The notes beneath the pieces were generated by a model. That model did no database searches. It was not told the origin of the DNA and saw nothing but the letters and a program-made list of their open reading frames with translations. This document shows, in pieces, positions 1 through 64,000 of a stretch of DNA of 64,000 nucleotides. The stretch comes from Gammaproteobacteria bacterium (lineage in GTDB: Bacteria; Pseudomonadota; Gammaproteobacteria; Pseudomonadales; Azotimanducaceae): NCBI GenBank assembly GCA_030425195.1, contig JAUIAV010000020.1, positions 1 through 64,000 on the forward strand. The letters run 5' to 3'. The position numbers were made by a program, and so were the translations under genes. Numbering within the stretch: the first letter of the stretch is position 1; each line of letters begins with the position of its first letter.

Positions 1-492
1 TGTTCGGATCTTGGTGGAAGCCTCGTTGATGGGCAGCCGAACAGCGGTGGTCGCCGCGAGCTCCTGCCCGGTGGCCGGACGCACGGCAGCTGCATGGCCC
101 GGGATCATCGCGTCCACGAAGGCATCGAGGATCGTCTCGTGCTCGTCCGCCGGCACTGCCTCTCCGTTCGCGAAGACCACCACCGACCGGTAGTTCATCG
201 AGCAGTGAAAACCGGACCGGGCAACCACGATCCCGTCGGCACGCATCACCGAGAATGCGCCCAGACCACCGCCCGCCAGGTATTTGAGAAAGGCGGCCTG
301 GCGGTTGCCATGCAGATAGACGTAGTCTCCCCGACGCATGTACAGCGTGGGTATCACGCGCGGTTCCCCTTCGGCCACATAGGCCAGATGGCCGATCATG
401 TCCGCATCCAGCACTTCGCGGATGGAATCCAGATCATAACGGCCACGTTCGCGGATCCGGCGGACCCGGGTGCGTTCCGTGCCTTCCGTCAT
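1..492 (-). CDS. Pyridoxamine 5'-phosphate oxidase-like FMN-binding protein (partial, runs off window start)
   Basis: Reverse-strand reading from ATG at 492: [72 protein letters not shown]..., typical PNPOx-like/Nim-like fold; overlaps the msrA stop (ATGA). Confidence 0.75.
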
Positions 493-1199
493 GAAGCGGC
501 GACCAGTCCCGTCACGTTGCAGCCGACGCCCGTGCCACCGAGCCCGCAGTAGCCGTTCGGCACCTTGGCCAGATACTGCTGGTGATAGTGCTCCGCATAG
601 TAGAAGGCCCTCGCCGGGGCGATCTCCGTGGTGATCTCACCGAATCCCGCGTCGGTCAGCGCCTTCTGATAGGCCTCCCGGGAGGCTTCGGCCACCGCGG
701 CCTGTTCGTCGTCGGTGGTGTAGACGGCCGAGCGGTACTGGGTGCCGATGTCGTTACCCTGACGCATGCCCTGAGTCGGGTCGTGGGACTCCCAGAACAC
801 CTTCATGAGCGCCGCGTAGTCGATCACCGCCGGATCGTAGACCACCAGGACCACCTCGGTATGGCCGGTGCGGCCGGAGCAGACTTCCTCGTAGCTGGGA
901 TTCGGCGTGAAGCCGCCGGCGTAGCCGGCCGCGGTGCTGAACACGCCCTCCTGCTCCCAGAAGCGGCGCTCCGCGCCCCAGAAACAGCCGAGACCGAACA
1001 CGGCCGTCTTCATACCATCCGGAAACGGTGCGGTGAGCGGATTTCCGTTGACGAAATGGGCAGGCGGTACCGGCATCTGCTCGCTGCGACCCGGCAGCGC
1101 TTCGATTTCTTCCGGCATACGGAGTTTTTTACCCAGTACCTGGTCCAAGGACATGTCTGACTCCGGGTTTTTCAGGAGGCTGAAAATCATACCCTTCAT
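489..1199 (-). CDS. msrA: Peptide-methionine (S)-S-oxide reductase MsrA
   Basis: [11 protein letters not shown] catalytic motif, [39 protein letters not shown] and a C-terminal [13 protein letters not shown]. Start chosen at MKGMIF; the longer ORF start would overlap the divergent gene. Confidence 0.93.
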
Positions 1200-1230
1200 C
1201 CACCCCCGTACAAGTGCTATAAGTGCCGGC

Positions 1231-2892
1231 ATGGTATCGCGCCCCTTCTTTTTCGTTGCCTGGTTCTGCCTGGCAGCGCTCACCGCTGGCTGCCAGAGCG
1301 CACCGCCCGTTCCCTATCAAGAGCTGGCAGACAAGGCGGCGAACGGAGAACACGTCGAAGTCGCCGATCTCCGGGACGCCTTCCGTCGGGATGCGGCGCT
1401 GCCGGAGCGCATGGAGCGGCTCATGGAGCTCGAACAGCAGGCGCTGCAGCTGGTGGAAGACGAGCCTCTGAAACTGGGATCCATCGGCAGCGCGATTCTC
1501 GATACCTATCAGGCGAGCATCACCGGCCACTACGTCATGAGCCGCTTCTACGAGTACGTGGAGACCCCGGAAGCCGCCGCAGGCCATCTGGAATGGCTCG
1601 AGCGCATCCGCGCCGACATGGCCACCCTCGGCGACGGCAGCCGCGAAGCGCCTTATCCGGCGATGACGTCGGTGGATGCTCAGATGTATGCCATCAGCCT
1701 CACACTCAGCCCGGTCGGGGCCATCTACCAGACATCGGACGACGTGCCTTTCGGCCTCATGATTCAGGCCCGACCGGAATCCGGCCCCATCGAGAGTTTC
1801 CACTTCGATCTGGGTGCCGTGTTCGACGCCATGCGCATGGACTTCTCCGCGACGGCCAGCGACGACGCCGAGTTCTCCCCGGTTTCCGTGATCGGTTACC
1901 TGGCGAAGCGGGGCGATACCGCGGCTCAGGCGGCCATCGGTGCTTTCCTGGCCTCTCAGAACCGCATGGACGATGCCGTCGACTGGCTCCGTGCGGCTTC
2001 CCGGTCCGGCAACCTGGTGGCCAGCAGCGTGCTTGCCCAGCTGTACTGGCGGAAGGCCTCGAGCGCGGACAGCCCCGAAGCCCGGCAGGAAGCCCTGGAC
2101 GAGGTGCTTGAGAACTACCTGCACGCCATCGCCCTCGGCTCCACCGACGCCATGTACGAACTGGCCGTGCTGTACCTCAACAACCACTACGGCGAAGAGA
2201 ACCGGGCATCAGGTGTGACGTTGCTCACTCAGGCCGCAGAGGCGGATCACAGCGACGCCGCCGTCTTCCTCGCACACCTCTACTACACGGGTGACCTGGT
2301 CGATCAGGATCTCGACCTTGCGCGAGCCCTTTACGTCCAGGCTTCCGAGCTCGACAGCGGCTTCGGCCGGCGCAGCTATGCCCGTTTTCTGCTGGACCGT
2401 TCCATCGATCAGGCGCCGGACCCGCGAGCGATCGGCTGGCTCGAGGATCTGGCGGAAGACGGGGATGCGGAGGCCATGCTGCTGCTCGGCAATCTTCACG
2501 CCCGCGGCGTGGGCACCAGCCAGAATTTCCGGCGCGCAGTGGGCTGGTACAAGGATGCGGTGAAGACGGCGCCGGAGGATGCCAGCATCGTCAACGAGGT
2601 GGCCTGGACGCTCACGGTCAGCCATTTCGAAGATCTCAAGCGGACGCTGTACGCGCGGGACATCATGGACACACTCATGGCCGTCAACGAAGCCGCCCGC
2701 GCCCGCCCCGAATATCTCGATACCTGGGCTGCCGCACATGCAGCCAACGGAGACTTCGATCGGGCCATCGAGCTGCAGCAGCAGGCGCTGGCCGCCGCAG
2801 AAGCTCTGGAGTTCGACAGCGTGATGGAAATCCTCGAAGCTCACCTGCAGTCGTTCCGGGACGGCGAAACCATCACCGAAACCGCCCCCTAA
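1231..2892 (+). CDS. Lipoprotein with Sel1/TPR-like repeats
   Basis: [22 protein letters not shown] lipobox; several Sel1-type repeats ([45 protein letters not shown]). Confidence 0.8.
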
Positions 2893-2900
2893 CCGGCCTC

Positions 2901-3950
2901 ATGTCCAGCACCGATCTGCTCGACCGTCTGCTCGGACACCACGGCCCCTTCATCGATCTGCGCGCACCGGCGGAATTCGAAGCCGGTGCGGTTCCGGGTG
3001 CCGTGAATCTTCCGCTGCTCACGGACGAGGAACGGCACCAGGTCGGGCTGACCTACCGGCTCGAGGGACAGTCAGCGGCCATCACACTCGGAGAGACGCT
3101 GGTTTCCGGTGCCGTGCGCGACGCCCGCATGTCGGCATGGCTCGCCTTCATCCACGAGAATCCTGAGACCTGGCTCTACTGTTGGCGGGGCGGCCTGCGC
3201 AGCAGCACCGTGCAGACCTGGCTGGCAGAGGCCGGTGCCGCGGTGGAGCGGGTACCCGGCGGTTTCAAAGCTCTGCGCCACCGCTGTCTGGCTCTGCTGG
3301 AGCGCGCGCCGGGGTCGAAACCCTGGCTCGTCCTCGGTGGCCGAACCGGCACGGGCAAGACGCTGGTTCTGAACCGGATCACCGGCAGCATCGATCTGGA
3401 GGGTCTGGCCAATCACCGGGGTTCCGCATTCGGGGGCATGCTGTCGCCTCAGCCCCCGCCAGTGAGTTTCGAGAACGCCCTGGCCGTCGCCTGGCTGAAT
3501 CACACCCACCCGTTCTTGCTGCTCGAGGACGAGAGCCGGACCATCGGCCGGCTGGCCGTACCCGAGGGCTGGCATGGGACCATGCAGCAGGCGCCTCTGG
3601 TGATCCTGGAATCGGAGCTGCCGGATCGGGTGGCCCGGATAGCCGCCGAGTACGTGGCCGAACCTCTGGCGGCGGGGTTGAGCGAGGCGGCACTTTACGA
3701 GCAGCTCGGCGGTGCGCTGGACCGCATTCGGCGTCGGCTGGGCGGAGTCCGGCACCGGACCGTCCGGGAACTGCTGCACGAAGGTTTCCGGTCCGGTGCC
3801 CATGACGCCTGGATCGAACGGCTGCTCACCTGGTACTACGATCCCATGTACGACTACCAGCTGGAGAAGAAGGCAGACCGGGTGATCTTCCGCGGCGATG
3901 CGGAGGACGTGGTCGGATATCTTCAGACGTATCGGCCGGACCCGGCCTGA
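2901..3950 (+). CDS. mnmH: tRNA 2-selenouridine synthase (rhodanese + P-loop domains)
   Basis: N-terminal rhodanese domain with WLYCWRGGLRSSTVQTWL (catalytic Cys), followed by P-loop GGRTGTGKT; LEGLANHRGSAFG motif typical of SelU/MnmH. Confidence 0.92.
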   Translation: MSSTDLLDRLLGHHGPFIDLRAPAEFEAGAVPGAVNLPLLTDEERHQVGLTYRLEGQSAAITLGETLVSGAVRDARMSAWLAFIHENPETWLYCWRGGLRSSTVQTWLAEAGAAVERVPGGFKALRHRCLALLERAPGSKPWLVLGGRTGTGKTLVLNRITGSIDLEGLANHRGSAFGGMLSPQPPPVSFENALAVAWLNHTHPFLLLEDESRTIGRLAVPEGWHGTMQQAPLVILESELPDRVARIAAEYVAEPLAAGLSEAALYEQLGGALDRIRRRLGGVRHRTVRELLHEGFRSGAHDAWIERLLTWYYDPMYDYQLEKKADRVIFRGDAEDVVGYLQTYRPDPA

Positions 3951-3959
3951 ACCGTCCCG

Positions 3960-4319
3960 TCAGTGATCGTGGCCATGCGGCCTGGCGGCGAACGCTTCGT
4001 ACCGCTCCACGAGCTTCGTCCCATCAAGCAGATCTTTCTCCTCGAGCAGGGCCAGAAAGGCGGCAAGGAAGTGGTCGTAGTAGCGGTAGTCCGAGTCCGG
4101 ATCCGCCGCGGCCCCGGATCGATCCCATTGACCGATCTCCGCGATCAGGTGTGCCCGGAACTCGTCCCAGCTGTAGTGGCCCTGTTCCGACATCAGTCTG
4201 GCCATGGCGAACACCCGCCCCTGCCAGGGTGCATCGAAAACCACCTCTCCATTCGCCGCAGGCGGCGCCAGGTCGTCGTCCAGCAGCAGCCCGTTCCATG
4301 ACTCGTTCCGATCCTCCAT
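3960..4319 (-). CDS. Nitrile hydratase accessory/activator protein (P14K-like)
   Basis: VVFDAPWQGRVFAMARLMSEQGHYSWDEFRAHLIAEIG resembles the NHase beta N-terminal/activator fold; directly downstream of NHase alpha. Confidence 0.85.
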   Translation of the reverse strand: MEDRNESWNGLLLDDDLAPPAANGEVVFDAPWQGRVFAMARLMSEQGHYSWDEFRAHLIAEIGQWDRSGAAADPDSDYRYYDHFLAAFLALLEEKDLLDGTKLVERYEAFAARPHGHDH

Positions 4320-4332
4320 CGCCGCGCCGCCT

Positions 4333-4905
4333 TCAGAGCACCGCCACGCCGATCATTGCCTCCCGGGGGACCAGAGCCGCCAGGGCTTCCTCATCCAGAT
4401 CCCCGGTGCCTGCCGGACGCTCGGGCAGGACCAGGTAGCGCACTTCCGCGCTGGAGTCCCAGACCCGTATCTCCCGGGATTCAGGCACGGTCAGCCCGAA
4501 CTCCTCGAGCACGCGGCGGGGTTCCCGAACGATACGCGAGCGGTAGGCCGGGTCCTTGTACCACGCGGGCGGCAGCCCGAGGAGCGCCCAGGGGTAACAG
4601 GAACAGAGCGTGCAGACCACCACGTTGTGCACGTCCGCCGAGTTGGCCACCACCACGAGTTTCTGCACCTCTCCCCCCTGAAAGTCGAAGGGTTCGATGG
4701 CCGCAGTCCCATCCTCGAGCAGCGCTGCCCGGAATTCCGGATCGCACCAGGCTTTCGCCACCACCCGTGCCCCGTTCAGCGGCCCCACCCGGTCATTGAA
4801 CAGGGTCAGGGTCTCGTCCACGTCCGACTCGGAAAGCAGCCCCTGATCGATCAGCAGCGACTCGAGAGCTTCCGCCCGGATAGCCTGTGGTGAATGTTCG
4901 CTCAT
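4333..4905 (-). CDS. nthA: Nitrile hydratase subunit alpha, cobalt type
   Basis: Metal-binding motif VVCTLCSCYPW (C-T-L-C-S-C, Co type rather than Fe-type C-S-L-C-S-C); NGARVVAKAWCDPEFRAALL. Confidence 0.93.
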   Translation of the reverse strand: MSEHSPQAIRAEALESLLIDQGLLSESDVDETLTLFNDRVGPLNGARVVAKAWCDPEFRAALLEDGTAAIEPFDFQGGEVQKLVVVANSADVHNVVVCTLCSCYPWALLGLPPAWYKDPAYRSRIVREPRRVLEEFGLTVPESREIRVWDSSAEVRYLVLPERPAGTGDLDEEALAALVPREAMIGVAVL

Positions 4906-5597
4906 GAGAGATCTCCGGGTTCCGAAGGCGCTGGCGCCAGGTAGGACTCGAACAGATCCAGATGCACGCTCTGCCCCGGTTCCGCTTCCTCACCCCAGAG
5001 TTCCGCGCCTTCGAACCGCACACAGTAGAGGTGTTCCGGCTGCTCTCCGCGGCCATGAGCGTTGGTATCGGGAAACACCCAGCCACCGTGCCGAGCGACG
5101 ATCACACCCAACCGGCCGCGGGCATACGCAGGCAGCCGCGTGTGACCGGAGGTGGTCGTCGAGTTGGTTCTGACAGACTGTCCAACGGAGAACCGGGGTG
5201 CCGCCTGCACCTGTCTCGCAGCCCCCGTCTCTGCTGCCGGGGGCACCTGGTCGGGGTGCGGCCGGGGCCGGGCTGCCACAGGGTCATCCGCTTCACCGCC
5301 CAGCGACAGCACACGTTCGTTCAGCGCCGCAGTTCCGATCACACCGCCCTCCGTCAGCAGGTTCTCCACCCCTCCCAGCCAGCGGCCGTAGTATCCATGC
5401 GTCAGATAGGCGATCGCATCGATCCGTTCGATGGCGTGGCGGAACTGATCCACGTTGCTGATCGCGCCCTGGCGCATCATCCGGTTGACGATGGTGAACA
5501 CACCGGCTTCCCAGCGTTCGTGGAAAACGGGTTCGTCCGCTTCCGGCAGCACCGGCCCGAATCCCTGCCGTCCTCCCAGATCGTGCATGCTGTCCAT
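4902..5597 (-). CDS. nthB: Nitrile hydratase subunit beta
   Basis: MDSMHDLGGRQGFGPVLPEADEPVFHERWEAGVFTIVNRMM; C-terminal TRLPAYARGRLGVIVARHGGWVFPDTNAHGRGEQPEHLYCVRFEGAELWG. Confidence 0.93.
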   Translation of the reverse strand: MDSMHDLGGRQGFGPVLPEADEPVFHERWEAGVFTIVNRMMRQGAISNVDQFRHAIERIDAIAYLTHGYYGRWLGGVENLLTEGGVIGTAALNERVLSLGGEADDPVAARPRPHPDQVPPAAETGAARQVQAAPRFSVGQSVRTNSTTTSGHTRLPAYARGRLGVIVARHGGWVFPDTNAHGRGEQPEHLYCVRFEGAELWGEEAEPGQSVHLDLFESYLAPAPSEPGDLS

Positions 5598-8158
5598 CAG
5601 GACACCTCTCTCAGAACGGGAATACCGTCAACGGATTCACGGAAAGGCGTACTGAACTCATGCCGTCCCGCATCCACCATCCGGCTGCTGCCGTCCGGCA
5701 GGATCACCTCGGCGGTACAGTTACCGGGTACCACCACTGTCAGCAGGAAAGCGTCTTCGGTGATCCGCCAGCTCGACTCGTAGCGTCCGTTCACCGTGAC
5801 GAGCGACGCTTCGATCTCGCGGATCGGCGGTTCACCCGTGGTCTCTCCGATACCGAGTGGCGGTTTCGGCTCGATGTTCATGTGCCGGTAGCCGATGTGA
5901 TTTTCCGACAGGTCGCGGCTCTGCCCGAAGCCTGCCAGCGTTGCCGAAAGCCATTCCAGGAGCCCGGCCCCGATCAGCCGGTTCAGATCTCTGCCGCCGC
6001 TCCCCGGTTCCGGGTGCACGGGCGTATCCAGCAGCAGCCGGTAAGCCAGATCCAGTCTGCCGATGCCGCTCAGCGCGGACAGCAGCCAGGGCACCTCGAG
6101 CAGCGCGCGGCGCTCGCTCATGGATTCCGCACCGCCGCGCAGCGTGGATTCCACGGCATCGACGAGCACACGCCGGGCGCGACGCTGCTCCGACCGGTCG
6201 AGCAGACCGAAGCTCAAGGTGAGGGCGCAGACGTGGGCCCCATCTCCCACTAGCCGTCCGTCCGGGGTGACGAACCGCCGCCGGAAGGCGTTGCGAACGT
6301 TGCTCGCCAGCTCCTCGCAGGTTTCGAGATCTGAAAGGTTGCCGAGCACGCCGGCCATCCGCGCGGTCATGCGTGCCGTGCGGAACAGCCAGGCCGTCGC
6401 AAGCAGATCCGGCGGATAGGCAGGGTCCGCATCCAGGTCCTCCCGGACGAAATCCTGCGCCGCATCCATGCTCCCTGCGAGCAGACGCCTGGCGGCCGGA
6501 TAGTAGCGGCGCAGGAGCCGCCGATCGCCGCTCGTGCGGAACAGTTGCCAGAGGCAGTCGACAAAAACCGCACTGGCGCCCGCGGGACCTTCGGTACACA
6601 GACCATCTTCCGCTGGTGGTGCCGGCACGGCCGCCGGGAAGGCGCCGTTCGGAAATTGGGCATCCACCACGCGACGCAGCCAGCTGCTGACCGCGGCCAC
6701 AGAATCCAGGCAGAGGAGCAGTGCGGGCACCGCGGGGCCGACTTCCGCAAGCCGGTTCATCCGGTCACCGGGGCCGAGCGCCACCAGGCTGGTGCCGGCC
6801 TGGGTGCGTGCGAGATGTGCGAGCAGCTGATCGCTGAGCTGATTGATCCGCGGATGATCCGTGTTCAGCACGAAGGACCGCCGGAGTCCCTGATCGGCGG
6901 CAACTGCCCAGGCACGGACCGCGTCCTCCCGGTACAGGTCCCCTGAGACCTCCACATAGCGGAAGCCGTGCACGGCGAAGCGGCTCTCGAAACCCTCGCC
7001 GGCTTCATTGCCGGAGGCGACGTAGACATCTTCGCTCAGGACCACGGGTGTACCGGTCCCGTCCAGGGCAAGCGCGTACCGGATCCGGATGGCGCCGCCA
7101 TCGGGTGCCCTGAGTTCGAGTCGTGTCCTGCCGAGCACGGGCTCGGGAAATTCGAACAGGGCGCTGCAGCGATCCGGGTCCCAGTGGATCAGCTCACCTT
7201 CCCGCGCGACCGGAACACCCCCGGCGCGACGACGGGCAGGGCTCAGCTGCGTTTCCTCGTCTTCCGGCCGGGCACCCTGATTGACCGGGTACCAGCCGAA
7301 GCTGCCTGGTCCCTGGCCCAGCCAGTCGTCCCGCCGTCTGACTCCATCCGCCGCTTCACCCCCCACAGGATCCGCGGCCAGAATCCAGGAAGGCTGCCAG
7401 CGCCAGCCGCTGTCCGTGGACAGCCACCACTGGCTGCCGTCACCGAGCCCGGCTTTGAGCTCCAGGAGAAATTCCGGACGATCGCCGTACTGCTGGCGGC
7501 CGCCGGCACCGGGATCGCCCGCATACCAGCCGTCCCCGAGCAGCACGGCCAGCCGGTTCTCGCCTTCCCGGAGCAGGTCGGTCACGTCCAGACTGTGGTA
7601 AGGCGTGCGCAGACCATAGTCCACCCAGGCTGCTGGCAGGGGATCCAGCGTGGTGCCGTTCAACTGCACCGCCGCTTCGCCCCGAGCGGCCAGATAGAGC
7701 CGAGCCCCGACCACCGGCTGCTGGAGCGTGAAAGTCCGGCCGAACAGCGGCACCGGCACCGGGGTAATCCGGGATCCCACCTGTCCTGCGCTGATCCAGC
7801 GTCCCATCCAGTCGCGGGCCTCGAGCAGGCCCATCTCGAACGTCGCCGGATCGCTCCAGGGGCTCGGCAGGCCGTCGCTGTCGAAAGTCCTCACCTTCCA
7901 GAACACCCTTCGTCCCGAGGTGAGCGGTTTCCCGCCATATTCGATCTGCACGGTTTCCCGGCCTTCCATACGTCCGGGATCCCACAGATCCCCTTCGTCC
8001 ATGGCCAGCAGGTCCGGGTGCGAGGCAGCCAGCAGCTGATAGGCCGTCTGCAGCTCAGCGGCTCTGTCGTCGCCCGACCACCAGGACAGCCGGGGCCGTT
8101 CGGTGTCGATGCCGAGCGGATCGTCCTGGTAGTCCGTGCGCAGGTGAGCGGGCTTCAT
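5597..8158 (-). CDS. GH78 (alpha-L-rhamnosidase-fold) family protein with degenerate catalytic motifs
   Basis: N-terminal PAHLRTDYQDDPLGIDTERPRLSWW, a Bac_rhamnosid-like mid region and C-terminal GYRHMNIEPKPP. Stop overlaps the nthB start. Start chosen at MKPAHLRTDY. Confidence 0.82.
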   Translation of the reverse strand: MKPAHLRTDYQDDPLGIDTERPRLSWWSGDDRAAELQTAYQLLAASHPDLLAMDEGDLWDPGRMEGRETVQIEYGGKPLTSGRRVFWKVRTFDSDGLPSPWSDPATFEMGLLEARDWMGRWISAGQVGSRITPVPVPLFGRTFTLQQPVVGARLYLAARGEAAVQLNGTTLDPLPAAWVDYGLRTPYHSLDVTDLLREGENRLAVLLGDGWYAGDPGAGGRQQYGDRPEFLLELKAGLGDGSQWWLSTDSGWRWQPSWILAADPVGGEAADGVRRRDDWLGQGPGSFGWYPVNQGARPEDEETQLSPARRRAGGVPVAREGELIHWDPDRCSALFEFPEPVLGRTRLELRAPDGGAIRIRYALALDGTGTPVVLSEDVYVASGNEAGEGFESRFAVHGFRYVEVSGDLYREDAVRAWAVAADQGLRRSFVLNTDHPRINQLSDQLLAHLARTQAGTSLVALGPGDRMNRLAEVGPAVPALLLCLDSVAAVSSWLRRVVDAQFPNGAFPAAVPAPPAEDGLCTEGPAGASAVFVDCLWQLFRTSGDRRLLRRYYPAARRLLAGSMDAAQDFVREDLDADPAYPPDLLATAWLFRTARMTARMAGVLGNLSDLETCEELASNVRNAFRRRFVTPDGRLVGDGAHVCALTLSFGLLDRSEQRRARRVLVDAVESTLRGGAESMSERRALLEVPWLLSALSGIGRLDLAYRLLLDTPVHPEPGSGGRDLNRLIGAGLLEWLSATLAGFGQSRDLSENHIGYRHMNIEPKPPLGIGETTGEPPIREIEASLVTVNGRYESSWRITEDAFLLTVVVPGNCTAEVILPDGSSRMVDAGRHEFSTPFRESVDGIPVLREVS

Positions 8159-8192
8159 CGTGTCCGGATCGCCCAGTTTGTGCCTCCCCTTC

Positions 8193-8208
8193 CAGTAAGT
8201 CCTTACTG
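8193..8208. promoter_or_regulatory. Short inverted repeat CAGTAAG-tc-CTTACTG upstream of the GH78/NHase operon (possible operator)
   Basis: Perfect 7-bp arms with 2-nt spacer, 35-50 nt upstream of the predicted start at 8158. Confidence 0.4.
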
Positions 8209-8219
8209 TGACCGTTCCA

Positions 8220-8271
8220 GGGAGCCGCTGAGCAGGCATGCGCATACCTGCTCAGCGGCTCCCTCGTTTTT
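8220..8271 (+). terminator. Strong hairpin with T-tract in + orientation
   Basis: Perfect 17-bp arms GGGAGCCGCTGAGCAGG / CCTGCTCAGCGGCTCCC with a 10-nt loop, followed by TCGTTTTT on the + strand. Confidence 0.65.
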
Positions 8272-8276
8272 ATGTT

Positions 8277-9143
8277 TCAAGTTTGCGTCAGAAATTTCTT
8301 CGTGGCCATCACTACGGCGTCGAGCTGATCGTGATGCACCCAGTGACCGGCCTTATCCACATCGATCAGCTCAGCGTGAACGAAATGCGCCAGGGTGTCG
8401 TCCTGCCCGGTCCTGTGCGGAAATCCCTGCCGGGCATTGATGATCAGCGTCGCGCAGGCGATGGATTGCCAGAGGGATACGGTCTCCTCCACCGGCACCC
8501 GGTAGGCGGGGTAAGCGTGGGTGTAATTGTCGTACTTCCAGCTGAAGGACCCATCCTCGTTCTGATTGCTGCCATGGACGGTGAGATGCCGGGCCTGATC
8601 CTCGTTCAGATGCGCGTTCGCCTCCCGCATTCTGGCGAAAGCGTCTTCGAGCGTCGGGTAGCGGCGGATCTGCCGCCCGGCCAGGGCCCGGGTGTTGTCC
8701 ACCCAGTTGCGGATGCGATCCGCCGGCGTCTGATCGTCGAACAGGCCCGGCCAGAGGCCGACGCCTTCGAGGAGCACGAGCGAGCTGACCAGCTCCGGGT
8801 AGGCACCGGCAAAGAGCGCCGCGAGGGATCCGCCCATCGAATGTCCGACCACCACCACGGGATCCAGCGACCGCTGCCGGACGAGCTGCACGAGATCGTA
8901 GACGTAGTCCACGTGGTGGTAACTCGATCCACGCACCCACTCCGAGTCCCCATGGCCTCTGAGGTCGGGGGCGACGATGTGATAGTCGTCCGCGAAGTGC
9001 TCGGCGAACCAGTCCCAGGTGCGGCAGTGGTCCTGGCTGCCGTGCACCAAGAGCATGTGCGGTGCGGTTTCGTTGCCCCAGTCGAGATAGTGCAGGCGCA
9101 GACGCTGGGAGTAATAGCTGTGTGAGGTCGGTTTTCTGGTCAT
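8277..9143 (-). CDS. Alpha/beta hydrolase
   Basis: LLVHGSQDHCRTWDWFAEHF, DLRGHGDSEW, nucleophile elbow VVGHSMGGSLAA, C-terminal DKAGHWVHHD. Confidence 0.9.
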   Translation of the reverse strand: MTRKPTSHSYYSQRLRLHYLDWGNETAPHMLLVHGSQDHCRTWDWFAEHFADDYHIVAPDLRGHGDSEWVRGSSYHHVDYVYDLVQLVRQRSLDPVVVVGHSMGGSLAALFAGAYPELVSSLVLLEGVGLWPGLFDDQTPADRIRNWVDNTRALAGRQIRRYPTLEDAFARMREANAHLNEDQARHLTVHGSNQNEDGSFSWKYDNYTHAYPAYRVPVEETVSLWQSIACATLIINARQGFPHRTGQDDTLAHFVHAELIDVDKAGHWVHHDQLDAVVMATKKFLTQT

Positions 9144-10057
9144 CGTTTCCGTTTTCTCTGGTGCTTCTGAATCGCTGTGTCCGGCGCGCCCAGCAGGCGC
9201 GACTCGAGCCGGCTGAATACCGACTGGAGGTAGGTGGAGAGCGACCGTATGCGCGGCGCGCCGCGCAGGTCCGGATGGAACAGCAGCCAGATCGGCTGCG
9301 CTTCCAGCGCTTCCAGCTCGCCCAGCCGCACGAGACGGTGGTCCGCATCTCCCACCGCGCAGGGAAGCAGCGTGATCCCCATGCCTGCGGCAACGGCCGC
9401 CTGCTGGAGCAGTACGCTGTTGCAGCGCACGCCGGCCGGTACCCGGGCGAAGTGCCGGCTCTTGAACCCCGGGGCTCTGATGGTCTCCAGACCGGATTCT
9501 ATCCAGGCCGCGGTTTCCGGGGATCCGAACGGATCATGCTCCGCCAGATAGCTGCGTGCACCGTACACACCCAGGCGGGATTCCCCGAGCTGGCGTGCGA
9601 TCAGCGATTCAGGCGGCTGATCGGTCACCCGGATGGCCATGTCCGCTTCCCCCCGATCCAGGTCCAGTTCCCGGTAGTTCGGAATGAACTCGAGACGGAC
9701 TGCCGGATGCTCTGCGGCAAACGCGCTGAGCTCAGGGATCAGCACGATGGCCAGCACGTCCGGGAGCGTCAGCCGGATGGTCCCGGCAATCTCGTCTCCC
9801 CGGCCGACGAGGGCGGCTTCCAGATCGCCCAGGTCCGCCGCCACCGGTGCGAGCCTGGCGTACAGCTCGCTGCCGTCGCCGGTGAGCTCGAGCCCGGCAT
9901 GGCTGCGCACGAACAGCTTCACGCCCAGGCGGTTTTCGAGCCCATCCAGACGCCGGGTGACCGTGGAGGCGTTGACGCCCAGACGATCGGCGCTGGCCCG
10001 GACGGATCCGGATTGCACCAGGGTCACGAAAAAGCGATAGTCGTCCCAGTTAGCCAC
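9140..10057 (-). CDS. LysR-family transcriptional regulator
   Basis: NWDDYRFFVTLVQSGSVRASADRLGVNASTVTRRLDGLENRLGVKLFVRSHAGLELT HTH; GTG start at 10057 preferred over the upstream TTG. Confidence 0.88.
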   Translation of the reverse strand: MANWDDYRFFVTLVQSGSVRASADRLGVNASTVTRRLDGLENRLGVKLFVRSHAGLELTGDGSELYARLAPVAADLGDLEAALVGRGDEIAGTIRLTLPDVLAIVLIPELSAFAAEHPAVRLEFIPNYRELDLDRGEADMAIRVTDQPPESLIARQLGESRLGVYGARSYLAEHDPFGSPETAAWIESGLETIRAPGFKSRHFARVPAGVRCNSVLLQQAAVAAGMGITLLPCAVGDADHRLVRLGELEALEAQPIWLLFHPDLRGAPRIRSLSTYLQSVFSRLESRLLGAPDTAIQKHQRKRKR

Positions 10058-10092
10058 TGCGCGCAACACTCCTGAGGATTCGGGGCAAATGC

Positions 10093-10156
10093 GTTGCAAT
10101 TATGCAACACATCGTTGCGTTACCATAGGTTGCATTTCATGTTACCTAAAGTAACA
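10093..10156. promoter_or_regulatory. Two palindromes in the LysR/ECH divergent intergenic region (candidate LysR operators)
   Basis: GTTGCA-atta-TGCAAC (10093-10108) and TGTTAC-ctaaa-GTAACA (10140-10156), just upstream of the LysR start. Confidence 0.5.
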
Positions 10157-10173
10157 TTGCCCACAGATTTGCT

Positions 10174-10222
10174 GAGGGATGCCCGAAACCTCCCTCCCCT
10201 CCCCTCCCTTCGGGCATCCCTC
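10174..10222. repeat. 14-bp inverted repeat with a C-rich/G-quadruplex-capable loop
   Basis: GAGGGATGCCCGAA (10174-10187) / TTCGGGCATCCCTC (10209-10222); loop ACCTCCCTCCCCTCCCCTCCC, whose complement is GGGAGGGGAGGGGAGGGAGG. Confidence 0.85.
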
Positions 10223-10257
10223 CAATCTACCCCTCCCTAGTACCAAGCGTACAAGTA

Positions 10258-10308
10258 GGCGGGGTTAGCGATTACCCTATCGCTAACCCCGCCACATTTT
10301 CTTTTCCC
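10258..10308 (+). terminator. Perfect 15-bp hairpin followed by a T-rich stretch, immediately upstream of the ECH start codon
   Basis: GGCGGGGTTAGCGAT-taccct-ATCGCTAACCCCGCC (10258-10293), then ACATTTTCTTTTCCC; the ECH ATG is at 10312. Confidence 0.7.
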
Positions 10309-10311
10309 GAC

Positions 10312-11100
10312 ATGACATACGAGCATCTTCAGATCGATCGTGATGGACCGGTCGCCACCGTCACCTTCAACCGACCCGGACGCGCCAACGCGCTGAACTT
10401 CGACCTGCTGGCTGAGATCGAGGCGGCGGCACTGGAGTTCCGCGAAGACGCGGACACCCGGGCGGTGATCTTCACCGGGGCGGGCAGGCACTTCTCCTCC
10501 GGTGCCGATCTGACGGACCCGGGCACGGCTTACCGGGGGCCGCTGGTTCTCCGCCGCCGCCGATCCAGGATCGGTGAGCGGGCTATCCGGGCGCTGTACG
10601 GCATCGATCAGATCACCATCGCGGCCTGGAACGGCGCCGCCATGGGCGGAGGCGCCTGTATCACCACGGCGCTGGATTTCCGCATCGGTGCGAACGGCTG
10701 CTTCATGCAGTATCCCGAGGTGGACATCGGCATGAACCTGATGTGGAAGAGCCTGCCGCTGCTGACGCATCTGGTCGGGCCGGCCAGAGCCAAGCGGCTG
10801 GTGGCCGGCGGCGAGCGGATAGCGGCCCAAACCCTGCTCGACTGGGGCGTGCTGGACGATCTGGTCGATCCGGAGGCACTGCCGGGGCGGGCTCAGGAAA
10901 TGGCCAGGCAGTACGCGGCGAAGCCGCCCATCGCGGTGCAGATGATCAAGCAGAGCGTCAACCGCATCGTCTCGGCACTGGATGAGAGCATCATGCACAT
11001 GGATGTGGATCAGAACCTGCTCGCGGGCGGCAGCGAAGACCGGTCACTGGCAGCGGACGCCTATCTCAATCGGACCCAGGCCAACTTCACCGGAAACTGA
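10312..11100 (+). CDS. Enoyl-CoA hydratase/isomerase family protein
   Basis: MTYEHLQIDRDGPVATVTFNRPGRANALNFDLLAEIE; FTGAGRHFSSGADL; AAWNGAAMGGGACITTALDFRIG. Confidence 0.92.
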   Translation: MTYEHLQIDRDGPVATVTFNRPGRANALNFDLLAEIEAAALEFREDADTRAVIFTGAGRHFSSGADLTDPGTAYRGPLVLRRRRSRIGERAIRALYGIDQITIAAWNGAAMGGGACITTALDFRIGANGCFMQYPEVDIGMNLMWKSLPLLTHLVGPARAKRLVAGGERIAAQTLLDWGVLDDLVDPEALPGRAQEMARQYAAKPPIAVQMIKQSVNRIVSALDESIMHMDVDQNLLAGGSEDRSLAADAYLNRTQANFTGN

Positions 11101-11185
11101 CCACCGGCTAACTAGTCAAATTTTTTGCATTCCCGGCCGACGGGAGCGTACTATGCACCTATCGCTTCGATTGGGGGATTGAACG

Positions 11186-11758
11186 ATGGACCTTCTGGGA
11201 TATGCGGCCCTTGGCGGGCTTGAGCGGCTTACCATCGTCGCGGGTGCCGTCATCATCGGCTACTGGGGCTACCGCCTCTACACCGCGGAAAAAAGCGCCG
11301 GGCTGGTCTTCATGGGGCTGGCCGTGCTCGTCCTCGTGGGTGCTCTGGCCACCGGTGGCAGCTACGTGCGCAGCCTCGGCGAAGGCTATCAGCTGGCCAG
11401 CCTGCCGGCGGAATCCGGCGAAGCACCGCCACCGGCGGCATCGGAGTCCCCGTTCGTCGACAGTTCCCACCCGTCCGCACCCGAGAGCGGGGCAGTCTCC
11501 GGCGAGCCAGACGTCGCTGCCAGCGCGCCAGCCCCCGCAGAGGTTCCTGTTCCAGAAACCAGCGCGGTCACGGCGCCGGAACCCGCCGTCGAGATCGAGA
11601 TGGAGACACCGGCACCCGAGGCCCCAGCGGCGGAGCCGGTCCCGGCCCAGCCCCAGGTTTCTCCCGTCCGCATTGCGACGGGTCAGGAGCTGGGTGGTCG
11701 AATCGTCTCCGTGAAGTCCGAGAACGTGTCTCTGGAGTGGTCCTCGGACTCTGAATGA
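11186..11758 (+). CDS. Small membrane protein with Pro/Ala/Glu-rich disordered tail
   Basis: Two hydrophobic N-terminal segments, then a low-complexity A/P/E-rich region; start ATG at 11186. Confidence 0.6.
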   Translation: MDLLGYAALGGLERLTIVAGAVIIGYWGYRLYTAEKSAGLVFMGLAVLVLVGALATGGSYVRSLGEGYQLASLPAESGEAPPPAASESPFVDSSHPSAPESGAVSGEPDVAASAPAPAEVPVPETSAVTAPEPAVEIEMETPAPEAPAAEPVPAQPQVSPVRIATGQELGGRIVSVKSENVSLEWSSDSE

Positions 11759-11767
11759 GGGCCTGAT

Positions 11768-12598
11768 TCAGCCGGGTATCCCGGCACCGGAGCGGCGGGC
11801 ACTCAGACGGACGCGACCGGAGACCTCCGTGACCTCAGGCAGATCCGTGAGGCGGCAGGTCTGCCCGGTACGGCATTCACCGGTCCGGACATCGAAGGCA
11901 TAACCGTGCCACGGACAGGTGACCACACCCTCCTCGAGGGTCCCCGCGTTCAACGGACCCAGCTGGTGCGGACAGAGCGCCGGGTAGGCCACCAGCTTTC
12001 CGCCGCTTTCGTTCACCACCACCGGCCGGCCGTCCAGCTCCACCTTCAGAGGCAGTGACAGATCCGTCCGGTCCCCGAGATCGAGCACCGCTTCCGCCCC
12101 GGTTCGCACCATCCGCCGATCCAGCTGCTGCTGGCGTTCCACCATCATGGCCACGTCCTCGTCATAGAGACGGCTGTACAGTGACGCGTAGGCACGCCCG
12201 ACTTTCTCCCGATCCCCGGCAGCCACGCCGGGAACGAAGAAGTCCACGACGATGTCCACCCGGGCCGGCTCGATCGGGAACGCGTGCGTCCAGATCTCCG
12301 CACCCCGGTTGCGACCCTCCAGCGTCCGCGTGATCCAGCGTCGGCAGGCCCGGTCCAGGCGGAGCTCGATCACGTTTTTGTCACCGCTGCCGCTGACCGT
12401 TCGTGCCCGCCAGCCCCAGGGTCCCGCATCCAAGCATTCGATGCTCCGGAAACTGGTGGCATGAACGTGCGGCAGGTGTTCCCAGTCGAGCGCGTTCTCG
12501 TACATCCGGACCAGGCTGACGGGAAGCACCCGCCGGTAGGTCCCCACATGGGGAAGCTCCGAGGCCGGAAAGGGCGGGTAGGTTTCGTGGTCAGGCAT
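11768..12598 (-). CDS. Rieske-type non-heme iron oxygenase with inverted domain order
   Basis: N-terminal ENALDWEHLPHVHATSF (NxxDxxHxxxxH iron-site motif) and YDEDVAMMVERQQ; C-terminal Rieske motif CPHQLGPLNAG...CPWHGYAFD. Confidence 0.87.
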   Translation of the reverse strand: MPDHETYPPFPASELPHVGTYRRVLPVSLVRMYENALDWEHLPHVHATSFRSIECLDAGPWGWRARTVSGSGDKNVIELRLDRACRRWITRTLEGRNRGAEIWTHAFPIEPARVDIVVDFFVPGVAAGDREKVGRAYASLYSRLYDEDVAMMVERQQQLDRRMVRTGAEAVLDLGDRTDLSLPLKVELDGRPVVVNESGGKLVAYPALCPHQLGPLNAGTLEEGVVTCPWHGYAFDVRTGECRTGQTCRLTDLPEVTEVSGRVRLSARRSGAGIPG

Positions 12599-12845
12599 GT
12601 GACGGATCCGCGATGGCCGAGCAGGGGATGAAACAACGGATCGAACCGGAGTTCATTGCGCAGTGCACGATTGACAGCCGCCAAGTGCTGTAGTGATATC
12701 AGTGGCGGGGAGGAAAGGGAGCACCGCGCTACCTTTTCGAGGGACGGCCGAGCAGATCTGACGCGATCTCTAGAAGATCCATCGGAAGACCTGCTTGGCC
12801 GTTTTCGTTACTGGCCCCCGGAAACCGCATTCAGGGAGAACGATC

Positions 12846-14093
12846 ATGGCTGAAGCCATTGCTGAGAAACCCGATCTGCTGACTGCGGATCCTTATCAGG
12901 TGCCGCTGGAATCCATCGACGTGAGTCAGCCGGCGCTGTTCGAGCAGAACAGGTTCTGGCCGTACTTCGAGCGTCTGAGAAAGGAAGATCCGGTGCACTA
13001 CTGTCCGGAGAGCCAGTTCGGCCCCTACTGGTCCGTCACCCGGTTCGACGACATCGTGTTCGTCGAGAAGAATCACGAACTCTTTTCCTCAGCACCCGGT
13101 ATCGTCCTCGCAGACCGCCCCGAGGATTTCCAGACCGTCAACTTCATCGGCATGGATCCGCCTCAACATGATGATCAACGCAAAGCCGTTCAGGGCGTGG
13201 TTGCGCCCCGGAACCTGGCCGAAATGGAGGGCCTCATCCGGCAGCGTGCGGGCGCCATCCTCGACAGCCTGCCTGTCGGCGAGACCTTCAACTGGGTGGA
13301 TCTGGTTTCCATCGAGCTGACCACCCAGATGCTGGCCACCATCTTCGACTTTCCCTTCGACGACCGGCGCAAACTGACCTACTGGTCGGACATGGCCACT
13401 TCCGGCGAGCTGGCCGGCGGCCCCACGCCGGAGCCCGTCCGCCGTGCCGCGCTGCTGGAATGCCTGGAAGTGTTCACGAAGCTGAAGGAAGAGCGCGTCG
13501 GACACGAAGGCTTTGATCTGGTGACCATGCTGGCCAACGACGCATCGACCAGAAACATGACGCCCATGGAGTACCTGGGCAATCTGATCCTGCTGATCGT
13601 GGGCGGCAATGACACCACGCGCAACTCCATCACCGGCGGGGTACTGGCCCTGAACGAAAACCCGCAGGAATACGAAAAGCTGCTCGCCAATCCGGATCTG
13701 ATTCCGAACATGGTCTCCGAGATCATCCGCTGGCAGACACCGCTCGCCTACATGCGGCGTACGGCCACTCAGGACGTGGAGCTCGGCGGCAAGACGATCA
13801 GAAAGGGGGACAAGGTGGTGATGTGGTATGTCTCCGGCAACCGGGACGAGACCGCCATCGAGAATCCCGACGCGTTCATAATCGACAGGAAGAACGCCCG
13901 GCATCACGTGTCCTTCGGCTTCGGCATCCACCGATGCATGGGCAACCGCCTGGCCGAGATGCAGCTTCGCATCATCTGGGAGGAAATCCTGAAACGGTTC
14001 AGGAAGGTCGAGGTCGTGGGCGAGCCCGTCCGCGTGCAGTCGAGCTTCGTGAAAGGCTATTCAGAGCTGCCGGTGCGTCTGCACCCGGTCTGA
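12846..14093 (+). CDS. Cytochrome P450, CYP153-like
   Basis: I-helix VGGNDTTRNSI; heme-binding SFGFGIHRCMGNRLAEMQLRIIWEEILKRF; N-terminal DPYQVPLESIDVSQPALFEQNRFWPYFERLRKEDPVHY, as in CYP153 alkane hydroxylases. Confidence 0.92.
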   Translation: MAEAIAEKPDLLTADPYQVPLESIDVSQPALFEQNRFWPYFERLRKEDPVHYCPESQFGPYWSVTRFDDIVFVEKNHELFSSAPGIVLADRPEDFQTVNFIGMDPPQHDDQRKAVQGVVAPRNLAEMEGLIRQRAGAILDSLPVGETFNWVDLVSIELTTQMLATIFDFPFDDRRKLTYWSDMATSGELAGGPTPEPVRRAALLECLEVFTKLKEERVGHEGFDLVTMLANDASTRNMTPMEYLGNLILLIVGGNDTTRNSITGGVLALNENPQEYEKLLANPDLIPNMVSEIIRWQTPLAYMRRTATQDVELGGKTIRKGDKVVMWYVSGNRDETAIENPDAFIIDRKNARHHVSFGFGIHRCMGNRLAEMQLRIIWEEILKRFRKVEVVGEPVRVQSSFVKGYSELPVRLHPV

Positions 14094-14097
14094 GTCT

Positions 14098-15600
14098 TCA
14101 GACTGCGGGCGCCTGCTGGTGCAGCGCGCCTTGCGACGCCTGCTGCTCCATCGGTTCGAGAATCTGGTCCAGCGTCCTGCTGATCAGCGTGCAGTTCCGG
14201 ATCATCTCGATCTTCGGCCAGGTGGCTGCTTCGCCTTCCGAGATGAGATAGCGGGTTTCGGCTTCCGACAGCACCGAGAGCAGCTTGCTCGGATTCCAGA
14301 ATTTGCGGCGCGGCAGGATGTTGATGTCCGCGGTGTAGTCCTGCGTGGCCAGCCCGTACATCATCCGCGTCATCACGTTCAGCGGATAGACGTTACCGAC
14401 GAAACTCATCGCCATCGGATAGGTGGCTTTGTAGAACTCCTTCACCGCACTCTGATAGATGGCCATGGATCGGGTGATCAGATTGTCGTTCTGATGGTGG
14501 TCCCTAAGTGCCCATAGCACCATGGGGTTGGTCTGACTGCTGATGAAATGATTGACCCCGTACAATCTGGTGAGACGCAGCACGGGCATGTCATCGGTCA
14601 TGGATCCGTCTACCCACTTCCGGGTGGCGACATACGGCTGTCTCTGCCCCAGGCGGTTTTTCGCAGCGAGTGTGACAGCCGGAAAGATCCCCGGGATCGC
14701 GCAGGATGCCAGGACCGCTTCTCTGATGTAGACATTCGGAGAGGTGATCGCGTTGAGCAGCCGGGAACGCTGGTGAAACTCCCGCGGCGACACTGAAATG
14801 TTGATCTTCCGGCCGGTAGCCTCGAACGCTTCCTCGAAAGTCATGTCGGGGATCAGCCCGGCAACAACGTCGCGCACGTGATCGATGCTCATTCGCGAGC
14901 CGATGGAAGCCTGACGGGAGCTTTCCGAAAAGGCGTCGAAGACGTCCACCAGCGCTTTCGGGTCGAACAGACGGGAAAGTTCGTCATTGCTGTGGGTGCC
15001 GACGAACGCAGCGATCATGGATCCGGCGCTGGCGCCGGAAATCACGTCCGGCAGCAGTCCCTGCTCGCTGAGGGCTTTGACCACGCCCAGGTGGAAGGGT
15101 CCGAGCGCGCCTGCACCGGACAGCATGAGCGCAGAGCGACCGAAGCAGTGACTCGCGCGGCGGAAGAACTCCAGTTTCTCCGTAGAAGACACCTCCGTCT
15201 CAGGCGCATCCGCAACCTGTTTCAGTGCATCTGACAGCGCGTTGATGTAATCGGTGATGAGGTCCTTGGTGCCGAAACGGGACCGGTTGTAGAGCGCCGG
15301 ATTGCCCATGCCGCCCATGTTTCCGTGAATGCCCTCGTTCAGGTAAAAAAGCAGCCGGTGGGCGTCACCCGTTGCCCGGATGCCGTTCACCTCGTCGAGC
15401 CGGCGGCGGATCACGTCATAGTCGTAAAGGGTGCTCTTGTCCGTCTTCCGCCATTTGGCGCCCCCCATCCGCTCATCCTGGGCCATCGCCGCCTTCTTCC
15501 ACTCATCGTAGCTGTTGGCGTTGATCAGCCGGAATGAAGCGGTCGAGCGGGTGGCGGGCGTTGCGCCTTCGATGGTTTCTTTCGGTGACGGGGCGTTCAT
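14098..15600 (-). CDS. Patatin-like phospholipase with N-terminal DUF3336
   Basis: LSGAGALGPFHLGVVKAL oxyanion region, GASAGS nucleophile motif, KWVDGSMTDDMPVLRL catalytic Asp region; DUF3336-like N-terminus. Confidence 0.88.
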   Translation of the reverse strand: MNAPSPKETIEGATPATRSTASFRLINANSYDEWKKAAMAQDERMGGAKWRKTDKSTLYDYDVIRRRLDEVNGIRATGDAHRLLFYLNEGIHGNMGGMGNPALYNRSRFGTKDLITDYINALSDALKQVADAPETEVSSTEKLEFFRRASHCFGRSALMLSGAGALGPFHLGVVKALSEQGLLPDVISGASAGSMIAAFVGTHSNDELSRLFDPKALVDVFDAFSESSRQASIGSRMSIDHVRDVVAGLIPDMTFEEAFEATGRKINISVSPREFHQRSRLLNAITSPNVYIREAVLASCAIPGIFPAVTLAAKNRLGQRQPYVATRKWVDGSMTDDMPVLRLTRLYGVNHFISSQTNPMVLWALRDHHQNDNLITRSMAIYQSAVKEFYKATYPMAMSFVGNVYPLNVMTRMMYGLATQDYTADINILPRRKFWNPSKLLSVLSEAETRYLISEGEAATWPKIEMIRNCTLISRTLDQILEPMEQQASQGALHQQAPAV

Positions 15601-15729
15601 GGGCGTCTCGGCGGAATATGCAGCTGTTTTCACTGTCTTGATAGCACGACACCCCCCGCCACCGCCACCGTGGTTGCCACGGACTTGACCTGCGATTGTT
15701 CGATCTGTAGATTTCATCCAATCTTTCCA

Positions 15730-15758
15730 CTGTCAAGTTTAGAACTGTCAAGTATAGA
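15730..15758. repeat. Tandem direct repeat CTGTCAAGT(T/A)TAGA x2 (15-bp period), candidate operator/promoter
   Basis: CTGTCAAGTTTAGA at 15730-15743 and CTGTCAAGTATAGA at 15745-15758, between divergent patatin and DUF4188 genes; the reverse complement contains two TTGACA hexamers. Confidence 0.6.
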
Positions 15759-15771
15759 GAGGAACGGGCAG

Positions 15772-16281
15772 ATGACGGACTACATGACCCCGGATCGGAT
15801 CATCGAGGATCGGGTAACCGCCCGGGTGGATCGGGACGGATTCGTCGTCTTCCTGATCGGCATGCGCGTCAACCGGCCGCTGAAGGTACACCGGTGGCTG
15901 CCGGTGGCCCGGGCCATGGGCCGGATGATCGAAGAGCTGTCCGCAGCACCCGATATGGGGCTGAGACATGTGGAAAGCTGGTTCGGCCGCACCAGCATCA
16001 TGGTGCAGTACTGGGACTCGTTCGAAGCGCTCGAAGAATACGCCACCAGCAAGTCCGCACAACACGTGCCTGCCTGGGGCGAATTCAACCGGCTGGTGGG
16101 TTCGAACGGCGATGTGGGGATCTGGCACGAGACCTACGCGGTGCAACCCGGCAGCTTCGAGTGCGTCTACAACAACATGCCCCGCTTCGGCCTCTCACGC
16201 GCTTTCCAGACGATTCCCGCGGTGGGTGCCCATGCACGTGCCGCCTCGAGGATGAAGGAGCCGTCGAGGGAGGCCGCCTGA
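15772..16281 (+). CDS. DUF4188-family protein
   Basis: RVNRPLKVHRWLPVARAMGRMIEEL...HVESWFGRTSIMVQYWDSFEALEEYA; ATG at 15772. Confidence 0.82.
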   Translation: MTDYMTPDRIIEDRVTARVDRDGFVVFLIGMRVNRPLKVHRWLPVARAMGRMIEELSAAPDMGLRHVESWFGRTSIMVQYWDSFEALEEYATSKSAQHVPAWGEFNRLVGSNGDVGIWHETYAVQPGSFECVYNNMPRFGLSRAFQTIPAVGAHARAASRMKEPSREAA

Positions 16282-16953
16282 TCAGTTCGAGACAGTCGTC
16301 CGGAGCATCCGGCTCATCCGGGCTCCGATCTCGCTGACGTTCCGTTCCACGAACGCATCCACACCTTCGTCCATGGCGAATCCATCGAACTGACCCTCGA
16401 GCAGCAGCATGGCGAACCCGTGAATCTGGCTCCAGGCGACGATGACGTCATCCTGCAGGCCCCGTTCCCGGATACGCTCATCCAGGGTTTCGGCGGTCAC
16501 CTCCAGGTCTCCCCGCTGTGCGGTGACACTGCTTGTCATGGCGGCATAGGTTCGTGCAGCTGCTTCACTGAGCGCTTCGTTTTCAGGACCTACCCGGTCC
16601 CAGCGGAACATGAGCCTGAAATGATCGGGCCAGCGGCGCGCGAAATTCACGTAGGCACGGAAGACGCCGGTGAAGCGGGTTTCAGGGTCCTGGGCCGCAC
16701 TGCCGCGGCGTTCCGCATCCAGCGTAGCGGTCAGCCGGTCGAAGCTGCGCGCGGCAACTTCTGCGAGCAGATCCGCGATGTCGGCGAAGTGGTGTTTGGG
16801 CGCCGCGTGGGAAACGCCCGCGCGGCGGGCGCAGGCCCGCAGGGTCAGGCCGGCTACGCCCTCTTCCTCCAGAAGGGACTCGGCGGCCTGCAGGAGCGCT
16901 TCCCGGAGATCGCCATGGTGGTAGCCTGAACGGGACCCGCTTCCAGACACCAT
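16282..16953 (-). CDS. TetR/AcrR-family transcriptional regulator
   Basis: YHHGDLREALLQAAESLLEEEGVAGLTLRACARRAGVSHAAPKHHFADIADLLAEVA HTH. Confidence 0.9.
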   Translation of the reverse strand: MVSGSGSRSGYHHGDLREALLQAAESLLEEEGVAGLTLRACARRAGVSHAAPKHHFADIADLLAEVAARSFDRLTATLDAERRGSAAQDPETRFTGVFRAYVNFARRWPDHFRLMFRWDRVGPENEALSEAAARTYAAMTSSVTAQRGDLEVTAETLDERIRERGLQDDVIVAWSQIHGFAMLLLEGQFDGFAMDEGVDAFVERNVSEIGARMSRMLRTTVSN

Positions 16954-16974
16954 GTCGAATTCCAGCGGGGACCT

Positions 16975-19900
16975 TCAGTCCTGCCGGCGGATCACGAAGC
17001 TGAACGACCGTCCGTCGATTTCGCTACGGACCACGCCCGATCCCGGATCATCCACCGCCTCGAAGCTCACGGCCAGCGTCGCCTGCATGATGGTCTGCCG
17101 GTGTTCGTCGGCCGCGCGCTGCAGGTCCGGATCCCCCAGATAGCGCACCTCGATGCGATCGGAGACGTTCAGCCCCAGCTCCTTCCGCCGCTGCTGAATG
17201 CGGTTGACGATCTCCCGGCCATAGCCGCCCCGGATGAGCTCATCGGTGAGCTCGCAGTCCAGATCCACGGAGATGAACCGGTTCGAGACGGTAGAGGTTC
17301 CCGGCCGGGCCTGCTGCAGCACCTGAATTTCTTCGGTATCGAAGTGCTCGCCGCCCAGCTCGATGCGGCCTTCACTCTGCAGGGTGGCGATCTGATCGCC
17401 GTCCAGCGATCCGATCAGACCCTGGAACTCCTTCATGCGCTTGCCGAGACGTTTACCGAGCACGGGGAAGTTGGGCTTGGCCACCAGCTCGATGAAGGCA
17501 CTCTCGTCCGCCTCGTAGCGCACCTCGAGCACGTTCAGCTCACTCTTCACGTAGCCTTCGAGAAGCTTCATGCCTTCGAGCAGACCTTCGTCCCGGTGAA
17601 TGATGGTGAGACATCTCAGCGGCGTGCGGATGCCCACCTTCGCTTCCTCACGGCGCTGGCGACCGAGCAGCACCACCTGCTGCATGCGGTCCACGGCCGT
17701 CTCCAGATCAGCCCGGATCCGCCCAGGTTCCGCTTCCGGGTAGTCACACAGGTGCACGGAAGCGGGTGAAGCCTGCCGGCCACCCAGGCCGGACAGCTCC
17801 AGATACAGATGCTCCGCCAGGAAAGGCGCAAAAGGTGCCATCACCTGAGCAAGCTCGTGGAGGGTGTTGTAGAGCGTGGAGTAGGCGGCAATCTTGTCCG
17901 CCGTGACGTCTTCGCCCCAGAACCGGGAACGGTTCAGACGGATGTACCAGTTGGTGAGATCCTCGATGAAATCGAACAGCTGCGGGACCACGTTGTAGAG
18001 CCGGTACGCCTCCATCTGCTCGGCAACGTTCGCCTTCAGCGTCTGCAGACGCGACAGGATCCACTGATCCAGGATGTTGTCGCCCTGATGCTGGCCCTTG
18101 TCCGGCGACCACTGATCGATATCCGCGTAGGTCTTCAGAAAGGAGAAGGCGTTGTACCAGGGCAGCAGCGCGCGCCGGGTCATGTCCCGGACACCGGAAT
18201 CCGCGAACCGCTGCTCCTCGCCCCGGACCAGTCCGGAGTTGATGAGATAGAGCCGGAGCGCGTCCGCGCCGTAGGTTTCCATCAGCTCGTCCGGCGGCGT
18301 GTAGTTCCTGAGCCGCTTGGACATCTTCTTGCCGTCTTCCGCCATGACCATCCCGTTGACGATCACGTTGCGGAACGCGGGCTTGTCGTAGAGCGCCGCA
18401 GCCAGCACGGTGAGGGTATAGAACCAGCCGCGGGTCTGATCGAGTCCCTCGGCGATGAACTCGGCAGGAAAACCCGACTTGAAGACCGCTTCATTCTCGA
18501 ACGGATAGTGGAGCTGCGCATAGGGCATGGAGCCCGACTCGAACCAGCAGTCCAGCACTTCCTCGATACGCCGGTAGGTACCCTCCTCGCCTTCGATCTC
18601 GAAGGTGAGCGGATCCACGTGCTCGCGATGCAGATCGTCCACCCGCACGCCCGTGTAGCCTTCGAGCTCGTCCACGGAACCGATGCAGATCTCGCTGCCC
18701 GTCACGTCGTTGATCCAGATCGGGATGGGTGTGCCCCAGACCCGGTTGCGTGAGATGGACCAGTCGATGGCCCCTTCGAGCCAGTTGCCGAAGCGGCCTT
18801 CCTTGATGTGCTCGGGCACCCAGCGGATCTGCGCGTTCGCTTTGAGCAGCTTGTCACGGATCTCCGTCACACGGACGTACCAGGACGGTATGGCCCGGTA
18901 GATCAGCGGCGTATCCGAGCGGTAGCAGAACGGATAGCTGTGCTGAATGGTGTCGTGCCGGTACAGATTCCCGGCGTCTTTCAGGTAGCGGATGATCTCC
19001 CGGTCCGCATCCTTGATGTACTGGCCGGCGAAATCCGTCACCTCGTCCGTGAAGATGCCGTTCGGTGTGACCGGAACCACGAAGGCCTCGATGCCCGCAT
19101 CCTTGAGGATGCGGAAGTCGTCCTCACCGAACGCAGGAGCCTGATGAACCATACCGGTGCCGGCTTCGGTGGTGACGTAGTCGTCCGCCACCACCACGAA
19201 GGCACCCTTCTCCCGCTGGTCCGCGAAGTACGGGAACAGCGGCTCGTACTCCCTGCCCACCAGCGCACTGCCCTTCAGGCGCTCGAGCACTTCCAGCTCG
19301 CCATAGCTGCCGAGACAGGCCTCGGCGATGTAGAAGTCTCTGCCCACCTCCGGGTCGCGCGCCTTCACATAGTCGATGTCCGCGCCCACACACACGCCCA
19401 GATTCGAAGGCAGGGTCCAGGGCGTGGTGGTCCAGGCGGAAAGATAGGCGTCCTCGTCCCGGAGCTTGAACAGCACGGTGATCGCTGGATCCTGGACGTC
19501 CTGATAGTTCAGGTTGGCTTCGAAGTTCGACAACGGTGTACCGAGCTCCGTCGACACCGGCATGACCCTCGAGCCCTGATAAACCAGCCCTCTGTCCCAG
19601 AGCTGCTTCAGCACCCACCACACGCTCTCCATGAACCAGGGGTCCATGGTCTTGTAATCGTTGTCGAAATCCACCCAGCGGCCGAGCCGGGTGATGGTCT
19701 GCCGCCACTCGCTCGTGTAGCGCTGGACGATGGCGCGGCACTGGTCGTTGTAGCCGGCCACACCCATCTCTTCCACCGCCTGCTGTGCGGACATGTTGAG
19801 CTGCTTATCGATCTCGTGCTCGATGGGCAGGCCATGACAGTCCCAGCCGAACCGGCGCATCACATATCTGCCTTTCATGGTCCAGTAGCGGGGAACGATG

Positions 19901-20103
19901 TCCTTGATGGTGCTGGCGACAATGTGACCGTGATGCGGCAGACCCGTGGCGAACGGCGGGCCGTCGTAAAAGATGTAGGGTTTCTTGTCCCGGGTGTTCT
20001 CCAGAGTCTGCTGGAACACGTCATGCTCATCCCAGTAGTCCAGGATCCCATGCTCCATGTCCACAAAAGAGAACGTCGGGCCGGTACTTGCAGGTTCTGC
20101 CAT
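16975..20103 (-). CDS. ileS: Isoleucyl-tRNA synthetase, type 2 (eukaryotic-like)
   Basis: HXGH motif GLPHHGHI, GWDCHGLPIEHEIDK, DGKKMSKRLRNY (KMSKR form); 1042 aa. Confidence 0.95.
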   Translation of the reverse strand: MAEPASTGPTFSFVDMEHGILDYWDEHDVFQQTLENTRDKKPYIFYDGPPFATGLPHHGHIVASTIKDIVPRYWTMKGRYVMRRFGWDCHGLPIEHEIDKQLNMSAQQAVEEMGVAGYNDQCRAIVQRYTSEWRQTITRLGRWVDFDNDYKTMDPWFMESVWWVLKQLWDRGLVYQGSRVMPVSTELGTPLSNFEANLNYQDVQDPAITVLFKLRDEDAYLSAWTTTPWTLPSNLGVCVGADIDYVKARDPEVGRDFYIAEACLGSYGELEVLERLKGSALVGREYEPLFPYFADQREKGAFVVVADDYVTTEAGTGMVHQAPAFGEDDFRILKDAGIEAFVVPVTPNGIFTDEVTDFAGQYIKDADREIIRYLKDAGNLYRHDTIQHSYPFCYRSDTPLIYRAIPSWYVRVTEIRDKLLKANAQIRWVPEHIKEGRFGNWLEGAIDWSISRNRVWGTPIPIWINDVTGSEICIGSVDELEGYTGVRVDDLHREHVDPLTFEIEGEEGTYRRIEEVLDCWFESGSMPYAQLHYPFENEAVFKSGFPAEFIAEGLDQTRGWFYTLTVLAAALYDKPAFRNVIVNGMVMAEDGKKMSKRLRNYTPPDELMETYGADALRLYLINSGLVRGEEQRFADSGVRDMTRRALLPWYNAFSFLKTYADIDQWSPDKGQHQGDNILDQWILSRLQTLKANVAEQMEAYRLYNVVPQLFDFIEDLTNWYIRLNRSRFWGEDVTADKIAAYSTLYNTLHELAQVMAPFAPFLAEHLYLELSGLGGRQASPASVHLCDYPEAEPGRIRADLETAVDRMQQVVLLGRQRREEAKVGIRTPLRCLTIIHRDEGLLEGMKLLEGYVKSELNVLEVRYEADESAFIELVAKPNFPVLGKRLGKRMKEFQGLIGSLDGDQIATLQSEGRIELGGEHFDTEEIQVLQQARPGTSTVSNRFISVDLDCELTDELIRGGYGREIVNRIQQRRKELGLNVSDRIEVRYLGDPDLQRAADEHRQTIMQATLAVSFEAVDDPGSGVVRSEIDGRSFSFVIRRQD

Positions 20104-20213
20104 GGTTAAAGACCTTCAGGCCTTCGAAAAAGCGGCGCATTGTACCGCCAAAGCGGGGCTTTCCGTAGGGCCGGTTGGCCGGGGCCCTGCGTCCCCGGAT
20201 GAAAGCGCCCGGA

Positions 20214-21137
20214 CTACCGGTTCAGATAGTTGAGTGGTGTTCCCGCTGTCGGCCAGGGCATGGAGACCAGCTGCCCCGTGGATGAGAGCGTGATGTACGC
20301 CGTTCTGAGGTCGTTGCCGCCGAAACAGATGTTGGTAGTGAGCAGATCCGGCATGGGCACGTGCTGTGGATCACCACCGCGCGGGTCCAGAATCGTGATG
20401 CCGCCGTCGAGGAGGGTGGCCACACAGACCCGGCCGTCCGCATCCACCGCCAGCGAATCGAAGAGGTAGTAGCCGGGACGGCCCGGGATCAGACGTCCGC
20501 CGTCGGCTTTGTCCCTCGCCTTCCTGCGCAGAATTCCCGGCGCATCCAGCTCATAGGCCCAGAGCCGGCCGGTGTGGGTTTCCGCGATGTAGAGCTCAGA
20601 CCCGTCCGGCGACAGGCCGATGCCGTTCGGCCCTTCCATGGGGAAGATCACCTCCTCGATGAGCGAGCCGTCCGCCTTGGCATAGAACACGCCGGTACGG
20701 TCTCTCTCCCTGGGGCGCTGCTTGCCGTGGTCCGTGAACCAGAAACCACCGTGGGCGTCGAACACCAGGTCGTTGGGACCTCTGAGCGGCTGGCCGTTGC
20801 ACTGGGTATAGAGCACTTCGACCCGACGCGTTTCCAGGTCCACCACCTCGATTCGGCCGCTGGAGTAGTTCTCCGGCTCATCGCCTGGAAAGACGCGGCC
20901 GTCTCTCGCCGTATGCCACTGAAAGCCGCCGTTGTTGCAGACGTAGCAGTAGCCGTCCGGGCCGATCGCCGCACCGTTCGGCCCACCGCCGAGCTCCGCG
21001 ATCACCTCGGTCTCTCCGTCGGCGATCCGGGTCAGGGTGCCGCGGGCGATTTCCACCACGAGCAGACTGCCATCCGGCATGGCAATCGGTCCTTCCGGAA
21101 ACTTCAGGCCGGTGGCCACGGTAGTCAGTTCGCTCAT
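20214..21137 (-). CDS. SMP-30/gluconolactonase/LRE family protein
   Basis: FPEGPIAMPDGSLLVVEIARGTLTRI; GPNDLVFDAHGGFWFTDHGK; GPNGIGLSPDGSELYIAET; DSLAVDADGRVCVATL. Confidence 0.9.
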   Translation of the reverse strand: MSELTTVATGLKFPEGPIAMPDGSLLVVEIARGTLTRIADGETEVIAELGGGPNGAAIGPDGYCYVCNNGGFQWHTARDGRVFPGDEPENYSSGRIEVVDLETRRVEVLYTQCNGQPLRGPNDLVFDAHGGFWFTDHGKQRPRERDRTGVFYAKADGSLIEEVIFPMEGPNGIGLSPDGSELYIAETHTGRLWAYELDAPGILRRKARDKADGGRLIPGRPGYYLFDSLAVDADGRVCVATLLDGGITILDPRGGDPQHVPMPDLLTTNICFGGNDLRTAYITLSSTGQLVSMPWPTAGTPLNYLNR

Positions 21138-21228
21138 GAGAATGATCTTGGCTCAATGGAGAGCGGGGATTCTCGCAGAGGTCAGCCGAGCCTGTACACT
21201 GTCCGGTTCACAGAGGGAGAGCACGATC

Positions 21229-22098
21229 ATGGCAGACATGGAATTCGGCGCGGTGCTGCCGCACAACGAGCTGGGCACGGATCCGGGTGCCATCAGGGCG
21301 TATGCACAGGGTGTCGAAGCCCTCGGCGCCACCCATCTGCTGATCTACGACCATGTGCTCGGCGCCGATCCCGACCGTCCCGGTGGTTTTCAGGGCCCGT
21401 ACGACAAGGACGTGGCCTTCCACGAACCTTTCACCACCTTCGCTTTCATCGCCGCCTGCACGGAAAAGCTGGAGATGATCACCACCGTGCTCATTCTTCC
21501 CCAGCGGCAGACCGTGCTCGTGGCCAAGCAGGCGGCTGAGCTGGCGATCCTGTCCGGCAACCGGTTCCGTCTCGGCGTGGGGACCGGCTGGAACGCAGTA
21601 GAGTACGTGGGTCTGAACGAAACCTTCGGCAACCGGGGCCGCCGGCAGTCCGAGCAGGTCACTCTCATGCGGCGCCTGTGGACCGAGGACAGCATCGACT
21701 ACACCGGCGACTACCACCGCATCGATCGCGCCAGCATCAAGCCCAGGCCCTCCGAGCCCATTCCCGTGTGGTTCGGCGGCAGCGCGCCGGCGCTGCTCAA
21801 GCGCTGCGGCGAGCTCGGTGACGGCTGGATTCCGCTCGGCAGCCCCAACGACAAGTCGGCGGCCATGATCGAGACCATCAGATCCCACCGGGAAGCGGCC
21901 GGTCTGAGCTGGGGCGGCTTCGGCATTCAGGCGCAGGCGCAGTTCGCCGGTGGCACGCCCGAACGATGGGCTGGGCATGCCGGAAAGTGGCGTGATCTCG
22001 GCGCCACCCATCTGGCCATCGCCACCCACAACGCGGGTGAGACGGACGTGGACGGGCATCTGGCCCGGATCGAAGCCTACCTGGCCGCCGTTCGTTGA
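21229..22098 (+). CDS. LLM-class flavin/F420-dependent oxidoreductase (luciferase-like)
   Basis: LLIYDHVLGADPDRPGGFQGPYDKDVAFHEPFTTFAFIAACTEKLEMITTVLILPQRQTVLVAKQAAELAILSGNRFRLGVGTGWN. Confidence 0.92.
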   Translation: MADMEFGAVLPHNELGTDPGAIRAYAQGVEALGATHLLIYDHVLGADPDRPGGFQGPYDKDVAFHEPFTTFAFIAACTEKLEMITTVLILPQRQTVLVAKQAAELAILSGNRFRLGVGTGWNAVEYVGLNETFGNRGRRQSEQVTLMRRLWTEDSIDYTGDYHRIDRASIKPRPSEPIPVWFGGSAPALLKRCGELGDGWIPLGSPNDKSAAMIETIRSHREAAGLSWGGFGIQAQAQFAGGTPERWAGHAGKWRDLGATHLAIATHNAGETDVDGHLARIEAYLAAVR

Positions 22099-22105
22099 GG
22101 CCGCG

Positions 22106-22744
22106 TCAGCGGTCGCTGTCGTCCACGGCCTGAAGGATGTCCCCGGCTCCCTCCGGTGCCGGTATCTCCTCCACCCGCTCGGGCACGTTGTCGTACTCGA
22201 GCATGAGTGCGCGTGACATGGTGGCGTGCATCTCGTACATGCAGGTGATGTAGGTGAACTCCAGGATCTCCTCGTCCGTCAGATGCACCTTCAGCGCATC
22301 GAACAGACCATCCGGCGTGCGTCCGCCGTCGAGCACCAGGCAATCCGTATAGGCGAGCACCAGGCGCTCCACCTCGTCGAAACAGTCAGCCGCCTGCCAG
22401 TGCGGGACCGCGCCGACCTGTTCCTCACTGAAGCCGAGGTAACGCATGGACTTGCAGTGCTGAGAGAAGACGAAGCGGCTGCCCCGGGCATAGCCGGCAC
22501 GGGTCTGGCCCAGTTCCCTGAGCTTGGGGTCCAGTGAACGTTTCGGACTGCGGTAGAGGCGGAATCCGTCCACCGCATGCTGAAAGCAGTCGGGTACCAG
22601 CGCGAAGACCGTCCACCAGTTGCCCGGGGTACCCGTGTCGGTGCCCGGCTCGGCTACCGGATCCCGGTCCCCGAACAGAAATCCGTACATCCGCTGGATG
22701 GCTTCCGTTGCATCCTCTCTGCTGACCTGTCTGAGCCTCGGCAT
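22106..22744 (-). CDS. Carboxymuconolactone decarboxylase family protein
   Basis: ELGQTRAGYARGSRFVFSQHCKSMRYLGFSEEQVGAV, AhpD/CMD-like. Confidence 0.85.
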   Translation of the reverse strand: MPRLRQVSREDATEAIQRMYGFLFGDRDPVAEPGTDTGTPGNWWTVFALVPDCFQHAVDGFRLYRSPKRSLDPKLRELGQTRAGYARGSRFVFSQHCKSMRYLGFSEEQVGAVPHWQAADCFDEVERLVLAYTDCLVLDGGRTPDGLFDALKVHLTDEEILEFTYITCMYEMHATMSRALMLEYDNVPERVEEIPAPEGAGDILQAVDDSDR

Positions 22745-22802
22745 ATCCTGTCCCCGCCTGGTGTGTCCATGCGGGGATTATGCGCCGGCTGGCGGGCGCC
22801 GG

Positions 22803-23093
22803 TCAGCCGATATCGGCCAGGGGGTGGTTGAAGCTCGGCGTCAGGGGCCGGCCCATGGCATAGGAATCGAGCACGAACTCACGGATCACGGACATGCAGC
22901 CCTCACCCTTGTCACCCCGCTCTCTGAGCAGCTCCTTGAGCATGCCGGCCTCGATCTCGGCCTCGAACTGGGATTCGTAGGGCCCGACATCCACGCCTTC
23001 CCGGGTGTGGAAGAACCATTTACCGTCACTCAGGAATACCCGGTCGGACCGGAACCAGGTGCGGGGATTTTCGTCTTGGCGGGCTGCGTTCAT
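22803..23093 (-). CDS. Small DUF6316-like hypothetical protein
   Basis: MNAARQDENPRTWFRSDRVFLSDGKWFFHTREGVDVGPYESQFEAEIEAGML; upstream in-frame starts exist. Confidence 0.6.
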   Translation of the reverse strand: MNAARQDENPRTWFRSDRVFLSDGKWFFHTREGVDVGPYESQFEAEIEAGMLKELLRERGDKGEGCMSVIREFVLDSYAMGRPLTPSFNHPLADIG

Positions 23094-23274
23094 AAGCTCG
23101 TCATCTGCATTGGAAACAGAGCCAGTCTGCTGACCCGGTCCGTCGGGGTCTGTGAGGCCCATGTGAACGGTTTCACACTTTTCTTGGCTGCTCTTAAGCG
23201 GGTTGTGTCTCAGCAAGTCTTTGAATTTATTGAATATTGCGCGCACCGAGACCGGACGCCACGGCACCTTCTGT

Positions 23275-24510
23275 ATGATCCGCCCCCTGATGCGGCATCC
23301 AGCTCCCCCGACAAACGCCTTCCCCTGGTATCTCACCAGCGCAAGCCTGTGGATGGGCGGCATGAGCCTGCAGGGATTTCTGTTCACCTGGCTGCTGGTG
23401 GGCACCCTGGAAGCACCCGCGGACAGAGTGGGGCTCGCCCGGTCTCTGGCAGAGTTTCCGCCGCTGGCCATCCTGCTCCTCGGCGGCGTGCTGGGCGACA
23501 GATTCAACGGCCGGCAGTTTCTGACCCTCATGCATCTGCTCATGGCGTTGCCGCCGCTCGCCCTCATCGCCGTCTTCGAATCGGGGCGACTGAGCTTCGG
23601 GTGGGTCGTGGTGTTCGGCGTGCTCATGGCGGGGATCCAGGCATTGTCGGATCCGGCCCGGCAGTCGGTTCTGAGCCGCGTAACCCGGCTCGACGTGCAA
23701 CGGGCGGTGACCATCATGACCATCTTCACGTCCGCGGTGGGCATCGGCGGCTTCTATCTGGGCGGACGACTGGACGTACTCGGACTCTCCGCCGTGCTCC
23801 TCATCCAGGCCGCCGTTTTCGCCCTCGGCATGCTTGCCACCTGGCGGCTGCCGGATCTGGCCACGCCGGAGCCGCTGAGCGGACGACCGGCCCTCGGCAG
23901 CGGTCTCAGAACGCTGGCATCACTGCCGCTGGTGCGCAACGTGATCGGGCTGAACTTTCTCTCCAGCCTGTTCAACGCCGGCGCCTATATCGTCGCCATC
24001 CCCTATATCGCCCGGGAGGTCTATCAGGGCGATGCGGCTTTCTTCGCCATGGTGCTGACCGTGTTCACGGTCGGCAGCATCGGCTCCAACGTGATTCTTC
24101 TGGCCTTCATGCCGCTGGCGAGGCCCGGACGCCTGTTTCTGCTCATGCAGCTCACCCGGGCGGCCATACTCGCGCTTCTGTTCGCCCGGCCTTCGCTGTG
24201 GCTGTTCTACGCGGGCATCTTTGCCTGGGGTCTGAACATGGGGGTCACCACCACACTGGTGCGTACCACGGTCCAGGAACTGGCACCGCTGGCCGTCCGG
24301 GCGCAGATCCTGTCGGTTCTGCTCTTCAGTTTCCTGGTCTCTTCGCCCATCAGCTCCATTCTGCTGGGCGTTCTGATCAGTGAAACCACGCCGCTGGCGG
24401 CACTCCTGCCCGGCATCGTCGTCTCCGTGATCCTGTTCGTGATCGGCGTGAAGTGGAGCGGCCTGTGGGAATACCGGTTCAGGACTGATCCGGACGCTCT
24501 CCCCGGATGA
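23275..24510 (+). CDS. Major facilitator superfamily transporter
   Basis: Multiple hydrophobic helices; LLLGGVLGDRFNGRQFLTLMHL MFS loop motif. Confidence 0.85.
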   Translation: MIRPLMRHPAPPTNAFPWYLTSASLWMGGMSLQGFLFTWLLVGTLEAPADRVGLARSLAEFPPLAILLLGGVLGDRFNGRQFLTLMHLLMALPPLALIAVFESGRLSFGWVVVFGVLMAGIQALSDPARQSVLSRVTRLDVQRAVTIMTIFTSAVGIGGFYLGGRLDVLGLSAVLLIQAAVFALGMLATWRLPDLATPEPLSGRPALGSGLRTLASLPLVRNVIGLNFLSSLFNAGAYIVAIPYIAREVYQGDAAFFAMVLTVFTVGSIGSNVILLAFMPLARPGRLFLLMQLTRAAILALLFARPSLWLFYAGIFAWGLNMGVTTTLVRTTVQELAPLAVRAQILSVLLFSFLVSSPISSILLGVLISETTPLAALLPGIVVSVILFVIGVKWSGLWEYRFRTDPDALPG

Positions 24511-25366
24511 AGGCGGCCACCATGGCCGGTTCCTGCATGGGAATGAAATGTGTGAGACCGGGCAGATAGACGTCTTCGCCCTGTTCGAACTGGCCCGCCA
24601 GCTCCGGCCAGGTCGGCGATTTCGAGAAATCCATGATCTGACGCTCTTCAGGGTCGCGCACCCGGGCACGCAGCACCAGAACCGGTATCCGGACCTCCGC
24701 GATCTCCTCGTAGACGTTGGTGCCCGTGTTGCCCAGGTAAATGGAGGACTCCACCAGCGGCGGACAGGCGAGCTCGAAACGCCCGTCCTCCTTCGGCAGC
24801 ACACCGTAGCGGCAGTAGTCCTCGAGGACCTTCCTGTCCCAGAGCGCGAAGGTGCCGCGATCCTGGAACCGGTCGTACATCTCCCGCCAGTCCCGCCAGT
24901 CGTTTCTGCGCTTGGAGACCGGGTGATCGGCCGCGTCCTCGAAACCCCGATAGCGGTCGCTGGCATAGGCATCGGGGTCGAAGATCACGGGGTCGATGAG
25001 CACGAGGCGCTCGAAAGCATCCGGATGTGTGGCCGCCACCTGTACCAGGCAGTGGCCGCCCATGGAATGGCCGACGCCGATGGCATCCCGCAGCCCCAGA
25101 TGCTCGACCAGCGCGCTCACGTCCGCCGCGAACGAATGCCAGACATAGGGTGGTGTCCTGTCGCTGCGGCCGTGTCCGCGCATGTCCACCGCATAGACGT
25201 GATAGCCGTCGCCCAGGCTGGCTACCACCTGATCCCAGCAGCGGGCATGGAAACCGGTGGCGTGGATGAGGAGGACTGTCCGGCCGCCGGGTTCACCCCA
25301 TTCGAAATAGGTGAGACCGATGCCGTTCGCGTCGAGTCGATGTTCTGCCGGCTGGGTCCGGGTCAT
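24479..25366 (-). CDS. Alpha/beta hydrolase
   Basis: VLLIHATGFHARCWDQV, DMRGHGRSDRTPP, GVGHSMGGHCLVQVAA. Confidence 0.9.
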   Translation of the reverse strand: MTRTQPAEHRLDANGIGLTYFEWGEPGGRTVLLIHATGFHARCWDQVVASLGDGYHVYAVDMRGHGRSDRTPPYVWHSFAADVSALVEHLGLRDAIGVGHSMGGHCLVQVAATHPDAFERLVLIDPVIFDPDAYASDRYRGFEDAADHPVSKRRNDWRDWREMYDRFQDRGTFALWDRKVLEDYCRYGVLPKEDGRFELACPPLVESSIYLGNTGTNVYEEIAEVRIPVLVLRARVRDPEERQIMDFSKSPTWPELAGQFEQGEDVYLPGLTHFIPMQEPAMVAAFIRGERPDQS

Positions 25367-25471
25367 GTCCGTCAGCTTCCGAATTCAGGCAAAGCCGCGC
25401 ATGGTAGCTCAGATTTGGTTACACTGCGCCGCTCCCTGCCGCCGGCAGGAACCGCCCATTCCGGACCGACA

Positions 25472-26077
25472 ATGACCGCATCTTCCAAATCAGCCGCAGG
25501 CGATGCCGCCGCGGACCAGGCCACCAAGGATGAGATCGTCTCTTCCGAGTCCGAAGCGCTGATCCTGGTGGATTCGAACGATTCCGTGGTCGGCTATCTG
25601 GACAAGTCCGCCGCGCACGACGGCGAAGGCGTCCTGCACCGGGCGTTTTCCCTGTTCGTCTTCGATCATGAGGGACGGCTCCTCCTTCAGCAGCGGGCTC
25701 CGGGCAAGCGCCTGTGGCCCGAGTTCTGGTCCAACAGCTGCTGTTCCCACCCGCGCCGGGGCGAGGAGATGGAGGAGGCCGTGCACCGCCGTCTGGAGCA
25801 GGAACTCGGATTGAACGCGGACCTCGAGTTCACCTACAAGTTCGAGTACACCGCACCTTTCCGGGATCTCGGTACCGAGCACGAGCTCTGCTGGGTCTAC
25901 GTGGGCCGCACCCGATCACAGCCTGTGATCAACACCACGGAGGTGATGGACTGGCGCTGGATCGAGCCTGCGGAGCTCACCGATGCCATCGCCAGAGAAC
26001 CCGAACGGTTCACGCCCTGGCTGAAGATGGAGTGGGAACGTCTGAACGCGGAGTTCGCCGAACGCCTGACTGGCTAG
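25472..26077 (+). CDS. idi: Isopentenyl-diphosphate delta-isomerase, type I
   Basis: HRAFSLFVFDHEGRLLLQQRAPGKRLWPEFWSNSCCSHPRRGE; FTYKFEYTAPFRDLGTEHELCWVY. Confidence 0.93.
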   Translation: MTASSKSAAGDAAADQATKDEIVSSESEALILVDSNDSVVGYLDKSAAHDGEGVLHRAFSLFVFDHEGRLLLQQRAPGKRLWPEFWSNSCCSHPRRGEEMEEAVHRRLEQELGLNADLEFTYKFEYTAPFRDLGTEHELCWVYVGRTRSQPVINTTEVMDWRWIEPAELTDAIAREPERFTPWLKMEWERLNAEFAERLTG

Positions 26078-26196
26078 ACTTTTCCGGCCTTTTCCGGCCT
26101 TTTTTTGAATTTTTAACCCCTTTTCCCCTGCCCGCACGTTAACCGGAAAGAAGCGCCCTACCCGGCGTGCTGTCCGTACAAAGCAGAGGAAAGACC

Positions 26197-28002
26197 ATGA
26201 AGCAGATCTCACCCCCCCGAGCCGGATTCGTTCTGGCTCTCGCCTGCGCCGTTCTGATCGGCTGCAGCACCACGGATGAACCCGAGACCCGGGAGCACGA
26301 GCCCCTCTCCGGCATGCAGACGCCCGGGGATCGGGACAGAGCGACCGGTCCACAGCCGCCTGCCCGGCCCGACACCGCAGTCAGGGAGGTCGAGGAAGTG
26401 GCGGCGGCGGATGCAACGAAGCGCCAGGAACAGAGGGCCTACAACCTCCCCGCAGCCAAGGCGGTTCTCGGTGAATCCGTGGCGACGGGCGGGCGCCATG
26501 CCATCGTCGGCCTGGACCGGATCCGTGTTCCTGCCGAACCCCTGGATCGGGAAGCCTATGCACATTTCGATACCAACCCGGTGCATCTGGTGAGTGAGAC
26601 ACCGGTCTCCACGTTCTCCATCGATGTGGATACGGCCTCCTATTCCAACGTCCGCCGCCTGCTCAACCAGGGCATGGTGCCGCGGCAGGATGCGGTGCGG
26701 GTCGAGGAGCTGATCAACTATTTTTCCTACGACTATCCGACACCGACCGATCGGGATGCACCGTTTGCCGTTCACACCGAGGTCGGTCCGAGCCCCTGGC
26801 ACGACGATCGCCACCTGGTGCACATCGGCATCAGGGGATATGAGGTACTTGAGGCAGACCTGCCGCCTGCCAACCTCGTATTCCTCATCGACGTTTCCGG
26901 CTCCATGCAGAGCCCGGACAAGCTCGGTCTTCTGAAGTCGTCCATGAAGATGCTGGCAAAGCGGATGGCGCCGGAAGACAGGCTCGCCATCGCCGTCTAC
27001 GCGGGTGCCGCCGGTACCGTGCTCGAATCCACACCCGGCAGCGACCGGGCAAAGATCCTGGCCGCCATCGACCAGCTCACCGCCCGCGGTTCCACGAACG
27101 GCGGCGCCGGGATCCGGCTCGCCTACTCGCTCGCCGAGCAGGGTTTCATGGAGGACGGGATCAATCGCGTCATTCTGGCGACAGACGGCGACTTCAACGT
27201 GGGCACCACGGACACGGAAGCGCTGAAGAATCTGGTGCAGTCCAGACGGGAATCCGGCGTGGCACTGACCGTGCTCGGTTTCGGTGGCGGCAACTACAAC
27301 GATGCGCTCATGCAGGAGCTGGCCCAGCTCGGGAACGGCAACGCGGCCTATATCGACACGCTGAACGAAGCACGGAAGGTCCTGGTGGAAGAGATCGGCG
27401 CGACGCTGAACATGATCGCCAAGGACGTGAAGATTCAGATCGAATTCAATCCATCGACGGTGGCCGAGTACCGCCTGATCGGCTACGAGACTCGGCATCT
27501 GGAGCGGGAAGACTTCAACAACGACAGGGTGGATGCTGGAGACATCGGCGCCGGCCATACGGTGACGGCTCTTTACGAGATCGCGCTCACCGGCTCTGAC
27601 GGTCAGCTGATCGACCCCCTCCGCTACGGCAACGACGGCCACCGGGAAAGCGGTCGGCAGGGCGCGGAGCTCGCTTTCCTCAAGCTCCGCTACAAGCTGC
27701 CGGACTCCGATACGAGCCGTCTCATCACCGAGCCGGTGCCCCGCAATGCGATCATTGGCGAACTGGATCGGACCAGCGACAATTACCGTTTCGCAGCGGC
27801 GGTCGCCGGCTTCGGCCAGATTCTCCGGGGCGGCGAGTACACGGGCAGCTTCGACCTGGCCGCGGTGGTCCAACTGGCGTCCGGCTCTCGAGGCGAGGAC
27901 AGTTTCGGCTACCGGGGCGAGTTCCTCGGCATGGTTCGCACGGCGGACGCGCTCGCCGCTCACCCGGGCGCTGCTGACGACACGGAAGTGGCGACACGAT
28001 AG
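26197..28002 (+). CDS. VWA-domain lipoprotein, YfbK-like
   Basis: Lipobox VLIGCSTT; TFSIDVDTASYSNVRRLLNQGMVPRQDAVRVEELINYFSYDYP; MIDAS VFLIDVSGSMQSPDKLGLLKSSM. Confidence 0.92.
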   Translation: MKQISPPRAGFVLALACAVLIGCSTTDEPETREHEPLSGMQTPGDRDRATGPQPPARPDTAVREVEEVAAADATKRQEQRAYNLPAAKAVLGESVATGGRHAIVGLDRIRVPAEPLDREAYAHFDTNPVHLVSETPVSTFSIDVDTASYSNVRRLLNQGMVPRQDAVRVEELINYFSYDYPTPTDRDAPFAVHTEVGPSPWHDDRHLVHIGIRGYEVLEADLPPANLVFLIDVSGSMQSPDKLGLLKSSMKMLAKRMAPEDRLAIAVYAGAAGTVLESTPGSDRAKILAAIDQLTARGSTNGGAGIRLAYSLAEQGFMEDGINRVILATDGDFNVGTTDTEALKNLVQSRRESGVALTVLGFGGGNYNDALMQELAQLGNGNAAYIDTLNEARKVLVEEIGATLNMIAKDVKIQIEFNPSTVAEYRLIGYETRHLEREDFNNDRVDAGDIGAGHTVTALYEIALTGSDGQLIDPLRYGNDGHRESGRQGAELAFLKLRYKLPDSDTSRLITEPVPRNAIIGELDRTSDNYRFAAAVAGFGQILRGGEYTGSFDLAAVVQLASGSRGEDSFGYRGEFLGMVRTADALAAHPGAADDTEVATR

Positions 28003-28023
28003 AGGACCCGAAGAGGTGATAGC

Positions 28024-28605
28024 GTGAAAGCAGGCGCGCCCGGAGAGACCGCGCGCGCCACGACCGACGGAACGGACGAGGCGCTGATGCTCGCCTATGT
28101 GAACGGCGATGCCCTCTCGTTCGACGAACTCTACGGCCGGCATCGGGGCCCGCTGTACCGGTATTTCAGGCGGCAACTCCCGGAGTCGGAAGCGAACGAC
28201 TGCTTCCAGACGCTCTGGGAGAAACTCATCGAGCGCCGCGACCGGTACCGGCCGGACGGCAGCTTCCGGAGTTATCTCTTCACCATCGCCCACAACGTTC
28301 TCATGGACCACTACCGCAGGCAGGGTCGACTCGGCGCGGACACGGAGATGGATCCTGACGCTCTCGTGAGCAATGAGCCCGGTCCGGATTCGAGCCGGGA
28401 ACGGGCCGAGCTCCGTGAGATTCTGCACGGACTGATCCGGGCGCTGCCCGTGCACCAGCGGGAAGCCTGGCTGCTCCGGCAGGAAACGGCCTTCTCGAAT
28501 CTGGAGATCGCCCGGGTGACCGGCACCTCGGAAGAAGGGGTGAAGAGCAGGCTCCGCTATGCCCGGGACAGGCTGAAAGCAGGGATGGCACGTTATGTCG
28601 AATGA
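28024..28605 (+). CDS. ECF-type RNA polymerase sigma factor
   Basis: ALSFDELYGRHRGPLYRYFRRQLPESEANDCFQTLWEKLI...FRSYLFTIAHNVLMDHYRR...; region 4 EAWLLRQETAFSNLEIARVTGTSEEGVKSRLRYARDRLK; GTG start. Confidence 0.9.
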   Translation: MKAGAPGETARATTDGTDEALMLAYVNGDALSFDELYGRHRGPLYRYFRRQLPESEANDCFQTLWEKLIERRDRYRPDGSFRSYLFTIAHNVLMDHYRRQGRLGADTEMDPDALVSNEPGPDSSRERAELREILHGLIRALPVHQREAWLLRQETAFSNLEIARVTGTSEEGVKSRLRYARDRLKAGMARYVE

Positions 28606-29275
28606 ACCGGACTGGCTCGAAGAGCTCTATGCACAGGGCGGCGAAGAACAGCCACCCGCGGCACTCGACGACCGGATCAGGGCCGCCGCCCGCCAGCCGC
28701 TCCGGCGTCGCTGGTACTCGAGTCCCGCCCGCCTCGCCACCCTGGCCACCGCGGCAAGTCTGGTGATCGCCGCCAGCGTCATCTACTTCGATCCCGACCA
28801 GCCGCGCCAGTCCGAAGCACCTGAGGATCGTGCGGCAGATGCCGCGGTGGAAGAGACGCTGGACGAAACAGCACCCGGGTCCGGCCGCGCGAACGCCTTC
28901 AAAGCCGAACCAGCGGGACCGGCGGGTGAGATGAAACAGACGGACTCGCCGGATCAGGGACCGGGCAAAAAGGTTCGCCAGATGGAGAAGCCGCTACCGG
29001 CGGCCGCCGGTATGGAAGCGGATGCGGTTCAGAGTCCTCCGGCCATCGGTACCAGCACCGCTGCCCGCAGCCTGCAGTACCACGAGCTCGCTGAACAGGA
29101 GGCGCCGATTTCCGGGCTCGAAGATCGGTGCGGGCCGCTGCCGGGAACACAAGAGAGTCGTCGCCTCCACTTCGATGGCGCACAATGGCTCGTCATCGTC
29201 CGGATCGGCGACGACGACAGGACCTGGCGCTGCCTGGACGGCGCCTGGATCGAGACGGACTCAGAGGAGCAGTAG
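28595..29275 (+). CDS. Single-TM protein overlapping the sigma-factor stop; putative anti-sigma factor
   Basis: Short cytoplasmic N-terminus, one TM (LATLATAASLVIAASVIYF), extracytoplasmic domain; 11-nt overlap with the ECF sigma gene. Confidence 0.6.
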   Translation: MSNEPDWLEELYAQGGEEQPPAALDDRIRAAARQPLRRRWYSSPARLATLATAASLVIAASVIYFDPDQPRQSEAPEDRAADAAVEETLDETAPGSGRANAFKAEPAGPAGEMKQTDSPDQGPGKKVRQMEKPLPAAAGMEADAVQSPPAIGTSTAARSLQYHELAEQEAPISGLEDRCGPLPGTQESRRLHFDGAQWLVIVRIGDDDRTWRCLDGAWIETDSEEQ

Positions 29276-30139
29276 CAGAAGGCCGGTAACCACGAGGGCC
29301 GCGCCGACGACCTCTTTCGACCTCACCCGCTCTCCGAAGAACCAGATGGAGGCTGCAAAGGAGAACAGCAGCTCCACCTGCCCCAGCGCCCGGACCAGCC
29401 CCGCATTCACCAGCGTCATGGCGGCGAACCAGAGCGCGGACGCAGCCGCACCCACCAGCCCTACCCACAGCGACGACCGCCAGCTTCTGAGCACGCGGGT
29501 GATCTGCTCCGGCTCCCGGACTCTGAGGTAGGCCGCCATGATCAGCACCTGGAGGGTGACCGCCACCGCAAGCGTGCAGCCGGAGCGGATCAGGAAGTCT
29601 CCCTCCGGCAGAGAGAGTGCGGCCGCCCGATAGCTGACCGATGCTACGGCCAGCCCACCGCCGCTCACGAGTCCCAGCACCATCGCCCGGTTACCCCGGA
29701 GGAGTCTGCCGAGCCGGCCGGGATTCGACAGCACCACCACGCCGACGAAGCTCAGCAGGATGCCGCCCGCCGCCCAGCCGCTCAGGGTGTCGCCGAGCAG
29801 GATCAGGCCAAGCAGCGCCGTCTGTGCGGCTTCGGTCTTGGAGAACGCGGTGCCGACGGCAAAGTTACCGTGCGTGAAGGCGGCGACCAGCGTGGCTGTG
29901 GCAATGATCTGCGCGACACCGCCGGATAGGCAGTACAGCAGGAAGGTCCCATTCGGAGCGGGCAGCGTCTGCTCCAGACTCAGCCAGCCGACGTACAGCC
30001 AGACGAACGGCAGCGCATACAGAAATCGCGTGTAGCTGGCGCCGTTGGTGCTGAGATTGCCGGTCGCCCGCTTCTGCAGCATGGAACGCAGGTTCTGCAG
30101 AAATGCCGCGGCAATGGTGAACGGAATCCAGATCTCCAC
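29261..30139 (-). CDS. EamA/DMT-family transporter
   Basis: About 10 hydrophobic segments; LLGLILLGDTLSGWAAGGILLSFVGVVVLS and WFFGERVRSKEVVGAALVVTGLLLLLL. Confidence 0.85.
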   Translation of the reverse strand: MEIWIPFTIAAAFLQNLRSMLQKRATGNLSTNGASYTRFLYALPFVWLYVGWLSLEQTLPAPNGTFLLYCLSGGVAQIIATATLVAAFTHGNFAVGTAFSKTEAAQTALLGLILLGDTLSGWAAGGILLSFVGVVVLSNPGRLGRLLRGNRAMVLGLVSGGGLAVASVSYRAAALSLPEGDFLIRSGCTLAVAVTLQVLIMAAYLRVREPEQITRVLRSWRSSLWVGLVGAAASALWFAAMTLVNAGLVRALGQVELLFSFAASIWFFGERVRSKEVVGAALVVTGLLLLLL

Positions 30140-30145
30140 GCGCTG

Positions 30146-31600
30146 TCAGCGGGCAGCGAAGCGCTGAACCCGATCCGGGCGAACGGAAAGCCAGCGGAAG
30201 CGGGCCGTCAGCACCACCGCCGCCACGCCCAGGCCCGTGATCAGACCGATCCAGAACCCACGCACGCCTTCGAATCCCGGCACGTCGATCCAGCCGAAGC
30301 CGATGGCCACCCCCACCGGCAGCCCCACGACCCAGTAGCTGAGCATGGCGACCCACATGGTGGCCCGGGTGTCCTTGAAGCCACGCAGGGCGCCCACCGC
30401 CGTCACCTGCGCATCGTCGAAGAACTGATACAGCGCCACGAAGACCAGGAGATCGGCGGCCACGGTGATCACCATGCGTTCACTGCTGTAGAGACCGGCA
30501 ATCTGAAACCTCAGCGAGTACACCACCACGGCCGCCACCAGGGCAAAGAGCAGCGAAAGCCAGATGGCCACCCAGCCCGCCCGCCGTGCCGCTGTCAGAT
30601 CACCGGCACCCACGTTGAACCCGACCCGGATGGAGACCGCCATTCCCAGCGCCAGCGGCACCATGAAGGTCATCCCGCCCACGTTCGAAGCGATCATGTG
30701 GGCGGCCACCGATTCGGCACCGAGCCGGCCGATCAGCAGGGTGATCACGGAGAACAGGCTGATTTCCATGAAGTTGGTGATACCGATGGGCAGTCCGAGC
30801 CTGATCAGGCGCCCGATCTCCCGGCCATCCGGCCGGCTGAATCGGGCGAATACGCCCGTGACCCGGATACGGCTGCGACTGACGACGAAAGCCATCACCA
30901 GGAACTGCGCGTTCAGAATGATGGCACTCGACCAGCCGCAGCCGATACCACCCATGGGTTCGATGCCGAAGCCGCCATAAATGAAGAGCAAATTCAGCGG
31001 TATCTTGAGTGCCAGCGAACCGGCGGCAATCCACATGGCCGGCACCGTCCAGGACATGCCTTCACAGAGATAGCGCAGCGAGAAATAGCCGAGCACCGGC
31101 AGCACGCCCAGAGAGAGGGCCTGAAGATATCCGGTCGCCACCGGAATGGCCCTCGCATCCACCTCCAGGAAGCGGTAAACGGGCTCAACGTTGTTGAGGA
31201 AGACGATCAGAAGCAGGCCGCCAGCTCCCGCGATCCACATGGCCTGCCGGGCCACTTCTCCGGCCTCCTTCTCCCGTCCTGCACCATGGAGCTGGGAGAC
31301 GGACGGTGTCAGAGACATGATCACGCCGGAGAGAAGCAGGATGAAGGGCCAGTAGAGGTTTCCGCCGAGTGCCACACCGGCGAGATCCACGGCACCCACC
31401 TGTCCGGCCATGATGGTATCGGCTACCCCCATACCCATCTGAGTGACCTGAGCGAGAATCATGGGCGCAGCCAGACGGCCCAGAGTGCTGAGCTCCCGGC
31501 GTATCTCTTTTCTCTCCGCGCTCTCTGCGCTCTTCCCGCGCTCCGCGCTCTCCGCGCTCTCTGCGCTCCCCCGCTGCTGAGCGTCCACCGCCAGCCCCCG
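30146..31600 (-). CDS. MATE-family efflux transporter (start uncertain)
   Basis: LAAPMILAQVTQMGMGVADTIMAGQVGAVDLAGVALGGNLYWPFILLLSGVIMSLTPSVSQLHGAG; N-terminus contains low-complexity AESAE repeats. Confidence 0.9.
   Translation of the reverse strand, partial: RGLAVDAQQRGSAESAESAERGKSAESAERKEIRRELSTLGRLAAPMILAQVTQMGMGVADTIMAGQVGAVDLAGVALGGNLYWPFILLLSGVIMSLTPSVSQLHGAGREKEAGEVARQAMWIAGAGGLLLIVFLNNVEPVYRFLEVDARAIPVATGYLQALSLGVLPVLGYFSLRYLCEGMSWTVPAMWIAAGSLALKIPLNLLFIYGGFGIEPMGGIGCGWSSAIILNAQFLVMAFVVSRSRIRVTGVFARFSRPDGREIGRLIRLGLPIGITNFMEISLFSVITLLIGRLGAESVAAHMIASNVGGMTFMVPLALGMAVSIRVGFNVGAGDLTAARRAGWVAIWLSLLFALVAAVVVYSLRFQIAGLYSSERMVITVAADLLVFVALYQFFDDAQVTAVGALRGFKDTRATMWVAMLSYWVVGLPVGVAIGFGWIDVPGFEGVRGFWIGLITGLGVAAVVLTARFRWLSVRPDRVQRFAAR
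31512..31568. repeat. Perfect 21-nt direct repeat (36-nt offset) at the MATE 5' end
   Basis: CTCTCCGCGCTCTCTGCGCTC at 31512-31532 and 31548-31568; in-frame multiple of 3, encoding (S)AESAER repeats on the - strand. Confidence 0.85.
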
Positions 31601-31707
31601 AACTGATTTTGCCGAAAGCCGGCCATTGTACGCCGCCGGATGCACCTCGGAGGCTGGCCAATTGAGAATAATTACGATTTACGACAGCTAGCGATTTCCG
31701 GATTTCG

Positions 31708-31744
31708 ATAGGCTCCGGCTATCGGCCCGATAGCATTAATCGAA
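31708..31744. promoter_or_regulatory. OxyR-type binding site (ATAG-N7-CTAT-N7-ATAG-N7-CGAA)
   Basis: ATAG gctccgg CTAT cggcccg ATAG cattaat CGAA; three of four quarter-sites exact, with exact spacing of the OxyR consensus. Confidence 0.75.
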
Positions 31745-31766
31745 TGGCGCGTGCGTGCCCGGGCCG

Positions 31767-31772
31767 TATACT
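31767..31772 (+). promoter_or_regulatory. Putative -10 (TATACT) of the rubrerythrin promoter
   Basis: TATACT; the implied -35 position abuts the OxyR-like box at 31744. Confidence 0.5.
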
Positions 31773-31789
31773 TCCCGCATCACCGAGTG

Positions 31790-31803
31790 GTGAGTCGACT
31801 CAC
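31790..31803. repeat. 14-bp perfect palindrome GTGAGTCGACTCAC in the rubrerythrin 5' region
   Basis: Direct reading; 27 nt upstream of the start codon at 31830. Confidence 0.7.
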
Positions 31804-31829
31804 GAATTTTTCACGACAGGAAGGAAACC

Positions 31830-32246
31830 ATGGACCTGAAGGACAGCAATACACTGCAGAATCTGAAGGACGCGTTTGCCGGTGAATCTCAGGCAAACCG
31901 CCGGTACCTCTATTTCGCGGCGAAGGCGGACGTTGAGGGCGAAAACGACGTTGCCGCCGTCTTCCGCTCCACCGCCGAAGGCGAAACGGGCCACGCGCAC
32001 GGCCACCTGGAGTACATGGAAGCGGTCGGCGACCCGGCCACGGGACTGCCCATCGGCAGCACCGGCGACAACCTCAAGGCGGCCATCGCCGGTGAAACCC
32101 ACGAGTACACGGACATGTACCCGGGCATGGCGAAGACGGCACGCGACGAAGGCTTCGACGAGATCGCCGACTGGTTCGAGACCCTGGCCAAGGCCGAGCG
32201 TTCTCACGCCAACCGGTTCCAGAAAGCCCTGGATTCCATGGGCTGA
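31830..32246 (+). CDS. Rubrerythrin-like ferritin-family protein (no rubredoxin domain)
   Basis: [53 protein letters not shown]; second ExxH-type motif [15 protein letters not shown]...[11 protein letters not shown]. Confidence 0.93.
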
Positions 32247-32271
32247 TACCGGCCTGGAACGGCAACTGGAG

Positions 32272-32297
32272 AGGGGCCGGTGATGGCCCCTTTTTTT
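32272..32297 (+). terminator. Intrinsic terminator-like hairpin after rubrerythrin
   Basis: AGGGGCC-ggtgat-GGCCCCT followed by TTTTTT; 40 nt before the next start codon. Confidence 0.8.
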
Positions 32298-32337
32298 GAG
32301 GCACACGCACTTTTCCAATACAGGGAGGAACTCAGGC

Positions 32338-33678
32338 ATGAAGGAAGGCAGTCTAGAAGCGCCGGACCGTCAGCCACTCGACTGGAAGAACCCCGAGTTC
32401 TACGACAGAGATTCTCTGTACGGGGAACTCGAGCGCGTCTACGACATCTGTCATGGCTGCCGCCGCTGCGTCAGCCTCTGCGATTCTTTCCCGACGCTGT
32501 TCGACCTGGTGGACGAATCCGACACCTTCGAAGTGGACGGCGTCGACAAGGCCGACTACATGAAGGTGGTCGACCAGTGCTACCTGTGCGACCTCTGCGC
32601 GGAGACGAAGTGTCCCTATCTGCCGCCTCATGAATGGGCCGTGGATTTCCCGCATCTGATGCTGCGGGCCAAGGCCTACAAGTTCGCCCAGAAGGACACG
32701 ACCTGGCGTGACCGGCTGATCACCAGCACCGATCCGATCTTCGACACGATCAGTCTGCCGGGCATCTCGGCCCTCGCCAATGCTGCTGCCGGAAACGGTG
32801 CGCTGCGCTCTCTGGGCGACCGGCTGGGTATCCACCCGGAAGCACCACTTCCGGAATTCCACAGCAATACCACCTCCCGGCGTCACCCGGACGAGATCGG
32901 TGCCAGCCTGACCGCCACGCCCTGCCAGCGGACCACGGGCAAGGTCGCCATCTACATCACCTGCTACGGCGACCACAACGAGCCGGAAGTGCTCGACGAC
33001 ATGATCGCCGTGCTCAACCACAACGGCATCCCTGTCCGGCTCCTGAAGGACGCCAGGTGCTGCGGCATGCCGAAGCTCGAGCTCGGCGATCTGAAGAAGG
33101 TCGAGTCCCTGAAAGACGCCAACCTGCCCATCTTCCTGGAAGCCATCGAGGATGGCTACGACATCATCGCGCCGATTCCATCCTGCGTGCTGATGTACAA
33201 GCAGGAGCTGCCGCTCATGTTTCCGGAGGATGCGGATGTGGCAAAGGTCAGAGCCGCGTTCTTCGATCCCTTCGAGTACCTGATGCTCCGCCACAAGGCA
33301 GGTCTCGTGAAGACGGATTTCAAATCGACGCTGGGCAAGGTGGCCTACCACGTGGCCTGCCACCAGCGGGTGCAGAACATCGGCATGAAGACACGGGACT
33401 TCCTGCAGCTGATCGAGGGCACCGAGGTCACCGCCATCGAGCGCTGCTCGGGCCACGACGGCACGTACGCGGTGAAGAGCGAAACCTACGAGAAGGCCAT
33501 GAAGATCGCACGACCCGTGGTGAACCGGGTCAAACAGGCGGAGCCGGACAGCTTCGGGTCCGACTGCCCCATGGCCGGTCGCCTCATCGCGCACGGATTG
33601 GAGGGGGGATGGGAAGACAACCCGGACGCCAGATCCGAGCACCCGCTCAGCATGGTCCGACGCGCCTACGGAATATGA
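32338..33678 (+). CDS. (Fe-S)-binding heterodisulfide-reductase/GlpC-like oxidoreductase
   Basis: Two 4Fe-4S motifs (CHGCRRCVSLCDSFP, CYLCDLCAETKCPY) and CCG-domain motifs (CCGMPKLELGD, HVACHQRVQNIG, CSGHDG). Confidence 0.9.
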   Translation: MKEGSLEAPDRQPLDWKNPEFYDRDSLYGELERVYDICHGCRRCVSLCDSFPTLFDLVDESDTFEVDGVDKADYMKVVDQCYLCDLCAETKCPYLPPHEWAVDFPHLMLRAKAYKFAQKDTTWRDRLITSTDPIFDTISLPGISALANAAAGNGALRSLGDRLGIHPEAPLPEFHSNTTSRRHPDEIGASLTATPCQRTTGKVAIYITCYGDHNEPEVLDDMIAVLNHNGIPVRLLKDARCCGMPKLELGDLKKVESLKDANLPIFLEAIEDGYDIIAPIPSCVLMYKQELPLMFPEDADVAKVRAAFFDPFEYLMLRHKAGLVKTDFKSTLGKVAYHVACHQRVQNIGMKTRDFLQLIEGTEVTAIERCSGHDGTYAVKSETYEKAMKIARPVVNRVKQAEPDSFGSDCPMAGRLIAHGLEGGWEDNPDARSEHPLSMVRRAYGI

Positions 33679-33679
33679 C

Positions 33680-34261
33680 ATGCAGAAACTGACGAGAGAC
33701 AGCCTCTGGAGCCTGGAGCAGTATGCCGAGGTCCGCAGCGACTTCCGGTCCGAAGTCATGGCCCACAAGGCGCCGCGCCGGATCGCCATCGGCCCTCACG
33801 CCACCCTCTACTTCGAAGACTTCACGACCATGAAGTACCAGGTCCAGGAGATGCTTCGGACCGAGCGCATCTTCGAGGCAGCGGGCATCGAAGAGGAAAT
33901 CGAAGCCTACAATCCACTCATTCCGGACGGCACGAACCTGAAAGCCACGTTCATGATCGAGTACGCGGACGTGGACGATCGGCGTAAGGCCCTGGCCAGG
34001 CTTGGCGGCATCGAGGACACCATCTGGGTGCGTGCGGAAGGCGGAGAGAAAGTCTACGCCATCGCCAACGAGGACCTGGATCGAACCGAAGGCGACAAGG
34101 CATCGGCCGTGCATTTCCTGCGCTTCGAGCTCGGGCCGGAAACCATCAAGGCCTTCAAATCGGGATCACCCATAGCTTTCGGGATCGATCACGAGGGACT
34201 GGCGGGATCGGTGACGCTGACAGAGGAACAGATCGCCAGCCTGGCTGCGGATCTCGACTGA
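33680..34261 (+). CDS. DUF3501-family protein
   Basis: AHKAPRRIAIGPHATLYFEDFTTMKYQVQEMLRTERIFE; conserved neighbour of rubrerythrin/Fe-S oxidoreductase genes. Confidence 0.85.
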   Translation: MQKLTRDSLWSLEQYAEVRSDFRSEVMAHKAPRRIAIGPHATLYFEDFTTMKYQVQEMLRTERIFEAAGIEEEIEAYNPLIPDGTNLKATFMIEYADVDDRRKALARLGGIEDTIWVRAEGGEKVYAIANEDLDRTEGDKASAVHFLRFELGPETIKAFKSGSPIAFGIDHEGLAGSVTLTEEQIASLAADLD

Positions 34262-34281
34262 CCGGGACGAGCGCCCGTCTC

Positions 34282-35163
34282 TCAGGCCAGTGTTTCCGTA
34301 AGGACCTCCGCCAGACGTTCCAGCAGCGGCTCCCGCGGCGAGCTCTTCCGCCAGCACAGCCCGATGTCCCGGTGCGGCACCTCCCCTTTGAAAGGAATGT
34401 AGCGGACACCGGCCCCGGGTTTCGCGGGCACGGCCAGCTCCGGCATCAGCGTCACGCCAACGTTGGCCACCACCATCTGCCGCAGCGTCTCCAGGCTGGT
34501 GGCCCGGAAGTTGGTGTTCTCCACCGCATTGTGGGAGTTGCAGACCTCCAGCGCCTGATCCCGCAGACAGTGGCCATCCTCCAGAAGCAGCACCTGCTCG
34601 TCGTCCAGATCGTCCACGGTCACTTTCTTGCGGCCCGCCAGGCAGTGATGGCGGGAGACGGCCATGTAGAAGGGCTCGGTGTAGAGCCTGCGCTCCACCA
34701 CGTTCTCCTCTTCCATGGGCAACGCCAGGATCACCGCGTCCAGGTCGCCCTCGCGAAGCAGCCGGGTGATCACGGAGGTCTGCCCCTCGGTGAGCTGAAT
34801 CTTCAGAGTCGGCAGGTTCTTGCGGATGGGCCCGAGAATCTTCGGCAGCAGATACGGCGCCACCGTGGGAATCACGCCGAGCCGGAAGTCTCCGCCGAAC
34901 GGATCCGCATACTCTTCGGCGATGTGCGTCAGCTGGTTCGCCTCGCGGAGCACACGCTGGGCCTGAGCAACCACCCGTTCGCCGACCGGGGTCAGCAGCA
35001 CCTGCCGGTTGGTCCGTTCGATCAGGGTCACCCCCAGCTCCTCCTCCAGCTTCTTGAGCTGAGTGGAGAGCGTTGGCTGGCTGACGAAGCAGGCATCCGC
35101 CGCCCGGCCGAAGTGCCGGTGCTCGGCAACGGCCACCAGGTATTTGAGATCTCTGAGATTCAT
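34282..35163 (-). CDS. oxyR: OxyR, peroxide-responsive LysR-family regulator
   Basis: MNLRDLKYLVAVAEHRHFGRAADACFVSQPTLSTQLKKLEEELGVTLIERTNR; redox Cys pair context LLLEDGHCLRDQALEVC. Confidence 0.92.
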   Translation of the reverse strand: MNLRDLKYLVAVAEHRHFGRAADACFVSQPTLSTQLKKLEEELGVTLIERTNRQVLLTPVGERVVAQAQRVLREANQLTHIAEEYADPFGGDFRLGVIPTVAPYLLPKILGPIRKNLPTLKIQLTEGQTSVITRLLREGDLDAVILALPMEEENVVERRLYTEPFYMAVSRHHCLAGRKKVTVDDLDDEQVLLLEDGHCLRDQALEVCNSHNAVENTNFRATSLETLRQMVVANVGVTLMPELAVPAKPGAGVRYIPFKGEVPHRDIGLCWRKSSPREPLLERLAEVLTETLA

Positions 35164-36255
35164 CTACGAGCGCCAGGGCTCCACCACGATCTTGGCGTGC
35201 GCTTCCGGGTTCTTCAGATCCCGGAACGCCTGAGCCACGCCTTCCACGCCGACGTGACCCGTGATCAGAGGCGCGACCGGAATGCGGCCTTCCGCGATAT
35301 GGTGAAGCGTGAGCGCGAATTCCTCCGGGGTGTAGCCGAGCACGAACTGCAGCGCGAGTTCCTTGCCGATGGCCAGCAGGGGCCGGATGGGATCGCTCTC
35401 CATACAGACACCAACCACCACAAAACGGCACCCGCGCTCCGCGCCGACCATCATCTGATCGATGACGCCGGGAACGCCCACGCATTCGAAATAGACACCG
35501 GGCGGCAGCAGCCGTTCGCCGGTCAGCGGGTTCACGTCGGCGCGCTGCGCCTGCGCACTCGCGCCGGCTGCCTCACGCCAGGAGTCGTAAGGGGAATTGA
35601 CTGCCGGATCGATGACGATGTCGGCCCCCATGGTTTCGGCCAGAGTCCGGCGAGCCGGCGAGTAGTCCGCCGCGATGATGGGACCTGCCCCTTTGAGCTT
35701 GAGGGAGGCAATGACGGCCAGCCCCACCGGACCGCAGCCGATCACGAGCGGCACGTCGTCCGGCGTCAGCTTCGCCATCTCCACCGCATGCAGGCCCACG
35801 GCCATCGGCTCGGTCAGCGCGGCGTGATCGTCCGGCAGACCGTTCGGTACCGGCAGCAGCAGCATCTCGTTCAGCAGCATCTGCTCTCCATAGCCGCCGG
35901 GCACGTCGTTCGAGTAGCCCACCGGGACCCCGGCCGCGTTCCGGATCAGCATGGGCATTGAACAGACCCGGGTGCCGGATGCCAGACGACCGGCCGGCGC
36001 ATCACCCGGGCCGAACTCGAGGATCTCCGCGCAGAACTCGTGGCCCATCACCAGATCCCTGTCAGCCGCCAGATTGTTCGCGAAACCTTCTTCCTGGGAC
36101 GTGAAGGCATCGAAGTGCTCGAAGGCATGCAGATCGGAGCCGCAGATCCCGCAGGCCAGCGTCTTCACCAGCACCTCACCGGGTCCGGGCGCCGGTGTGG
36201 CGATCTCGTCCGTGATCATTTCTCTGTTGCGCATGATGGCTGCACGCATGGTCAA
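35164..36255 (-). CDS. Zinc-dependent alcohol dehydrogenase family protein
   Basis: GEVLVKTLACGICGSDLHAFEHFD; MGHEFCAEILEFG; VIGCGPVGLAVIASLKLKGAGPIIAAD. Confidence 0.88.
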   Translation of the reverse strand: MTMRAAIMRNREMITDEIATPAPGPGEVLVKTLACGICGSDLHAFEHFDAFTSQEEGFANNLAADRDLVMGHEFCAEILEFGPGDAPAGRLASGTRVCSMPMLIRNAAGVPVGYSNDVPGGYGEQMLLNEMLLLPVPNGLPDDHAALTEPMAVGLHAVEMAKLTPDDVPLVIGCGPVGLAVIASLKLKGAGPIIAADYSPARRTLAETMGADIVIDPAVNSPYDSWREAAGASAQAQRADVNPLTGERLLPPGVYFECVGVPGVIDQMMVGAERGCRFVVVGVCMESDPIRPLLAIGKELALQFVLGYTPEEFALTLHHIAEGRIPVAPLITGHVGVEGVAQAFRDLKNPEAHAKIVVEPWRS

Positions 36256-36973
36256 TCCTCTGGTGTTCCTGGTCCTGAAGAGAAGCTATCGTATTCCCGC
36301 TCCCAGGGTAAGAGGCAGGCCCATCCACAGCATCCAGGTCATCCACCGCGACGCCGACCTCGCGGTGATCAACAAGCCTGCGGACGTCTCACTGCTGGCC
36401 GACCGCAGCGGTGCTGCCTGCCTGTGGGATGCCCTGCCCGAACGGCTCGGCTGCAAGCCGTATCTCGTGCACCGTCTGGATAAGCCGACCAGTGGCGTCC
36501 TCGCCATCGCGCTGAACCCTCAGACTCAGAAAACGCTCACCCGGCTGTTTGCCCGGCGTCTGTCGCGCAAGTTCTACCTGGCCCGGGTGCTCGGCGATCC
36601 GGGTCGAACCGGGACCATTGATCTGCCCCTGAAGAAGGGGCGGAAGAGCCGCTATCGGATCGCCGGGCAGCGGGCCGACATCATCCGGCAGGACGCCCGC
36701 TGGACTCTGCCGGGCGGAGACGGACATGAAAGCCATACCCGATTCAGGCGCCTCGGACGGGAAGACGGACGGACGTTACTGCTGCTCATGCCGAGAACCG
36801 GCCGGACCCATCAGCTGCGCGTTCACCTGTCCTGGATCGGCCATCCCATCCTGGGTGATCAGCTGTACGGCAATCCCCGGGATCCGGCCCAGCAGGCCCC
36901 TCGCCTCCATCTGCACGCGCACCGCCTGGTGCTGCCCGGATTCGGCAGCTTCCAGGCGCCATGGGACGCCTAG
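36248..36973 (+). CDS. RluA-family pseudouridine synthase
   Basis: DADLAVINKPADVSLLADRSG; LVHRLDKPTSGVLAIALN; RTGRTHQLRVHLSWIGHPILGDQLYG. Confidence 0.92.
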   Translation: MVNPLVFLVLKRSYRIPAPRVRGRPIHSIQVIHRDADLAVINKPADVSLLADRSGAACLWDALPERLGCKPYLVHRLDKPTSGVLAIALNPQTQKTLTRLFARRLSRKFYLARVLGDPGRTGTIDLPLKKGRKSRYRIAGQRADIIRQDARWTLPGGDGHESHTRFRRLGREDGRTLLLLMPRTGRTHQLRVHLSWIGHPILGDQLYGNPRDPAQQAPRLHLHAHRLVLPGFGSFQAPWDA

Positions 36974-37380
36974 AGCTTGGAGGCCAGCTTGCGGCCGAGC
37001 GCATAACCCGCGGCGGTGACCGCAGGATGCCGGGTGAGCGCGAAGGCAACGGTGGCCACGCCGATGCCGGCAACCCAGGATTTGAGCTGAGGGCTTTCCG
37101 CTTCTCCGGTCATGGCCCGGCTCACGGTGTGCTCGCAGTTGTTGGTGAGCAGGTTGTAGCCCCGGGACTCGGGTTGGCTGGATGCCGCATAGCGACGCTG
37201 CCGCGGACATTCGGTACGACTGACGTGCAGCCGTTTACCGTCCCGGAATTCCGCTTCGCTGACCACGTGCTCTCCGCGAAAGGGGCTGTTGTGCAGAATG
37301 CTGCCATCCGCCAGGACCACACCCCGATGCATGACCAGGCCCTTGCGGCGGGAAACCACGTCTCCGGGACGATATCTCAT
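36970..37380 (-). CDS. LRAT-domain (NlpC/P60-superfamily) protein with C-terminal hydrophobic segment
   Basis: MRYRPGDVVSRRKGLVMHRGVVLADGSILHNSP (catalytic-His region) and YNLLTNNCEHTVSRA (NCEH motif); C-terminal hydrophobic tail. Confidence 0.8.
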   Translation of the reverse strand: MRYRPGDVVSRRKGLVMHRGVVLADGSILHNSPFRGEHVVSEAEFRDGKRLHVSRTECPRQRRYAASSQPESRGYNLLTNNCEHTVSRAMTGEAESPQLKSWVAGIGVATVAFALTRHPAVTAAGYALGRKLASKL

Positions 37381-37556
37381 GCTGCGCTCACCTCCATTCA
37401 CGGCTTCCGTTCGGCATCGATCAGCTGAGAATTTAGCAGGAATCGGGCCAGAAAAGTTATTCTTGAAAATCAATCAGTTAGCGTGTCCGGAAGGCTGAAG
37501 CATCCGGCCGCCCACCAGTTGTTGGTGAGGACGACCAGATACCGGCGCGCCCGGTC

Positions 37557-38693
37557 TCAACCGAGCCGATAGATGCGCTTCACGTTGCCGCCGAGCACCT
37601 TCTCCCGGGCCGAGTCAGGCAGCGCCTCGGCATAGCGCGCCAGATCGTCCACCCAGGTGTGGGGATGGTCCGGGTGCGGGTAGTCGGTGGCCCACATGAA
37701 GCAGTCTTCCCCCACGTGGGAGACGATGTGCGGTGCCGCGGTTTCATCCGGATCGCCGGAGATGAAGCACTGGCGCCGGAACAGCTCCGTCGCGCTCGGC
37801 CGTGTGAGATTGAGCGATGCCGAGTAGGCGTCCAGCCTGTCGAGCAGCGCGCCGATCCAGCCGGAGCCCGCTTCGAGCACACCGAGTCTCAGATCCGGGA
37901 ACCTTTCCAGCGTCCCCAGGGAGAAAAACGAGATGAGCGCCTGCTGAACGATGGACCGCAGCCAGATCGCCTCCCCCCAGGCCCGCCCTTCCCGCGGCCA
38001 GTCGAAGATCCCGTCCGCTGCCGCATGAGGTGTGAAGGTGGGGTGGATGGCCAGGGGGACGTCCAGCTCCACGCATTTCGCGAACAGGGCATCGTGCTCT
38101 TTCGCTCCGTGGATCACCCGGTTGTGATTGAAGGGGTTCACCCAGGCGCCCCTGCAGCCGTCCTTCACCGCCCGTTCGAGTTCGGCGACCGAGCCGGCGA
38201 CATCCAGCAGGGTGAGTTGAGCGATGGGCACCAGACGACCGCCGCTGTCCCGGCAGAAGTCCGCTATCCAGCGGTTGTAGGCCCGGCAGTAGGCGAGGGA
38301 CAGCTCCGGATCGGTCAGTTCCACTTCCCAGAGCAGACCGATGGTGGGATAGAGGAGACAGTACTCCAGGTTCTCCCGGGCCATGAGATCCAGGCGCTCC
38401 GCCGGGTCACAGGATCCGAAAGGCATGTTGTCCGAGTAGCGCCGATCCGGCCGCGGGCGCATGTCCTCTTCGCCCATGGCGCCGAGCAGGCCCAGCGATC
38501 CCTTCCGTGAACGTTTCGACGGCTTCCCGTCTATCTCCAGATATTCGTAACCTTCCTCATCCACACGGATGCGCAGAGCCCGCGGCTTGTAGGCCTCCTC
38601 GAGGTAGTTTTCCCAGAGATCGGCGGGTTCGAGAATGTGCCCGTCCGCATCTACGGTGCCGTCGTACGGGAATCGCTTGATCTCGTAGCTCAT
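37557..38693 (-). CDS. Amidohydrolase-2 family protein
   Basis: TVDADGHILEPADLWENYLEEAYKPRALRI; PLAIHPTFTPHAAADG; MWATDYPHPDHPHT. Confidence 0.9.
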   Translation of the reverse strand: MSYEIKRFPYDGTVDADGHILEPADLWENYLEEAYKPRALRIRVDEEGYEYLEIDGKPSKRSRKGSLGLLGAMGEEDMRPRPDRRYSDNMPFGSCDPAERLDLMARENLEYCLLYPTIGLLWEVELTDPELSLAYCRAYNRWIADFCRDSGGRLVPIAQLTLLDVAGSVAELERAVKDGCRGAWVNPFNHNRVIHGAKEHDALFAKCVELDVPLAIHPTFTPHAAADGIFDWPREGRAWGEAIWLRSIVQQALISFFSLGTLERFPDLRLGVLEAGSGWIGALLDRLDAYSASLNLTRPSATELFRRQCFISGDPDETAAPHIVSHVGEDCFMWATDYPHPDHPHTWVDDLARYAEALPDSAREKVLGGNVKRIYRLG

Positions 38694-38722
38694 TGGTCTC
38701 CCCTCTGTCTGATTCCGGCCGT

Positions 38723-40210
38723 TCAGTCGGCAGCGCGGATGAGTGTGAGCATCTCCTCCCGGTCCGGTCCCCGGACGATCCGCGCTCCGGCGTTCTTCGA
38801 TCTGCCTCTCAGCATGTAGAACAGGATGATCAGCCGTGTTTTACGATCCTTCAGGAAGTCGCCCGGCTTCTCCAGCAGATTCATGGTGCGCATGGTCCCG
38901 CGCAGCACGTGCAGGTTGTAGCGTGCCGCCGCCGCCAGAGCATCACCGAACGCGCTGGCGAACCATTTCTTCAGACTGTCCGGCTTCTCCAGCAGGCGGC
39001 CTTCCGCTGCCGCCAGCGCCCGTCGGATACCGTTCCTGTCTTCGGTCAGGCTGGTGGAGAAGATGGGCCGGAGCGCCTCTTCGGTGGCCGCGTCGAAGGC
39101 CAGCGCCCGCGCAAAGGGATCGGCCTGCTCCGTCAGCACGTCGGCAAGCATATGGGCGTGCAGAATGCTGGTGCTGCAGCCTCTGCCGTACAGCGGATTG
39201 GTCCGCAGGGCCGCATCTCCCACTGCGAAGAAATTGCGGGTCAGCGGCTTGCCGTCCACCACGTAGTGCCGCCAGATGGCACGGATATCGCCGATGCCGA
39301 ACGGATGGGTAGTGGCCTTCACCTTGCCTTCTTCCAGCCACGGCGCAAGCCCCGGGATGCTCCGGCAGACCGCATCGAACCTGTCACCGTCCGTGATCGC
39401 TTTCCTGAGCTCGGTCTCCGCATTGTGCAGACAGACGATGATGGCGAAGCTGCCTGCATCGCCCGGAAAGACGCCGAACTTGATGTAGCCCAGATCTCCG
39501 GCAGAGCGGTCCTTGCCGCCCCGACCCGGCTCCGGCACACCCGCATTCAGCTGGTAGTGGCGGGTGTAGTAGACGATTTCCGCATCGTCGTTCTCCTCCG
39601 GCACGGGCACGCCCAGGGCGTTGAAGTAGCCGGGGAAATTCGTCGTCCGGCCACTGGCGTCCACCACCACATCCGCGGGAATCATCTCCCCGAACTCGGC
39701 CACGCAGTCCCTTCGCACCTTGAGCCCCTGGACGTCGAGAATACCGTCGGCCCCAGGCTCCGCGACGACCCCGTCGATGGTGATGCCGTTGATGATCCGG
39801 ATGTTCTCGAGCCGTTCCACGTAGCGCCGGAGAACGGTCTCGATGGTGGCCCGTCGGCACAGCAGCACCCAGAGTTTCTCGTCTCCCGGCTCGGGCGTGT
39901 AACGGTTCTGCAGCTCGGGAGACAGCATCTCCTGCATCTCGAGCCGCCGGGCGCCAGCCTGGTAGAACTCTTCGAGCAGATCCGGATAGTTTTCCTCGAG
40001 CAGATTGCACATGAGCCCGAGGAATGCGTGGGGATGGCGGAACTGGGAGGCTCCGCGCCTCGGCCATTCGAAGAATGCCTTGTCCGCATCACCTTCCGGC
40101 GGCGGGGTATCCCGCTCGAGGACGGTGACGTTGAGCCCGCGCTTGGCCAGCGCCAGCGCCGTGCACATCCCGGCGATTCCGCTGCCGACGATGACGATGT
40201 TTTCGCTCAT
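38723..40210 (-). CDS. FAD-dependent oxidoreductase/monooxygenase
   Basis: MSENIVIVGSGIAGMCTALALAKRGLNVTVLERD Rossmann motif; DVVVDASGRTTNFPGYF; FFAVGDAALRTNPLYGRGCS. Confidence 0.88.
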   Translation of the reverse strand: MSENIVIVGSGIAGMCTALALAKRGLNVTVLERDTPPPEGDADKAFFEWPRRGASQFRHPHAFLGLMCNLLEENYPDLLEEFYQAGARRLEMQEMLSPELQNRYTPEPGDEKLWVLLCRRATIETVLRRYVERLENIRIINGITIDGVVAEPGADGILDVQGLKVRRDCVAEFGEMIPADVVVDASGRTTNFPGYFNALGVPVPEENDDAEIVYYTRHYQLNAGVPEPGRGGKDRSAGDLGYIKFGVFPGDAGSFAIIVCLHNAETELRKAITDGDRFDAVCRSIPGLAPWLEEGKVKATTHPFGIGDIRAIWRHYVVDGKPLTRNFFAVGDAALRTNPLYGRGCSTSILHAHMLADVLTEQADPFARALAFDAATEEALRPIFSTSLTEDRNGIRRALAAAEGRLLEKPDSLKKWFASAFGDALAAAARYNLHVLRGTMRTMNLLEKPGDFLKDRKTRLIILFYMLRGRSKNAGARIVRGPDREEMLTLIRAAD

Positions 40211-40227
40211 CTGATCCCTCTTTCCTC

Positions 40228-41202
40228 TCAGGACTGCCCGATCATGGCCAGGAACCTGAGGATTGCATCGTTGACGGCTTCCGGCGCTTCCTGCTGAGTC
40301 CAGTGGCCCACGTCCGGGATCAGCTCGTTGATCCTGAGATCCTTCACGTAGGTGGGCATGCTTTCCAGCGCCTGTGCCGCCATGGTGATCACGCCGTCTT
40401 TCTCCCCGGCAACGAACATGGCCGGCTGCTCGATCGTCGTCGGCGCGCCTTCCGTCAGCTCCCAGGTGAGGTCGTGGTTCCGGTAGTAGTTGAGCGGCCC
40501 CCGCATGCCGGAGCGGCTGAACTCGCCCGCATAGAAGTCCAGGTCCGCCTCGCCGAGCCAGTCGGGCAGGGTGTCCGGATTCGGGAGGCCGGAGAGCAGA
40601 TCGTCGTCCGGGCCCTTGCCCGGGAGCTTGCTGAGATCGGTCTCAGCGGCCCCCATGATCAGAAACTTCTTCAGTGCCGTGCGGATGTCCGCCTCGAACT
40701 CGGCTTCCGCCACACCCGGCTCCTGGAAGTAGAGCTGGTAGAAGAACTGACCCTTGAACACCTCGCGCATCATGGGCATGGGCTGCACGGGCGAGCGCGG
40801 AGAGAACGGCACCGACAGGGCACCGACCGCCGTGATCACGTCCGGATGGTTGAGCGCCGTGCTCCAGGCCGTGGGCGCACCCCAGTCATGCCCGATGACC
40901 ACGGCTGTCTCATAGCCGAGCGCCGGCACCAGACCCATGATGTCGTTGACCACTTCCACCTGGTTGTAGGCTTCGATGGCTTCCGGCCTGTCGGACTTGC
41001 CGTAGCCGCGCATGTCGGGCGCCACCACGTGATAGCCGACGGCCGCCAGCGGGGCGAACTGGTGCCGCCAGGAATACCAGGATTCCGGGAAACCGTGCAG
41101 CAGCAGCACCAGCGGACCGGAGCCCGCTTCGGCGATGTTGAGCTCGATGCCGTTGGTGGCGATCCGGCGTTCGTTCACCCCATCGACGACGGACCCGGTC
41201 AT
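40228..41202 (-). CDS. Epoxide hydrolase-like alpha/beta hydrolase
   Basis: LLLHGFPESWYSWRHQFAPLAAVGYHVVAPDMRGYGKSDRP; VIGHDWGAPTAW; DVGHWTQQEAPE. Confidence 0.93.
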   Translation of the reverse strand: MTGSVVDGVNERRIATNGIELNIAEAGSGPLVLLLHGFPESWYSWRHQFAPLAAVGYHVVAPDMRGYGKSDRPEAIEAYNQVEVVNDIMGLVPALGYETAVVIGHDWGAPTAWSTALNHPDVITAVGALSVPFSPRSPVQPMPMMREVFKGQFFYQLYFQEPGVAEAEFEADIRTALKKFLIMGAAETDLSKLPGKGPDDDLLSGLPNPDTLPDWLGEADLDFYAGEFSRSGMRGPLNYYRNHDLTWELTEGAPTTIEQPAMFVAGEKDGVITMAAQALESMPTYVKDLRINELIPDVGHWTQQEAPEAVNDAILRFLAMIGQS

Positions 41203-42872
41203 GCAGAAGCTCCTGGAAGGATGGCGCCGCGATGCACGTCCGCGTAGCCCTTCGCTGCCTGCCAGGCCACCTCGCCGCCGACGATCACCGAAGCCACACC
41301 GATGGAGTCCCGCACGTAGCGGCTGCCGTCGCCGGGCACGTCCTGCACGTAGTATTCGTCGCCGCGGGCGATGGTCTTCGGGTCGAAGATGGCGATGTCG
41401 GCCACATAGCCCGGCTGCAGCAGGCCGCGCTCGGGAATGCCCCAGATGCTGGCGGTGTCCGCCGTGATCTTCTTCACCGCGGCTTCGAGCCCGATGGCCT
41501 GCAGCTCCCGCACGAAGTGGCTGAACAGATAGCCCGTATCGCCGTAGGTGGAGAAGGACAGGATGTGCGCTCCGCCGTCGCTCGCGCCCACGTGCACCCG
41601 CGGGTGACCGAGCAGAGCACTCACCCGGGCGTCGTCGTTGTGGCCCATGTCGGCGGCCAGAAAATGCGCATCCAGATCCTCTTCCAGAGACAGGTCGATC
41701 ATTACCTCCACCGGTGTGGTCTGCCTGAGCTCCGCGATCTCCGCCAGCGTCTTACCCACCAGCGGCTGATTGGCGTCGCTGGCCACCTGACGGAGGATCA
41801 GTCGCGGCCAGAGGGCATCGAGGGCGGCTGCTTCCGCCACCAGGGCTTTTCGCCGCTCAGGATCGCTGAACGCCGCGACGATCTCTTCATGAGTGCCGAA
41901 GCGCATGATGCCGTACCAGGTGGGGAAGCGGATAAACAGCAGGCTCGGCACCGCGAAGCTGAAGCTGATGTCGATGGGACGGGTCTGCACCTGAGGCCAC
42001 ACCCGGGCCCCGCGGGCGAACTGCTCGTCCACCCGGGCCATGACCCGCTCGACGGCTGCCACGTTGTCACCGTTCACGAACAGGGGTGAGAACGTGGTGG
42101 GGATCCCGTACTTCAGGGAGAGCTCGGCAAGCTGATCGATCCGGGCAATGGTCAGATCCGGATCGTAGAACTCAGGCACGATCTGCAGCACCCGGCCGTA
42201 GTCCGCGAGCGTGCTGGCCAGAGCGTCCAGCTCGCGGGTGTCCGCATAGCGGCTCGGCACGGGCTGCAGAGTCTCGTCCATGTCCACGAAGCTGGTGGAG
42301 AGACCGACCGCACCGGCATCGAGGCAGCGGCGCAGCATCGTCTGCATCTCGCCGATTTCCGCATCCGTTGCCGTGCGCTGCATGGATTCGTCTTCCATCA
42401 CCCACAGGCGCAGAAGGCTGTGACCCACCAGAGGTGCTACGTTGATGGCGAGGCCTTTGGCGATACGGTCCAGGTATTCCTCGAAGGTTTCCCAGTTCCA
42501 CTCCACACCTTCCTCGAAGGCCTTGTAGGGCATCTCCTCGATCTGGTTGAACATGCCCACGAGCTTCATCCGATGCTTGGCCTTCAGCGGCGCCAGGGAC
42601 AGCGAGCAGTTGCCCGGAACGATGGTGGTGATGCCATGGGACAGCGCGGGTTTCGCATAGCCGTCCCAGAGCAGCTGGGCGTCGAAGTGGGTGTGCGGGT
42701 CGATGAAGCCGGGGGCGACCACCTTGCCGGTGGCATCCACGGTCTCGCGGGCGTCTCCCGCAATCCGGCCGATTTTCACGACACGGCCGTCCTGAACGGC
42801 CAGATCCGCGGAAAACGCGGGCAGTCCCGAGCCGTCCACGATGGTGCCGTTTCTGATGATCAGATCGTACAT
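41199..42872 (-). CDS. D-aminoacylase-like amidohydrolase
   Basis: MYDLIIRNGTIVDGSGLPAFSADLAVQDGRVVKIGRI; GFIDPHTHFDAQLLWDGYAKPALSHGITTIVPGNCSLSLAP; VGASDGGAHI. Confidence 0.92.
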   Translation of the reverse strand: MYDLIIRNGTIVDGSGLPAFSADLAVQDGRVVKIGRIAGDARETVDATGKVVAPGFIDPHTHFDAQLLWDGYAKPALSHGITTIVPGNCSLSLAPLKAKHRMKLVGMFNQIEEMPYKAFEEGVEWNWETFEEYLDRIAKGLAINVAPLVGHSLLRLWVMEDESMQRTATDAEIGEMQTMLRRCLDAGAVGLSTSFVDMDETLQPVPSRYADTRELDALASTLADYGRVLQIVPEFYDPDLTIARIDQLAELSLKYGIPTTFSPLFVNGDNVAAVERVMARVDEQFARGARVWPQVQTRPIDISFSFAVPSLLFIRFPTWYGIMRFGTHEEIVAAFSDPERRKALVAEAAALDALWPRLILRQVASDANQPLVGKTLAEIAELRQTTPVEVMIDLSLEEDLDAHFLAADMGHNDDARVSALLGHPRVHVGASDGGAHILSFSTYGDTGYLFSHFVRELQAIGLEAAVKKITADTASIWGIPERGLLQPGYVADIAIFDPKTIARGDEYYVQDVPGDGSRYVRDSIGVASVIVGGEVAWQAAKGYADVHRGAILPGASA

Positions 42873-42897
42873 GGTTCTCTCCTCTTGAAAAAAATTC

Positions 42898-43143
42898 TCA
42901 TCCGCCTGACTGGTTGTATCGATTCCACGAAACGCTGAGCGCGTCCCGGACCTTCTGCCAGGGAACGCCGATCAGCTGATCGGGATTGCTGGCATCACAG
43001 CCGCTCAGCAGTGCAGAGGTCGCCAGACTGTCCAGCGCCACCTCGGAGCTGCCGCCGTTACCGTGGGTCAGCGTCACCACGAGCTCCGCCACCCCTTCGT
43101 GGGCGGCAGCAACCCGGACGCTGCTGATGGTGGCCTCCGTCAC
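42898..43143 (-). CDS. Small hypothetical protein in TetR-headed operon
   Basis: Intact ORF, tightly packed between co-directional genes. Confidence 0.6.
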   Translation of the reverse strand: MTEATISSVRVAAAHEGVAELVVTLTHGNGGSSEVALDSLATSALLSGCDASNPDQLIGVPWQKVRDALSVSWNRYNQSGG

Positions 43144-43147
43144 CCGA

Positions 43148-43378
43148 TCAGCCTGCCAGCGGCGGTTCCAGAAAAATCACATCGCTCGGCAGGATCGGAT
43201 TGCCCGCCCGCGGTGAGCCCTCCGGTGCCGCGGGGCGCATGAAAACGTGCAGGTTCCAGCTCTGCAGCTGGCTCACGCCGTTCTCTGCATCACCAAGCTC
43301 CCGTTCGGCAATCCGCTCCCAGGTATCGCCTTCCACCGGAAAGATGGACCGGCGTACGGCATTCATGTCCGTGCTCAT
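43148..43378 (-). CDS. Small LysM-like protein
   Basis: PVEGDTWERIAERELGDAENGVSQLQSWNLHVF...PILPSDVIFLEPP; stop/start overlap with the upstream tetR gene. Confidence 0.6.
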   Translation of the reverse strand: MSTDMNAVRRSIFPVEGDTWERIAERELGDAENGVSQLQSWNLHVFMRPAAPEGSPRAGNPILPSDVIFLEPPLAG

Positions 43379-44148
43379 GACAGTGTCTCCTCCTCAGGTT
43401 GTTCCAGTATGGTCGAGCCGACGTGGGCCAGCTGATCGGCGAGCACTGCCCGCGCGGCCTCACTCAGCTTTCCTTCCCGCAGGCGTTCGCTCAGCACGCT
43501 GCGCCATCGCGTCTGCAGATCCTTCTCTGCCGCGCGCAGCTTCGCCGTGAGCGGGGCCCTGCCCGCCTCCGTCGCGATGGCCGAAAGCACCAGCGCCAGT
43601 CCGTAGCGGATGCGTGCATCCATTTCTTCGAGCTCCAGAAAACCGCGCGCCCACTCCTGCACGTTCGCGAGAATCAGCTGGCTCATGGTGATGGTGAACG
43701 CATCCGGATCTATCTGGGCATCCAGCGATCCGCACAGCGTCGCTTCCCGGATCAGCTGTTTCCAGAGCACATAGCGCGGCCCGCTGAGCACGAAGCGCAG
43801 CTCCGGCCCGGCCTCGCTGCTCACGGCGGCGAAGACGTTCCGGTAGAAATCGGGTTCCCGTGTGAACTGACCGAGCATGAGCGCCACCGCCTCGAACAGC
43901 GCATCGAGGCCTTCGCCCTCGAGACCCGCCAGGCTGGACTGGTATTCGGAGAAATCCTCATCGAGGAGTGCCACCAGGATGGCCTGCTTGGAGCCGAACA
44001 GGTTGTAGGGCGTGGCGATGCTGACCCCGGCCTGCTCCGCCAGGGAGCGCATGCTGAACGCCGAGCCACCCGGCTGACGCATCAGACGCCGGGCGGCATC
44101 GAGGATGTCGTCCTTCCGCTGAGACTTGTTCTGTTCGCGGCTGCCCAT
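43375..44148 (-). CDS. TetR-family transcriptional regulator
   Basis: RKDDILDAARRLMRQPGGSAFSMRSLAEQAGVSIATPYNLFGSKQAILVALLDEDF. Confidence 0.92.
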   Translation of the reverse strand: MGSREQNKSQRKDDILDAARRLMRQPGGSAFSMRSLAEQAGVSIATPYNLFGSKQAILVALLDEDFSEYQSSLAGLEGEGLDALFEAVALMLGQFTREPDFYRNVFAAVSSEAGPELRFVLSGPRYVLWKQLIREATLCGSLDAQIDPDAFTITMSQLILANVQEWARGFLELEEMDARIRYGLALVLSAIATEAGRAPLTAKLRAAEKDLQTRWRSVLSERLREGKLSEAARAVLADQLAHVGSTILEQPEEETLS

Positions 44149-44199
44149 TCTTTCGCGGCTGCCCTGTTTAAACGGGTCGCAGCTGCCTTTCCCCGCTAA

Positions 44200-44238
44200 T
44201 TAAAACGCGTTTCAGAGTGAGTATAGAACGCGTTTTAA
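44200..44238. promoter_or_regulatory. 12-bp inverted repeat TTAAAACGCGTT-N15-AACGCGTTTTAA, candidate TetR operator
   Basis: Perfect arms at 44200-44211 and 44227-44238, directly upstream of tetR (start 44148). Confidence 0.7.
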
Positions 44239-44250
44239 GTTTGTCCAGTG

Positions 44251-44565
44251 CTACCGGGTCAGCATGAAATCGATGGCCTGAGCCAGGTCTTCATCGGAAC
44301 AGCTCATGCAGAGCCCCATGGGCGGCATGCCCGGCGGCATCCCCTCCCTGACCGACGTGAGCAGCGCGTCCCGGCCTTTCGCCACCCTCGGCGCCCAGGC
44401 AGCCTCGTCACCCGGGATGGGTGCGCCGGCGACTCCCCCTGCGTGGCAGGAGAAACAGGATCGGTTGTAAGTGCCCTCGCCCGGATGAGCGTCAGCCACC
44501 TGACCGGTATCGCCACAACCTCCGTGCAGACCGGCCACCAGAAACACGAACCACAATTGCTTCAC
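44251..44565 (-). CDS. Cytochrome c5-like c-type cytochrome
   Basis: Signal peptide, CXXCH in YNRSCFSCHAGGVAGAP, C5-like MPPMGLCMSCSDEDL. Confidence 0.88.
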   Translation of the reverse strand: MKQLWFVFLVAGLHGGCGDTGQVADAHPGEGTYNRSCFSCHAGGVAGAPIPGDEAAWAPRVAKGRDALLTSVREGMPPGMPPMGLCMSCSDEDLAQAIDFMLTR

Positions 44566-44595
44566 CGGAAGCTCCTTTCCAACGGGTTTGTCGGG

Positions 44596-45750
44596 CTACA
44601 GACCGCAGAGAATTTCCGCCGCCTGCTCCAGGGTTTCGTCATCTTTCGCAAAACAGAACCTCAGCACCTTGTGACCGGGATCCGTCTCGTAGAACGGTGA
44701 CGTGGGTATGGAGGCGAGTTTCGCCTCCCGGGTGAGGCGCACGGCGAGCTCCGTGTCGCGCTCGTTGCTCCAGCCGCTGTAGTCGAGCAGCTGAAAATAG
44801 GTGCCCGCAGACGGTACCACCTCGAACGGCGAATCTGCCAGAAGCGTGCAGAACAGGTCCCGCTTGGCCTCGTAGAAGGCGCCCAGCGAACGGTGATGCT
44901 CCGGATGATCCGCGAGAAAGTCCGCAAGCCCGAGCTGAACCGGGGTGATGGAGGTGAAGGTGACGTACTGATGGATACGACGGAACTCCTCCGTCAGCGA
45001 TGCGGGTGCGGTGCAGTAACCGATCTTCCAGCCCGTGGTGTGATAGGTCTTGCCGAAAGAGCTCACGACGAAGCTGCGGGCGAAGAGTTCCGGATATCGG
45101 GTGAGGCTCTCGTGCCGCCGGCCGTCGAACAGGATGTGCTCATAGACCTCGTCTGCGACCAGGTAAATGTTCCGTCGGCTGACGATGGTCCGGAGCGCTT
45201 CGATGTCCGCCTGATCCCAGACGCTGCCCGTAGGATTGTGCGGCGTGTTGGTGATGATCAGCCGCGTCCTGTCGTTCACCAGATCCGCTACCCGATCCCA
45301 GTCGATCCGGTAGTCCGGCGGGTGCATGGGCACATGCCGGGTCAGGCCGCCCTGCAGCCGAACCACCGGCTCGTAGCTGTCATAGGCCGGGTCGAACACG
45401 ATGACCTCATCGCCCGGATTGACGACCGCTGCGATGGCACAGAACAGGGCTTCCGTGGCGCCGGAGGTCACGGTGATCTCGGTGCCCGGATCCAGCTCCG
45501 CGGCATACAGATCGGCGACTTTGACCGCGATGGCCTCGCGCAGAGATGGAACGCCCATCATGGGCGCATACTGGTTGCTGCCGTTGTTCAGATAGTGCTC
45601 GACCCGATCGAGCAGTGCCCGCGGACCGTCGAAATCCGGAAACCCCTGGGACAGATTCAGCGCGCCCGTCTCCAGTGCCAGCTCCGACATCACGGTGAAG
45701 ATGGTGGTGCCGATGTCAGGCAGCTTGCTCGTGAGGTGAGGTGTGCTCAT
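44596..45750 (-). CDS. PLP-dependent aminotransferase, class I/II (methionine aminotransferase/YbdL-like)
   Basis: LNLSQGFPDFDGP; TVTSGATEALFCAIAAVVNPGDEVIVFDPAYDSYEP; SSFGKTYHTTGWKIGY. Confidence 0.88.
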   Translation of the reverse strand: MSTPHLTSKLPDIGTTIFTVMSELALETGALNLSQGFPDFDGPRALLDRVEHYLNNGSNQYAPMMGVPSLREAIAVKVADLYAAELDPGTEITVTSGATEALFCAIAAVVNPGDEVIVFDPAYDSYEPVVRLQGGLTRHVPMHPPDYRIDWDRVADLVNDRTRLIITNTPHNPTGSVWDQADIEALRTIVSRRNIYLVADEVYEHILFDGRRHESLTRYPELFARSFVVSSFGKTYHTTGWKIGYCTAPASLTEEFRRIHQYVTFTSITPVQLGLADFLADHPEHHRSLGAFYEAKRDLFCTLLADSPFEVVPSAGTYFQLLDYSGWSNERDTELAVRLTREAKLASIPTSPFYETDPGHKVLRFCFAKDDETLEQAAEILCGL

Positions 45751-45785
45751 GGGGCCAGCATTCTGACGACTAACCCTCACAATTC

Positions 45786-45809
45786 CAATATCAATATTTT
45801 TTGATATTG
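45786..45809. promoter_or_regulatory. Perfect 9-bp inverted repeat CAATATCAA-tatttt-TTGATATTG, candidate SahR operator
   Basis: Between the divergent aminotransferase (start 45750) and the sahR-like gene (start 45840). Confidence 0.8.
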
Positions 45810-45839
45810 ACTCCGGCCATTGCTAGAGTGCGCCTCCTG

Positions 45840-46853
45840 ATGAGCAGCACCGCAAGCAGACTGAAACCGCGCCAGGTCGGCAAGGGTCCGGATGATTCCG
45901 TGGATACCCTGGTGGGCCTGGCCAAGGCTGTGGGAGACCGTCTCCGCGCCGACATCCTGCGCGTGCTGTACCAGGACTCCTATGCCGTGGGCGAGCTCTG
46001 CGAGCTGTTCGACGTCCCCCAGCCCGCGCTCAGTCATCATCTGAAAATCCTCCATCATGCCGGCCTCGTCGCCCGACGCCGGGAAGGCAACAGCATTTTC
46101 TACCGGCGCTCCACGCCCGGGCCGGCTGCTGCCGCTCTCTTTCTGGAGCTGGATGCACAACCCCTCTCCGGCGACCTGGCCGGGACCATCTCCCGCATCC
46201 ACGAGCAGCGGACTCAGCGGTCGGCGCGTTTCTTCGAGGAGAAGGCCGACGCGATCCGGGCCCACCAGGCCGAGATCTGCGAATCGGCCACCTACCAGGA
46301 AGTCGTCCTGGAGATGGTCGACGGCGCGATCGCCGCGGGTGCGGACACTGCCGATGTGCTCGAAGTGGGACCCGGCTCGGGTACCCTGCTGGCCGAGCTT
46401 GCCGGTCGGTACACGAATGCATGGGGCGTCGACAGCTCACGCACCATGCTGGACGCGGCCAGAGGGGCCATTCCCGCTGACCGCCAGGTCCACTTCTCTC
46501 ATCAGGATTTCATGACCCTGCCATCGCAGCGCCGCTACGATGCGCTGGTTGCGGCCATGGTGATTCACCACCAGGCATCTCCCGCGGCGTTTTTCGCCAA
46601 GGCGGCGGACGTACTCCGGGCTGGCGGTCACCTGCTGGTCGCCGAGCTGTGCCGGCACGATCAGGAATGGGCACGGTCTGCCTGCGGAGATACCTGGCTC
46701 GGCTTCGACCCGGATGAACTCCAGGCCTGGGCCGAACGTGCCGGCTTCGTGACCGTGAACGCCCAGTTTCTGGCGCAGAAGAACGGATTCCAGGTGCAGG
46801 TGCACGGACTTCGGATACCCCCCACTGAATTCAATGACAGGACGACGACATGA
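45840..46853 (+). CDS. sahR: ArsR-family regulator fused to a SAM-dependent methyltransferase domain (SahR-like)
   Basis: Ars[68 protein letters not shown]; MTase motif [28 protein letters not shown]; stop overlaps the ahcY start. Confidence 0.87.
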
Positions 46854-48211
46854 CCGACTACAAGGTAGCTGACATCAATCTGGCGGACTTCGGCCGCAGA
46901 GAGATCACCCTGGCGGAAGCGGAGATGCCCGCCCTCATGGCCCTCCGGAAAAAGTACGCCGACACGCAGCCGCTGGCCGGCGCGAAGATCATCGGCTGCA
47001 TCCACATGACCATTCAGACCGCCGTGCTGATGGAAACCCTGATGGCACTGGGGGCGGAGGTGCGCTGGTCGTCCTGCAACATCTTCTCCACCCAGGATCA
47101 CGCGGCCGCCGCCATGGCCGCTGCCGGAGTGCCGGTTTTCGCATGGAAAGGCGAGACCGAAGAGGAATACGAATGGTGCATCGAGCAGACGATTCTTTCG
47201 GACGGCAAGCCCTGGGATGCCAATCTGCTGCTGGACGACGGCGGTGACCTCACCCTCATGATTCACGAGAAGTATCCGGAGATGCTGGAGACCATTCACG
47301 GCATCTCGGAGGAAACCACCACGGGCGTGCACCGGCTCTACGAGATGATGAAGAAAGGCGAGCTCAAGGTGCCGGCCATCAACGTGAACGACTCGGTCAC
47401 CAAATCCAAGAACGACAACAAGTACGGCTGCCGCCACAGCCTCAACGACGCGATCAAGCGCGGTACGGACATGCTGCTCTCGGGCAAGCGCGCCCTGGTG
47501 GTCGGCTATGGCGACGTCGGCAAGGGATCTGCTCAGAGTCTCCGTCAGGAAGGCATGATCGTCCGCGTGGTGGAAGTGGATCCCATCTGCGCGATGCAGG
47601 CCTGCATGGACGGCTTCGAAGTGGTCTCCGCCTACAACAATGGCGTGAACACCGGCAAGCTCGAGGACGTGAACAAGGTGCTCATGGCCGACACGGACCT
47701 GATCGTCACCTGCACGGGTAACGCGGACGTCTGCGACCGGAACATGCTGCAGACCATCAAGCGCGGCGCCGTGGTCTGCAACATCGGCCATTTCGACAAT
47801 GAGATCGATACCGCCTACATGCGCGAGCACTGGCGCTGGGAAACCGTGAAGGATCAGGTGCATCAGATCTTCCGCAGCGACGACCCCTCCGACTATTTGA
47901 TCCTGCTTTCAGAGGGCCGGCTGGTGAATCTCGGGAACGCCATGGGCCACCCTTCCCGGATCATGGACGGTTCCTTTGCGAACCAGGTGCTGGCTCAGAT
48001 GCACCTGTTCGAGCAGCGCTGGGCGGATCAGCCCGACAATCAGCGCGCGCCTATCACCGTGGAAGTGCTGCCGAAGAAGCTCGACGAGGAAGTGGCCGAG
48101 CTCATGGTGCAGGGCTTCGGCGGGGTGCTGACCCGGCTGACCCAGACCCAGGCCGACTACATCGGAGTGGAACCTGAAGGTCCCTTTAAGCCAGAATCCT
48201 ACAAATACTGA
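46850..48211 (+). CDS. ahcY: Adenosylhomocysteinase (SAH hydrolase)
   Basis: [65 protein letters not shown]-binding [17 protein letters not shown]-terminal KPESYKY. Confidence 0.98.
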
Positions 48212-48241
48212 GAGGGACGCCCCTCTCGTCGAGGAGAGGGA

Positions 48242-49561
48242 ATGTCACCAGACGCTGAACGTGCCGCGGCGCTCGCCGCGGCTTTTTTCATCTGTGTCTT
48301 CGCCGGTACACCGGCCGCAGCCGCCGTGCACGTCTTCCGCCATGCGGAAATTCACCCGGTCGCCAGCGCGCCGGTTGCAGACGGCGTGCTGCTCATCGAG
48401 GACGGCGTCATCCTGGCGGTGGGCGCATCCGCCGACATCGAAACCCCTTCGGGTGCCGTAGAGCACGACCTGACCGGCCGCGTGCTGATCCCCGGCATGG
48501 TGGACACCCACTCGCACATCGGCGGTCCTGCCGGCGGTGATGCAAGCGCACCGCTGAATCCGGAAGTGCGCTCGCTGGATTCCATCGACGTGCTGAGTCC
48601 GGACTTCTGGCGGGCCCGGGCAGGCGGTATCACGACCCTGAATGTGATGCCCGGTTCCGGTCACCTGATGAGCGGCCAGACCACTTACCTGAAAATCCGA
48701 AGGGATCCGGCCAGGATCGAAGACTGGCTGTTCTGCGACGACCCTAACCGCGATATCTGCGGCAGCATGAAAATGGCCAACGGCACCAACTCCATCAAGG
48801 AGAAGCCGTTTCCCGGCACCCGGTCCAGATCCGCCGCGCTGCAGCGCAGTCTGTTCGTGGAAGCCGAGAATTACCGGGAGAAGATCCGCCGGGCCGAGGC
48901 GGAAGACAGGGACCCGCCGGACCGGGATCTGCGCATGGAAGCCATGCTGCAGATCCTGGACGGGTCACGGCGGGTGCAGTTTCACACGCACCGGCACAAC
49001 GACATTCTCACCGTCATCCGCCTGGCCGGGGAATTCGGCTTCACGCCCGTCATCCAGCATGGCTCGGACTCCTGGAAAGTCGCAGCAGAGATCGCTGCGG
49101 CGGGACTACCCGTATCCGTCACCTACGTGGAGGCACCCGGCGGCAAGGAGGAAGTGCTCGGCGTGAGCATGCAGGTGGGAGCAATCCTCGAGGAGGCAGG
49201 CGTGGACGTCAGCTTCAATACCGACGACTACGTACTCGACTCCCGGCTCTTCCTGCGCTACGCGGCGCTCAACGTCCGCAACGGCATGTCCGAAACCGGC
49301 GCCCTGGAGGCCCTGACCCTGGCAGGTGCGAGGCATCTGGGCCTGGAGGAACGGGTCGGCTCTCTCGAGCCGGGTAAGGACGCCGACTTCGTCGTGCTTT
49401 CGGGGGACCCTTTCTCCACCTACACCCGGGTACTCGAGACATGGGTGGAGGGCGAACGGATCTTCAACTTCGAAGACCCCGAGCACCGGCGCTTCGCCAC
49501 CGGCGGCGAGAACACCTATCGCAGCAGCGCGGCTCACCACGCGCTGGGAGGCGGATCGTGA
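48242..49561 (+). CDS. Exported amidohydrolase, metal ligands intact
   Basis: Signal peptide; PGMVDTHSHIGG (HxH), QFHTHRHNDI, VIQHGSD, SFNTDDYV. Confidence 0.88.
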   Translation: MSPDAERAAALAAAFFICVFAGTPAAAAVHVFRHAEIHPVASAPVADGVLLIEDGVILAVGASADIETPSGAVEHDLTGRVLIPGMVDTHSHIGGPAGGDASAPLNPEVRSLDSIDVLSPDFWRARAGGITTLNVMPGSGHLMSGQTTYLKIRRDPARIEDWLFCDDPNRDICGSMKMANGTNSIKEKPFPGTRSRSAALQRSLFVEAENYREKIRRAEAEDRDPPDRDLRMEAMLQILDGSRRVQFHTHRHNDILTVIRLAGEFGFTPVIQHGSDSWKVAAEIAAAGLPVSVTYVEAPGGKEEVLGVSMQVGAILEEAGVDVSFNTDDYVLDSRLFLRYAALNVRNGMSETGALEALTLAGARHLGLEERVGSLEPGKDADFVVLSGDPFSTYTRVLETWVEGERIFNFEDPEHRRFATGGENTYRSSAAHHALGGGS

Positions 49562-50775
49562 TCGCCCGACGCCTGCTCGGTCTCCTGCTGCTCGGTACCG
49601 GTCTGCTCGGCGGCGGTCCCGCCGGTGCGGAAGACCTCCTCATCCGCGCCGGACTGCTGCACACCGCAGCCGGTGAGCCCATCGAGAACGGCGTTGTGCT
49701 CGTCCGCGACGGCCGGATCGCGAGAGTCGGCCGCCAGGATCGAGTGCGCGTGCCGGAGGGCCTCCCGGTTCTCGAAGCGGCCGTGGTGACCCCGGGATTC
49801 GTGGATGTCCGGACCACGGACGGGATCTCGGGCGCGTTCGGCGGACGCGAGGGCCAGGTGAGAGATCAGGATCAGCTGGAAACCTCTGATCCGGTGCAGC
49901 CCGAGCTTCGGCCCATCGATGCCTACAACGCAGCAGACCCGCTGGTGGCCTGGGTCCGCCAGTTCGGCGTCACCACCATGCACACGGGACACGGCCCCGG
50001 TGCGGTGATCAGCGGCAGCACCATGATCGTGAAGACCGGCGGCACAGCTGCCGTGCTCGACGAGAACACGGCCATCGCCATCACGCTGGGTCCCTCGATC
50101 ACCAACAACTTCGAATCTCCCGGCACCCGCTCGAAGAGCGTCGCCATGTTGCGCACCGCCCTCGTCGAAGCCGGGACCTATGCGGAGAAACGTGCCGGAG
50201 ACGACCCGCCCGGGCGTGATCTCAGGCTCGAGATGCTCGGCAGAGTGCTCGCCGGCGAGACCCGGGCCATGATCCGCGCACACAGCGCCCAGGACATTCA
50301 GACCGCCCTGCGCCTCAGGGACGAGTTCGGCTTCGAGCTCTGGCTCGACGGCGCTGCCGATGCGCACCTGATGACGGAACAGCTGCAGGCCGCCGGTGTG
50401 CCCGTGCTGCTGCATCCCACCATGCTGCGGACGGGGGAAGAGACGAAGAACGCCAGCTTCGCCGCGGCCAGCGTGCTGCAGAACGCCGGCATTCCCTACG
50501 CCATTCAGAGCGGTCACGAAGACTATGTGCCGAAATCCCGCATCCTCCTGTTCGAAGCGGCCATCGCGGTTGCCAACGGTCTCGCTGCCGAGGACGCCAT
50601 AGTGGCCATCACCCGGACACCGGCGGAGCTGCTCGGTATCGCGGACCGGGTAGGCACCATCGAGCAGGGCAAGGATGCGGATCTGGTGCTGTTCAACGGA
50701 GATCCGTTCGAATACCGCACCCGGGTGTGTGGCGTGATCATTGACGGCATGCCCGTTTCAGAGACCTGCTGGTAG
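49558..50775 (+). CDS. Exported amidohydrolase-like protein lacking canonical metal ligands
   Basis: Signal peptide MIARRLLGLLLLGTGLLGGGPAGA; HxH position reads PGFVDVRTTDG; same fold landmarks as the upstream paralogue; GTG start overlapping the upstream TGA. Confidence 0.85.
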   Translation: MIARRLLGLLLLGTGLLGGGPAGAEDLLIRAGLLHTAAGEPIENGVVLVRDGRIARVGRQDRVRVPEGLPVLEAAVVTPGFVDVRTTDGISGAFGGREGQVRDQDQLETSDPVQPELRPIDAYNAADPLVAWVRQFGVTTMHTGHGPGAVISGSTMIVKTGGTAAVLDENTAIAITLGPSITNNFESPGTRSKSVAMLRTALVEAGTYAEKRAGDDPPGRDLRLEMLGRVLAGETRAMIRAHSAQDIQTALRLRDEFGFELWLDGAADAHLMTEQLQAAGVPVLLHPTMLRTGEETKNASFAAASVLQNAGIPYAIQSGHEDYVPKSRILLFEAAIAVANGLAAEDAIVAITRTPAELLGIADRVGTIEQGKDADLVLFNGDPFEYRTRVCGVIIDGMPVSETCW

Positions 50776-50838
50776 CACCGTTCCCTCCTGCCATGCACCT
50801 GACTACAATGGCCGCCCCCTGCAGTACCAGAGCCGGCC

Positions 50839-51708
50839 GTGAACACCGAGACCATCAACGATCTCATTCACATCCTCGACCTCGAGGAGATTGAGAAGAA
50901 TCATTACCGCGCCACCAGCCCGGACGAAGGCTGGCAGCGCGTGTACGGCGGCCAGGTGATCGGTCAGGCCCTGGTGGCCGCGTCCCGCACGGTACCCGAG
51001 GACCGGCACGCCCACTCTCTGCACGGCTATTTTCTGCGCCCCGGCGACACCACCATTCCGATTCTCTACAAGGTGGACCGTATCCGCGATGGCCGGAGCT
51101 TCACCACCCGGCGGGTGGTGGCCGTGCAGCACGGCCGGGCCATCTTCAACATGTCCATCTCCTTCCAGGTGGCGGAGGACGGATTCGATCACCAGATGCC
51201 GCGACCGGAAGCGCCGGGCCCGGAAGATCTGCTCGACGAGCAGGCACTGCGCGCCGCCTGGGTGGACAGGCTGCCGCCGGAATATGCCGATTCCTTCAAC
51301 AGCATCCGGCCCATCGAGGTCCGCCCCATCGATCCGGTGAACATCTTCGAGCCGGAAAAGCGGGCGCCGCATCAGATGTGCTGGATGAAAGCGCGCAACC
51401 CGCTGCCGGACGATCCGCGCCTGCACCAGTGCGTGCTGGCGTACCTGTCGGACTGGTCGCTGCTGGACACCGCCATGCTGCCGCACGCGGTGAGCTTCAC
51501 CCAGAACAACATGCAGGTGGCGAGCCTGGATCACGCCATGTGGTTCCATCGCCCGTTCCGGGCGGACGAATGGCTGCTGTACGTTCAGGACAGCCCCTCG
51601 GCGAGCGGCGCCCGGGGCCTCAACCGGGGTCTGATCTACGACAGACAGGGCGTGCTGGTGGCCTCAGCGGCCCAGGAGGGGCTGATCCGGATTCACGACG
51701 GGGACTGA
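50839..51708 (+). CDS. tesB: Acyl-CoA thioesterase II
   Basis: RVYGGQVIGQALVAASRTVPEDRHAHSLHGYFLRPGDTTIPILYKVDRIRDGRSFTTRRVVAVQHGRAIFNMSISFQ; LDHAMWFHRPFRADEWLLY. Confidence 0.95.
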   Translation: MNTETINDLIHILDLEEIEKNHYRATSPDEGWQRVYGGQVIGQALVAASRTVPEDRHAHSLHGYFLRPGDTTIPILYKVDRIRDGRSFTTRRVVAVQHGRAIFNMSISFQVAEDGFDHQMPRPEAPGPEDLLDEQALRAAWVDRLPPEYADSFNSIRPIEVRPIDPVNIFEPEKRAPHQMCWMKARNPLPDDPRLHQCVLAYLSDWSLLDTAMLPHAVSFTQNNMQVASLDHAMWFHRPFRADEWLLYVQDSPSASGARGLNRGLIYDRQGVLVASAAQEGLIRIHDGD

Positions 51709-51745
51709 CCGCCGGCAGTCCTTCACCGCGGCCGAATGCTGCGGC

Positions 51746-53005
51746 CTACCGGTACCACCGATCCGGATCCGCAGGATCCCGGTAACGATCGAACAGACGC
51801 GTTTGCCGGCTGCTCATGTCCTGCCAGGCGCCGCCGATCATCACCGCTTCCGCCCACTCGGTGATCTCGAGCGGATCGCCGCTCCAGATCACCAGATCCG
51901 CCGGTGCGCCTTCAGCGAGCGTTCCGGTGCCGTCAGGCAGTCCCCAGACGCTGCCCGGCGCACGGGTTATCGCCGCCAGCGCCGCGTCCCAGGGCATGCC
52001 GTGCGCGACCGCATTGCCGGCCATCTGACGGATCTTCCGGACGTTGTTGGCATCGGAGGCTGTAAACGTCACCGTCACCCCGGCTTCGTGCAGCAGGGCC
52101 GCGTTGTCGTGCCGGGCGAGCAGACGGTCATAGGACGACGGCAGATTGGCGAGCACGTTCACCACCACCGGCACCTGCGCCTCCGCCAGCCGATCGGCCA
52201 CCTGCCAGGCTTCCGCACCGCCGATGACGATCAGATCGAGATCGAATTCCGCGGCCAGAGCGAGGGCTTCCAGGATGGCGCCCGCCCGGTCCACGGTCAC
52301 GGCCAGCGGCGCACCCGATCGTCGGAAGCGCTGCAACGCGGCCAGATCCTGATGACTGAAGTCTCCCGGACCCGGGCGGTACCGGTTCTGCCGGTAGGTT
52401 CCCGCCATCTGCAGACCCCGACGCATGCGCTGGATCACGGCGGCCCGGCTGCCGCCGGTGAAGACGGCGCTGCCTGCACCGATCGAGGCAAAGAGGGCAA
52501 CTTCCGGCTCAACCAGCAGCGGGTCCCCACCCAGTCTGACGACGGCGCCCCAGCCGGCAAACGGATCGTTGCCGGGCGTCGGGGCGGTCACCGCAGCGGT
52601 CACACCATCCCGCCGGTTCACGGCCAGCGCCACTGCTGCCGGATTCAGCGCATGACGGACGTCGAATGCGGCACCCGACGGATATTCGGTCACCAGGGAA
52701 TCGACGGTGGTGAGCTCACCGCCGATTTCCACCAGCGCGAGACTGGAATCCGATTCGATGAGTCCAGGCGTGACCACCTTGCCGGCTGCCTCAACGACGG
52801 CATATCCGTCCGGCACCGGCTCACCCGTGAGGACGGATTCGATCCTGCCGTCGCGGACCAGCACCGTCGCATCCTCCAGGGTGCCGGCTGCCGCCAGGGT
52901 GTGCACCCGGGCACCGGTGATGGCGATGCCGGGCTCGCTGCCAACAGCGGATGCCGGGCTCTGCAGAAGCGCGATCAGGAGTATGGCCGAGGCGGCGAGT
53001 TTCAT
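51746..53005 (-). CDS. Exported amidohydrolase-like protein lacking canonical metal ligands
   Basis: Signal peptide; TPGLIESDSSLALVE at the HxH position; VIGGAEAWQVADRLAEAQVPVVVNVLANLPSSYD; ADLVIWSGDPLE C-terminal motif. Confidence 0.85.
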   Translation of the reverse strand: MKLAASAILLIALLQSPASAVGSEPGIAITGARVHTLAAAGTLEDATVLVRDGRIESVLTGEPVPDGYAVVEAAGKVVTPGLIESDSSLALVEIGGELTTVDSLVTEYPSGAAFDVRHALNPAAVALAVNRRDGVTAAVTAPTPGNDPFAGWGAVVRLGGDPLLVEPEVALFASIGAGSAVFTGGSRAAVIQRMRRGLQMAGTYRQNRYRPGPGDFSHQDLAALQRFRRSGAPLAVTVDRAGAILEALALAAEFDLDLIVIGGAEAWQVADRLAEAQVPVVVNVLANLPSSYDRLLARHDNAALLHEAGVTVTFTASDANNVRKIRQMAGNAVAHGMPWDAALAAITRAPGSVWGLPDGTGTLAEGAPADLVIWSGDPLEITEWAEAVMIGGAWQDMSSRQTRLFDRYRDPADPDRWYR

Positions 53006-54390
53006 TCACCACCTCCGTTCACCGTCTGTTCCAGCTCGAAGTCGGTCACCGGACGGACGCCTGCCGGACGGTCGTAGTACGGATGGCCATCGATGAGCAC
53101 CAGATCCGCACGGCTGTAGACGCTGAACGGATTCCCGCTCCAGAGCACCAGGTCGGCCGCCTTGCCCACCTCGATGGATCCGGTTTCCGCATCGATCTCC
53201 AGCGCCCGGGCGGCATTCAGCGTAATCCAGGCGATGGCCCGGGCTTCATCCACCGCCATGCCCTGACGCCTTGCGGCAGCCATGGCTTTCGCCGCCTCCT
53301 GATTCAGATGCTGAATGCCGGTGGCGGAGTCCGAGTGAACGATGGCGCAGGCCCCCGCCTCATCCACCAGGGCCACGTTCTCCGTGATCCCGTCGAAGGC
53401 TTCGAGCTTGAAGCCCCACCAGTCCGCCCACATGGCGGAGCAGATGCCTTCCGCTGCCAGCCGGTCGGCGATCTTGTAGGACTCGACGGCATGGTGGAAC
53501 GCCTTGATCTCATAGCCGAACTCGGACGCCACATCGATCATCCAGGCCATCTCGTCCGCCCGGTAGCAGTGGTTGTGCACGAGGATTTCGCCTTTCAGCA
53601 CGCCGACGAGCGTCTCGACGCCGAGATCCCGCTCTGGCGGCACGTCCGGCGCCTCAGCCGAACCGTCGTCTGTGTCCGCGGACGCGTTTACCGCCCGTGC
53701 CGCCTCCTTCTCGAGAGCATGCTGCGCCTTCGCCCAGGCCGCACGGAATCCGGCGATGTTGCCCATCCGGGTCGCCGGCGGCTGGTTGCGGCTGCCGTAT
53801 GCCCGCTTCGGATTCTCACCGCAGGCCATCTTCAGCGACTGCTTGGCACCCGGGAACTTCATCTCCTGCACCGTCCGGGCGGGAATGTTTTTCAGCGTCA
53901 CGCCCCGGCCGCCGAACAGGTTACCGCTGCCGGGCAGGATCTGGAGCGTGGTCACGCCTCCGGCCAGCGCCAGTGGAAACTGCGGATCCTGAGGCCAGAC
54001 CGAATGCTCTGCCCAGACATGGGCCGCATTCGGGCCCGTCATCTCGTTACCGTCCTGAGTGGAGGCGATGGCGGGCGACGGGTAATTACCGAGATGGGAA
54101 TGGACGTCGATGATGCCCGGCGTCAGCCAGCGACCTTCCCCGTCCACCACCCGCGCCTGTTCCGCCGCCAGGCTCTGTCCGACCGCCGTGATCCGGCCGT
54201 CGGCCAGACGCACGTCCGCGCCATCGAGCCTGGCTCCGGTGCCGGTCAGCACGGTAGCGCCGCGGATCAGCAGCGGTTCCGTGGCGCGAGGCTCGTAGGT
54301 GGACTCGTAGGGCGCCCGGGCATGAAGGGGGCCAGCTGCGGCCAGCAACAGCAGGGCCAGACCGCCGCCGGACAGGGTGCCTGGTCTCAT
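53002..54390 (-). CDS. Exported amidohydrolase, metal ligands intact
   Basis: Signal peptide; [44 protein letters not shown]. Confidence 0.88.
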
Positions 54391-55727
54391 GGACCCTCTC
54401 CCTTGAAGACCCGACCGCCCTTCATGACGAAGTGCACGCGCCCGAACTCGGCCGGGTCCGTCAGGGGGTCACCCGGGACGGCAATGATGTCGGCAAGCTT
54501 GCCGGGGCCGATGCTGCCGAGATCCTCGGTCTGGCCGAGCAGATCCGCCGCACTCACGGTCGCGCTGACGATGGCCTTCATGGGCGGCATCCCCGCCTCG
54601 ATCATGTAACCGAACTCCTTCCAGTTGTCGCCGTGCGGAGAGACGCCGGTGTCGGTGCCGAAGGCGATGGGCACACCCATCTCGTAGGCCCGGGCAAAGG
54701 TATCCTGTATGAGCGGGCCGATGGCGGCCGCCTTTGGTCTGACCAGCTCGGAGAAATAACCGGGGATTTCCGCCTTTCCGGCCACGAACTTACCCGCGAT
54801 GATAGTCGGTACGTAGTAGGTGCCCTGTTTCCGCATGAGCTTCATCACCTCTTCGCTCATGAAGGTACCGTGCTCGATGGAATCCACGCCGCCCAGCACC
54901 GCCCGGCGCATGCCCTCGGTGCCGTGCGCGTGGGCCGCCACCTTGAAGCCGTAATCCCGGGCCGCGGCGACGATGGCGGCCACTTCCTCCACGGTGAATT
55001 GCGGATTCTGCCCGGAGCTCGCCTGACTGAGCACGCCGCCCGTGGCCGTGATCTTGATCAGGTCCGAGCCCTCCTTGTACCGGGTCCGGACCCCTTTGTA
55101 GGCGTCCGCCTCGCCGTTGACCACACCTTCCGCCGGCCCCGGATCCCAGCTGAGCGCCTGATTGCGGCCATTGCTCGGATCACCGTGGCCGCCCGTGCTG
55201 GCGAGGGCCTTGCCGGCCGTGAATATGCGCGGTCCCACCACCCAGCCCTGGGCGATGGCGTCCCGCAGGGACTGTGCAATACCCGCGTTGGTGCCCAGAT
55301 CCCGGACCGTGGTGAACCCGGCCATGAGTGTCCGCTCGGCGTACACGACCGACCGGTACGCGTGATCCACTGGATCTTTCGTGAAGGCTTCCACCTGTCT
55401 GCGCGGGCTCTGCTCACTGGCAATGTGGACGTGCATGTCGAGCCAGCCCGGCATCACGGTGGCACTCGACAGATCGATGATCTCCGCCCCTTCCGGCCGG
55501 AGATACCCGGACTCCACCGACAGGATCCGGTCATCCTCTATGCGGATGGACTGCGCCTTAAGCACGCGCTCGCCTTGTACATCGATCAGGCGTCCGGCAT
55601 GAATGATGGTTTCCGCCGATACGGAGCCGGCGGACAGCATCAGCAGGGCCAGTCCCAGCCGCCGGACCCATGGGGTTATCCTCTGGTTTGAAACCAAATC
55701 TGCATCTCCTCCTGTGGTCCCGGGCAT
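54387..55727 (-). CDS. Exported Xaa-Pro dipeptidase/imidazolonepropionase-like amidohydrolase
   Basis: Signal peptide; [58 protein letters not shown]. Confidence 0.92.
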
Positions 55728-55888
55728 TGTGACCCGGTTCAGCGCACGGGAGAAACCCCTGCCCGGAGATCGCCGGCAGACGCCCGCCTGGCCCCCTGAC
55801 CCTGGCTGGATATCATGGTGCAGTGCAGCGATAATGAGTCGTTTACGCCCGCATTCGGGCGATCATCGGGCAAATTGGGGGACGTTTC

Positions 55889-56851
55889 TTGGCAGAGCCA
55901 TCAGCTAACGCTGCAAACATCGAGAAGATCGTCGAATCCGTCGACTCCCTGAAGGCGGATTTCGAGGATCACCGTTACATCTGCAGCGATCAGATCGCCA
56001 CGGCCGTCTATCTGGCCTACCACCTCAGGAAACCCATCCTCATCGAGGGCCCGCCCGGGGTCGGCAAAACCGAGCTGGCCAAAACCACCGCCGAGATGTT
56101 CGAGCTGCCGCTGATCCGCCTCCAGTGCTACGAGGGTCTGGACGAAGCCAAGGCCATCTACGAGTGGAAGTACGGCAAGCAGCTGCTCTACACGCAGGTG
56201 CTGAAGGAAACCCTGGACGAAGTGCTGCAGGGGGCCAAGGGTTTCGCCGAATCGGTGAACCGTCTGCATGAATTCGGCGACATCTTCTTCTCGGAGGAAT
56301 TCCTCGAACCCCGGCCGCTCATGAAGGCGCTGAAGGAAGAGAACGGCTGCGTGCTCCTCATCGACGAGGTGGACAAGTCCGATCACGAGTTCGAGAGCCT
56401 GCTGCTGGAGATGCTCTCCGACTTCCAGGTTTCCATCCCTGAAATCGGCACCGTGAAAGCCGCCGCGGAACCGCCCATGGTGTTCCTGACCAGCAACAAC
56501 ACCCGGGAGATCTCGGACGCGCTCAAGCGCCGTTGCCTGCATCTGTACATCCCGTTCCCGGATACGGACCTGGAACAGCGGATCATCCATGCCCGGGTGC
56601 CGGAGATTCCGCCCGCCCTGCAGAAGCAGCTGGTGACCTTCATCCAGCAGCTGAGAGACATGGACCTCAAGAAGGTGCCCGCCATCTCGGAGACCATCGA
56701 CTGGGCCAGAACCCTGGTTCTGCTGCATACGGAATCGCTGGATCCGCAGCTCGTGCGTGACACTCTGAACGTGATCCTGAAGTTCCAGGAAGACATCGAG
56801 AACGTGGACGCCGAGATCACCACCCTCACCAGCAACGCGCTGAAGAAGTAG
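55889..56851 (+). CDS. MoxR-family AAA+ ATPase
   Basis: IEGPPGVGKTELAKTTAEMF Walker A; GCVLLIDEVDKSDHEFESLLLEMLSDFQVSIPEIGTV Walker B; apparent TTG start. Confidence 0.9.
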   Translation: MAEPSANAANIEKIVESVDSLKADFEDHRYICSDQIATAVYLAYHLRKPILIEGPPGVGKTELAKTTAEMFELPLIRLQCYEGLDEAKAIYEWKYGKQLLYTQVLKETLDEVLQGAKGFAESVNRLHEFGDIFFSEEFLEPRPLMKALKEENGCVLLIDEVDKSDHEFESLLLEMLSDFQVSIPEIGTVKAAAEPPMVFLTSNNTREISDALKRRCLHLYIPFPDTDLEQRIIHARVPEIPPALQKQLVTFIQQLRDMDLKKVPAISETIDWARTLVLLHTESLDPQLVRDTLNVILKFQEDIENVDAEITTLTSNALKK

Positions 56852-56873
56852 CGCGGCGTCCTGCGCAACCATC

Positions 56874-58370
56874 GTGGATCGCACGCTCACCAATTTCATC
56901 CGCGCGCTGCGCAATTCGGAGGTGCGGATCTCCACCGCGGAAACGCTGGATGCGTTCAACGCGGTGGAGCTGGTGGGGTATGAGGACAAGGAGTTCCTGA
57001 GACGCACCCTTTCCCTCGTGCTGCCCAAGACGGCGGACGAGAAGGAGACCTTCGAGAACTGCTTCGACCAGTTCTTTTCTTTCGAGGACGTGCGCGGTGA
57101 ACGTCACGAAGGCGGCGACGGCGCCGAGGCTGGTGATGCGGAAGGAGAAGAGTCCGGCGGCGACGGAGAAGGCGGCGGCGCCGGCGGCGAATCCCAACCC
57201 GGCCAGAAAGCATCCGGCGGCAAGGGCAAAGCAAAGAAAAAGAAGAAAAACTCACTGATCGAGGAAGAAGAGGAAGAGGACCTCGGCCCGGGTGCCATGT
57301 CCGAACCCGGCTCCGAGCTCGGCCAGCTGCTGATGAACAACTCCAAGGTGGAGCTTTCCGTGGCCATGGCCGCCGCCGGCGAGGCGGTGGATCTGCGCAG
57401 CATTCAGGTCTTCACCCAGAAAGGTCTCTACACCCGGAAGATCATGGAGGAGATGGGGCTCGGCCAGCTCAACCGGGAAATCGGCGACCTCAAGGCGGCC
57501 CGATCCATCCCGGAACGGCGTCTGGGTCAGGAGCTCAAGCGGCGGCGGGACTGGCTTCGCGAGCAGGTCCGGGACTATGTGGAGAAGCAGTTTCTGCTCC
57601 ATGCGGACGCCGAGGGTAAGCGGCTCCGGGAGGATCTGCTCAAACGGGTGAAGCTCTCCAACGTGGAGCACCGCAGCTTCCGGCTGATCCAGGAAATCGT
57701 CTTCAAGATGGCCAAGAAGCTGGCGGCCCTGCACTCACGGCGCAAGAAGGTGTTCAAACGGGGTGCGCTGAACGTGCCGCGCACCCTCCGGCACAACATG
57801 AGCTACGACGGAGCCATCTTCGACCTGCACTGGAAGTCCGTGAAGGTGGACCGGCCCAAGGTCTTCGCCATCTGCGACGTCTCCGGCTCGGTGGCCAACT
57901 ACGCCCGGTTCATGCTCATGTTTCTCTACAGCCTCGAAGAGGTGATGCCCAAGGTGCGTTCGTTCGCCTTCTCGTCCGATCTCGCCGAGGTGACGGAACT
58001 CTTCGAGCGGAACAAGATCGAAGACGCCATCGCCAAGACCCTGCGCGACTACAGCGGCGGTTCCACCGACTACGGCCAGGCTCTGACCGACTTCAAGAAG
58101 CTCTGTCTCGACGACGTGGACAATCGCACCACGATCATCATTCTCGGCGACGCCCGCAACAACTACGGCGACCCGAAAACCGAGATCATGAAGGAACTCT
58201 ACGACCGCTGTAAGCGTCTGATCTGGCTGAATCCGGAGCCGCGCAATTCCTGGAACGTGGGGGACGCGGAAATGAAAAAGTACGCCGCGTACTGCCATCA
58301 GGCGGATGAATGCAATTCCCTCATGCACCTCGAACGCGTCGTCGGGAATCTGCTGAGATCCGTTTCGTGA
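56874..58370 (+). CDS. CoxE-like VWA-domain protein
   Basis: VFAICDVSGSVANYARFMLMFLYSLEEVMPKVRSFAFSS; charged G/E/K low-complexity linker; pairs with the MoxR gene; GTG start. Confidence 0.9.
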   Translation: MDRTLTNFIRALRNSEVRISTAETLDAFNAVELVGYEDKEFLRRTLSLVLPKTADEKETFENCFDQFFSFEDVRGERHEGGDGAEAGDAEGEESGGDGEGGGAGGESQPGQKASGGKGKAKKKKKNSLIEEEEEEDLGPGAMSEPGSELGQLLMNNSKVELSVAMAAAGEAVDLRSIQVFTQKGLYTRKIMEEMGLGQLNREIGDLKAARSIPERRLGQELKRRRDWLREQVRDYVEKQFLLHADAEGKRLREDLLKRVKLSNVEHRSFRLIQEIVFKMAKKLAALHSRRKKVFKRGALNVPRTLRHNMSYDGAIFDLHWKSVKVDRPKVFAICDVSGSVANYARFMLMFLYSLEEVMPKVRSFAFSSDLAEVTELFERNKIEDAIAKTLRDYSGGSTDYGQALTDFKKLCLDDVDNRTTIIILGDARNNYGDPKTEIMKELYDRCKRLIWLNPEPRNSWNVGDAEMKKYAAYCHQADECNSLMHLERVVGNLLRSVS

Positions 58371-58383
58371 ATCCAAGGACGCC

Positions 58384-60075
58384 ATGAGCGACGCCATCAC
58401 CTCGGAAGATTCCCTGACCCGCGCTGCCGGCAGGCAGCTTCTGACCTTCGCCTTTTTCGCCATAGCCGGTATCGCCCTGCTCATGGTGGGTCTGGCCTGG
58501 GCATCCTCGTTGACCGGTGCCGCCTCCGGCGGCAACAACGCCGTCGACCCGGAAACCGGCACCCTCACCGTGTTCCTCCGCGAGGAACCGCCTCAGCTGA
58601 ACAGCTCCCTGTCCACGGACCAGGTGAGCGGCAGCGTGCTCGGTCATGTGATCGAAGGTCTTCTGCGCTACGACGAGCACAACCGCCTGGTAACAGCCGT
58701 GGCCGAACGCTGGGAAATCCGGGAGCACGGCGCCACGTTCTGGCTGCGGCAGGACGCGCTCTGGTCCGATGGCGAACCGGTGACCGCTCATGACTTCGTG
58801 TTCGCCTGGAAGACGGGGCTGGATCCCGCCAACGCATCCGAGTACGCGTTCATCCTCTATGCCATCAAGAATGGAGAAGCCATCAACCGGGGCGAGCTGC
58901 CCACCTCGACCATCGGTGCCAGGGCCATCGACGACCACACCCTGGAGGTGGATTTCGAACGCCCGCTGGCCTATTTCGACAAGCTCGTCGCTTTCTCCAC
59001 CTATGCTCCCCTGCGGGAAGACTTCTATCTGGCCACCAGCGGCGCTTACGGTGCCGATGCGGACAAGATCCTCTACAACGGCCCCTTCGTGATCGAGTCC
59101 TGGGTGCATGGCGCTTCCCTGCGCATGCGGAAAAACCCCCTCTACTGGGACAGGGAACGGGCAAAAGTGGAGGTGATCGATTTCGCCTACATCACCTCGG
59201 ATGCCAACGCGACGCTGAACCTGTTCAAGGATGACAAGATCGCCTACGCCACCCTCCAGGCGGAGAACCTGAACAACGCCATGGAGCAGCGCTGGCACAT
59301 CGACCGGTTCATGGACGGTTCCGTTTTCTACATCGAGTTCAACCACCGGGAAGGACGCCTCACCGCCAACCACCATCTGCGGAAAGCCATGCAGCTGGCG
59401 ACCGACTCGGCCGAGCTGGTCTACAAGGTCACCAAGCTGCCCGGCTACCTGCCCGGCGAATCGCTGTTCCCTGTCTGGCTGCAGGGGGTGGACGGGTATC
59501 TGCGGGAGGAGTATCCCGCCAACTATCCGGCCATGGATCTGGAGCAGGCACGCTGGCACCTCGAGCAGGCCAAGGCCGAGCTCGGCATCGACGAGTTTCC
59601 ACCCCTGGTGCTTCTGACCGGTGACAACCCCATCTCCAACATCCAGGCCGAGTACTATCAGCAGGTGTTCCGGAAAAACCTGGGGCTGGATCTGAAGATC
59701 GACAAGCAGATCTTCAAACAGCGGCTGGCCAAGATGCTCTCCGGCGATTTCGATCTGGTGCTCGCAGGCTGGGGTCCGGACTACGACGATCCGCTCACCT
59801 TCGGTGACCTCTTCGCTTCCTGGAATCTGAACAACCGGGGCCAGTACCGGAATCCGGAGCTCGACAAGTGGGTGCGGGTCGCGCAGAACGAACAGGACAC
59901 GAAGGCCCGGATGGACGCCTTCGGCGAGATCCAGCGGATCATCATCGATGACGCCGTCATCCTGCCCGGCTACGAACGCGGGGTCACCTACGTGACCCAT
60001 CCGCAGATGAAAGGCATGGTCCGCCGCGCCGTGGGCCCGGATCCGGACTTCACGAACGCCTGGATCGAGGGATAG
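58384..60075 (+). CDS. Peptide ABC transporter substrate-binding protein (OppA-like)
   Basis: TLTVFLREEPPQLNSSLSTDQVSGSVLGHVIEGLLRYDEHNRLVTAVAERWEI; DWVFAWKTGLDP-type SBP5 motif; N-terminal hydrophobic segment. Confidence 0.93.
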   Translation: MSDAITSEDSLTRAAGRQLLTFAFFAIAGIALLMVGLAWASSLTGAASGGNNAVDPETGTLTVFLREEPPQLNSSLSTDQVSGSVLGHVIEGLLRYDEHNRLVTAVAERWEIREHGATFWLRQDALWSDGEPVTAHDFVFAWKTGLDPANASEYAFILYAIKNGEAINRGELPTSTIGARAIDDHTLEVDFERPLAYFDKLVAFSTYAPLREDFYLATSGAYGADADKILYNGPFVIESWVHGASLRMRKNPLYWDRERAKVEVIDFAYITSDANATLNLFKDDKIAYATLQAENLNNAMEQRWHIDRFMDGSVFYIEFNHREGRLTANHHLRKAMQLATDSAELVYKVTKLPGYLPGESLFPVWLQGVDGYLREEYPANYPAMDLEQARWHLEQAKAELGIDEFPPLVLLTGDNPISNIQAEYYQQVFRKNLGLDLKIDKQIFKQRLAKMLSGDFDLVLAGWGPDYDDPLTFGDLFASWNLNNRGQYRNPELDKWVRVAQNEQDTKARMDAFGEIQRIIIDDAVILPGYERGVTYVTHPQMKGMVRRAVGPDPDFTNAWIEG

Positions 60076-60091
60076 GGACAGAGCACCGGTC

Positions 60092-61024
60092 ATGTGGCGC
60101 TACACGCTGAAACGGCTCATCCAGGGGATCATCACCATCTGGTTCATCGCCACCGCCACCTTCTTCGCCATGCACAACGTGCCCGGCGACCCGCTGATCA
60201 ACGATCGCAGCGTCACCGAGGACATCCGCGCCAATCTGGAAGCGAAGTACGGCCTGAACAGGCCCACTCACGAGCAGTACCTCATCTACATGGGCAACAT
60301 TCTGCGCGGTGATTTCGGCATCTCCTTCACGCAGAAAAACCGGATGGTGAACGACATCATCCGGGAGCATTTCCCGGTCTCCGCCATCCTGGGCATTCTC
60401 GCCGTGGTCTTCGCCGGTCTGGGCGGCGTGCTCTGGGGCGCTCTCACCGCCCTCTACCGCAACCGGTTGCCGGACGTGATCATCATGTTCCTGGTGATTC
60501 TCGGCATCTCCGTGCCGAGCTTCGTCGTGGCCGCCATTGCTCAGCTGACGCTGGTGAACCTCAACGATCTGTTCGGCTTTTCCGTGCTGCCCGTGGCCGG
60601 CTGGGGCACCCTGTGGCACATGCTGGTGCCATCCATGGTGCTCGGCCTCGGCACCATGGCCTATCTCACCCGGCTCATGCGCTCGTCCATGCTCGAGATC
60701 GTCAACTCGGACTTCATCCGCACCGCCAAGGCCAAAGGTCTGCCACCGACCCGGATCTTCACCACCCATCAGCTCCGCAATGCCATCCTCCCGGTGATCA
60801 CGGTGCTCGGGCCTTCCATCGCCGCCATCACCACCGGCGGTTTCGTGGTGGAGCTGGTGTTCGCCATCCCCGGGCTCGGCCGGTACTTCGTGCAGGCCGT
60901 GCAGCAGCTGGACTACACCGTGATCATGGGCACCACCGTCTTCTACGGTGCGTTTCTGGTGTTCATGGTGATCGTGGTCGACCTGCTCTACGGCTGGATC
61001 GATCCCCGGGTGCGGCTGGAGTAG
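60092..61024 (+). CDS. Peptide ABC transporter permease (OppB-like)
   Basis: MWRYTLKRLIQGIITIWFIATATFFAMHNVPGDPL; YLTRLMRSSMLEIVNSDFIRTAKAKGLPPTRIFTTHQLRNAILPVITVLG EAA loop. Confidence 0.95.
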   Translation: MWRYTLKRLIQGIITIWFIATATFFAMHNVPGDPLINDRSVTEDIRANLEAKYGLNRPTHEQYLIYMGNILRGDFGISFTQKNRMVNDIIREHFPVSAILGILAVVFAGLGGVLWGALTALYRNRLPDVIIMFLVILGISVPSFVVAAIAQLTLVNLNDLFGFSVLPVAGWGTLWHMLVPSMVLGLGTMAYLTRLMRSSMLEIVNSDFIRTAKAKGLPPTRIFTTHQLRNAILPVITVLGPSIAAITTGGFVVELVFAIPGLGRYFVQAVQQLDYTVIMGTTVFYGAFLVFMVIVVDLLYGWIDPRVRLE

Positions 61025-61028
61025 CGCC

Positions 61029-62405
61029 ATGGCGGAACTGCAGGTACGGCTCACGGCAGCGGATTTCGAACCGCTGCACACAGATCAGGAGATTCACAGC
61101 CTCTCCCGGCCATCCCTGTCCTACTGGCAGGATGCCTGGATCCGGCTGAAGGCCAACACCCGAGCCATCCTCTCTCTGTACATCGTCCTCGGTCTGCTGG
61201 CTTTCACGGTGCTGGGCCCGCTGGTCTGGGACGTCGATCCGGCAGCACAGGATGTGGATCAGATCAGCCTGCCACCCGGTGCCGACCGCACCGCCACCAT
61301 CGTCGCGCCTTATGCGCCCTGGTCCGGCGGTTCCGTCCTGCCCGCTGCCGAAGGATTGCGCCTGGCCGAGACGCCAAACAGCGAGAACGTGCGTCTCCTG
61401 TGGGATCCGGTGCCTGGTGCTGCATCCTATTCCGTGTACCGCAGCCTGTTCGACGTGGGCGAGGACCGGGCGCTGGGGCTGCCCCTGGTGGACCTCTTCG
61501 GTGCCGACGCCGTTCGCTTCGAGGACCGCCTGGATCTCTCACCCCGCACCTACCACTATTCCGTGCTTGCCCGCGACGCCGATGGCACGGAGCTCGATTT
61601 CCAGACCCTGGAAGTTCAGGTTTCCCGCGTCATCACCGCGGAACAGGCGCTGGAGCGCGGGCTCATCGATTCGCTGAACGACGTGCAGATCGGCGACGAG
61701 GTGCTCATGCCGCTGCATCCGTTCGGTACCGACTATCTCGGCCGGGACATGCTCTCGCGGCTGATGCACGGTGCCCGGGTATCTCTGTTCATCGGCATCG
61801 CAGCACCGCTGCTCTACGTGCTGTTCGGTGTGTTTTATGGCAGTACGGCCGGATTCATCGGCGGCCGCATCGATCAGGCCCTGATGCGTTTTGCCGATTT
61901 CGTGGTAGCGCTGCCGTTCCTTCTGTTCATGATCCTGTTCAAGATCGCCTTCGGCATCGGCCCGGGAGAGTCCGGCATTCTGCCCATGCTGGTGGCTCTG
62001 GTGCTGCTGTCCTGGCCGGCCACATCCCGGCTCGTGCGCGGGCAGATTCTGCAGATCCGCGAAGAAGGCTACATCAATGCCAGCCGGCTGCTGGGTGCAA
62101 AGAACGGTTACCTGGTGGTCCGTCACATGATTCCGAACACCATGGGCGTGATCCTGGTGACCCTGACCTTCGCGGTTCCGAGCGCCATCTTCACCGAAGC
62201 GTTCCTGTCGTTCATCGGCATGGGTGTGGCACCGCCCACACCCAGCTGGGGCAGCATGTGCAACGAGGGCATCAAGACCATGCTCACCACACCGCACGAG
62301 CTCATTTTTCCGGCCCTGTTCATCAGCATCACGGTACTGGCCTTCAACCTGCTGGGCGACGGTCTGCGGGATGCCCTGGATGCGCGTATGAGGTCGACCG
62401 AATGA
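61029..62405 (+). CDS. Peptide ABC transporter permease (OppC-like) with FN3-like periplasmic insertion
   Basis: HPFGTDYLGRDMLSRLMHGARVSLFIGI; EEGYINASRLLGAKNGYLVVRHMIPNTMGVI; insertion at about aa 109-200. Confidence 0.93.
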   Translation: MAELQVRLTAADFEPLHTDQEIHSLSRPSLSYWQDAWIRLKANTRAILSLYIVLGLLAFTVLGPLVWDVDPAAQDVDQISLPPGADRTATIVAPYAPWSGGSVLPAAEGLRLAETPNSENVRLLWDPVPGAASYSVYRSLFDVGEDRALGLPLVDLFGADAVRFEDRLDLSPRTYHYSVLARDADGTELDFQTLEVQVSRVITAEQALERGLIDSLNDVQIGDEVLMPLHPFGTDYLGRDMLSRLMHGARVSLFIGIAAPLLYVLFGVFYGSTAGFIGGRIDQALMRFADFVVALPFLLFMILFKIAFGIGPGESGILPMLVALVLLSWPATSRLVRGQILQIREEGYINASRLLGAKNGYLVVRHMIPNTMGVILVTLTFAVPSAIFTEAFLSFIGMGVAPPTPSWGSMCNEGIKTMLTTPHELIFPALFISITVLAFNLLGDGLRDALDARMRSTE

Positions 62406-63454
62406 ACGATCGCGAAGCCGATTCCCTCCTCAGGATCGATGACCTGGCCGTGGAGTTCGACACCTACGGCGGCATCGTCAAGGCCGTGCGGGGTGTGAGC
62501 TTCGGCGTCGACGAGGGGGAGACCCTGGCCATCGTCGGCGAATCCGGCTGCGGAAAATCGGTTACGGTGCAGAGCGTGATGGGGCTCATCCCCATGCCGC
62601 CGGGTCGGATCACCAGCGGGCGGGCCACCCTCCGGGGCCGGGACATCCTGGGCCGGAAGACCATCGATGGACGCGACATCCGCGGCCGCGAGATCGGCAT
62701 GATCTTCCAGGACCCGATGACGAGCCTGAACCCGACCATGAGCATCGGCGCCCAGATCGCCGAACCGCTGGAAGTGCACCGGGGTTACTCGAAGAAGCAG
62801 GCCATGAACCGCGCCATCGAGCTGCTGGAGATGAGCCGCATTCCCGAGCCGGCCAAACGCGCACGCCAGTATCCGTTCGAGTTCTCCGGCGGCATGCTGC
62901 AGCGAGCCATGATCGCCATGGCCATCGCCTGCGAACCGGCCATCCTCATCGCCGACGAACCGACCACGGCGCTGGACGTGACCATTCAGGCCCAGATTCT
63001 GGATCTGATGAAGGAGCTGCAGCAGGAAACGGGCATGGCCATCATTCTCATCACCCACGATCTCGGTGTGGTCGCCCGTATGGCGGACGAGGTCGCCGTG
63101 ATGTATGCAGGGCAGAGCATCGAACGGGGCTCGGTGGACGACGTGTTCTACCGCTCCGCGCACCCTTACACGCTCGGCCTGAAGGCCGCCATGCCGAACA
63201 ACGATCCGGCCCGCCAGCACAGGCTCACACCCATCGACGGCAGCCCGCCGGACCTCTTTCATCCCCCGGACGGCTGCGGATACTTCGCCCGCTGCCCCTA
63301 TGCCATGAAGGTCTGTGAACATCACGACCCGGACGCCTTCGCGTTCAGCGACGAACACCGGGCGAACTGCTGGCAGCACCACGAGACGGCGCCGGTTCGG
63401 GTGGAAGGTCTCTACTACGCCAACACGGTGACGGGCAGCGGAGGCGCTTCATGA
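62402..63454 (+). CDS. Oligopeptide ABC transporter ATP-binding protein (OppD-like)
   Basis: Walker A GESGCGKSVTVQSVMGL; signature FSGGMLQRAMIAMAIACEPAILIADEPTTALDVTIQAQIL; C-terminal Cys cluster CGYFARCPYAMKVC. Confidence 0.96.
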   Translation: MNDREADSLLRIDDLAVEFDTYGGIVKAVRGVSFGVDEGETLAIVGESGCGKSVTVQSVMGLIPMPPGRITSGRATLRGRDILGRKTIDGRDIRGREIGMIFQDPMTSLNPTMSIGAQIAEPLEVHRGYSKKQAMNRAIELLEMSRIPEPAKRARQYPFEFSGGMLQRAMIAMAIACEPAILIADEPTTALDVTIQAQILDLMKELQQETGMAIILITHDLGVVARMADEVAVMYAGQSIERGSVDDVFYRSAHPYTLGLKAAMPNNDPARQHRLTPIDGSPPDLFHPPDGCGYFARCPYAMKVCEHHDPDAFAFSDEHRANCWQHHETAPVRVEGLYYANTVTGSGGAS

Positions 63455-64000
63455 GCGACGCCGACCGGTCGCCGCTGATCGAGTCCATGGGGCTGACCAA
63501 GCATTTCACGCTCGGTAAGAACCAGACCGTGCACGCGCTGGACGGCGTGTCTCTGTCCATAGCGCCGAGAGAGATTCTCGGTCTGGTGGGAGAATCCGGA
63601 TCCGGTAAGTCCACCTACGGCAAGACGCTGATCGGTCTGCATGACAAGACCGCGGGCGAGGTGGTCTTCGACGGTGAGAAACTGCCTGCCAGATACCACC
63701 CACGCGATTTTCAGCGCCATGCCCGACGCATGCAGATGATATTTCAGGATCCCTATTCGTCCCTGAATCCCCGGATGACCGTGGGCGAGATCATCGGCGA
63801 GGGTCTGCGGCTGCACACGAACGATTCCGGCGCTCAGATCCGGGAACGGGTCGCCGGGTGGCTGGAACGGGTCGGCCTGAACGGCGACCACATGGCCCGC
63901 TATCCCCATGAATTCTCCGGCGGCCAGCGCCAGCGCATCGGTATCGCCCGGGCACTGATCATGGAACCGGACTTCGTCGTCTGCGACGAGCCCATCTCCG
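63451..64000 (+). CDS. Oligopeptide ABC transporter ATP-binding protein (OppF-like), partial at window end
   Basis: ATG at 63451; MSDADRSPLIESMGLTKHF...VGESGSGKST; FSGGQRQRIGIARALIMEPDFVVCDEPIS; open at end, so absent from the ORF track. Confidence 0.93.
   Translation, partial: MSDADRSPLIESMGLTKHFTLGKNQTVHALDGVSLSIAPREILGLVGESGSGKSTYGKTLIGLHDKTAGEVVFDGEKLPARYHPRDFQRHARRMQMIFQDPYSSLNPRMTVGEIIGEGLRLHTNDSGAQIRERVAGWLERVGLNGDHMARYPHEFSGGQRQRIGIARALIMEPDFVVCDEPIS

Follow-up and report, generated by a model that had tools for sequence, protein, structure and literature searches.

GH78L, an 853-residue protein encoded immediately upstream of a cobalt-type nitrile hydratase (NHase), is probably a GH78-derived pseudoenzyme that lost its active site once, inside the NHase operon, and now likely acts as a binding, scaffold or regulatory partner. 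Its descent from an active family was recovered in trees, its catalytic residues have been lost, and its gene has been kept by selection, as indicated by dN/dS. Comparative sequence evidence supports well that GH78L is a pseudo-glycosidase retained by selection for a non-catalytic role, and binding or scaffolding via the Ig-like and C-terminal parts is what we would best infer for that role. The gene lies in a window of 64,000 nucleotides, which is the whole stretch of DNA analysed, and its locus comprises the following features:

5597..8158, minus strand: GH78L, pseudo-glycosidase of GH78 fold, 853 aa (five GH78 Pfam domains; nearest structures GH78 rhamnosidases; 0/8 site residues kept)
4902..5597, minus strand: nthB, nitrile hydratase beta subunit (TIGR03888, 7e-73)
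4333..4905, minus strand: nthA, nitrile hydratase alpha subunit, cobalt type, CTLCSC (TIGR01323, 2.1e-84, and motif)
3960..4319, minus strand: nitrile hydratase accessory (activator) protein (TIGR03889, 4.1e-18)
8277..9143, minus strand: alpha/beta-hydrolase gene, upstream, same direction, conserved in most loci (PF00561, 3.4e-23; synteny)
9140..10099, minus strand: LysR-type regulator gene, conserved in most loci (PF03466 and PF00126; synteny)
2901..3950, plus strand: mnmH, convergent flank outside the operon, marking a fixed chromosomal site (NF008751, 8.1e-119; synteny)

The stop of GH78L and the start of nthB share one base (TGATG), an overlap that the first-pass annotation had reported, and its assignment of the NHase to the cobalt type was borne out by the CTLCSC motif in nthA. 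Its placement of GH78L at the operon head is not strictly correct, as same-strand LysR and alpha/beta-hydrolase genes precede GH78L. The usual gene order is LysR, alpha/beta hydrolase, GH78L, nthB, nthA and activator, with mnmH convergent. The beta-alpha-activator order is the same as that described for Co-type NHases (PMC3511329), and the CTLCSC motif is also found in nthA here; the locus differs in the GH78-fold, alpha/beta-hydrolase and LysR genes added upstream. Twelve amidase-family genes are located elsewhere in the source genome, and therefore the amide product could be processed outside the operon. A perfect inverted repeat (8220-8263, arms of ~20 bp) that folds very stably was observed between the hydrolase gene and GH78L, and its core has no other occurrence in the window; this element could separate the transcription of the hydrolase gene and GH78L or serve as a processing site.

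The GH78L reading frame on the minus strand (5597-8158) is intact over 853 residues, and every sequence stretch quoted in the first-pass annotation was found in it. All five GH78 domains (Ig-like, N-terminal, concanavalin-like, six-hairpin and C-terminal) are present, and the corresponding Pfam families scored above their cut-offs, namely, Ig_Rha78A_N (4.8e-33), Bac_rhamnosid_N (1.7e-26), Bac_rhamnosid6H (4.1e-25), Bac_rhamnosid_C (5.4e-13) and Bac_rhamnosid (9.9e-09), thereby confirming the GH78 assignment by HMM. The best solved-structure matches by sequence were GH78 rhamnosidases (3W5M, 9.8e-77; 6I60, 1.3e-52; 6GSZ, 1.1e-45). An AlphaFold2 model built from 16 family members (pLDDT 77, pTM 0.69) retrieved GH78 structures first in a fold search (3W5N, 2.1e-49), in agreement with the fold originally proposed. 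The gene is the sole match in the source genome. GH78L therefore has the same domains and fold as SaRha78A (PDB 3W5M/3W5N), 6I60 and 6GSZ, with significant sequence similarity, but differs from SaRha78A-type GH78 alpha-L-rhamnosidases in that none of the eight catalytic and subsite residues examined is retained and the general-base loop is deleted. The altered regions are as follows:

6743..6784, minus strand: GH78L residues 459-472 (VALGPGDRMNRLAE), which replace the general-acid motif TDCPQRDERLGWTGD (alignment to intact relatives)
5951..6028, minus strand: GH78L residues 711-736, general-base region (26 residues vs 50 in intact relatives)

SaRha78A uses E636 as general acid and E895 as general base (PMC7263609). 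The site residues of GH78L were mapped to this enzyme (3W5M) via alignment with intact relatives, and the numbering of the subsite residues was recounted on the 3W5M sequence. Residues D630, W640, D643, W695, W747 and H916 are those that we take to form the rhamnose-binding -1 subsite. The positions D630/E636/W640/D643/W695/W747/E895/H916 correspond to V459/D465/R469/E472/A528/gap/gap/R727 in GH78L, so that none of the eight is kept: the general acid is replaced by D465, the general base falls in a deletion, and the six subsite positions read V, R, E, A, gap and R. In residues 711-736, deletion or replacement has removed both the WERW general-base loop and SFNHYA, with ~24 residues of the loop gone. 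Intact GH78 controls, four of which came from the order's other families and the fifth from the family of the source genome (G006), retained 8/8 site residues in 5/5 cases and in the same columns, thereby ruling out a wrong alignment register. Eroded relatives (n = 26 compared) keep 0-2 site residues each, with both glutamates in 0/26, and the residues were lost in many different ways across copies. The missing catalytic motifs noted at first pass were thus verified, and the pseudo-glycosidase reading stands, as the site is lost and no other acidic residues were found substituting at the catalytic positions in the alignment. Sugar binding at the rhamnose site, which had been entertained for this protein, is not supported, given the loss of the subsite tryptophans, D630, D643 and H916 together with the catalytic glutamates.

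Reading frames are open in all GH78L copies. Pairwise Nei-Gojobori estimates, which are not codon-model fits, gave dN/dS values of 0.091, 0.113, 0.134, 0.122 and 0.083 for close eroded pairs and 0.28 for a more distant pair (source-genome GH78L vs G003); the neighbour genes of the same pairs fell mostly in a similar range. The eroded copies are under purifying selection. A decaying relic, losing function and merely carried along at the locus, would agree with the many different ways in which the site was lost, the fast evolution of the G026, G009 and G793 copies and the shortened copy in G113. Such a relic is nevertheless very unlikely: frames are open in all copies, close-pair dN/dS (0.08-0.13) is like that of functional genes nearby, and the eroded clade extends across genera. 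Ordinary decay was rejected on the open frames and dN/dS.

The barrel is the most conserved part of the near-intact copies (n = 4; identity 0.62), with the Ig-like domain at 0.56. Among the eroded copies, identity is highest in the Ig-like domain (0.56), followed by the tail (0.46), the C-terminal domain (0.45) and the barrel (0.33), and conservation of the tail rises from near-intact to eroded copies. Constraint has moved away from the barrel and now lies on the Ig-like domain, the C-terminal domain and the tail. Among the lineage-specific positions that survived the loss are D30, R32, A34, E35, S94 and D95 as well as R600, R622, R628, I846 and P847. Two conserved segments were delimited:

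8054..8071, minus strand: residues 30-35 (DDRAAE), lineage-specific conserved Ig-like loop kept after the loss (conservation; 31-35 of low model confidence)
5600..5629, minus strand: residues 844-853 (DGIPVLREVS), conserved C-terminal tail (conservation; REVS overlaps the likely nthB ribosome-binding site)

Loop 31-35 and the tail are of low confidence in the AlphaFold2 model and may resemble flexible binding segments. Conservation of the tail merely as the nthB ribosome-binding site was rejected, as this would explain REVS and not DGIPVL; the tail persists in G015 and G009, where no nthB follows.

A continued enzymatic role, in which the old barrel performs another reaction or uses other catalytic residues, was also considered. 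The arginine adjoining the lost acid (R637 of SaRha78A, R466 beside D465 in GH78L) is present in 25/26 eroded copies, and the source-genome protein has an aspartate at the general-acid position. We regard this alternative as quite unlikely, however, because the barrel holds few conserved acidic positions, most of them common to ordinary GH78s or away from the motifs, it now ranks among the domains with the least conservation, and no new active site is visible, with only five eroded-specific conserved positions in the whole protein. The retained fold and R637 arginine, together with the co-located LysR gene and NHase, would also fit a sensor or carrier whose old pocket still binds a small molecule of the pathway (nitrile, amide or sugar conjugate). 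The rhamnose-holding tryptophans and polar residues were lost along with the catalytic ones, and pocket positions vary freely among eroded copies; a role of this kind is accordingly unlikely, if somewhat easier to entertain than an enzyme.

The order of losses was examined in a GH78 tree rooted on four outside GH78s, which included 24 eroded copies and omitted the fast-evolving G009 and G026 copies. G006 branched first; next came G007 and G029, both with a complete site, together with G022 (4/8), then G034 (6/8) and then the eroded clade, which contained all 24 eroded copies with support of 100/100 and covers about ten genera. Placement of the near-intact copies among themselves was less supported (83/62 and 90/92). 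The N-terminal half alone recovered the same eroded clade (98/97; 25 copies, G009 and G026 omitted), thereby ruling out an artefact of the eroded barrel. G007, G029 and G034 are already within the NHase operon, and therefore the operon predates the loss of the site. We conclude that catalysis was lost once, after GH78 had joined the NHase operon.

The complete-site, NHase-linked copies of G007 and G029, which precede the eroded clade, bear on an operon that degrades rhamnosylated nitriles, with the GH78 enzyme taking off the sugar and NHase hydrating the nitrile. Such a pathway may describe the ancestor and is conceivable, judging from site residues, only for these intact copies. The source-genome protein and the entire eroded clade cannot work so, and a search of the open-access literature found no paper linking the two functions. 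As an account of the present operon it is highly improbable, and the link to glycosylated nitriles that had been suggested is not supported for eroded GH78L, where the sugar-binding residues are gone.

The GH78L lineage was found in 33/207 genomes of the same uncultured gammaproteobacterial family (34 with the ordinary GH78 of G006), and its members include the gammaproteobacterial MAGs SZUA-309 and SZUA-228. Outside this family, none was detected in a sample of 387 class-level genomes, the source genome excepted. Order-level matches in other families (four checked) were ordinary intact GH78s with no NHase nearby, and the match in G602 was an N-terminal piece only, at a contig end. NthB lies directly 3' of GH78L in 26/31 assessable genomes, two further genomes being cut by contig ends, and the stop-to-start spacing ranges from -17 to +68 bases. 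A chance arrangement is excluded because the same arrangement was found in 26 genomes, and the conserved linkage with NHase on which the first-pass annotation depended was thus established. Groups in the NHase tree match the GH78L groups, so that co-location in 26/31 loci is accompanied by co-inheritance.

Co-occurrence is not strict: the complete genome G015 has an eroded GH78L and no NHase, and NHase is therefore not obligatory for keeping GH78L. NHase was also not found in G022 (99% complete) or in G129, a genome that is 73% complete. In G009, NHase is on a separate contig from GH78L and its sequence still nests among linked NHases; in G796, the activator gene alone is beside GH78L, with NHase on another contig. 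NHase is present in 21/26 genomes with GH78L vs 71/125 without (Fisher p 0.027, kinship ignored). When 24 linked and 8 unlinked NHases were compared, no alignment column told the two sets apart. The wider locus is conserved between mnmH and an ileS-Rieske region, and adjacency of GH78L and NHase is therefore partly inherited synteny; the very short GH78L-nthB spacing still argues for co-expression. In G013 (L056:6822-9535), the mnmH site is occupied by NHase genes and lacks GH78L, the hydrolase and LysR, which indicates that this site can hold NHase alone.

The history proposed for the pseudoenzyme would begin with an active cytosolic GH78 that already belonged, at a fixed chromosomal site in this family, to an operon of LysR, alpha/beta-hydrolase and nthB-nthA-activator genes. 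A later, single loss would have removed the rhamnosidase site (the general-base loop, the tryptophans of the subsite and both glutamates), with the fold retained. Selection now acts most strongly on the tail and the Ig-like and C-terminal domains, and binding of another macromolecule would therefore be most likely, GH78L being co-produced with the cobalt NHase and serving in scaffolding, assembly or regulation. NHase or its co-expressed enzymes are plausible partners, which we infer from co-expression and shared history; against NHase count the lack of a signature on its subunits, the G015 genome without NHase and the unlinked G009 and G796. The scaffolding role first suggested fits the present location of constraint, with NHase as a putative partner. 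More tentatively, and with a modest chance at best, GH78L could be a bacterial pseudo-glycosidase turned NHase partner, serving in the assembly, maturation or structure of a cobalt NHase complex of a new type, with living intermediates from active to dead.

Klotho is a pseudo-glycosidase with a partner role. Such roles are also described for the alpha-amylase-family proteins 4F2hc/rBAT (PMC8537225, PMC7589757) and for heparanase 2 (PMC12406646). GH78L resembles all of them in having a glycosidase fold, is predicted to share their (near-)absence of glycosidase activity and would likewise work on or with another protein. The described partner-role pseudo-glycosidases that we found are animal proteins of other GH families, whereas GH78L is a bacterial case, of GH78 and in an NHase operon, with living intact and intermediate relatives. 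Neither a gene link between NHase and rhamnosidase nor a comparable inactive GH78 protein was found in the open-access literature, a scope that leaves most subscription journals outside. What is new here is the GH family and the context in which a pseudo-glycosidase occurs. An intact-to-dead series in one operon of one bacterial family makes the change of function traceable stepwise, and cobalt NHases, used as industrial biocatalysts, may in some cases possess an extra partner protein.

Several further loci deserve mention. The GH78L copy of G022 (L033:712-3465), with 4/8 site residues, lies between putative TetR-type and radical-SAM genes. In G790 (L064:1144-6859), ~5.7 kb separates nthB and nthA within the operon, which might reflect insertion of a mobile element. 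The linked NHase alpha of G092 (L042:6507-7091) reads CTLWSC instead of the metal-binding CTLCSC, and the genome has a second NHase alpha; the substitution reflects an error in sequencing, or else the NHase is dead here alongside a dead GH78. In the same family, G103:C1 and G064:C1 carry 16 and 13 short partial matches to the NHase alpha profile, which probably represent arrays of RiPP precursors with NHase-like leader peptides.

Follow-up and report, generated by a model that had tools for sequence, protein, structure and literature searches.

Gene pairs encoding an intact amidohydrolase and a homologous 'dead' protein devoid of the metal site recur in at least six bacterial phyla, at times as a single fused protein. 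This pairing suggests an enzyme complex of a hitherto undescribed kind in which the dead partner is needed: the pairing is near-universal, natural fusions occur and a fused form is predicted to pack, which argues that each pair probably codes for an exported heteromer of two homologous subunits, one catalytic and the other not. Two such pairs are located in the window analyzed here, i.e., a stretch of 64,000 nucleotides of contig JAUIAV010000020.1 (assembly GCA_030425195.1) from a gammaproteobacterium of the Azotimanducaceae.

Gene organization in the window

The pair on the plus strand consists of P0001 (type I1, 439 aa; 48242..49561, +), an intact exported amidohydrolase, and its metal-ligand-less paralogue P0002 (type D1, 405 aa, GTG start; 49558..50775, +), with stop and start codons overlapping by 4 nt (GTGA; 49558..49561, +). 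The second pair belongs to a minus-strand operon with the gene order P0005, P0003, P0004 and comprises the intact exported amidohydrolase P0003 (type I3, 462 aa; 53002..54390, −) and the metal-ligand-less paralogue P0004 (type D3, 419 aa; 51746..53005, −), again with a 4-nt overlap of stop and start (ATGA; 53002..53005, −). The first gene of this operon codes for P0005 (54387..55727, −), an intact Xaa-Pro dipeptidase-like amidohydrolase, and overlaps the P0003 gene likewise by 4 nt. An earlier note on this DNA, made by reading the sequence without database searches, had claimed uninterrupted reading frames and an overlap within each pair; all five frames are found intact at the coordinates given here, and the active-site motifs quoted in it proved correct on re-reading. 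Signal peptides, assigned there to all proteins, agree with the hydrophobic N-termini, hydrophobicity being the entire basis of that assignment.

Pfam matches of all proteins are confined to the general models Amidohydro_1 and Amidohydro_3, and no NCBIfam model was matched above its cut-off by the window proteins. P0005 has an intact site and matches the NCBIfam Xaa-Pro dipeptidase NF051886 over its full length, but the score of 399.9 bits remains below the curated cut-off of 500, so that no exact specificity is assigned to it. With the Xaa-Pro dipeptidase/L-Lys, L-Arg carboxypeptidase Cc2672 group P0005 shares the superfamily and a hydrophobic N-terminus; it is intact and placed in the minus-strand operon, and is no conserved neighbour of the pair. 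A role of P0005 as part of the conserved pair was rejected, since it resides beside the pair in just one other genome of the family (L110).

Metal site of intact and degenerate members

The ligand set of a competent amidohydrolase (HxH, Lys or Glu, His, His and Asp on strands 1, 4, 5, 6 and 8) is complete in P0001 (H90, H92, K177, H248, H273, D328) and P0003 (H97, H99, K187, H274, H300, D354), whereas 0/6 ligands are kept in either P0002 or P0004. The respective columns are occupied by R85, T87, A174, R240, G265 and E321 in P0002, and by Asp and Ser (HxH), Phe (Lys), Thr (β-5 His), Gly (β-6) and Ser (β-8 Asp) in P0004. Alignment of the ligand columns hence bears out the pairing of an intact with a metal-ligand-deficient protein that had been proposed for both loci. 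The β-4 Lys ligand of P0001 and P0003 is absent from the list of motifs in the earlier note.

The family-wide alignment of metal-ligand positions proposed in that note revealed an invariant site in intact and an abolished site in degenerate members. In Pseudomonadota (49 intact and 46 degenerate proteins aligned), the full site is present in every intact protein covering it and lost in every degenerate one. A second alignment drawn from many phyla comprised 82 P0001-type intact and 77 P0002-type degenerate proteins. Both HxH His, the Lys, the β-5 His and the Asp are found in 82/82 of the former, and the β-6 His in 81/82 (one Gln). Of the P0002-type proteins, 0/77 keep the second HxH His, the Lys or the β-6 His, and 1/77 keeps the β-5 His, while the first HxH His is still His in 47/77. 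Since the loss of the site is repeated in 46 and 77 degenerate sequences, the degeneracy is no accident of a single genome.

The P0002-type replacements are markedly uniform, i.e., Asp to Glu in 76/76 proteins with a residue at that column, β-5 His to Thr in 69/77, β-6 His to Gly in 65/77 (Gly or Ser in 77/77) and Lys to Ala in 63/77. The former ligand sites of P0004-type proteins are variable and have drifted to many residues. Alternative aligned ligands, considered in the earlier note as a possible objection, were accordingly not found in either type, the P0002-type columns holding mostly Ala, Thr, Gly, and Glu in place of Asp. The P0002-type pocket contains 30 invariant columns across 61 sequences (including E321, Y323, V324 and P325), and H142 and H145 are nearly invariant in the same set; prominent motifs are an invariant E-x-Y-V-P followed by a nearly invariant Lys, and H-T-G-H. 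From these patterns we infer that the P0002-type pocket may have been retained and repurposed, whereas the P0004-type pocket would have drifted.

Subfamily affiliation, fold and phylogeny

The best solved sequence match of all four proteins is PDB 3ooq, an amidohydrolase of Thermotoga maritima (structural-genomics type entry), with E-values of 6.1e-60 (P0001), 2.8e-39 (P0002), 8.6e-57 (P0003) and 1.5e-22 (P0004). All four belong by sequence, and P0002 also by fold, to one subfamily, of which 3ooq is the sole solved structure; pairwise identities amount to 34 % (P0001–P0002), 32 % (P0001–P0003) and 31 % (P0002–P0004). The AlphaFold2 model of P0002 (61 aligned relatives) has a mean pLDDT of 90.5 and a pTM of 0.88. 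A fold search with this model placed 3ooq nearest (TM 0.85/0.90) and other amidohydrolases at ~0.55, indicating that the degenerate protein retains the entire fold of one branch of the superfamily. The metal ligands of 3ooq are identical to those of the intact pair members; no mention of 3ooq was found in the open papers searched.

A careful tree with outgroup resolves, for each type, the intact and the degenerate proteins as separate well-supported clades on a weak backbone. A tree omitting the distant outgroup places 42/42 degenerate rows in one clade (SH-aLRT 97). A further quick tree unites the paired intact types in one clade (support 95), outside of which fall 3ooq and two solo intact proteins of Planctomycetota. 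The dead lineage thus appears, provisionally, to stem from one ancient loss of the site, the pair then having been inherited and duplicated as a unit; this reading is provisional because branches are long, and long-branch attraction could help to unite the degenerate clade. Judged from branch lengths, P0004-type proteins evolve faster than their intact partners. Median dN/dS values are low throughout (P0001-type 0.054, P0002-type 0.080, P0003-type 0.101, P0004-type 0.116), pointing to strong purifying selection on the degenerate genes.

Pairing across phyla

Loci were obtained from Pseudomonadota and from 80 named genomes (Acidobacteriota, Bacteroidota, Ignavibacteria, Calditrichota, Planctomycetota, Gemmatimonadota and Pseudomonadota), as well as from 8 named genomes taken whole and sampled genomes of Acidobacteriota, Bacteroidota and Planctomycetota. 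They represent the best matches per search with partly intact and partly degenerate queries, so that the pairing rule covers these clades rather than amidohydrolases at large. Genes were considered evaluable if enough sequence was available downstream (intact genes) or upstream (degenerate genes). A degenerate partner exists for 232/233 evaluable intact genes (205 directly downstream, 27 fused), and an intact gene is located upstream of 233/233 evaluable degenerate genes. The degenerate gene lies 3' of the intact gene on the same strand in all lineages examined. The sole partnerless intact gene of the paired clades (L182) resides on a metagenome-assembled Planctomycetota contig with no degenerate gene within 2.8 kb downstream. 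The co-occurrence of the two subfamilies, which the earlier note had suggested to survey, is therefore close to complete, unpaired genes amounting to 0/233 (degenerate) and 1/233 (intact). Its idea of an obligate pseudoenzyme partner holds at the gene level, as near-universal genomic linkage.

The nearest degenerate start overlaps the intact stop by 4 nt in 35/50 P0003/P0004-type and in 27/74 P0001/P0002-type pairs. No further gene was found to be conserved between phyla around the P0001/P0002-type pair. With respect to distribution, P0002 has matches at E 1e-15 in 35/299 sampled genomes of Pseudomonadota, the degenerate profile in 116/198 genomes of Bacteroidota (at least 2 matches listed each), and the fused form at E 1e-60 in 93/199 genomes of Acidobacteriota.

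The pairing rule has its limits in solo intact relatives that lack a degenerate gene beside them (L350-L352) and lie outside the paired clades, and in arrays of Planctomycetota (L347, L348, L353) with one or more intact genes among several degenerate ones. The existence of the solo relatives implies that the fold as such has no need of a dead partner.

Fused forms and predicted packing

Intact–degenerate fusions of the P0001/P0002-type are present in two genomes of Planctomycetota (L323, L324). In a third type, the unit consists of an N-terminal degenerate (FN), an intact (FI) and a second degenerate (FD) domain, with intact–degenerate fusions in G749 and about 17 Acidobacteriota. The three domains are distributed in different ways: (i) as FN-FI plus FD (e.g., L116, 1034 aa and 432 aa), (ii) as FN plus FI-FD (G749; Acidobacteria bacterium Mor1, L258, 906 aa), (iii) as FI-FD followed by FN (L271, L273, L274), (iv) as three separate genes (L281, L282), or (v) all in one chain (L270, L346). 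Proteins repeatedly fused in one chain usually cooperate physically, which is a rule and no proof.

An AlphaFold2 model was calculated for the 883-aa intact–degenerate fusion of Mor1, an acidobacterial fusion of a type related to P0001/P0002, from an alignment of 18 natural fusions. The use of single intact and degenerate proteins as a deep alignment was dropped, since MAFFT placed degenerate rows on the intact half; for this reason the alignment was limited to natural fusions. The model reached a mean pLDDT of 79.3 and a pTM of 0.82, and in a fold search it retrieved 3ooq first, covering one domain. If two equal domains joined by an unstructured linker lack a fixed relative position, a pTM of roughly 0.5 at most is to be expected by our estimate; the higher value thus predicts a defined packing of both domains. 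The absence of a predicted interface, which would have spoken against a complex, is made less likely by this indirect value from a natural fusion and by the 27 fused intact genes.

Proposed function of the pairs

In the heteromer proposed here, the first subunit bears the metal-dependent hydrolase site with its invariant ligands, while the second is a pseudoenzyme with a whole amidohydrolase fold and a lost metal site. Their genes overlap or adjoin in a fixed order; the two products may be exported and assembled as one unit, the dead subunit taking the place of a second protomer. Most likely, the dead subunit would stabilize or complete the catalytic subunit and shape substrate access, similar to the inactive alpha subunit of mitochondrial processing peptidase. 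The substrate is probably a small periplasmic amide or peptide, a guess guided by the superfamily and by the dipeptidase-like gene nearby. Several observations weigh against a heteromer: the pTM is an indirect measure and was obtained with a related type rather than with P0001/P0002, conserved gene order and fusion are also seen in proteins merely sharing a pathway, and both the solo intact relatives and the partnerless L182 exist.

One may tentatively speculate further, with rather less confidence than in the heteromer itself, that the pairs represent ancient, widespread exported complexes in which the former active site of the P0002 type, with its E-x-Y-V-P and H-T-G-H motifs, now serves as a conserved second site, binding a ligand or the substrate of the partner and controlling the catalytic subunit; in some lineages this design would have been extended to three domains and, in Planctomycetota, to the arrays of several dead paralogues around one or more live ones.

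The conserved P0002-type pocket could also belong to a TIM-barrel protein exported on its own, with a role in solute binding or sensing: it would supply the hydrolase with substrate, or sense that substrate, as part of the same pathway and without forming a complex with the enzyme. Anchoring of the two proteins may indeed differ, since a lipobox occurs in 35/53 P0003-type proteins vs 4/52 degenerate partners. However, the repeated single-chain fusion in different orders and the predicted packing favour contact, and the drifted P0004-type pockets fit poorly to a common binding role, rendering this explanation unlikely. Still less probable is a degenerate paralogue that remains an enzyme by means of other ligands or a metal-free mechanism: the fixed Glu, Thr and Ala at former P0002-type ligand positions are as expected for a functional site, but no aligned set of metal ligands is left (the β-6 His being uniformly replaced and the Lys never kept), and conservation of the P0004-type sites is lacking altogether. 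Slightly lower again, and decidedly improbable, ranks a regulator or inhibitor that holds the hydrolase inactive until a ligand arrives, since an inhibitor that can be removed is less plausible where the two proteins are covalently joined, as they are in many lineages, despite the fixed downstream position and the conserved P0002-type pocket. Decaying duplicates retained by chance would agree with the lost catalytic ligands and the faster evolution of the P0004 type, but are rejected as next to impossible, being contradicted by full-length frames, low dN/dS, the high pLDDT of P0002 and conservation across phyla.

Metal-dependent amidohydrolases form a large and much-studied superfamily and are usually taken as self-sufficient homo-oligomers. 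In the open papers searched, no earlier account of amidohydrolases that are inactive or paired was found, and a review of pseudopeptidases leaves amidohydrolases and family M38 unmentioned (PMC11266112). The view that the intact-plus-degenerate layout constitutes an uncharacterized functional unit is supported, as the layout recurs across phyla. If exported members of the superfamily in common Bacteroidota, Acidobacteriota, Planctomycetota and Pseudomonadota indeed need a homologous dead subunit, screens with the catalytic gene alone would miss their activity, which could help to explain the want of assigned function in this group. The birth of an enzyme–pseudoenzyme complex would then be traceable, a rare case, starting with solo relatives and leading via pairs to three-part units and fusions. 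The natural single-chain versions provide ready material for structural work.

Comparison with known systems

Metal-site-less amidohydrolase folds kept for other functions are known from the CRMP/DPYSL proteins (dihydropyrimidinase-related proteins). These differ from the present proteins in being eukaryotic, cytoplasmic and without gene pairing to an intact partner, and a sequence search of the structure database yielded only weak matches between them and a window protein.

In Pseudomonas aeruginosa, an inactive pseudo-dihydroorotase (pDHO) is necessary for the activity of the aspartate transcarbamoylase complex (PMC7053772). Like P0002 and P0004, pDHO is an inactive homologue within the amidohydrolase superfamily, i.e., of dihydroorotase; however, its partner is a transcarbamoylase rather than an intact homologue, and it is cytoplasmic and placed outside the 3ooq subfamily.

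The M16B heterodimers (mitochondrial processing peptidase, SPH2681/SPH2682, TTHA1264/TTHA1265 and AlbF/AlbE) combine a subunit carrying the metal motif with a homologue without it; the bacterial cases are encoded as gene pairs, and TTHA1264 by itself is monomeric and inactive (PMC12731061, PMC11266112). The M16 family also has single-chain forms. Joint encoding of a catalytic subunit and a metal-site-less homologue, as well as fused single-chain counterparts, is likewise found here, as evident from the ligands and the pairing counts. Membership in M16B itself (M16 fold, HXXEH) was rejected, the window proteins matching Amidohydro_1/Amidohydro_3 and having amidohydrolases as nearest structures. 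Fold and chemistry are unrelated; moreover, complex formation and the part played by the inactive subunit have been proven in M16B, whereas both are predicted for the present pairs. Viewed as analogies, the M16B peptidase heterodimers and the P. aeruginosa transcarbamoylase with its pDHO are the best parallels to the exported amidohydrolase pairs.

Membrane anchoring and gene neighbourhood

Among pairs of the P0003/P0004 type (an intact amidohydrolase, 54390-53002, and its degenerate partner lacking the metal site, 53005-51746, both on the minus strand of the window), a lipobox is present in 35 of 53 intact proteins, whereas only 4 of 52 degenerate partners possess one. Based on this distribution, the catalytic subunit may serve as membrane anchor of the proposed complex. 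P0003 of the window itself has no lipobox. A gene resembling that of P0005 (Xaa-Pro dipeptidase-like; 54387-55727, minus strand) is also located 5' of such a pair at locus L110 (61 % identity), which lies in another genome from the same family; beside this pair type, it was not seen outside the window and L110.

Upstream of the intact P0001 (48242-49561, plus strand), the stretch 46850-48241 comprises ahcY, encoding adenosylhomocysteinase (TIGR00936, 527.8 bits), and a 30-nt gap to P0001 containing the GC-rich inverted repeat CCCCTCTCGTCGAGGAGAGGG beside a likely ribosome-binding site. The preceding gene (45801-46853), overlapping ahcY by 4 nt, apparently encodes a protein with ArsR-like N-terminal and methyltransferase C-terminal parts, as judged by reading the sequence; an NCBIfam search at 1e-20 yielded no match for it.

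Other domain arrangements

A third unit type with the domains degenerate-intact-degenerate occurs at L116, L258, L270, L281, L346 and related loci of other genomes, encoded variously by three genes or by two different two-domain fusions, with permuted domain order at some loci; it also exists as a single chain of ~1340-1400 aa. Planctomycetota harbour arrays of several consecutive amidohydrolase domains (L347, L348 and L353 in genomes G1171, G1209 and G1158, respectively), mostly without metal ligands and surrounding one intact member; one 401-aa domain of the L347 array retains every ligand but the beta-5 His. Intact relatives without degenerate neighbour are likewise encoded in Planctomycetota (L350, L352 and, on a short contig, L351), and the nearest solved relative, the Thermotoga maritima amidohydrolase 3ooq, groups with the solo proteins of L351 and L352.
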